A DNA stretch of 35,713 bases from an uncultured SAR86 cluster bacterium (GTDB lineage: Bacteria > Pseudomonadota > Gammaproteobacteria > Magnimaribacterales > AG-339-G14), in contig CABZTA010000007.1 of NCBI GenBank assembly GCA_902528485.1, forward strand, positions 1 to 35,713. The letters are read 5' to 3'. A model generated the notes under the pieces. The model was not told where the DNA came from and did not search any database. It worked only from the letters and a program-made list of their open reading frames with translations. Of this stretch, positions 1 to 35,713 are shown one piece after another. The number at the start of each line of letters is the position of its first letter. Position 1 is the first letter of the stretch. The position numbers and the translations under genes are program-made.

Positions 1-2
1 CA

Positions 3-362
3 AAAAATATTTTTTCTAATTTAAATCCATACAATAGCTTTCTCCCTTATGACGCTATTCAAGGTCTTTTAGATAAGATTTCAGAGCCCTTTAGAGTAAG
101 ATCTGGATCAAAAAATAAAAAGGTTCTCATTACGGTTGAGGGAAATACATCTTTTGAGACTTTACAGATGTTCAAAGGATTGCTCGGTCAAAATTTTTTG
201 ATTAAAAATTCTTTTCTTCATAGATTGGAGGATAAAATGTTTAGCTTTATGGTCACGACTGAATCTAATATCGATGACCTTGTTGAAGTAATGCTTACTG
301 ACAACTTATTAACATTGAGAAGTAAATCATTAGATGAACTAATCTTTCAGAGTACCAATTAA
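3..362 (+). CDS. C-terminal part of a protein truncated by the window start, possibly a DUF2066-type protein
   Basis: Frame 3 is open from the window edge to TAA at 360-362 and reads ...YDAIQGLLDKISEPFRVRSGSKNKKVLITVEGNTSFETLQMFKGLL...; the listed ATG at 168 is internal. Family guess rests on weak resemblance and position. Confidence 0.6.
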   Translation, partial: KNIFSNLNPYNSFLPYDAIQGLLDKISEPFRVRSGSKNKKVLITVEGNTSFETLQMFKGLLGQNFLIKNSFLHRLEDKMFSFMVTTESNIDDLVEVMLTDNLLTLRSKSLDELIFQSTN

Positions 363-908
363 ATGTTTTCAAACATTCCAAATATCCTCACGGTATTGAG
401 ACTTTTTTCTGTATATCCACTCGTTATTTTCATATTAGAAGAGCAATTTTTTTTGGCTTTAGGAATATTTTTATTAGCGGGAATATCAGATTTTTTAGAT
501 GGTTTTTTAGCTAGGAAATTTTTATGGCAGTCAAGGTTTGGACAAATAGCTGACCCGGTTGCAGACAAAACATTAGTCGTAGCAACAATAATTTCTTTAG
601 GTTCAATAGACCTCATTGAAAACTGGTTTATGTTTATGGTTCTGGGAAGAGACTTATTAATTATTGTGGGAGTAGTATTGGCAAATTACTTAATATCTGA
701 TTATCAAGTTGCTCCAAATTATCTTGGAAAATTGAATACAACATTTTTACTTTTATTGGTTGGTATTATTTTGATTGATGCTGTAGGTTTCTTAGTTGCT
801 GACATAGTCATCAATTGGACATCAATCATTTTCATATTTACAAATATCATAAGCTTAATTGTCTATTTCATTGATCCAGGTTTAAAAATTCTTCGCAATA
901 TTAAGTGA
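363..908 (+). CDS. CDP-alcohol phosphatidyltransferase family protein (PgsA-like)
   Basis: SDFLDGFLARKFLWQSRFGQIADPVADK matches the CDP-alcohol phosphotransferase motif DGxxARxxxxxxxxGxxxDxxxD; multiple TM segments. Confidence 0.9.
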   Translation: MFSNIPNILTVLRLFSVYPLVIFILEEQFFLALGIFLLAGISDFLDGFLARKFLWQSRFGQIADPVADKTLVVATIISLGSIDLIENWFMFMVLGRDLLIIVGVVLANYLISDYQVAPNYLGKLNTTFLLLLVGIILIDAVGFLVADIVINWTSIIFIFTNIISLIVYFIDPGLKILRNIK

Positions 909-1594
909 TGGATCAAAAAACTTTTAAATTCAATTCAGAAATTTATTTATCAAGAGAAAATCTTCAATCTATTGATGCATTTAAGATAAATTTTAAGCTA
1001 CTCGAGAATTTTTTCTCTGAAATAAATAAATTTATATTGCTATACGGAGATGAAAAGTCAGGAAAGAAGTACATTTTGAATTCTTTTATCAATTGCTTTC
1101 ATCGTGATAAAAGGATTTTTTATGCTTCATTAGAAGACGATCATTTTTCTGAAAAAATCTTAGAAGGTATATCTTATTTTGACGTAATAGTGCTTGATAG
1201 GTTAGATCTTGCTCCAACTAATCCCCATTGGGAAATGGGAATTTTTAATCTTTATAATGATTTAAGCAAAGAAGGTAAAAATCAAATTATTTTTTTATCA
1301 GATAAATCCTTAAACTCAATTGATTTTAACTTAAAAGATCTTCAATCAAGAATTTCATCTATTTCTGCTATAAGTTTCGTAGATTTAAACGATGAAGAGA
1401 AAAGAATTCTGATGGAATTAATTTTTAGAAAGCGAGGAATATCTATTGATAACTCTGTATTATCTTATGCATTAGAAAGAAGCTCTAGAAGTCTTGAAAA
1501 TATTATTAATTTAGTTCAGAAAATTGATGAATACTCTCTTTCTAAAAAAAGAAATATCACAGTGCCTTTACTTAAAGAAATCTTAGAGTCGTGA
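905..1594 (+). CDS. hda: DnaA-like regulatory inactivator Hda family protein
   Basis: Short DnaA-AAA+-like protein (LLYGDEKSGKKYILNSF, VIVLDRLD, LQSRISS) without a DNA-binding domain. Confidence 0.75.
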   Translation: MMDQKTFKFNSEIYLSRENLQSIDAFKINFKLLENFFSEINKFILLYGDEKSGKKYILNSFINCFHRDKRIFYASLEDDHFSEKILEGISYFDVIVLDRLDLAPTNPHWEMGIFNLYNDLSKEGKNQIIFLSDKSLNSIDFNLKDLQSRISSISAISFVDLNDEEKRILMELIFRKRGISIDNSVLSYALERSSRSLENIINLVQKIDEYSLSKKRNITVPLLKEILES

Positions 1595-2034
1595 GAATTT
1601 TAAATTTTTCCTTATTCTTATTCATCTTTACAGCATGCTCTGAGTCAGATCTCATGATTCATAATCAAAATGGCTTAATGCTGAACGATTTAAAAGAAAA
1701 GAACACGGTGATAAATTTTTGGGCTGATTGGTGTCCACCTTGCATTAAAGAGATACCCGAATTGAATTCTTTATACGAAGAAAATAAAGATGAACTAAAC
1801 GTTTACTTATTTCACTTCGATGAACTTGTTGGAGTTGAACTAGATGAACAATTAGCAAGGTTCAATGCAAAAATACCTTCCTTGCTAACAAGTCCATATA
1901 AAATCTTTGGAATTGATATTCCAGAAACTCTCCCCGTAACTGTAATCATTGATAGAGATTTAAACGTCAAAGAAGTTATGAGAGGTCCACAAACAAAAGA
2001 ATCAATAATCCAAAGATTGGAGCTCATTAATTAA
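1591..2034 (+). CDS. TlpA/thioredoxin-like lipoprotein
   Basis: GTG start, lipobox-like LFIFTAC, redox motif WADWCPPC, cis-Pro region ETLPVTVIID. Confidence 0.85.
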   Translation: MRILNFSLFLFIFTACSESDLMIHNQNGLMLNDLKEKNTVINFWADWCPPCIKEIPELNSLYEENKDELNVYLFHFDELVGVELDEQLARFNAKIPSLLTSPYKIFGIDIPETLPVTVIIDRDLNVKEVMRGPQTKESIIQRLELIN

Positions 2035-2817
2035 GCCCTCAGGATCTACTCTCTTTCCCCCAATGAAAACCTCAAAATGTAAATGAGGACCAGTTACTCT
2101 TCCTGAAGAGCCAACAGTTCCCATTAATTGTCCTTTTTCGAGGTACTCTTTCTCCTCAACAAATATTTCATTCAAGTGAGAATATGAAGAAAGAAAACCA
2201 TTTCCATGATCAAGAATTATATTTTTCCCCTTATAAAAAAGATTGCCTTTAAAAATGACTCTTCCATTTAAGGGAGCAATTATTTTAGTACCTTCATTAT
2301 TTGCAATATCAAGTCCCAGATGGCGGTTTCTAGATAAACCATTTATAAATCTGCGTAATCCAAATCTACTCGTAATATAACCAGAAACTGGCTGAATCAT
2401 AGGCCAATCTAGATTTATTTGATCTGAGTTAACTGCATATTTGGAATTTAATATTACTTGTTCTTCTCTTATTCTCTTCCTTGACTCAGGAGATATTTTT
2501 ATAAAATTTTGGTCCTCTATAGTAATTCTTGATTCCCTAAATTTTTTTTCTTGAATAGTAAAAACACTTTTAGAAACATTAATTCTTTGGTTTTTTAGCT
2601 CCAATGGGATTGGGTAAACCAAAGTAAAGGTTTTATTGCTATTTAAACACTGAATACCTTGAAAATTTTCCTGATAATTCTTTGAAATGACTGTTATATG
2701 TCCACCTGGAACAAGATTAGATTCAGGAAAGTCACAGTCACTCTTTAGACTTATTATTTTATTTGAACAGGAAATAACAATTAAAAATATTATCGGAAAT
2801 AATTTTCTAATCATCAT
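2002..2817 (-). CDS. M23 family metallopeptidase, putative lipoprotein
   Basis: RHLGLDIANNEGTKIIAPLNGRV ... GPHLHFEVF LytM/M23 motifs; lipobox-like IVISCS. Confidence 0.92.
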   Translation of the reverse strand: MMIRKLFPIIFLIVISCSNKIISLKSDCDFPESNLVPGGHITVISKNYQENFQGIQCLNSNKTFTLVYPIPLELKNQRINVSKSVFTIQEKKFRESRITIEDQNFIKISPESRKRIREEQVILNSKYAVNSDQINLDWPMIQPVSGYITSRFGLRRFINGLSRNRHLGLDIANNEGTKIIAPLNGRVIFKGNLFYKGKNIILDHGNGFLSSYSHLNEIFVEEKEYLEKGQLMGTVGSSGRVTGPHLHFEVFIGGKRVDPEGLINELQSLDY

Positions 2818-4165
2818 TTATATTAGTTATATCAGCTTCATAGGATATTTTTGCAGAAGTGATAGATATTTTACCTTCCAAAGAAATATCATCTTTTGAT
2901 TTGACCACAACTCCTTTTTTATTCCTGACAATTGAATAACCTCTTTCTAAAACATTAAAAGGACTTAGTTGCTCAATCTGAGAAGAATAAGATGTGATGA
3001 GATTTTGTTTCTCGCTTAGATGCTTTGAATAAAGAGTTTCAATTTTTGATAAATTATCATCTATATTTTCTTTAAATCGAGCCAGCTTAGATCCTGGATT
3101 TAATAAATCTATGGACCTTTTTGAGAAATTTATGGTCTCCCTCATTTTATTGAATCCATTCAAAAAAGAATTATGCAATCTAAGGGCGCTCTCATCTAGC
3201 TTAAGAATATTTTCATTTATTTTATTCCTTGGATTTATGATTCTTTGACTAAGGTTTTTAACTTCTTGATTAAGAAAATTTAAATTATTAAAAAAAACTT
3301 TATTTAAGAATTTTTCAAAATTTTCTAAAGAATTAGAAATTTGAAATATTTCTGAAGAAATAATTTCCGCTGCACCGGATGGAGTTGGTGCCCTTAAGTC
3401 ACAGATAAAATCACATATTGTAAAATCTGTCTCATGACCAATTGCACTTATAGTTGGAATATTTAGTTTAGATATTGCTAAAGCAATTTTTTCTGAATTA
3501 AAAACCCATAAATCCTCAATCGATCCTCCACCTCTGGCAAATACAAGCAAATCATATTTATATTGTGGTTGTATTTCATTTATCAGATTTAAGTTTTTGA
3601 GGATACTTTGTTCAGCTTCCTCTCCTTGAACGAGAGATGAGAATAAATTGACCTCAATACTCGGGGCCCTTCTGTTTAAGACATTCTTAATATCTTGAAG
3701 CACCGCTCCTTTTTCAGATGTAATCAATGCAATCTTTTGAGGATAGCTGGGTATTTCTAATTTGTTGCTTTCATCAAATAATCCTTGATTGCTCAGTCTA
3801 GTTTTAAGTTTTTCATATTCTTCATAAAGCTTTCCAATCCCTTCTTTTTCCAGTGATTCAACTTGAAACTGATAGTTTCCTCTTGCTAAGTACATTGAAG
3901 CGCTGCCTAAAGCAATGAATTCATCTCCTTCCTTAGGGATAAAATTTAATAATGAATTTTTGAATTTAAACATAACGCATTGAATTTGAGATTCTTCATC
4001 TTTAAGAGTGAAATACCAATGCCCAGATGGATAAGATTTAAAATTTGATATCTCTCCTTTTATCCAGATATCTGAAAATGAATTCTCTAAAGTTTTTTTT
4101 GCTGAATTATTTAATTCGCTAACTGTGAAGATGTATCTATTGTCTTTTTGATCATTCCAGTCCAT
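2807..4165 (-). CDS. xseA: Exodeoxyribonuclease VII large subunit
   Basis: N-terminal OB fold (WIKGEISNFKSYPSGHWYFTLKDEESQIQCVMF), ARGGGSIEDLWVFNSE, SAIGHETDFTICDFICDLRAPTPSGAAE. Confidence 0.97.
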   Translation of the reverse strand: MDWNDQKDNRYIFTVSELNNSAKKTLENSFSDIWIKGEISNFKSYPSGHWYFTLKDEESQIQCVMFKFKNSLLNFIPKEGDEFIALGSASMYLARGNYQFQVESLEKEGIGKLYEEYEKLKTRLSNQGLFDESNKLEIPSYPQKIALITSEKGAVLQDIKNVLNRRAPSIEVNLFSSLVQGEEAEQSILKNLNLINEIQPQYKYDLLVFARGGGSIEDLWVFNSEKIALAISKLNIPTISAIGHETDFTICDFICDLRAPTPSGAAEIISSEIFQISNSLENFEKFLNKVFFNNLNFLNQEVKNLSQRIINPRNKINENILKLDESALRLHNSFLNGFNKMRETINFSKRSIDLLNPGSKLARFKENIDDNLSKIETLYSKHLSEKQNLITSYSSQIEQLSPFNVLERGYSIVRNKKGVVVKSKDDISLEGKISITSAKISYEADITNINDD

Positions 4166-4184
4166 TAGTGCAGTATAGCTAATC

Positions 4185-5097
4185 TTGAATAAATGCTTAA
4201 AGATGAGTGTTCGAAATAAATATCCCTTTTACCTTTCCACTGTAATCGGTGCGATATTAATTGGATTAGCTCCAATACTCATGCGTTACAGTGAAGTTTC
4301 TCCATCGATGACAGGGTTTTATCGTTTCTTTTTCGCTTTCTTAATTTTGGTGCTTTACGGAGCTATTCAAGGCAAGAAATTTTTTTGCAAATACAAATCT
4401 ATTTATTCTTGCGTTGCCTGGAATATTTTTTGGTGCAGACATTGCACTGTGGCATACGGCGATCATGATTACTCCTGTAACTAATGCGGCTTTGTTAGTT
4501 AACACTGCGCCAATATACGTCGGAATCATATCCTTTTTATTTTTTAAGGAAAGAATTAGTAAATTGTTTCTAGTCTCTTTAATTCTTTCATTTATAGGTG
4601 TTAGCTTAATTATTCTTAACCTTCAAAATTTTGATGTTTTTTTAGGCAAATACCTAAGGGGTGATTTACTTTCTTTGCTGGCTGGAATTTTTTATGCAGG
4701 ATATTTGGTATCTGTGAGAAGACTATCCAGTAATTTAGATACATTTCAGCTCATGCTTTACTCAGCTTTATTTGGGTGCATTCCTCTTTTAGCTCTTGGT
4801 TTTTTTGAGACAGGTATAAAGTTCCCAATTTCTCTTCAGGGGGCAGGGAATCTTTTATTACAGTCCACGCTGGTTCAAATCATTGGACAAGGATTAGTAA
4901 TTTATGGCTTATCTCAGATAAGCGCGCAATTCACATCTCTTATTTTGCTTTTACAAGTTTTAACGGCAGCAATATTGAGTATGTTTCTCTTTAATGAACT
5001 ACTCTTATTTCAACAGATCTTAGGTGGTATTATTTTGATTATAGGAATTTATATTGCAGGATTAAACGAGAGAAAGAGTAATCATGACAAAAAATGA
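4185..5097 (+). pseudogene. EamA/DMT family transporter, reading frame interrupted by a single-base frameshift
   Basis: ORF 4185-4484 gives the N-terminal EamA half, which diverges after ...IQGKKFF; the downstream frame from 4387 (gca aat aca aat cta ttt att ctt gcg ttg cct) reads ANTNLFILALPGIFFGADIALWHTAIMITPVTNAALLVNTAPIYVG and continues to 5097. The break falls at a 7-T run (4380-4386). Confidence 0.85.
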
Positions 5098-6850
5098 AGT
5101 AATAAAAATTGCAAATTGTAGCGGTTTCTATGGAGATAAACTCTCTGCTGCTAAAGATATGGTTGATGGAGGTCCGATAGATGTTCTAACTGGAGACTAC
5201 TTGGCTGAATTAACTATGACCATACTTTATAACCAAAAGCTTAAGAGGGGTGAAGATCATGGTTATGTAGGAACCTTTTTAAAACAATTTAAGGATGTAG
5301 CTGAAAAATGTCACCAAGAAGGAATTAAAATTGTTACCAATGCAGGGGGATTAAATCCAAAAGGCATGGCTTCAATGATTGAAGACATCGTTTCAGAACT
5401 CAACTTAGAGTTAAAAGTAGCTTATATCGATGGTGATGACCTTATGCCTGAATTATCAAAGTTAAGCGAATCAGGTGAGGAAATAAAAAATATTGATACG
5501 AATGTATCTCTTTTTGATTATGATAAAAAAGCTGTAACCGCAAATGCTTACTTTGGTGCTTGGGGTATTAAAGAAGCGCTAGACTCAGGTGCAGATGTAG
5601 TTATTTGTCCAAGAGTCACAGATGCTGCGGTAGTAATTGGTCCTGCTGCGTGGAAGTTCAATTGGCAAAGAAATGATTACGATAAATTAGCTGGTGCTCT
5701 TGCAGCTGGCCACCTTATTGAATGTGGGGCTCAAGTTACCGGAGGTAATTATTCATTCTTTAAAGAAGTGCCATCATTCAGTAACGTCGGTTACCCTATT
5801 GCAGAAATAGAAGAGGATGGAAATTTTACAATTACTAAACATCCTAATACCGGAGGATTGGTTTCTGTTGGTACTGTAACGGCCCAACTGCTATATGAAA
5901 TAAGCAGCCCCGCTTATGTTAATCCTGATGTGATTGCCAATTTTGATACTCTAAAAATCGAGCAAGAGTCCAATGATAGAGTCTACGTCAGTGGTTGCAA
6001 AGGAAGTAGTCCTCCAAACAAACATAAGGTTTGCATTAATTTAGCCGGAGGTTTCAGAAACGGAATAGAACTATTGTTAACGGGTTTAGACATAGAAGAT
6101 AAAGCAGACTTAATTACTGATTCAATTTTTGAAAACGTAGGCGGAAGAGAACAATTTGATAAGGTAGATGTTCAACTCCACAGAACCGATAAAATTAACC
6201 CAAACAGCAATGAGGAGGCGCAAGCATTCCTGAGAATTGATGTTATGTCTAAGGACGTAGATAAAGTTGGCAGACTATTCAATGCAAAAATTGTAGAGCT
6301 AGCTTTAGCTAATTTTCCTGGTTGGACAGGAAGAAGCGGAGTAGTACCTAGCGGACCTTTCATAGAATATTGGCCTGCTTTAGTCGATAGTAAATTTGTT
6401 AAGGAACAAGTCCATTTTCAAAAAGAGACGAAAGAAGTGGTTCCAACGAGTCAGCTTGATTACGAAGAGATTCTCTATCAAAAAGAACCTTATTCTAATC
6501 CAGAAGTTGATAAAACAATTCTGGAAGAAGTCCCATTTGGCAATCTTTACGGAACACGTTCAGGTGACAAAGGTGGATGTGCGAATGTTGGAGTTTGGGC
6601 AAAAAATAAAGACAGTTATGCTTTCCTCTATGATTTTTTAACTGTAGAAAAATTTAAGGAATTATTACCTGATCTAGGTAATTTTGAAATTGAAAGGTAT
6701 GAATTACCAAATATTCTGTCACTTAATTTTTATGTTCGTGGAATTCTTCAAGATGGAGTTTCTTCTTCGACTAGAATGGATCCTCAAGCTAAATCACTCG
6801 GGGAATATTTAAGGGCAAAAATTATTCAAGTACCCAAACAACTTTTATAG
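5084..6850 (+). CDS. AtuA family protein (DUF1446) with C-terminal AtuA-like domain
   Basis: KIANCSGFYGDKLSAAKDMVDGGPIDVLTGDYLAELTMTIL, VTDAAVVIGPAAW, C-terminal YGTRSGDKGGCANVGVWA. Confidence 0.9.
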   Translation: MTKNEVIKIANCSGFYGDKLSAAKDMVDGGPIDVLTGDYLAELTMTILYNQKLKRGEDHGYVGTFLKQFKDVAEKCHQEGIKIVTNAGGLNPKGMASMIEDIVSELNLELKVAYIDGDDLMPELSKLSESGEEIKNIDTNVSLFDYDKKAVTANAYFGAWGIKEALDSGADVVICPRVTDAAVVIGPAAWKFNWQRNDYDKLAGALAAGHLIECGAQVTGGNYSFFKEVPSFSNVGYPIAEIEEDGNFTITKHPNTGGLVSVGTVTAQLLYEISSPAYVNPDVIANFDTLKIEQESNDRVYVSGCKGSSPPNKHKVCINLAGGFRNGIELLLTGLDIEDKADLITDSIFENVGGREQFDKVDVQLHRTDKINPNSNEEAQAFLRIDVMSKDVDKVGRLFNAKIVELALANFPGWTGRSGVVPSGPFIEYWPALVDSKFVKEQVHFQKETKEVVPTSQLDYEEILYQKEPYSNPEVDKTILEEVPFGNLYGTRSGDKGGCANVGVWAKNKDSYAFLYDFLTVEKFKELLPDLGNFEIERYELPNILSLNFYVRGILQDGVSSSTRMDPQAKSLGEYLRAKIIQVPKQLL

Positions 6851-6858
6851 GAAAAAAT

Positions 6859-7647
6859 ATGACTGATAAATTATCTTTAGAGGGCTTAAATTTTCAAGCA
6901 ACAAAGTTAAACATTGCCAATAATGTTTTAACCCTTACCCTAAATAGACCAGAGAAAAAGAACGCTTTAAACAACGTCATGATGAATGAAATTAATTTTG
7001 CTCTGGCTTACGCTAAACAAGAAAGAAGTATCAGAGTAGTTATCATCGCTGCCGAAGGCGACGTTTTTTGTGCTGGAGCAGATTTAAATAGAAAACAAGA
7101 AGAATCAAATGTTCCGAGAATAGAAGGCTCTGATGACATAAGTATGTCCATAAGGCATTTATATAAACCCGTAATTTGTAAAATTCAGGGTTCTGTCCAT
7201 GCTGGTGCATTATTGATGGTTACGAATTGCACTCATGCCATTGCAGTGGAAAATGCAAAATTTTCAGCACCAGAAATACTCAGAGGAGTTTGGCCGCATA
7301 TGGTAATGGCAGGCTTATTTAGAGTAATGCCTAAAAGAGCTGGATTAGATTTCTGCATGAGAGGCGAAGCGATTGATGCAAAAAAAGCAGAGGAGTGGGG
7401 TTTGATAAATGAATCTGTGCCTAACGACCAGTTAAATGAAAAGGTCGATAGCCTTGCAAGTGACCTTGCTAACCTTGCTCCGGGCACCATGCAGTTTGGA
7501 TTGGAAGCCTATGTTAATCAGGATGGAATGAATTTTGATGAAGCTTTACCTTATTTAGGTAAAAAAAGTGCGGAAACCTTTGCTGGTCCAGATGCTCAAG
7601 AGGGCATTTCAGCTTTTTTGGAAAAAAGAGAACCAAAGTGGGATTAA
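6859..7647 (+). CDS. Enoyl-CoA hydratase/isomerase family protein
   Basis: LTLTLNRPEKKNALNNVMMNE, FCAGADLNR, crotonase-fold motifs. Confidence 0.93.
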   Translation: MTDKLSLEGLNFQATKLNIANNVLTLTLNRPEKKNALNNVMMNEINFALAYAKQERSIRVVIIAAEGDVFCAGADLNRKQEESNVPRIEGSDDISMSIRHLYKPVICKIQGSVHAGALLMVTNCTHAIAVENAKFSAPEILRGVWPHMVMAGLFRVMPKRAGLDFCMRGEAIDAKKAEEWGLINESVPNDQLNEKVDSLASDLANLAPGTMQFGLEAYVNQDGMNFDEALPYLGKKSAETFAGPDAQEGISAFLEKREPKWD

Positions 7648-9566
7648 TCTTCTAAAATCACTAAAGTTGAGCCGCTCTCAACCTGATCTCCAACAGCAAT
7701 CAATACTTCTTTTACGTTTCCATCACTTGGAGCAGTTACCTTATGCTCCATTTTCATAGCTTCCAGAATCACTAAAGTTTGGCCAGACTTAACAGACTCA
7801 TTTTTTTTGACAGGTACATCAACCACTTTTCCAGGCATAGGAGCAGTTAAGCCACCGGCAATTTCGTTTATCGAGCTAGACTCAAACCTTTCTTTCATCT
7901 CAAACAATAAGTCTCCCTTAATGGTTTGAATAAGAAACTTACCTTCATGGTATGTAATTTTTGAAATTATCCTTTTTCCATCAATTTCAATATCTATAGA
8001 TTCATCATCAAATTCATAAATTTTTACTGAAGCATCATTTGAAAGACAAAAGTCTCCACCTCTTTTTGACTTATATTTGACCTCAATAACATCATCACCA
8101 AAAATTAAATCTACTTTTTGATATGGAAGCCTTGCGTTATGCCAACCAGATTGAATATTAGAAAGAACACTTGCACTTTCTCTGTTTTTAGCTTGATTCC
8201 ACATGGCTACCGCAACAGCATGATCAAAAATTTCATTTTCTGATAGATCAATTTCTGTGTTGAGATTTACTCTCTCAACAAAGTCGGTTGTTGTTTTTCC
8301 TTTGAGAAAATCTTCAGACCTTAGGATTGAAATAAGATAATCACGGTTTGTCCTCATGCCACCAAAATGACTTCTTTCAAGAGCCAAAGCTAGCTTTTGA
8401 GCAGCTTCCTCTCTAGTTTCAGCATAGGAAATAACTTTTCCAAGCATTGGATCAAAATTTGAGGACACGACAGTTCCTTTTTCAATCCCTACATCCCAGC
8501 GCACAGAAGGATTATCGCATGGATCTAAGGCAATTATATCTCCAGTAACTGGGAGAAATTCATTTGCAGGATCTTCCGCATAAAGCCTAACTTCGATTGA
8601 TGAACCTATCAATTCAACATCATCTTGAACAAACTCTAATTCATTGCCTTGAGCAATCTTTATTTGTTCTTTAACAAGATCTAGACCAGTTACCTCTTCT
8701 GTTACCGGATGTTCTACTTGGAGTCTCGTGTTTACTTCTAAAAAAAAGAATTCTTTGGTTTTATCATCAAATAAAAACTCAACTGTTCCTGCAGATTCAT
8801 ATTTAAGTGCAGAAGCAAGCTGAACAGCTGCAGATCCAATTTTGTTTCTGAGCTCTTGATCAATAACTGTAGAAGGAGATTCTTCAACTATTTTTTGGTG
8901 CCTTCTTTGAATTGAGCACTCTCTTTCTCCTAAGTGAACAACGTTTCCAAAAGAATCACCTAAAATTTGAATCTCTATGTGACGAGATTTTTCTACATAT
9001 CTTTCTAAAAAAACTCTTTTATCGCCAAAACCGCTCTCGGCTTCACGCTCTGCAGCTGATATGCTCTCTTTTAATTTTTTAGGATCTTCAACAATTCTCA
9101 TCCCTTTACCACCTCCTCCAGCAGAAGCCTTAACAAGAATTGGATACCCAATTTTTTTTGCATCTTTGGCATCAGAAGTCATAGGAAGAGTAGGAACACC
9201 AGCCTTTTCAGCTAGTTTCTTGGAGGTAATTTTATCTCCCATTTTTTTAATGACATTCCCACTTGGTCCTATCCAAATGATCCCTGCTTTTTTCACAGAA
9301 TTTGCAAACCCAGCATTTTCAGATAAAAAGCCATATCCCGGATGAATTGCATGAGAACCTGAATTTTTAGCAATAGAAATTATTTCTTTTGCATCCAAAT
9401 AACTACCTTCCAATTTATAAGCTTCATCAGCCTCCTTAACATAAGGAGAATTAGCATCATCTTCTGTATAAATAGCAACACATGAGATTCCCATATCTTG
9501 AGCACTGCTGATCACTCTACTTGCAATTTCTCCTCTATTTGCAATTAGTAATTTTTTAATGATCAT
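7644..9566 (-). CDS. Acyl-CoA carboxylase biotin carboxylase / biotin carboxyl carrier subunit (Mcc/Atu/Pcc alpha type)
   Basis: KKLLIANRGEIASRVI, HPGYGFLSENAGFA, KASAGGGGKGMRIV, EVNTRLQVEHPVTE; C-terminal biotinylation motif LEAMKMEHKV. Confidence 0.96.
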   Translation of the reverse strand: MIIKKLLIANRGEIASRVISSAQDMGISCVAIYTEDDANSPYVKEADEAYKLEGSYLDAKEIISIAKNSGSHAIHPGYGFLSENAGFANSVKKAGIIWIGPSGNVIKKMGDKITSKKLAEKAGVPTLPMTSDAKDAKKIGYPILVKASAGGGGKGMRIVEDPKKLKESISAAEREAESGFGDKRVFLERYVEKSRHIEIQILGDSFGNVVHLGERECSIQRRHQKIVEESPSTVIDQELRNKIGSAAVQLASALKYESAGTVEFLFDDKTKEFFFLEVNTRLQVEHPVTEEVTGLDLVKEQIKIAQGNELEFVQDDVELIGSSIEVRLYAEDPANEFLPVTGDIIALDPCDNPSVRWDVGIEKGTVVSSNFDPMLGKVISYAETREEAAQKLALALERSHFGGMRTNRDYLISILRSEDFLKGKTTTDFVERVNLNTEIDLSENEIFDHAVAVAMWNQAKNRESASVLSNIQSGWHNARLPYQKVDLIFGDDVIEVKYKSKRGGDFCLSNDASVKIYEFDDESIDIEIDGKRIISKITYHEGKFLIQTIKGDLLFEMKERFESSSINEIAGGLTAPMPGKVVDVPVKKNESVKSGQTLVILEAMKMEHKVTAPSDGNVKEVLIAVGDQVESGSTLVILED

Positions 9567-11194
9567 AGTCTGAACACTCCAAATCCATCTGATCCCTTAA
9601 CCTCTTTATTATTTACAACAGAAAGGCAAATACCAAGAACTGTCCTGGTATCTCTTGGATCAATAATCCCATCATCGGAAATTGCACTTGTGGCTATTAA
9701 AGCTTCAGAACCTTTGTCATGAGAAATTTTTTGACCTTGTACAATTTTTGCATCTTCTTTTTCATCGAAGGGGAGACCATCACGCATAGCTTTTGCTCTT
9801 CTTACCATAGACATAACTCCAGCTATTTGTTCTCCTCCCATTACGGCAATCTTTGCTGTTGGCCATAAAAAGGTAAAAGCATTACCAAATTCTCTTCCAG
9901 ACATGGCATATGTACCGGCACCGTATGAGTTTCCAAGAATAACTGTCAAATGAGGGACCTCAGAATTTGAAACTGCATTTAGCATTTGTGCCCCTTTTTT
10001 AATCGATCCATTTTGCTCAAATTCTTTTCCAATATTAAAACCTGTAATATTTTGTAAAAAAACAAGAGGGATACTTATCTGATTGCATAGTTGAATAAAG
10101 TGGGCTGCCTTTTGGGATGAATCTGGAAATAAGGAACCATTATTTCCTAAAACTCCGACTGTGTGCCCATGAATTTTCATGAAACCGCATATTATAGTTG
10201 GACCAAAGAGGGGTTTGAATTCTTCAAACCTTGAACCATCTGCTACTCTCGAAATTACTTCGCGAACATCAAATGGTCTTTTCAAGCTTGGATTCACAAT
10301 ACCTAATAAGTCTTCTTGATCATTAATAGGCTCTTCATGGATAGAATCAGGAGAATTACCTTCTTTTGACCAATCAAGATGAGACATAACTTCTCTGCCA
10401 ATTCTTATTGCATCCATTTCATCTTCCGCAAAATAGTCCGCTAAACCGGATTTTTCAGCATGCATCTTTGCTCCACCTAGACTTTCGGCATCAGATTCTT
10501 CACCTGTTGCCATTTTAACTAATGGCGGACCACCCAAAAATACTTGAGACTGTTCTTTAACAAAAATATTGTAATCTGACATTCCCGGCTGATAAGCACC
10601 TCCCGCAGTGGAAGATCCAAAAGTAATTGTTACAGTTGGAATACCGAGCTTTGATAGTTCGGTTATTTCATAGAACTGTCTTCCTGACTCAGCAAAATGA
10701 CCAACATTTAAAGCAACTGAAGAACGGTTTCCTCTAGGTCTCAAATCTCCGCCAGCTGATTCAACAAATTGCACAAAAGGAATGCGACAGTCTCTGGCAA
10801 TTTGCATTGCTCTCATCCATTTTTTTACTGAGAACGCTTGCATTGCCCCAGCCAAAACTGTTGGATCATTTGCAAAAATAATACATTCAACACCGGCAGA
10901 AACACCTATGCCTGCTACGCAACCTCCCCCTACAGGATAGTCAGACTTATAACCGGCTAGTGGGCTAATTTCTAAAAATGGACTATCAGGATCTAAAAAA
11001 TTAAAAATTCTTTCTCTTACAGGAAGCTTTCCTCTGGCAGCAAGTCTTTCATGATGCCTCGGACCACCACCAGCTTCAGCTTCATCGAGAAGATCATTGA
11101 TCTCATCAAGCTTTCCGAGCATGGATTTTTTATTTGAAATAAACTCATCATCGTTCAGATTTAAACGGGTTTTTAAAGGTTGTGCTTCTAACAT
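9563..11194 (-). CDS. Acyl-CoA carboxylase carboxyltransferase (beta) subunit
   Basis: GGPRHHERLAARGKLPVRERI, FGSSTAGGAYQPGMSDY, FLQNITGFNIGKEFEQNG, GNSYGAGTYAMSGREF. Confidence 0.95.
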   Translation of the reverse strand: MLEAQPLKTRLNLNDDEFISNKKSMLGKLDEINDLLDEAEAGGGPRHHERLAARGKLPVRERIFNFLDPDSPFLEISPLAGYKSDYPVGGGCVAGIGVSAGVECIIFANDPTVLAGAMQAFSVKKWMRAMQIARDCRIPFVQFVESAGGDLRPRGNRSSVALNVGHFAESGRQFYEITELSKLGIPTVTITFGSSTAGGAYQPGMSDYNIFVKEQSQVFLGGPPLVKMATGEESDAESLGGAKMHAEKSGLADYFAEDEMDAIRIGREVMSHLDWSKEGNSPDSIHEEPINDQEDLLGIVNPSLKRPFDVREVISRVADGSRFEEFKPLFGPTIICGFMKIHGHTVGVLGNNGSLFPDSSQKAAHFIQLCNQISIPLVFLQNITGFNIGKEFEQNGSIKKGAQMLNAVSNSEVPHLTVILGNSYGAGTYAMSGREFGNAFTFLWPTAKIAVMGGEQIAGVMSMVRRAKAMRDGLPFDEKEDAKIVQGQKISHDKGSEALIATSAISDDGIIDPRDTRTVLGICLSVVNNKEVKGSDGFGVFRL

Positions 11195-11296
11195 GATTTT
11201 TTAAAGAAAATTTAAATAAAATATGCCTCAATATTTCTAGAAAGTCTATTTTGTTGGTAACTTGAACAAAGAGATGACTTGAATAAAGTTGAATAT

Positions 11297-11302
11297 TATA
11301 AT
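11297..11302 (+). promoter_or_regulatory. -10 box (TATAAT) for tRNA-Val
   Basis: Exact TATAAT with 12 nt between it and the mature tRNA 5' end; no convincing -35 seen. Confidence 0.5.
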
Positions 11303-11314
11303 TCCGAATTCTCT

Positions 11315-11390
11315 GGGCGATTAACTCAATTGGTAGAGTGCCACCCTTACAAGGTGGAAGTTACAGGTTCAAGTCCTGTATCGCCCACCA
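11315..11390 (+). tRNA. tRNA-Val (anticodon TAC)
   Basis: 76-nt cloverleaf: acceptor gggcgat/atcgccc, anticodon arm ccacc-cttacaa-ggtgg, T-arm with ggttcaagtcc, encoded CCA. Confidence 0.97.
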
Positions 11391-11397
11391 GCGATGA

Positions 11398-12645
11398 TTA
11401 AATCCTTAGTTTAAAACTCAATTGAGCATTCTTTTTAGGTGCAATGAATGCATTTTCTACAGAAAATACAAGCTCAATGTTTTTCAACGCATCTATAGTT
11501 TTAATTTCAATAATTTTCTTGCTGTGAGGATCAATTTCAAAAAAATTAGTATTTTGAGACAAAGTATACTTAGAGAAATTTCTTAACATCATTTTTGCAT
11601 CAGATTTATTCTCAATTAAAACTTCTAATATTGTTGTTCCTGCCTGGTATCCCAAGCTTTTCATGGATAGGCTGCTTTTTAAAAGAGGTAATAAATTATT
11701 TTCTAAACCAATTAAATTATTCTTAAACCATACAATAGTTCTCCCCTCAAATAATGCTTCCTTAATTGAATTTTCAGATTTTCCTTTTGAAAGGATCAAT
11801 GTTACTGGACGATGTTTACCTTTATAAAATGAATAGTCCCAATCAATTAAATTATGAACATCTGAAGTTCCTATGATTGTTAAATCGTTATCTATAGCTA
11901 TTTGAAAAGCCTCATCTGAATAATTTATTCCATTTGCAATTTCTATTCCATGCAGTTTATTTTCTTTAATAAGTTTTTTATGAAAATCAGTAAGAACAGA
12001 AATACCTTGAGGGGACTGTGGCGTCCACCAAGAATGATTCCAAAAAATAAAACCTCCTTGAGCGTGTGCTGCATCCACAGCTTTCTCTACCGGCCAAACA
12101 GAAGTCAAAGCATAATAGTCTCTGATGGTTTTATTTTCTTCCCATGATGCTGCTTCAGGATATTGCTTTAAAAGTTCTTGTGCCAGCGGAATATTAGACT
12201 CATCATCATTGAATAATAAATTTGCATCTTTGATGAAAATTGCATTGATATGACCTGCTGGCGGTATTCTTGTAATTTCAGCTCCATTAATTACTAATAA
12301 ATCCTCATTATTTTTATTAGCTAATAGAGCCTCTTCATAAGCATCATTTCTATTTTTATTTGGTAAAAATTCAATGTGAGGCTGATATTCAAGGTGCTCA
12401 GTAATTGCTAAAACATCTAAACCATCTCTCAATGCTTCTTCTACTCTAATATTTGGCCACACATGCCCATCAGAAAAGACTGAATGAGTATGCAAATCAG
12501 AAACGATAACAAGATATTCTTTTGTATTTGGAAATGAAATTTTCCTATCTTCATTAATATCTTTATCTAGAGATAAAGAACCTGCTTCTCCACCACCAAA
12601 AGAGTAAAAACTTAAAATGAGAAAATTTATGAGTATTTTTTTCAT
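11398..12645 (-). CDS. PHP-domain phosphodiesterase, Sb-PDE-like, with N-terminal signal peptide
   Basis: SDLHTHSVFSDGHVWPNIRVEEALRDGLDVLAITEHLEY (PHP motifs), HAQGGFIFWNHSWW, IGTSDVHN; hydrophobic N-terminus. Confidence 0.82.
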   Translation of the reverse strand: MKKILINFLILSFYSFGGGEAGSLSLDKDINEDRKISFPNTKEYLVIVSDLHTHSVFSDGHVWPNIRVEEALRDGLDVLAITEHLEYQPHIEFLPNKNRNDAYEEALLANKNNEDLLVINGAEITRIPPAGHINAIFIKDANLLFNDDESNIPLAQELLKQYPEAASWEENKTIRDYYALTSVWPVEKAVDAAHAQGGFIFWNHSWWTPQSPQGISVLTDFHKKLIKENKLHGIEIANGINYSDEAFQIAIDNDLTIIGTSDVHNLIDWDYSFYKGKHRPVTLILSKGKSENSIKEALFEGRTIVWFKNNLIGLENNLLPLLKSSLSMKSLGYQAGTTILEVLIENKSDAKMMLRNFSKYTLSQNTNFFEIDPHSKKIIEIKTIDALKNIELVFSVENAFIAPKKNAQLSFKLRI

Positions 12646-12711
12646 ATCCTATTTCGAATAAAGCATAAAAACTATTGATTAGTTTATGTGATTTTTTTTC
12701 TTCAAGGTATG

Positions 12712-12717
12712 TATAAT
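12712..12717 (+). promoter_or_regulatory. -10 box (TATAAT) for tRNA-Asp
   Basis: Exact TATAAT with 13 nt between it and the mature tRNA 5' end. Confidence 0.5.
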
Positions 12718-12730
12718 TGCAACCTCAAAT

Positions 12731-12809
12731 GGACCGGTAGTTCAGTTCTGGTTAGAACGCCGCCCTGTCACGGCGGAGGTCGCGGGTTCGAGTCCCGTCC
12801 GGTCCGCCA
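12731..12809 (+). tRNA. tRNA-Asp (anticodon GTC)
   Basis: Acceptor ggaccgg/ccggtcc, anticodon arm ccgcc-ctgtcac-ggcgg, T-arm gcggg-ttcgagt-cccgt, encoded CCA. Confidence 0.97.
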
Positions 12810-12829
12810 TTTTTAAAAGGTTCTAAATT

Positions 12830-13633
12830 ATGAAAATTGAAGATATTTTTTCGGTGAAAGACAAAGTAGCTCTTGTCACAGGTGGATCAAGAGGAGTTGG
12901 GGAAATGATTGCCTCAGCTTACTTGGCAAATGGAGCGAAAGTTTACATCACCGCCAGAAAAGCAGATGCTTGTAACGACAAAGCCAATGAACTTAGTGAG
13001 AGATATAACGCAGAATGCATTTCAATTCCCAATAATGCCTCAACCCTTGATGGGATAGAAGAGTTGTATAACGAAATTTCTCAAAAAGAATCTAAAATTG
13101 ATATTTTGGTTAACAATGCTGGTGCAGCATGGGGAGAGCCTATTGAAGAATTCTCAGAACTTGGATGGGATAAGGTGATGGACTTAAACGTTAAAAGTAT
13201 GTTTTTTGTTACACAGAAATTCTTGCCTTTATTAAAGAAAGGATCTACCAAAGAAAATCCAGCTAGAGTGATTAATATCGGTTCGATTGATGGTATTAAC
13301 ACACCGGCTTTTGAAAACTATGTTTACAGCGCTTCTAAAGCGGCAGTTCATCATTTGACTAGGCATCTATCCTCAAGATTGGTGCAAGATAATATTTTAG
13401 TAAATGCAATTGCTCCAGGTCCTTTCCCAAGCAACATGTTGGGATCCGCTGTGGCACATAATTATGATCCATTAGTCAAAAGGAATCCTATGAAAAGAAT
13501 TGGAACGGCAGAAGATGTGGGAGGTCTTGCAATTTTTCTGTCTTCGCGAGCAGGAAATTTTACTGTTGGTGAAACCATTATTTGTGATGGAGGATTGACT
13601 GCTTCATCAGGTCACGACCTTACATCTGAATAA
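12830..13633 (+). CDS. SDR family oxidoreductase (RhlG / 3-oxoacyl-ACP reductase-like)
   Basis: ALVTGGSRGVGEMIA, NNAGAAWG, YSASKAAVHHLTRHL, FLSSRAGNFTVGETIICDGG. Confidence 0.93.
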   Translation: MKIEDIFSVKDKVALVTGGSRGVGEMIASAYLANGAKVYITARKADACNDKANELSERYNAECISIPNNASTLDGIEELYNEISQKESKIDILVNNAGAAWGEPIEEFSELGWDKVMDLNVKSMFFVTQKFLPLLKKGSTKENPARVINIGSIDGINTPAFENYVYSASKAAVHHLTRHLSSRLVQDNILVNAIAPGPFPSNMLGSAVAHNYDPLVKRNPMKRIGTAEDVGGLAIFLSSRAGNFTVGETIICDGGLTASSGHDLTSE

Positions 13634-13661
13634 AAAAAACCCCGCATTATGCGGGGTTTTT
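13632..13661. terminator. Intrinsic terminator, probably bidirectional
   Basis: taaaaaaaaccccgcattatgcggggttttt: perfect ccccgca/tgcgggg stem flanked by A and T runs; the longer T run (7) is on the minus-strand transcript. Confidence 0.9.
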
Positions 13662-13745
13662 CAAGAGAAAGTATCTCAACTAATCTCTTACTAGAGGCGG
13701 GACGTACCGGCCTCTAGCCGGAATACGGGTCAACCCGTTGTCAAG
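13662..13745. ncRNA. Candidate structured RNA or structured 3' UTR (strand uncertain, minus preferred)
   Basis: Inverted repeats aagaga(13663-13668)/tctctt(13684-13689), ctagaggc(13691-13698)/gcctctag(13710-13717), ccggc(13707-13711)/gccgg(13717-13721), acgggt(13725-13730)/acccgt(13733-13738); hand count 32/50 G+C for 13691-13740 in an AT-rich window. Confidence 0.4.
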
Positions 13746-13909
13746 AGGCACCCCCTGATATTCCTGCTAAATAGTTAATATTAATTTTGGACCACCTCCT
13801 GTACAGGGTAAATTTTATAAAAACAGTTCTAGAGAATCCCTGATTTATTTCACTAGCTGCGACACCTTTTAATATATTAATACTAGGAGCAAAGAAGAAC
13901 AATAAGAAA

Positions 13910-15349
13910 CTAGCTAAATAACTCAAAAGAATTTGGAAATAAGACATTCATTGCTAACAAGATTAATCCGCAGATAACATTCAGAAATATTCCTGCTCTG
14001 ACCATTCTGCTAATAGGAATATACCCTGATGCATAAACAATTGAATTAGGAGGAGTTGCAACTGGAAGCATAAAAGCACAACTAGCCGCAATAGTCAGCG
14101 GTACTATTAACAACATAGGATTTACTCCAATATTGATTCCTATTCCTGCAATTATTGGAATAAAAGTGATCGTTGTAGTTAGGTTGCTTGTTAATTCTGT
14201 AAGTGCGATTACTAAGGCTATGACGATGAATAATACTATGACAAGATTGGCTTCATTGGGTACTAAGTTTGCTAACCATATAGCGAGACCAGAATCATTC
14301 ACTACGTATGCAAGTGCCATACCACCACCAAAAAGAAAAATTAATCCCCAAGGGAATTTTGATTGAACATCATCCCAATTAATCAAAGCTCTATTATTGG
14401 AGGTTAAGAAAAAAAGACTTAGACCTCCAATCATCGAAATGACTGCGTCTTCTAGAAGAAACATATAAGGTAAGTCATCAATGAGTTTTCTAAAAACCCA
14501 TCCAAGCGCCGTAAATAAAAATACTCCGGATATAATCTTTTCCTCTTTAGTCATGGATCCTAATTCAATCTCTATATCGATTAGTATCTTTTTTGCACTT
14601 CCTGTATCCGAAAAATTAATCGGAAATAAGAATTTAGTCAAAACAATCCATATTATTGGTAAAGAAACTAATGAGAATGGAGCAGCTACCTTGAACCAAT
14701 CTATGAAGCCGATATCAAGATTATAATTTTCAAACGCATATTGAATAAGAACTCCATTAGGTGCTGTTCCTATTGGAGTTGTTATACCTCCCAAAGAAGA
14801 TGAGTAGGCTATACCCAGTAAAAGACACACTTGAAAGTTTAATTTTTGATCTTCGGTAAGATTTTTTATCGAATCGTTAATAGCTTGAATTATTGAGATC
14901 CCAATTGGGAGAAGCATGATAGTTGTTGAAGTATTCATTATCCACATACTTAAAATAAAGCTTGCCAGCATAAATCCTGCAATTAATCTTTCGCTTTTGA
15001 AGCCGGTAATTGTCAAAACAAAGAGAGCAATTCGTTTATGTAAATTCCATTTCTGCATTGCTATTGCGATCATAAATCCACCGGCGAACAAAAATTGAAC
15101 TTTATTCATGTATTCTTTTGACAAAACACCTATTTGTTCGACTCCTAAAAGAGGGAAAGCAACTAAAGGAATCAAAGCTGTTGCAGGAAGGGGAAGAGCT
15201 TCGGTTGCCCACCAAATACCCATCAAAACAAAAATCGCAGCCGTAATTTGTCCTCTATTCGACAAATCATCTGGACTAAAAAAAAATAAAACTACAAAAA
15301 AAAGTATTAATCCCGCCCAAAATCCTATTTTTTTTGAATCCATAAACAA
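13910..15349 (-). CDS. DASS (SLC13) family sodium/anion symporter
   Basis: IWWATEALPLPATALIPL, STTIMLLPIG, SSLGGITTPIGTAPNGVL, SCAFMLPVATPPNSIVYASG. Confidence 0.95.
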   Translation of the reverse strand: MFMDSKKIGFWAGLILFFVVLFFFSPDDLSNRGQITAAIFVLMGIWWATEALPLPATALIPLVAFPLLGVEQIGVLSKEYMNKVQFLFAGGFMIAIAMQKWNLHKRIALFVLTITGFKSERLIAGFMLASFILSMWIMNTSTTIMLLPIGISIIQAINDSIKNLTEDQKLNFQVCLLLGIAYSSSLGGITTPIGTAPNGVLIQYAFENYNLDIGFIDWFKVAAPFSLVSLPIIWIVLTKFLFPINFSDTGSAKKILIDIEIELGSMTKEEKIISGVFLFTALGWVFRKLIDDLPYMFLLEDAVISMIGGLSLFFLTSNNRALINWDDVQSKFPWGLIFLFGGGMALAYVVNDSGLAIWLANLVPNEANLVIVLFIVIALVIALTELTSNLTTTITFIPIIAGIGINIGVNPMLLIVPLTIAASCAFMLPVATPPNSIVYASGYIPISRMVRAGIFLNVICGLILLAMNVLFPNSFELFS

Positions 15350-16096
15350 TTAGTGAATAATTTTTAGATTTGAGAAAGTTTTAGAGATATCGTCATGAAT
15401 TAAAATGTCAGCAAAATGATCAAATTGAGTTTCCTCGTTGTTAATAATAATAAGCTTTGCCCCATTTTCCTTGGCAATCAATGGAAAGTTAGCTGCTGGA
15501 AATACAGATAATGATGAGCCTGCCACTATAAAGACATCGGCTTTTAGTGTCTCTGCTTGAGCTATGATCATCTTATCCTCTGGCATAGGTTGTCCAAAAG
15601 ATATTGTTGCAGTCTTTATCCAACCGTCACATTCATCGCAAGAGGGTGATTGTCTTAATTCTTGAAATTGTTGATGGATTTTGTAGAGTTCAAACTTTTT
15701 TTGACAGTTCAAGCAAACCGCATAAGTTGCATTCCCATGAAGTTCTGTGACTTGATCGTCTTTCAAACCTGATCTTTGATGAAGATTATCAACATTTTGA
15801 GTTATGCAATGCCCAGATTCTTTTTCATTAATAATATCTGTGATAATAATGTGACCTTCATTAGGTTTTTTTTCTTGAAAGTTAGATTTAAATTCAATAC
15901 TTTGAGTCCAATACTTCAATCTTTGAGATTCTTGATCTACAAAGTCTTGAAACATAATAGGTGTGTTTGTTTTCCAAAATCCCTTAGGCCCTCTGAAGTC
16001 AGGTATTCCAGAGTTTGTGCTTATTCCTGCGCCCGTAAAAAAAACAGGATAATTTGAGTGTAGAATAGATTCATTAAATAGCTCTTCAAGATTCAT
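15350..16096 (-). CDS. Sir2 family NAD-dependent protein deacylase (CobB-like)
   Basis: FFTGAGISTNSGIPDFRGPKGFW, ITQNVDNLHQRSG, ELHGN, Zn cysteines CLNC...CDEC, VAGSSLSVFPAA. Confidence 0.95.
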   Translation of the reverse strand: MNLEELFNESILHSNYPVFFTGAGISTNSGIPDFRGPKGFWKTNTPIMFQDFVDQESQRLKYWTQSIEFKSNFQEKKPNEGHIIITDIINEKESGHCITQNVDNLHQRSGLKDDQVTELHGNATYAVCLNCQKKFELYKIHQQFQELRQSPSCDECDGWIKTATISFGQPMPEDKMIIAQAETLKADVFIVAGSSLSVFPAANFPLIAKENGAKLIIINNEETQFDHFADILIHDDISKTFSNLKIIH

Positions 16097-16127
16097 AAAA
16101 TAATTATAACTGAGCTAAACAATCTGC

Positions 16128-16997
16128 ATGACAAAATATGTTTTATCTCTTGATGGTGGCGGAGTTAGAGGCCTTGCTACTTCTGTTTTTCTTTATGAAT
16201 TAGAGAAAAAAATAGGTAAGCCTCTTTCCTCGAAATTTGATCTAGTTGTGGGAACATCAACCGGAGGAATAATAGCCCTCGTTATTTCTGTTTTAGAAAT
16301 AGAAGGTCCAAGATTGTTAGAAATTTATTCTGAAAAAAATTTAAAAAAGATTTTTACTCGATCCTTCTCAAGTCTTTTTCGAACAAAATATAACGGGTAT
16401 AAAAAACTAGAGGTTATGTATGATTATTTTGGAAGTTTGAAAATGTCTAGTTCAGATACCCCTTGCTCAATTGTTACCTATAATCTAAATACTCGTTTTC
16501 CAGAAATTTTTTCTGAAAGAGATCATCCTGAAGTGTCTGTTGCAGATGTAGCTGCCGCAACTTCTGCTGCACCTACTTATTTCCCGGCAGTTCAAATCGA
16601 AGATAATTGGTATGTGGATGGTGCTGTTTCAACAAATAATCCCGCCTTGATAGCTTTAACTGAAGCAGAAAAACTTTATCCAGAAGATGAAATTAAAGTT
16701 TTTAGTATTGGAACAGGTTTTAATAATAGCTTTATTGATGGATCAAGAGCAAAGAATTGGGGCTCTCTTTCTTGGTTAAGGGGAGGAATAATTCCAATGT
16801 TACTTGAATCAAATTTAGAGCATCAATTATCAGAAAAAATCATAGGAGAAAACTATTTTAGAGTTGATTCCAACTTAAATGATGCAGCTACTCAAATAGA
16901 TATCAAATCGATGAATAACCTAGAACGAATGAGCGAAATGGGCCAAAAATGGTGGTCAAAATATATGAAAGATTCTTTAGATTTTTTAAATGAATGA
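16128..16997 (+). CDS. Patatin-like phospholipase family protein
   Basis: Oxyanion motif LDGGGVRGL, nucleophile elbow GTSTGG, catalytic Asp in YVDGAVSTNNPA. Confidence 0.94.
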   Translation: MTKYVLSLDGGGVRGLATSVFLYELEKKIGKPLSSKFDLVVGTSTGGIIALVISVLEIEGPRLLEIYSEKNLKKIFTRSFSSLFRTKYNGYKKLEVMYDYFGSLKMSSSDTPCSIVTYNLNTRFPEIFSERDHPEVSVADVAAATSAAPTYFPAVQIEDNWYVDGAVSTNNPALIALTEAEKLYPEDEIKVFSIGTGFNNSFIDGSRAKNWGSLSWLRGGIIPMLLESNLEHQLSEKIIGENYFRVDSNLNDAATQIDIKSMNNLERMSEMGQKWWSKYMKDSLDFLNE

Positions 16998-17994
16998 TAC
17001 ATCCAAAAAAATAGGTATTTTGGGAGGTGGATCTTGGGGAACCGTTCTGTCTGAAATCGCTAGTTCAAATGGGTATGAGGTATTACTTTGGTCTAGAAAT
17101 AAAAAAACTGTTTACGAAATAAACAATAAGCACACCAATAAAAAATATACTGGAGCCAAAAAGCTTAGTAATAAAATAAAAGCTACTTCTAATCAAAGAG
17201 ATGTTTTAAAACTTAGACATATCATTATTTCAATACCCTCGTCATCTATAAGGAGTTTTTTCAAAAAAAATAAATATAACTTAAATAATTCAACTTCTTT
17301 TTTAATTGCTTCAAAAGGTTTAGAGAGAAAGACCTTCAAGTCTTTGAGTGAAATATTATTAGAGGAGATTAGTCCAAAAGCTAAACTTTCGGTTTTATCT
17401 GGACCAAATCTTGCATCTGAAATTATTGAGGGCATGACTTCAGCATGCGTGATAGCTTCGAAAAATAAAAAATTAGCCAAAGAGTTTGCGGCGATACTAG
17501 ATCAAGATAATTTCAAGGTTTTTCTAAATAATGATGTCAAAGGGATTGAGTTAGCTGGAGCTCTGAAAAACATATATGCCATAGTGTCTGGATTATCCGA
17601 TGGGTTAGGAAATAAAAAAAATACTAAAGCAATGATCTTAACGAGAAGCTTAGTTGAAATGTCGCATCTTTTTCAAAGACTGAAGCTAAATAAACTCACT
17701 CTAATTGGGCTGGCTGGCGTCGGAGATTTAATTGCTACATCAAGCTCAGAAAAAAGTAGGAACTATTCCTTCGGATACCTTTTGGGAAGAGGAAAGTCTA
17801 GGCACGAAGCTAAAATCGCAATAAATCAGGTGATTGAGGGAGAAAAAACTCTAAAAACCGTATACGAAAAGATAAATGAAATAAATTTAGAAATGCCCAT
17901 AGTAGAAAAGTTACACAATATTGTTTTTAAAAAGTCTGCAGTAAGAGAATCTTTTGATAAAATGATTTTGGAATCTGATGGAAGAGATTTATAA
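16990..17994 (+). CDS. gpsA: NAD(P)H-dependent glycerol-3-phosphate dehydrogenase
   Basis: IGILGGGSWGTVLSEIASSNGYEVLLWSRN, LSGPNLASEI, ELAGALKNIYAIVSG, GVGDLIATSSSEKSRNYSFG. Confidence 0.97.
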   Translation: MNDTSKKIGILGGGSWGTVLSEIASSNGYEVLLWSRNKKTVYEINNKHTNKKYTGAKKLSNKIKATSNQRDVLKLRHIIISIPSSSIRSFFKKNKYNLNNSTSFLIASKGLERKTFKSLSEILLEEISPKAKLSVLSGPNLASEIIEGMTSACVIASKNKKLAKEFAAILDQDNFKVFLNNDVKGIELAGALKNIYAIVSGLSDGLGNKKNTKAMILTRSLVEMSHLFQRLKLNKLTLIGLAGVGDLIATSSSEKSRNYSFGYLLGRGKSRHEAKIAINQVIEGEKTLKTVYEKINEINLEMPIVEKLHNIVFKKSAVRESFDKMILESDGRDL

Positions 17995-18339
17995 ATGACA
18001 CAAGAAAAAGATAGTTCAAAAGAAAGCAAGGAAGCTCAGCAGGAACCAAGCGTGATTTCTGATGAAGCTATGTCTAATATTAAAGATAGCTCTACATGGA
18101 TCGATGCTTTACTAGTTATTGTTTACCTCATAGTTTTTTCATACTCAATTTTTCTTTTGTGGATTATCGCAATTGCTCAGTTTTTCTTTAAGTTGATTAC
18201 AAAAAACCCCAATAAACATCTTGGCGAATTAACAAATCTTTTTCAGAAATTCATAAATCAAATCATTGACTTCGTTTCATTTGAGACAGAACAAAGACCA
18301 TATCCATTCAATAGTATTAACAATAAAAAAGATGATTGA
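17995..18339 (+). CDS. DUF4389-like membrane protein
   Basis: Two hydrophobic stretches plus [11 protein letters not shown], resembling the C-terminal motif of DUF4389 proteins. Confidence 0.7.
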
Positions 18340-19015
18340 CTTATATACAACCTCCACACCAAATGGCCATAAAGTGTCATGTACTCTCGAATCTATGGGT
18401 CTTGATTACACAACTCATGCTATTGACTTGCAAAAAGGAGATCAAAAAACATCTGATTTTTTAGCCATGAATCCTAATGGAAGAATTCCAGTAATTGTTG
18501 ATAGGGAGAACGATGATTTAGCAATCTTCGAGTCTGGAGCTATCATGATTTACCTTGCAGAAAAGACAGGGAAACTTCTTCCTAGTGATACAGTTAAAAG
18601 ATCGCAAGTTATTCAATGGTTGATGTTCCAAATGGGTGGAATTGGACCAATGATGGGTCAGGCAAATGTATTTTTCAGATATTTTCCTGAAAAAATTCAA
18701 CCCGCCATAGATCGATACCAAAATGAAAGCAGAAGATTGTTTGAAGTTTTGAATACTAGTTTGAGCGGCAAAGATTGGCTCGTGGATGAATTTTCAATAG
18801 CTGATATTGCGAATTGGTGTTGGGTAAGAACTCATAGATGGTCTGGAGTATCAACAGACGGTCTTGATGATCTGAAGTTATGGATAGACAGGATTTATAA
18901 TCAACCTGGCATGCTGAAAGGTCTTGAAGTGCCTGTAAAAGTAGAGAACCTTCTCAAAGATAAGAAAAAAGCTGAAGAATTTGCAAAAGGGGGCGGTGCA
19001 ATCGTCCAGAAATAA
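18332..19015 (+). CDS. Glutathione S-transferase family protein
   Basis: [33 protein letters not shown]..., [29 protein letters not shown] at 18332, in frame with the longer ORF at 18266. Confidence 0.92.
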
Positions 19016-19085
19016 CCTTATTCCTGATATTAACTTTGCTATATTGTAAAATTACATCTAGAGTAAACAACTTTTAAGACTAATT

Positions 19086-19691
19086 ATGAAAAAAGTAGCC
19101 AAATTTAAGCCATCTGCTCCATCAATGGAAGAAGCTAAGGAAGCTGTTAGAACACTTATTGCCTGGGCTGGGGATGATCCAGAAAGGGAAGGACTGATCG
19201 AAACACCAGACAGAGTAGCAAGAGCTTACCAAGAATTTTTTGCTGGCTATGAGGAAGATCCAGAAGAAATATTATCTAAAACTTTTGAGGAAGTTGAAGG
19301 TTACGATGAGATGGTGATTGTCAGAAACATAAGATTGGAATCTCACTGCGAACATCACATGGTGCCTATTTTAGGTATAGCGCACATAGGTTATATCCCC
19401 AACAATCGAGTCGTCGGCATAAGTAAGCTTGCAAGAATCGTTGATGTTTTTGGTAAAAGACTTCAAACGCAAGAAACTATGACCGCTCAGATTGCAGACG
19501 CTATAAGCAATGTCCTCAAACCAAAAGGGGTTGCAGTTGTCGTCGATGCCGCCCATCAATGTATGACCACCAGAGGAATTCATAAATCCGAAACTAGCAC
19601 TGTCACAAGTAAAATGACTGGTATTTTTCAAAAAAATACTGACACTAGAAACGAGTTTATGTCCTTAATTCATTCAGGAAATAATCAATAA
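19086..19691 (+). CDS. folE: GTP cyclohydrolase I
   Basis: ETPDRVARAYQEFFAGY, SHCEHHMVPILGIAHIGYIP, GISKLARIVD, RLQTQETMTAQIAD, HQCMTTRG. Confidence 0.97.
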   Translation: MKKVAKFKPSAPSMEEAKEAVRTLIAWAGDDPEREGLIETPDRVARAYQEFFAGYEEDPEEILSKTFEEVEGYDEMVIVRNIRLESHCEHHMVPILGIAHIGYIPNNRVVGISKLARIVDVFGKRLQTQETMTAQIADAISNVLKPKGVAVVVDAAHQCMTTRGIHKSETSTVTSKMTGIFQKNTDTRNEFMSLIHSGNNQ

Positions 19692-19694
19692 ATT

Positions 19695-20261
19695 TTGACA
19701 ATTGATTTTGTTCTTTCCTCAGAATCAGAGATAAGAAAAAAAATTCTTTCTGAAGCGGGCTTCAATTTTGAAACTTGCAAACCTGAAATTGATGAACATG
19801 AACTTAAAGACAAAAATAGATCACTTTCACCAATTGAACTTTCCATTTTGCTGGCAAAAGAAAAGGCGCTTAGCGTAAGTAAATTTTTCCCTGACAAATA
19901 CATAATCGGTAGCGATCAAATTTGCATTCAGAACAATAAGGTCTTCAGTAAACCAATATATAAAGAGAAGGCAATGGAAAATCTGAAGGAACTTTCAGGC
20001 AAAGAGCACTTTCAAATCAACGGCCTGGCAATTGTAAAAAATAGTGAAATTATTTTGGAAGATCATTTCAAAGCAATCCTTAAGATGAAGAATTTAAGTT
20101 TAGATGAGATAAAAGCATACGTAGAAAAAGACAAGCCTCTTAAATCAAGTGGTTCTTATAAATACGAATCTTATGGAAAAGAATTATTTGAATTTGTTAA
20201 TGGTGATCCTTTTGTTATTCAAGGGTTACCGTTGCAGGCTATCAAGAATTTTTTTAGATAA
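19695..20261 (+). CDS. Maf family nucleotide pyrophosphatase
   Basis: TTG start; FVLSSESEIRKKILSEAGFNFE, LAKEKALSVS, YIIGSDQI, GSYKYESYGKELFEFVNGDPFVIQGLPL. Confidence 0.88.
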   Translation: MTIDFVLSSESEIRKKILSEAGFNFETCKPEIDEHELKDKNRSLSPIELSILLAKEKALSVSKFFPDKYIIGSDQICIQNNKVFSKPIYKEKAMENLKELSGKEHFQINGLAIVKNSEIILEDHFKAILKMKNLSLDEIKAYVEKDKPLKSSGSYKYESYGKELFEFVNGDPFVIQGLPLQAIKNFFR

Positions 20262-20281
20262 TTTGGTAAGGTTTACTAATT

Positions 20282-21151
20282 ATGAAGAATTTCAAAGATA
20301 AAGTTGCTGTTATTACAGGTGCTGGGTCTGGAATGGGCCAAGAGCTTGCTTTGCAGTTGGCATCTGAAGGTTGCAACATAGCCTTAGTTGAATGGAAAGA
20401 AGATCTTTTGAATGATACAAGGGAATTACTTAAAAAACATAACGTTGGAGTTTCTTCGCATTTAATTGATGTCAGTGATAAAAATGCAGTTGATAACTTG
20501 CCAAATGAAGTTATTGAAAATCATGGGCAAGTGGACATTGTTTTCAACAATGCAGGTTTATCTGTAGCGACCAAAGTTGAAGATAGCACAGATGAAGATT
20601 GGGACTTCGGATTGGGAATTCTTTTGCATGGGGTTATTAATTCAACAAGAGCTTTTCTGCCCCACTTAAAAGGAAGACCTGAATCTGCAATCGTTAATAC
20701 ATCATCAATATTTGGACTTTTGAGCGTGCCTACACAGTCTATTTACCACGTTGGGAAATTTGGCGTTAGAGGTTTTACTGAAAGTTTAGCTCTAGAAATG
20801 CAATTGAATAATGAGTCTGTGGAAGTTTATTCTGTTCATCCTGGGCACATAGGTACCAATATATTTTCTGCATCAAGGTTTAAAAATTTTGAACCCGGGA
20901 CTTCCTTATTTGGTGAAGCAAATACTCCTGAAGAAGCAGGAAAAATTTTTAAGGAAAATGCACCTACAAGTGCAAAAAGTGCTGCAAAAATAATTCTTAA
21001 AAACATTCGAAAGAAAAATAAGAGGATATTAGTCGGTATAGACGCACATATGTATGATTTGGCTCAAAGAATTTTTCCGAAGTGGTATATATATCTTCTA
21101 CCTCTAATTCCATTGATAAGAAATTTATTTCCTAAAGATAAGATTAGTTAA
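20282..21151 (+). CDS. SDR family NAD(P)-dependent oxidoreductase
   Basis: AVITGAGSGMGQELALQLA, FNNAGLSV, NTSSIFGLLSVPTQSIYHVGKFGVRGFTESL. Confidence 0.93.
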   Translation: MKNFKDKVAVITGAGSGMGQELALQLASEGCNIALVEWKEDLLNDTRELLKKHNVGVSSHLIDVSDKNAVDNLPNEVIENHGQVDIVFNNAGLSVATKVEDSTDEDWDFGLGILLHGVINSTRAFLPHLKGRPESAIVNTSSIFGLLSVPTQSIYHVGKFGVRGFTESLALEMQLNNESVEVYSVHPGHIGTNIFSASRFKNFEPGTSLFGEANTPEEAGKIFKENAPTSAKSAAKIILKNIRKKNKRILVGIDAHMYDLAQRIFPKWYIYLLPLIPLIRNLFPKDKIS

Positions 21152-22805
21152 ATTTTATAGGGGCTTTGTAGCCTTTAAGTCTTATGCCTTCTTCAGAAAT
21201 TTCAATATCCTCTAATCCTTCCAGGACTTCCTCATTAAATCTATAAATAACCCCGTAATCTCCTTTCTTACAACTGTCTTGATAGTTAATAGATGATTCA
21301 CGAACTTTTTCTTTATTTTGCTCGTATTGCAAGTGTTCAGCTTTAGAGAATTCTTGGTTAGCTAAATCAACTGCAATCTTTGGAGATATTATTCCTGCTG
21401 AGGCATTATTCCCTCCAAAACCTTTTGCATTTAGATAAATGGCATCAATAGATTCTTTATCTTTTTCGGTGTCTTCCAAAATGAAATTCAAATTATCTTT
21501 ATATACATCCTCGGCAAGTTTTTTGGTTGTATTGATACCTGGTATGAAACCATGTTTCCAAAAGCCAATTGCAGTCATTAGTTCGTCTCCAGCTGCTGGG
21601 CCCATTGTATGACCTAAGGAGCCTTTTAAGCCCGTTACTTCCCATTCATTAAGGCCCATTCCATTTGCTACTGATGAAAGTACATGCGACTCAGTGCTTC
21701 TGTTTTGAAAAGTACCTGTTCCGTGTGCGATAACAAAACTCCTTTTGAGATCATTAGAAAATTGTTTAGTTTCATTAACTGCAGAAGCCATGGTGATGTA
21801 ATTTCCAATACCTGGCGAAGAAATTGATTTTTTAATCCCGTCAGCATTAATTTTTATCCCTGGGGCTAAAGCATATATCTCTAAGCCTAGTTCAAAGGCT
21901 TTTTCTAAGCTTGCTACTAAGACAAATTGAGCTGCCTCACCTAAAATTAGGCCTGCATTATCTCCAAATGGTCTGCATGCTCTGGAGTGGTCAATCTCAG
22001 AATCATCTCCGTTCCTTTGTTGCATTGCTAGTATTTTTTTATCGTCAGCAATTCCTGTAGTAGCAACAAAACCATCAGTTACTTCAGGATTTATTGGTGC
22101 CTCAGCTGATCCAGCAATACCGATATCTAAACGATCTTCTTTAATACCATTTATAAGTAAATCGAGGTTATACAAAAAAGTAGCGCATGCGCCTGCATTT
22201 GCACCTGTAACTCCCACAGATCCCAAAATGTATGCATTGATAAAATCTGCGGACATTTCAAGCAATGACATAGACAAATGTTTAGAACTTGCTCTTTTAC
22301 CCTTAAGTCTAGACTGCATTAAACCTCCCAAACCAAATGAGTCTAATTGACCTATTGCAGGCCCAGCAAAAACTCCAACTCTTGAAGGATCAACAATCGG
22401 TTTAATATCTTCATCCCAATTGATCCCCGCAAAACTAAGAGTATCAGAAACTCCAAATAATGTAGTTTCTAATCCCACGGGATGTTGCCTAGACTTATAA
22501 AAGCTTCCCGGATCAAATCCAGTTGGAAATTGTCCAGCTGCATTTACATTCATCTTTCCAGTCATTAAACCGTCCGGATCATATTTATCTTTATCAATCT
22601 TTCTTACCAATGTATTGGCGAGAATATTTTCTTCGTTAGTAAGTCCATCAGTCAAATTGCTGAGATCAAGAATGACCTCATTTTTTTCTTCTTGTGAAAG
22701 AAGTTTAAATACCAACCGCTTATAGGCAAGATCAAATGCAGATCGTCCAGCAGAATTAATTCCTCCGTATCCGCATATAACTGGCAATCTTCTTATTGAC
22801 TTCAT
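21144..22805 (-). CDS. fabY: Beta-ketoacyl-ACP synthase, FabY-like
   Basis: N-terminus RRLPVICGYGGINSAGRSAFDLAYKRLV resembles FabY; Cys-His-His active site in GANAGACATFLYN, IAHGTGTFQN, LKGSLGHTMGPAAG. Confidence 0.75.
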   Translation of the reverse strand: MKSIRRLPVICGYGGINSAGRSAFDLAYKRLVFKLLSQEEKNEVILDLSNLTDGLTNEENILANTLVRKIDKDKYDPDGLMTGKMNVNAAGQFPTGFDPGSFYKSRQHPVGLETTLFGVSDTLSFAGINWDEDIKPIVDPSRVGVFAGPAIGQLDSFGLGGLMQSRLKGKRASSKHLSMSLLEMSADFINAYILGSVGVTGANAGACATFLYNLDLLINGIKEDRLDIGIAGSAEAPINPEVTDGFVATTGIADDKKILAMQQRNGDDSEIDHSRACRPFGDNAGLILGEAAQFVLVASLEKAFELGLEIYALAPGIKINADGIKKSISSPGIGNYITMASAVNETKQFSNDLKRSFVIAHGTGTFQNRSTESHVLSSVANGMGLNEWEVTGLKGSLGHTMGPAAGDELMTAIGFWKHGFIPGINTTKKLAEDVYKDNLNFILEDTEKDKESIDAIYLNAKGFGGNNASAGIISPKIAVDLANQEFSKAEHLQYEQNKEKVRESSINYQDSCKKGDYGVIYRFNEEVLEGLEDIEISEEGIRLKGYKAPIKFN

Positions 22806-22860
22806 AATGTGATATTTTTTATTCCGGAGGAGTTATTTTACTTTAAAAATACAAAAGATT

Positions 22861-24414
22861 ATGCACCCAGGTATAAATGGCCCAAAACTAAAAGATAAAC
22901 CAGCAATTATTATGGCTGGGAGCGGTGATGTAATAACGCACCAAGAATTAAATGAATTATCCAATCAAGGCGCCCAACTATTTCGATCTCTTGACTTAAA
23001 ACCTGGAGATAGTATGGCCTTCATGATGGAGAACCATAAGCTGTTTTTTCCTATTGCATTTGCAGCATGGAGAAGTGGGCTGAAATACACTGCTATCAGC
23101 TGGAGACTTCAGGCAAATGAAGTTGAATACATTGTCAAAGATTGTGGTGCAAAAGTATTTATCACATCAAAATTTTTAGAGGATTCAGCTAAAGATCTAG
23201 CAAGCTCTCTTGAGGGAGTGCATAAATTTATGCTTGATGGAGAATCAGGTGATTTCAAATCTTTTGAAAATGCGATCAAATCAATGCCCGTTGAACCGAT
23301 AGAAGATGAATGTCAGGGGGCAGCAATGCTTTATTCTTCAGGAACTACAGGAAAGCCAAAGGGCGTCAGTAGAGAGATAAACCTAAGTCCTTTACCTTAT
23401 GATTCTGCCGATGATGATCTTGGTTTGACCAGAGTTGTGCAAGGTCTGTATTCAGCTGACGAAGAATCAATTTATCTATCTCCAGCACCTTTGTATCATT
23501 CAGCTCCGATGGGCTTTAATACAGGATTTTTGGCTTTGGGAGCAACAAGCATCGTTTTAGAAAAATTTGATCCCGAGGCTGCATTGGAAGCTATTGAGAA
23601 ATATAAAATCACTCACAGTCAATGGGTTCCAACAATGTTTATTAGATTTCTTAAGAGCGATCCAGAAATCATGGATAAATATGATTTATCATCACACAAA
23701 ATTGCCATTCATGCGGCTGCTCCATGCCCAGTCGAAGTAAAAGAAAAAATGATTGATTGGTGGGGGCCAATTATTCACGAATATTATGCTGGAACAGAAT
23801 TTAACGGCTTTGTTGCATGTAATTCTGAGCAATGGCTTGCTCACAAAGGGACTGTTGGACAGTCATTATTAGGACCTGTACATATTCTCGATGATGATCA
23901 AAACGAAGTAGCTACTGGAGAAGAGGGAACTATATATTTTGAGGGACCAACATCAACGGGTTTTTCCTATCACAATGATGAGGAAAAAACTAAAGGAGCG
24001 ACATCAAAGCAAGGATATACAACTCTTGGAGATGTAGGCTACCTTGATGAGGATGGCTTTCTTTACCTAACCGACAGGAAAGCTTTTATGATAATTTCTG
24101 GGGGAGTAAATATATATCCTAAAGAAACTGAAGATACTTTGATTATGCACCCAAAAGTTGCAGATGTTGCTGTGTTTGGAGTACCGAACGAAGAAATGGG
24201 AGAGGAAGTGAAGGCCGTAGTTCAACCTAAAGATATGAGTTTGGCTAGCGATGATCTTGAGCAAGAATTGATGGCTTATTGTCGAGAAAATATTTCGCAC
24301 GTCAAATGCCCTAGGAGCATTGATTTTCGTGAAGAGTTACCTCGACATCCAACAGGAAAGTTATACAAAAGACTTCTTAAGGATGAATACTGGGGAAAGG
24401 GAAAGGCTATTTAA
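22861..24414 (+). CDS. AMP-binding acyl-CoA synthetase
   Basis: [71 protein letters not shown]. Confidence 0.95.
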
Positions 24415-25246
24415 ATTTAGCCTCACAACTCTCAAGAGTTTGCATAATTAATGTGTTGATTGTCATTGGACCTACTCCACCAGGAACAGGAGTGTAAGCT
24501 GAGCAGATAGAATCTAATCCTTCTTGTTCAACATCACCAAAACCCCCGGGATGAAATCCAGCGTCGACTAAGATAGAACCTTTTTTTAACCAAGAAGATT
24601 TTACAAATTCCTTCTTTCCCAGTGCTGCTACAACAATATCTGAATCACTTACAATTTCTGAAAGATTCGTCGTCTTTGAGTGACAAATTGAAACGGTTGC
24701 ATTTTCGTTCAATAACATCATCGACATGGGTTTTCCTAAAATTGGACTTCTGCCTATCACGCAAGCACTTCTGCCAGAACAATCTATACCGTAATGCTTT
24801 AATATCCTCATGATTCCATAGGGAGTGCATGAGCCATAAGCATCAGAACCCATGGCCATTAACCCAAAGCTTTCAGAAGTAACACCATCAACATCTTTTT
24901 CAACTGCAATCGAATCAAAGCAGATTCTTTCATCTATTTGAGAAGGAACAGGATGCTGTAAAAGAATTCCATGAACATTCTCATTTCTATTTAATTTACT
25001 TATTTTTTCTAAGAGCTCCTCTGTGGTAGTTGACTCATCCATCTCAACTTTTAGAGAATCCATTCCAATTCTTTTACAAGCATTACCTTTCATTTTCACG
25101 TATGTTGCAGAGGCTGGATCCCTTCCTACTAAGATGGTTGCCAGAATTGGAGTTGCACCAGTTTTTTCTTTGAGTTCAGAGACTCTTATTTTGAATTCTT
25201 CTTCTGAAAGTGAAGCTAATTTTTTTCCATCTAATATCAAAGACAT
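24407..25246 (-). CDS. folD: Bifunctional methylenetetrahydrofolate dehydrogenase/cyclohydrolase
   Basis: [91 protein letters not shown]. Confidence 0.98.
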
Positions 25247-25311
25247 TCAAACATTATATAGATTTTAAATTTCATATTAGTTTTTAGAGTATCAAAAAAG
25301 GTATTATTAAT

Positions 25312-25317
25312 TATAAT
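25312..25317 (+). promoter_or_regulatory. -10 box (TATAAT) for tRNA-Pro
   Basis: Exact TATAAT with 9 nt between it and the mature tRNA 5' end. Confidence 0.5.
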
Positions 25318-25326
25318 GCTTCTCAA

Positions 25327-25403
25327 CGGGGTGTAGCGCAGCCTGGTAGCGCGCCTGCTTTGGGAGCAGGATGTCGGGGGTTCAAATCCCTCCACCCCGA
25401 CCA
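25327..25403 (+). tRNA. tRNA-Pro (anticodon TGG)
   Basis: 77-nt cloverleaf beginning cggggtg...caccccg acca, anticodon loop tttggga, encoded CCA. Confidence 0.97.
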
Positions 25404-25412
25404 TAAAAAATT

Positions 25413-25832
25413 ATGAAAAAATTTTTAGAAGAAAAAATGCTGGGTAATCCTTCAGGTATTAATAAATTTTTGAATTTAAAGTATCTATCTTCAAAGGACG
25501 AAGAACATTATTTTTCGGTAAGCTTTGATGAATCTTCAATTAATCCAAGAGGTTTTGTGCAAGGCGGAATGATTACAGCTGCATTGGATCAAGCTTCATC
25601 CATGGCTTTTATAGGGGACAACAATGGTACAGCTGCTCCCTTAACGACTGACTTACACGTCTTGTTTCATAGATCTTTGCCTTTAGGCGATGCAAAAATT
25701 ACAGTCAAATTCATAAAAATTGGAAGACAAATAGCGACTATGGAAGCCAGACTTTTTGATGAAGAAGACAAGTTGGTTTCATCCATGATGCATACTGCTG
25801 TGAATTTTGCGATACCTAAGCAAGAAGACTAA
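25413..25832 (+). CDS. PaaI-like hotdog-fold thioesterase
   Basis: NPRGFVQGGMITAALDQASSMAF, LTTDLHVLFHRSLPLGDAKITVKFIKIGRQIATMEARLFDEEDKLVSSMMHTAV. Confidence 0.9.
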   Translation: MKKFLEEKMLGNPSGINKFLNLKYLSSKDEEHYFSVSFDESSINPRGFVQGGMITAALDQASSMAFIGDNNGTAAPLTTDLHVLFHRSLPLGDAKITVKFIKIGRQIATMEARLFDEEDKLVSSMMHTAVNFAIPKQED

Positions 25833-25862
25833 TTAATTCCTTTTCGATAGAATAGTCCCCAT

Positions 25863-25939
25863 CTCCCGGTAGCTCAGCTGGATAGAGCATCTGCCTTCTA
25901 AGCAGAGGGTCGCAGGTTCGAATCCTGCCCGGGAGGCCA
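25863..25939 (+). tRNA. tRNA-Arg (anticodon TCT)
   Basis: Acceptor ctcccgg/ccgggag, anticodon arm tctgc-cttctaa-gcaga, T-arm gcagg-ttcgaat-cctgc, encoded CCA; TAGAAT -10-like box at 25848-25853. Confidence 0.96.
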
Positions 25940-25943
25940 GAGT

Positions 25944-26020
25944 GGTGGATGTAGCTCAGTTGGTAGAGCGCTGGTTTGTGGTACCGGTTGTCGTGGGTTC
26001 GAGCCCCATCATCCACCCCA
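25944..26020 (+). tRNA. tRNA-His (anticodon GTG)
   Basis: Acceptor gtggatg/catccac with G-1:C73, anticodon loop ttgtggt, T-arm gtggg-ttcgagc-cccat, encoded CCA. Confidence 0.96.
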
Positions 26021-26089
26021 TTAATTTAGTAAGAGGCAAACCAAGATTTTATGCTAAAGTTCTGCGTTCTTTAAGAACAAGGAAAAGTA

Positions 26090-27391
26090 ATGTTTGGGCT
26101 AGGTAAAAAAAACGAAATAGAAAAAAAATTAAAATTCACCCTTCCTAAAGAAGAACTGCAAAAAGATTACGATAAAAGGGTTGCAAGCCAACAATTTTCA
26201 TCCACTGTCAAAGGCTACAGGAAAGGCAAAGCACCTAAAGAAATAATTGAGCAAATGTATGGAAGTCAGATTAAGGCTAACGTTATTTTTGATGCAATGT
26301 CTGAAAGCTTTTTTAAAAAAATAAGCGAAGATAACATTCAAGTTGTAGGACAACCTAAGTTTGATCCTAAATCTATGGAACTTGATAAGGATGTTAAATT
26401 CGACGCAACTTTTGAAGTTTATCCAGAGATTACAATAAAAAAAATTTCTCAACTAACCTTCAAAAAACCCATCTCAGAAGTTGCTGATGAAGACATCAAC
26501 AAAACAATCGATAACATTCGTAAAAGATTTTCACAATTGGAGTCTAAAGAAGGCAAGTCTGAAGATAATGATGTGGTCAAAGTTAACTTTGAAGGATTTA
26601 TTGATGATGAACCTTTTGAAGGTGGTAAAGCAGATGAGGTTACGATTGAAATAGGTTCTAATACTATGATCCCTGGGTTTGAAGATGGCTTGAAGGATTT
26701 ATCTAAAGGCGACAAGAAAGACTTAAATGTTTCATTTCCTGACGACTACCATGTAGAACATTTAAAAGGGAAGCCAGCAATCTTTAAAACAGAAGTTTTG
26801 GATGTTTTAAAACCTAAGTTACCAGATATGAATGAAGAGTTTTTTACCATGGCTGGCATACCATCTAAAGATGAGGCTGAATTCAAAAAAACTTTAAAAG
26901 AAAGACTTAATGTTGATTTAGAGTCTGCTCTTACTGGAATGAAAAAAGAAAGAATTTTCGATGCGCTTGCCGAAATGAACGAATTTGAAATTCCTGAGTC
27001 TATGATCATGAATGAAATGATTAATCTAAGAAAAGGTTCTGCCGCCCAATCAGGCAAAGAGTATGAAAAATTAAAAGATGAAGAATTTCCGGTTGAGAAC
27101 TTTAGAGTGAATGCACAAAAAAGAGTGAAGCTTGGCATCATACTTAACAAGCTAATTGAAGAACGTGAACTAAAAGCAGATGGTAAAATAGTTAAAAAGC
27201 TTATAGAAGAAAGATCTAAAAACTACAAAGAACCCGAAAAAGTTGTAAATTGGTACTACAGTAATGAAGAACAATTAAAGAATATTGAATCTTTGGCTTT
27301 AGAAGAACAAGTTACTGAACTTTTAGAAAAGGAAGGAAAGTCAACTGAAGAAAATATGGATTTTGATAAAGTTTTAGGAATAAACGCATGA
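26090..27391 (+). CDS. tig: Trigger factor
   Basis: Ribosome-binding region [27 protein letters not shown] domain [39 protein letters not shown]; followed by clpP-clpX-lon. Confidence 0.97.
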
Positions 27392-27999
27392 CCGACAAAA
27401 TTTTTAATCAATTGGTACCGATGGTGGTTGAACAAACGCCAAGAGGTGAAAGAGCTTTCGATATTTACTCTAGGCTACTTAAGGAAAGGGTTATTTTTAT
27501 CACTGGACCAATAGAAGACTACATGGCAAATCTAATTGTGGCTCAATTACTATTCTTGGAAGCAGAGAACCCTGACAAAGATATCAATATTTACATAAAT
27601 TCTCCCGGTGGTTCCATAACTTCTGGAATGTCTATATACGACACAATGACTTATATAAAACCTGATATAAGTACCCTGTGCATTGGCCAAGCTGCTAGCA
27701 TGGGTGCAATACTTCTTGCAGGAGGTACAAGTGGAAAAAGATTTGCTCTTCCTAATTCAAGAATTATGATTCATCAGCCTTTGGGAGGTTACCAAGGTCA
27801 AGCCTCAGATTTTGAAATCCACGCTAAAGAAATACTATCTATGAAGAAAAAGCTGAATGAAATCCTAGCTTTTCACACTGGTAATGAAGTTGATCAGTTA
27901 GAAAAAGATACTGAAAGAGATAATTTTATGAATGGCGAAGATGCTAAAGAATATGGTTTAATTGATAAAGTAATTTCAGAAAGAGAAAAAGCACAATGA
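27388..27999 (+). CDS. clpP: ATP-dependent Clp protease proteolytic subunit
   Basis: [54 protein letters not shown]. Confidence 0.99.
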
Positions 28000-29267
28000 C
28001 AGATATCTCAACAACTGATGAAAAGCTACTTTTCTGCTCTTTTTGCGGAAAAAATCAAAACGAAGTAAAAAAACTTATCGCTGGCCCATCTGTTTATATT
28101 TGTGATGAATGTGTTTCTTTATGCAACGACATTATTAAAGAGGATCTAGAAAGCAAAGAAGCTGAAAACTCTGAAACGAAAAAACTTCCGATCCCTGAAG
28201 AAATTAATTCTTTTTTGAATGATTACGTAATCGGTCAAGAAGATGCTAAAAAGACTCTTTCCGTTGCGGTTTATAATCACTACAAAAAATTACAAAACAT
28301 GGATGTTGACTCAGAAGTTGAGCTTGGCAAAAGTAATATACTTCTATTGGGTCCTACAGGGAGTGGTAAAACTCTATTAGCTCAAACTCTTGCTAGATTA
28401 CTTGATGTTCCTTTCACCATTGCTGATGCTACTACTTTAACTGAAGCAGGATATGTAGGTGAGGACGTCGAAAACATAATTCAAAAACTTCTTCAAAAAT
28501 GTGACTACGATGTAGAAAGGGCTCAAAAAGGTATCGTCTACATAGATGAAATAGATAAAATTTCAAGAAAATCAGACAATCCATCAATCACTCGCGACGT
28601 ATCTGGCGAGGGGGTTCAACAAGCACTTTTAAAATTAATAGAAGGCACAGTTGCTTCTGTTCCACCACAAGGAGGAAGAAAACATCCTCAACAAGAATTT
28701 GTCCAAGTGGACACCTCAAATATCCTTTTTATCTGTGGTGGAGCATTTTCAGGATTGGATGAGATTATCAGGTCCAGAAGCGAAGAAAGAGGGATGGGTT
28801 TTGAAGCTACAATTTCAAAAAATCAAAAAGCTTCTTTTTCAGCTGATTTAGTTAAAAAAGTCCAACCTGAAGATTTAGTTAAATATGGTCTTATTCCTGA
28901 ATTCGTTGGCAGGCTTCCTGTAACAGCAACCCTAGAAGAGTTGGACGAAGAATCATTGATTATGATTCTTACTGAACCCAAAAACTCTCTTATGAAACAG
29001 TTTAAAAAGCTATTCTCTATGGAAAAGGTTGATCTTGAAATCAGAAATGATGCTTTATTGGAAATTGCAAAGAAGGCTATTGAAAGAAAGTCTGGAGCTC
29101 GTGGATTAAGATCCATTATGGAAAATATCTTGCTAGATTTAATGTACGATATTCCCTCCGATCAAAACATTGAGAAAGTTGTTCTTGATTCATCATCCGT
29201 TAGGGGAGAATCAGAACCTCTTGTAGTTTATTCTCAATCAGAAGCACCAAAAGAAAGCTCTAATTAG
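27996..29267 (+). CDS. clpX: ATP-dependent Clp protease ATP-binding subunit ClpX
   Basis: Zn finger [11 protein letters not shown]...CDECV; Walker [28 protein letters not shown]. Confidence 0.99.
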
Positions 29268-29321
29268 AAAGCTATTGTTTTTTAAAAATCACTCCTCATA
29301 TAAATATAAACCGAGGCAAAC

Positions 29322-31709
29322 ATGCAATTACCTTTAGTACCTTTAAGAGATGTCGTAATTTTCCCTGGAGTAGTCACTTCACTATTCGTAGGAAGAGACA
29401 AATCAATCAAATCTCTCCAAACAGCTATGGAATCTGACAAATCAGTGATGTTGGTTGCCCAAAAAAATTCTTCTCAAGAGAATCCAAAAGTAAAAGATCT
29501 TTATAACGTAGGCTCTGTTTCAACTATTTTGCAGTTGATCAAATTACCTGACGGAACTTACAAAGTTTTAGTTGAAGGTATTAAAAGAGCAAAAATTTTA
29601 TCTGTGGCAGAAAATAATGGATATATTGAGTCCGAAGTCGAAGTGTTAGAGGATTATGAGCTTGATGATGATTTAAAAAGTAGTTATCTAAATACCCTGC
29701 AAACCCAATTCAAAGAACTTTCTAAAACATCTTCAAAAATAAGACCTGAGGTAATTACTCAAATTAGAGCTATTGAAAGGTTAGAAAAATTAATAGATAA
29801 CTTAGTTGGATATTTATCTTTACAAATTTCAGATAGGCAAAAATTGTTAGAAGAAGTAAATCTCGAAGAAAGGGCAAAGTATTTAGTTTCTTTCCTTGAG
29901 AATCAGCTAGACCTCACTCAAATGGAGAAAAAAATTAGAGACAGGGTCAAAAAACAAATGGAAAAAAGTCAGAAGGATTACTACCTATCTGAGCAGATGA
30001 AGGCTCTTAAAAAAGAAATGGGTGAAGATGAAGACCAAGATGAAATAGAAACCATCACCAAAAACATTGAAAAATCTGGGATGCCTAAGGATGCAAAAGA
30101 TAAAGTTAACAGTGAATTTAATAAATTCAAAATGATGCCACCAATGTCAGCTGAAGCATCTGTTGTAAGAGGCTATATAGATTGGATGACAAGTATTCCT
30201 TGGAAAAAGAAATCAAAGATACAAACAGAGATTACCAAGGCATCTAAAGTTCTGGACTCTGACCACTATGGTCTTGAAGAAGTTAAAGAGAGGATACTTG
30301 AATATTTGGCTGTTCAGCAAAGAGTTTCAAAAATTAAAGGGCCTGTTTTATGTTTGGTTGGTCCTCCTGGAGTTGGAAAAACATCCCTAGGAGAATCTAT
30401 TGCAAAATCTACAGGAAGAAAGTTTGTCAGAATGTCACTAGGTGGAGTTAGAGACGAATCTGAGATAAGGGGCCACAGAAGAACTTATATAGGATCTATG
30501 CCTGGAAAAATCCTTCAAAAAATGACCAAAGTAGGAGTCAAAAATCCTTTATTCCTTTTGGATGAAATTGACAAAATGGGAATGGATTTTAGAGGGGATC
30601 CTGCTGCAGCCTTGCTTGAAGTCCTTGATCCAGAGCAAAATCATACTTTCAATGACCATTATTTAGAAGTTGATTATGATTTATCAGATGTGATGTTTGT
30701 TTGTACTGCTAACTCGATGGATATTCCGCCCGCACTTTTGGATAGAATGGAAATAATAAGATTGCCAGGTTACACAGAGGACGAGAAGGCAAGCATTGCA
30801 GATAAATATTTGCTTCCAAAACAGTTAAAGATGAACGGTTTAAATGAAGACGAGTTGTCCGTGTCTAAGAAAACTATTCTTGATGTAATTAGGTACTTTA
30901 CAAGAGAAGCAGGAGTCAGATCTTTAGAAAGAGAAATAGCAAAAATTTGCAGAAAAGCTATTAAGAAAATAGGCGAAGCAACTAAATCGAAAAAGATTTC
31001 TGTTTTACCTTCAAATTTAGAGGATTACTGCGGGGTAAGAAAATTTGATTATGGCGAAGCACAGGAAAAAGATAAAATTGGACAAGTAACAGGATTAGCT
31101 TGGACTCAAGTTGGTGGCGAACTTTTAACAATAGAAGCGTCTAATTTCAAAGGCAAAGGCAAAATAATTAAAACGGGTCAGTTAGGTGACGTTATGCAGG
31201 AATCAATTCAAGCTGCAATTTCAGTTGTCAGAAATAGATCCGAATCTTTAGGAATAGATCCAGAATTCTATGAAAATCAAGATATGCACATTCACGTTCC
31301 TGAAGGCGCTACTCCAAAAGATGGTCCAAGTGCAGGTATTGCAATGTGCACTGCTGTAACCTCAGTTCTTGCTCAACTTCCAGTTAGAGCCGATGTTGCT
31401 ATGACTGGAGAGATTACTCTTAGAGGTGAAGTACTAAAAATAGGTGGCCTGAAAGAAAAATTATTAGCCGCAAAAAGAGGGGGAATAAAAACTGTTATTA
31501 TCCCCGAAGGTAACGTAAGAGATCTTAAAGAAATCCCAGATAAAATAACAGATAAATTAACAATCAAGCCTGTCAAATGGGTGGATGAAGTTTTCAAAAT
31601 TGTTTTTACTGAAGAGCCTCAACCTTGGTCAGAGAGAAACGCAAAGTCGTCTGAATCTAGTAGAAAAAAATCAAGATCAAAAAAGACTTCTCAAAACACT
31701 CTAAATTAG
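29322..31709 (+). CDS. lon: Endopeptidase La (Lon)
   Basis: LPLVPLRDVVIFPG, GPPGVGKTSLGESIA, DEIDKMG, PKDGPSAGIAM with catalytic Ser, ALLEVLDPEQN. Confidence 0.99.
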   Translation: MQLPLVPLRDVVIFPGVVTSLFVGRDKSIKSLQTAMESDKSVMLVAQKNSSQENPKVKDLYNVGSVSTILQLIKLPDGTYKVLVEGIKRAKILSVAENNGYIESEVEVLEDYELDDDLKSSYLNTLQTQFKELSKTSSKIRPEVITQIRAIERLEKLIDNLVGYLSLQISDRQKLLEEVNLEERAKYLVSFLENQLDLTQMEKKIRDRVKKQMEKSQKDYYLSEQMKALKKEMGEDEDQDEIETITKNIEKSGMPKDAKDKVNSEFNKFKMMPPMSAEASVVRGYIDWMTSIPWKKKSKIQTEITKASKVLDSDHYGLEEVKERILEYLAVQQRVSKIKGPVLCLVGPPGVGKTSLGESIAKSTGRKFVRMSLGGVRDESEIRGHRRTYIGSMPGKILQKMTKVGVKNPLFLLDEIDKMGMDFRGDPAAALLEVLDPEQNHTFNDHYLEVDYDLSDVMFVCTANSMDIPPALLDRMEIIRLPGYTEDEKASIADKYLLPKQLKMNGLNEDELSVSKKTILDVIRYFTREAGVRSLEREIAKICRKAIKKIGEATKSKKISVLPSNLEDYCGVRKFDYGEAQEKDKIGQVTGLAWTQVGGELLTIEASNFKGKGKIIKTGQLGDVMQESIQAAISVVRNRSESLGIDPEFYENQDMHIHVPEGATPKDGPSAGIAMCTAVTSVLAQLPVRADVAMTGEITLRGEVLKIGGLKEKLLAAKRGGIKTVIIPEGNVRDLKEIPDKITDKLTIKPVKWVDEVFKIVFTEEPQPWSERNAKSSESSRKKSRSKKTSQNTLN

Positions 31710-31794
31710 GTATTACAGCCCGATATAGTTGTTGTATTAATTCTTTTCTAAGGGTATAAATGGATTCAAGTTTTAATTTATTTAGGAGAGTGTA

Positions 31795-32064
31795 GTGAAT
31801 AAAGCTGATTTAATTGATTCTGTAGCAGACGCTACTGACATGTCTAAAGCTGAAGCAGGAAGAGCGCTTGATGCAGTCCTTAACGGTATAGCGGGTTCTT
31901 TATCTCAAGGGGATTCTGTTGCCTTAGTTGGTTTCGGAACTTTTAACGTTAGAGAAAGAGCAGCAAGAATGGGAAGAAATCCTGCCACTGGTGCAACAAT
32001 ACAAATTGCTGCTTCAAAAGGTGTAGGTTTCAAAGCTGGAAAAGCATTAAAAGATAGTCTGTAA
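31795..32064 (+). CDS. HU family DNA-binding protein
   Basis: GTG start; [74 protein letters not shown]. Confidence 0.97.
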
Positions 32065-32079
32065 GAAATTCAAAAAAAA

Positions 32080-32107
32080 AGCGCGTCTTAAAGGCGCGCT
32101 TTTTTTA
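32080..32107 (+). terminator. Intrinsic terminator downstream of the HU gene
   Basis: aagcgcgtc-ttaaa-ggcgcgctt stem (one G:T pair) followed by a T run. Confidence 0.9.
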
Positions 32108-32122
32108 TGTTAGAGTCCAAGA

Positions 32123-33952
32123 ATGTCAGCTCTAGAAAACATTAGAAAAGGCTTATCAAGCTCAAGCTCAACTATAATTGTTGGAATAATTATCGTTGGG
32201 TTGGTGGCAACTTTTGGAAATTTTTTAGGCACTGATAATGCCTTCGGCAACCAAAATGTTTTAGAAATAAACGGACAAGATATCTCCATCCAGGAATTTT
32301 CTCTTGAGGCTAATAGAATCAATTCTATATTTTCTAATCAAGAAATTAGTTTGGAACAAGATCAATTGGCTCAAATTGCTCAAGACTCTATAATCCAAAG
32401 AATTCTCCTAGCTCAACAATCAGCTAATAACGGTTTTCACGTAACGGAAGATTTCGTTAAAAAAATTATTCAAGCAGATCCAACGTTTGCAAAAGATGGA
32501 GTCTTCAATTTGGATGTTTTTAGAGGATTTTTGTTGAGATCTGGTCTAGGTGCCGATGAATTTCAGAGTATTCTCAACACACAATACAAAAGCATTCAGT
32601 TAAACGAAGCACTTAATGTTTCGGCTTTTATTCCTGATGATCATCTTAAAAAATTCATTTCTTCTATTAATCATCACAGAGATATAACCTTTAAAAAAAT
32701 TTCTTTAAAAGAAGAAGCCAATAGTGAAAGCGTGACTCTAGACGAGATAAAAAATTTCTATGCTGATGAAGGTTCGCAATTCATTATTGTTCCCACAGCT
32801 TCATTTTCCATAATGGATTTAAATACGAATTATCTGGAATCAAAAATTCAAGTCTCTGATTCTGAAGTATCGGCAGAGTTGTTAAATTTACAAGCGCAAA
32901 AGTCAAACTTGAGTCAAAAAAGAATTAGCCATATTCAAATAGATTTTGATAACGAGTCAAAAATACTATCTCTTCAGGAAGTTGATGATATTAAAAATCA
33001 AATTGATTCAGGGTTAATTAGTTTTGAGGATGCTGTTTCTAATTTTTCCGATGATCTAGGATCTAAGAATCTAGATGGAGATCTTGGTTATACCGATGGC
33101 AGCATTTTTCCACCTGAATTTGAGGAAGAAATAAAAAAATTATCTTTAAATCAAACATCATCAGTCGTCGAATTAGATTCTTCTTTTCACTTGATAAAAC
33201 TTACTGAAAGCAATGAGGAAATCTTTACTGCAAAAGAAGCAAGAAATTCGTTGATAGATCAGAAAACTCAATCTCTTTTTGTCTCTTTGGAGGAGGATAT
33301 TTTAAATTTCATTGACCAAAGTAAAAATCTAAATGAAATATCTCAATTAGTTGGCGTTCCTTTGAAGACCTTTTCAAATACCTCCTTATCAGAATCTCCA
33401 GAATTTCTAAAGACAGCTGAAGATTTTCTCAGTTCTTTTAATTCTCTCTCCATAGGAGAAATAATAGAGCTACCCATTGACAATGATCGCTTGGTTTTTC
33501 TTCAATTAGAGGAGTTCTTTCCCGAAAGGCAAAAAACTCTTGAAGAAGCTGAGCTAGAAATTTCAGAAATTTTAAAATTAAAAAAAGCTCAAGATAATCT
33601 TAACAATTTAGTAGATGAATCAATCCTCCTTTTTGCTCAAACTAACTCGCCAGAATTGACTAGTTACGAAGATTTGAAACGTGATACAAGTTTAGTGCCT
33701 AACTCAATGGTTTCAGAAATTTTTTCACTTAGAAAGGATCAAATTAATCAAATAAGAAGATTTGATGCCACAGAAGGGGATACTTACGTTTATATACTCG
33801 ATTCAATTGATGAAATCGAATTAGATAATTCATCTGAAGAAGATTCTCAAAACAATGATTTTTCCAAAAATGCCTTGATAAATATTGAAGACTCTTTGTT
33901 CATGGAGCAGTTAAGATCCAATGCCTCAATAAAACTAGGAAATCTCCTCTAA
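32123..33952 (+). CDS. ppiD: SurA N-terminal domain / PpiD-like periplasmic folding chaperone
   Basis: [35 protein letters not shown]-terminal anchor, parvulin-like [10 protein letters not shown]...[18 protein letters not shown]; position after lon-hup. Confidence 0.88.
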
Positions 33953-34729
33953 ATCACCCATTGCTGTGATATTAAATCCAGCATCAACATAAGTGACTTC
34001 ACCTGTAATGCCGCTTGCAAGGTCAGAGCATAGAAACGAAGCTGTATCGCCGACTTCTTTAACAGTTATATTCCTTTTCAAAGGCGTTCTTTCTGCATTA
34101 TAAGAAAGCATTTTTCTAAAATTTTTAACGCCTGAGGCTGCTAAAGTTCTTACCGGCCCAGCTGAGATAGCATTCACCCTTGTGTTCTCTTTGCCAAGGC
34201 CATTTGCTAAATATCTCACAGATGATTCAAGCGAAGCCTTTGCTAAACCCATGACATTATAATTAGGAAGAGTCCTAAGGGCTCCTAGATAAGATAGAGT
34301 CAATAAAGATGATGGTCTCTCTGCCATTAACTCTCTGCTGGCTTTGGCTAAAGCAATAAAGCTAAATACACTGATATCATGAGCAATTGAAAAACCTTCT
34401 CTTGTCGATGCATCAACAAAGTTTCCATCGAGTTCGTTACCTGGAGCAAAACCAACTGAGTGAACAATTGCATCTAAGCAGCCCCATTTATCCTTTATAT
34501 TTTTAAAAGTTTCTTTTATTGCGGAATCGTCACTAACGTCGCATTCTGTCAATAAACTGCAATTCCAATTTTCAGCCAAAGCCTCTACTCTTGATTTGAG
34601 CTTTTCTGATTGATAAGACAGTGCAATTTCTGCACCAAAATTGCTCATAGATTCGGCAATTCCTGCTGCAATTGAATTTTTATTAGCCACTCCAACAATT
34701 AATATTTTTTTCCCTTCAAGTATAGACAT
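33935..34729 (-). CDS. fabI: Enoyl-[acyl-carrier-protein] reductase [NADH] FabI
   Basis: [82 protein letters not shown]. Confidence 0.98.
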
Positions 34730-34800
34730 AGACCGTTATTCGCTATTTTTAAGTTTTTTTAATATAATTCTCAGCATTATTACATTTTTAAGGGGTGAAA

Positions 34801-35713
34801 ATGATTAATTTACGTAATTTATTAATACTGACCATTTCTTTGTCAGGAATTTCTTTTGCAAGTTTTACCTTTGCACAAGATGATGCTGATCAAGAGGAAG
34901 TAGTTGTTACAGGCTCTAGAATAGAAAGACCTGAAATATCTTCTAATGTGCCAGTTACAGTTTTAGATAGAACTGATATAGAAAGAACAGGTCTATCAAA
35001 CCTTGGAGATATCTTGAGATCTACTCCATTGGTTCAAGGTTCAGTATCAAACAGTAATACCAGTAATGGTGGTGATGGTACTGTTAAATTCTCACTAAGA
35101 GGAATTGGTACGGCCAGAACTCTTATTTTATTAAATGGAAGAAGACTTCAGCCTATGGGTTCAGGAGCAGCTTCTTCCCCAGATTTATCTGCAATTCCTT
35201 CAGCTATGGTTGAGAGAGTTGAAGTGCTTAAAGACGGTGCTTCTGCCATTTACGGTTCAGATGCTATTGCTGGTGTAGTTAATATTATTACAAGAGATGA
35301 CTTTGATGGTGCTGAGTTAAGCATCCAAGGTGGCGCATCACAAGAGGGCGATGACAGAATGGATGAGATGTCATTTGTTGGTGGGGTCCAAGGCGACAGA
35401 GGAAGTATTGTTTTCTCAGTATCTATGGCAGAAAAACATGGACTGCTCATGGGTGCGAGAGGAAATTCATTCTATGAAATTTATGCAGGAATAGAAGATT
35501 TGGCTGGTACGACAATTCCAGGATCAAATTGTCCAGATGGTTGTGATTTTGGTGGAAGTTCAGCTCCTCCATGGACAAGGGTAAACGTACCTGGATTTGG
35601 ATTTGCTACTCTTGGACCAGAATTTTGGAAAAATGCAGGGATCGATGGAGATAAAGTTGGCCCACAAGCAGGTTTCATTGATCAAAGCGTCGCTCCTGTG
35701 TACCCAGGACAAG
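34801..35713 (+). CDS. TonB-dependent receptor, N-terminal part (truncated by window end)
   Basis: Open from ATG 34801 to the window end: signal peptide, TonB-box-like QEEVVVTGSRIERPEISSNVPVTVLDRTDIERTG, plug domain LRGIGTARTLILLNGRRLQPMG, VEVLKDGASAIYGSDAIAGVVNIITR. Confidence 0.95.
   Translation, partial: MINLRNLLILTISLSGISFASFTFAQDDADQEEVVVTGSRIERPEISSNVPVTVLDRTDIERTGLSNLGDILRSTPLVQGSVSNSNTSNGGDGTVKFSLRGIGTARTLILLNGRRLQPMGSGAASSPDLSAIPSAMVERVEVLKDGASAIYGSDAIAGVVNIITRDDFDGAELSIQGGASQEGDDRMDEMSFVGGVQGDRGSIVFSVSMAEKHGLLMGARGNSFYEIYAGIEDLAGTTIPGSNCPDGCDFGGSSAPPWTRVNVPGFGFATLGPEFWKNAGIDGDKVGPQAGFIDQSVAPVYPGQ

What the first reader, a model, noticed from the sequence alone, without database searches (positions are those of the whole stretch)
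13632..13745. Unannotated GC-rich multi-hairpin noncoding segment with alternative pairings, ending at a terminator
Between convergent SDR (ends 13633) and DASS transporter (ends 13910) genes there is about 275 bp without a credible ORF, long for a window where most genes abut or overlap. It contains four successive inverted repeats: the terminator; aagaga(13663-13668)/tctctt(13684-13689); ctagaggc(13691-13698)/gcctctag(13710-13717); acgggt(13725-13730)/acccgt(13733-13738). A further stem ccggc(13707-13711)/gccgg(13717-13721) is incompatible with ctagaggc/gcctctag, and a second gaggc at 13744-13748 could also pair with gcctc, so conformational switching is possible. Hand count gives 32/50 G+C at 13691-13740, well above the surroundings. 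On the minus strand the array precedes a hairpin with a 7-T tail, consistent with a 3'-UTR-derived or independent sRNA. It does not match tmRNA, RNase P, 6S or SRP RNA by conserved motifs I know. That it is an RNA is inference.
Basis: partly seen in the sequence, partly recalled or inferred. Interest (0 to 1): 0.72.

Follow-up and report, generated by a model that had tools for sequence, protein, structure and literature searches.

The report
New ribosome-binding RNA in SAR86 bacteria
The gap between two genes hides a previously undescribed RNA gene, kept by most of the SAR86 group of ocean bacteria, that folds into a conserved shape and displays an unusually strong ribosome-docking site in front of a tiny 14-codon reading frame with a weak start codon.

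Summary
The hairpins are real and belong to a larger structured RNA of about 233 nt on the minus strand (13866 to 13634), with its own promoter and terminator. It occurs once per genome in about two thirds of 203 SAR86-order genomes (35 of 40 high-quality ones, 21 of 22 genera, 4 families) and in none of 366 other Gammaproteobacteria. Compensatory changes are strong: 73 double-changed cells against 30 in shuffles, and 228 against 74 with all families. No Rfam family fits; 6S RNA and tmRNA lie elsewhere in related genomes.

Anatomy: a 5' stem whose loop forms a pseudoknot just upstream of a Shine-Dalgarno (SD) site pairing over 10-12 nt with the 16S tail (30 window genes manage 3-5 nt); then AUU (AUC in a few lineages, never AUG); a frame of exactly 14 codons to UGA; a three-way junction; one or two hairpins; a terminator. 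The frame has no stop in 68 distinct versions, but its amino acids are not conserved, so translation rather than the peptide seems to matter. The likeliest mechanism is a 30S-recruiting, IF3-sensitive regulatory RNA. In two families it directly precedes an EamA transporter gene; in the window's family it stands alone. Existence and structure are near certain; mechanism is inference.

The parts
13634..13866 (-). structured RNA gene, about 233 nt (5' end near 13866, inferred; 3' end in the T-run)
   Evidence: conserved across the order; covariation; conserved -10 box upstream and GGTGTC at the presumed 5' end
13874..13902 (-). promoter-like boxes: -10 TAATAT 13874-13879, weak -35 TTGTTC 13897-13902
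   Evidence: in family f3 the same position is a strongly conserved TATATAAT (53 sequences, up to 1.6 bits per position)
13824..13860 (-). 5' stem-loop S0 (GCAGCTAG 13853-13860 / CTAGAACTG 13824-13832)
   Evidence: equivalent stem with different sequence found in each family
13804..13842 (-). pseudoknot: loop CAGGG 13838-13842 with CCCTG 13804-13808
   Evidence: all five pairs form in 29/35 sequences, 30% when strands are swapped between sequences; CAGGG/CCCTG, AAGGG/CCCTT, GAGGG/CCCTC, GAGAA/TTCTC
13789..13800 (-). extended Shine-Dalgarno AGGAGGTGGTCC, 12 nt pairing (one G-U) with own 16S 3' end GGATCACCTCCTA
   Evidence: GGAGGTG(A/G)TC kept in the loci read
13741..13785 (-). 14-codon frame starting with ATT, ending TGA (ININYLAGISGGAS read literally; the first codon would be fMet)
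   Evidence: same length in 106/107 loci with ATT and in 7 more with ATC; no in-frame stop in 68 distinct versions
13720..13764 (-). helix P2 closing a three-way junction: GGAAT 13760-13764 / ATTCC 13720-13724
   Evidence: 99.4% of cells paired, with UA, CG, AU, GC versions
13742..13757 (-). hairpin H2 CAGGGG-GTGC-CTCTTG (overlaps end of the frame)
   Evidence: mostly one-sided changes, weaker evidence
13725..13738 (-). hairpin H3 ACGGG-TTGA-CCCGT
   Evidence: compensatory changes
13690..13718 (-). hairpin H4 GCTAGAGGC...GCCTCTAGT
   Evidence: 7 of 9 pairs with changes on both sides
13663..13689 (-). hairpin H5 with conserved loop AGTTGAGATACT (families f1 and f2 only)
   Evidence: 5 of 6 outer pairs change on both sides; not seen in the f3/f4 sequences
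13632..13661 (-). intrinsic terminator, usable on both strands, shared with the convergent SDR gene
   Evidence: stem sequence differs between genera but is followed by a T-run

Best explanation
An independent RNA gene of the SAR86 order makes a short structured transcript. Shown by sequence: its 5' pseudoknot and downstream three-way junction flank a short region carrying an SD complementary over 10-12 nt to the 16S 3' end, then AUU or AUC at the right spacing (7-9 nt), then exactly 14 open codons and UGA. Inferred: the RNA captures 30S subunits through the strong SD; the weak start codon makes initiation slow and sensitive to initiation factor IF3; a ribosome that does initiate melts P2 and H2 as it reads the 14 codons. 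So translation of the frame, not its product, reports initiation state or ribosome supply and changes the RNA's fate. In families f3 and f4 this could also govern read-through into the EamA transporter gene just downstream; in f1 and most of f2 the RNA acts on its own, in trans or as a 30S trap.
For: Conservation and single copy. Covariation, including pseudoknot and P2. SD match to the genome's own 16S tail, 12 nt against at most 5 nt for 30 window genes. Start AUU/AUC in the loci read, never AUG/GUG; 14 codons in 106/107 plus 7 AUC loci; no in-frame stop (column-shuffle null 76 stops, within-codon null 43 stops, p = 0.001 or less), while frame +1 has stops in 51/68 and frame +2 in 68/68. No excess of synonymous changes (0.21 vs 0.20-0.21), so the peptide itself does not appear selected. 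Known precedent: IF3 represses AUU (E. coli infC) and AUC (Streptomyces infC) starts (PMC5472188); extended SDs accompany non-canonical AUU/AUA starts in S. aureus (PMC13009471).
Against: No expression, ribosome-profiling or IF3 data. The frame evidence could in part reflect RNA constraints on the same bases, and related sequences are not independent. The minimum-energy fold without the pseudoknot buries the SD against the 3' arm of H2, so the site may be closed by default. What the RNA acts on in f1 and f2 is unknown. AUU/AUC may be conserved simply as RNA sequence.
Confidence: 0.45

Rival explanations
1. Cis-acting attenuator or riboswitch leader of an EamA-type exporter: ribosome stalling or ligand binding lets transcription pass the terminator. 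The stand-alone copies in f1 and f2 are a secondary state.
For: In f3 and f4 the terminator lies directly before an EamA gene (PF00892), in several genera within about 20 nt of its ATG, leaving no room for another promoter.
Against: In f1 (including the window) and most f2 genomes the next gene is convergent or unrelated, yet promoter, RNA and terminator are kept there.
Confidence: 0.2
2. A trans-acting, untranslated sRNA. The purine-rich GGAGGUG region is a seed that pairs with CCUCC-type targets, or the RNA simply masks the 16S tail.
For: The SD-like segment and AUUARUAUU are among the most conserved bases; stand-alone gene with terminator; 16S complementarity.
Against: Does not predict a fixed 14-codon frame without stops while the SD-to-start spacing and the loop lengths downstream vary.
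Confidence: 0.2
3. A dual-function sRNA or mRNA whose 14-residue peptide is the active product.
For: Conserved SD, start, length and stop; a loose ISIY...G..G..F pattern.
Against: No excess of synonymous over non-synonymous changes; residues 5-7, 9, 10 and 12 vary freely; the conserved codon 8 (GGA) coincides with helix P2.
Confidence: 0.1
4. Chance hairpins or a decaying relic.
For: Scans of the window alone show nothing special for promoters or terminators.
Against: Order-wide conservation with compensatory changes.
Confidence: 0.01

Closest known systems
infC (IF3) mRNA start region with AUU/AUC start codon
   Same: Non-AUG start of exactly the types used by infC (AUU in E. coli, AUC in Streptomyces; PMC5472188), suggesting IF3 sensitivity.
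   Different: Here the start opens a 14-codon frame without a conserved peptide in a stand-alone structured RNA, not the IF3 gene.
Extended-SD, non-canonical-start sites of Staphylococcus aureus (PMC13009471)
   Same: Long SD-aSD pairing combined with an AUU or AUA start.
   Different: Those start real protein genes (cvfC1, ccpN, infC); this lies among genes with weak SDs and in a structured RNA gene.
Leader-peptide attenuators (trpL-type, from general knowledge)
   Same: Short frame inside hairpins followed by an intrinsic terminator; in f3/f4 a transporter gene follows.
   Different: No run of regulatory codons; in f1 and most f2 genomes no regulated gene follows in cis.
Dual-function sRNAs such as SgrS or SR1 (from general knowledge)
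   Same: Stand-alone sRNA with promoter, terminator and a small frame.
   Different: The encoded peptide here shows no amino-acid conservation.
6S RNA and tmRNA
   Same: Structured housekeeping RNA genes of similar scale; tmRNA also holds a short frame.
   Different: Both are found elsewhere in related genomes, so this is neither.

Membership tests
Any Rfam 15 family | score at or above a family's gathering threshold | tested here: not met
   window and 13 related loci give only tRNAs; permissive scan gives only sub-threshold matches that all include the terminator hairpin
6S RNA (RF00013) | covariance-model match at this locus | tested here: not met
   6S matches lie at other loci, e.g. G000:C13:10127-10297, in 40 of 41 genomes
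tmRNA (RF00023) | tRNA-like and messenger-like domains, model match at this locus | tested here: not met
   full-length tmRNA lies elsewhere in 29 of 31 genomes; the own, incomplete assembly is not among them
Leader attenuator of a downstream gene | regulated gene downstream on the same strand | tested here: not met
   window: convergent SDR; in f3/f4 an EamA gene is present, so met there but not at this locus
Leader attenuator of a downstream gene | antiterminator competing with the terminator | not tested
   no conserved antiterminator pairing was sought systematically
IF3-controlled non-canonical initiation site | AUU/AUC/AUA start codon with SD at proper spacing | tested here: met
   AUU or AUC at 7-9 nt from GGAGG in the loci read
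IF3-controlled non-canonical initiation site | initiation rises when IF3 is low or its fidelity is impaired | not testable with these tools
   needs an experiment
Peptide-coding small gene | excess of synonymous change | tested here: not met
   0.21 observed, 0.20-0.21 in column and within-codon shuffles
CsrB/RsmZ-type sRNA | repeated GGA motifs in hairpin loops | tested here: not met
   by reading the folds: the conserved GGAs lie in the SD, P2 and H2 arms, not in loops

The most novel reading that the evidence does not exclude
A lineage-wide RNA gene built to capture 30S subunits: an essentially complete anti-SD match plus an IF3-gated start codon opening an information-free 14-codon frame, so that the act of initiating, not a peptide or a nearby gene, is the signal; in some families it has been wired to an exporter gene.
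Probability: 0.3. Interest if true: 0.87.

Novelty: new variant of a known kind. Interest (0 to 1): 0.74.

Why it matters
SAR86 is an abundant, mostly uncultured group of surface-ocean bacteria with small genomes, and a paper search for SAR86 with noncoding RNA found nothing relevant. An RNA kept at this level through genome reduction probably does something basic. If it reports or buffers translation initiation, it would be a compact ribosome-coupled regulator suited to slow-growing cells with weak SDs, and it makes a clear prediction (IF3-dependent AUU/AUC initiation on a peptide-neutral frame) that can be tested in vitro and in E. coli infC fidelity mutants.

Tried and rejected
3'-UTR product of the DASS gene: rejected because upstream genes differ between families and a -10 box is conserved. 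6S RNA, tmRNA and every Rfam family: rejected. GUG inside the SD as the start codon: rejected, since it is in frame only at one of the three SD-start spacings and otherwise runs into a stop or leaves the frame. Reading the window's 68-codon ORF as a gene: rejected, because a codon within the SD that is TGG here is TGA in other genera. Relatives outside the order: the class-wide hits of model R2 (best E 5.5e-4) lack the GGAGGTG(A/G)TC core in the three best loci. Weak hits in G040 (second place) and G180 lack the core and were discarded. A fixed-word search of the order was too loose to be useful. The first alignment mixed strands and was redone. H5 pair counts in the four-family alignment are contaminated by terminator stems of f3/f4; only one search counts for H5. 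Paper searches found no earlier description, though the library holds open-licence papers only.

Full report
Observation. The inverted repeats reported at 13632-13745 are present at the given coordinates, with one off-by-one (GAGGC is at 13745-13749), and the G+C count of 32/50 is exact against 35% for the window. Minus-strand 13634-13760 folds at -58.2 kcal/mol against -36.2 for dinucleotide shuffles (z -5.6); without the terminator z is -3.3.

Conservation. The window is a contig of a 0.89-Mb, 60%-complete genome. A nucleotide search of 61 relatives finds a match in 40, at 94-95% identity within the genus, about 75-81% in other genera of the family, and weaker matches in a second family. Oriented alignment shows an element running on the minus strand from a conserved GGTGTC (13866) to the terminator, preceded by a -10-like box. 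In family f3 the -10 box reads TATATAAT at high information content in 53 sequences.

Distribution. A covariance model of the core from two families (R1) hits 137 of 203 genomes of the order, in all four families and 21 of 22 genera, and no genome among 366 others of the class. A four-family model (R2) gives 138 of 203, and 35 of 40 high-quality genomes, one per genome; its class-wide extra hits are marginal and the three best lack the core motif. The hit in G180 (R1) and the marginal one in G007 (R2) are not convincing, so about 136 genomes are secure.

Structure. On a MAFFT alignment of 16 sequences 87% of cells pair against 53% or less when the partners are slid, with 73 double-changed cells against 30 in shuffles. 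On 36 model-aligned sequences of all families the figures are 90%, and 228 against 74 (this alignment leans towards the structure, and its H5 columns mix in terminator stems of f3/f4). The helices are P2 (GGAAT/ATTCC; also GGAAC/GTTCC, GGAAG/CTTCC, GGATT/AATCC), H2, H3 and H4, plus H5 in f1 and f2. Upstream, a 5' stem S0 has a loop that pairs with a segment just before the Shine-Dalgarno. This pseudoknot is seen as CAGGG/CCCTG, AAGGG/CCCTT, GAGGG/CCCTC and GAGAA/TTCTC; all five pairs form in 29 of 35 sequences against 30% after swapping strands between sequences.

Ribosome site. The segment between pseudoknot and P2 carries GGAGGTG(A/G)TC. The genome's own 16S gene ends GGATCACCTCCTA, so the window's AGGAGGTGGTCC pairs over 12 nt with one G-U. 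Thirty genes of the window have only 3-5 nt of such pairing. Seven to nine nt after GGAGG comes AUU, or AUC in five genomes of one genus and two of another; AUG or GUG was not seen there. From it runs a frame of exactly 14 codons to UGA in 106 of 107 loci with AUU and in the seven with AUC, with no in-frame stop in 68 distinct versions. Shuffled columns give 76 stops on average, shuffles within codons 43, and p for zero stops is 0.001 or less; the other frames contain stops in 51 and 68 of 68. The SD-start spacing varies by one or two nt and the hairpin loops downstream vary in length, but this stretch does not. Synonymous changes are not in excess. The frame is kept open but its amino acids are not.

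Context. In f1 the RNA lies between a DASS transporter (PF00939) and a convergent SDR (PF13561/PF00106). In f2 the neighbours vary (names of the f2 neighbours other than panB are read from the sequence only): a receptor-like or oxidoreductase-like gene upstream, and a convergent gene, panB or others downstream. In f3 and f4 it lies directly upstream of an EamA transporter gene. A gene that keeps its promoter, structure and terminator while its neighbours change is an independent RNA gene; in f3/f4 it may in addition be a leader.

Identity. No Rfam family matches. 6S RNA and tmRNA are present elsewhere in related genomes. No earlier description was found in the open-licence literature.

Mechanism. 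An extended SD combined with AUU or AUC is the signature of initiation sites controlled by start-codon discrimination: E. coli infC starts with AUU and Streptomyces infC with AUC, and IF3 represses such starts (PMC5472188); in S. aureus extended SDs accompany AUU and AUA starts and aid their recognition (PMC13009471). My best explanation is that 30S subunits dock on this RNA and initiate slowly in an IF3-sensitive way, and that translation of the 14 codons, which must open P2 and H2, is the event that matters. The predicted alternative pairing of the SD with the 3' arm of H2 could provide an off state. These steps are inferred; the structure, the SD match and the frame are shown.

Limits. There are no expression data. 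The 5' end is inferred from the -10 box. Related sequences are not independent, so the shuffle tests overstate significance somewhat. The three best rivals are a cis attenuator of EamA, an untranslated sRNA, and a functional 14-residue peptide.

Noticed in passing
window, genes over 100 aa: Genes in this SAR86 window have very weak Shine-Dalgarno sequences: the best contiguous pairing with the 16S tail is 3-5 nt in all 30 genes examined.
   Followed up: partly
G000:C13:8603-8612 and equivalents in G001, G002, G003, G004, G006, G007: A second GGAGGTGGTC site lies about 1.5 kb from the 6S RNA gene in most genomes of the window's genus; its context was not examined.
   Followed up: no
L114, L115, L128 and other f3 loci, just upstream of the RNA: In family f3 a conserved small protein of about 70-80 residues (M.NVI...DPI...VDK.S.K..AFKYFNN) ends about 100-130 nt before the SD; one member tested has no Pfam match.
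   Followed up: partly
f4 genomes G039, G042, G060: Some f4 genomes, two of them near-complete, lack a detectable copy of the RNA: real loss or divergence beyond the models.
   Followed up: no
L255 and L260 (G180:C5:40560-40665, G040:C1:550547-550652): Weak model hits that share only an H5-like stretch ACTTGAGTTGAGATACTTAGTTTCTC; they lack the SD and frame.
   Followed up: partly
window 13741-13947 minus strand: A 68-codon ORF that automatic gene callers may annotate; it is open only because this genus has TGG where other genera have TGA.
   Followed up: yes
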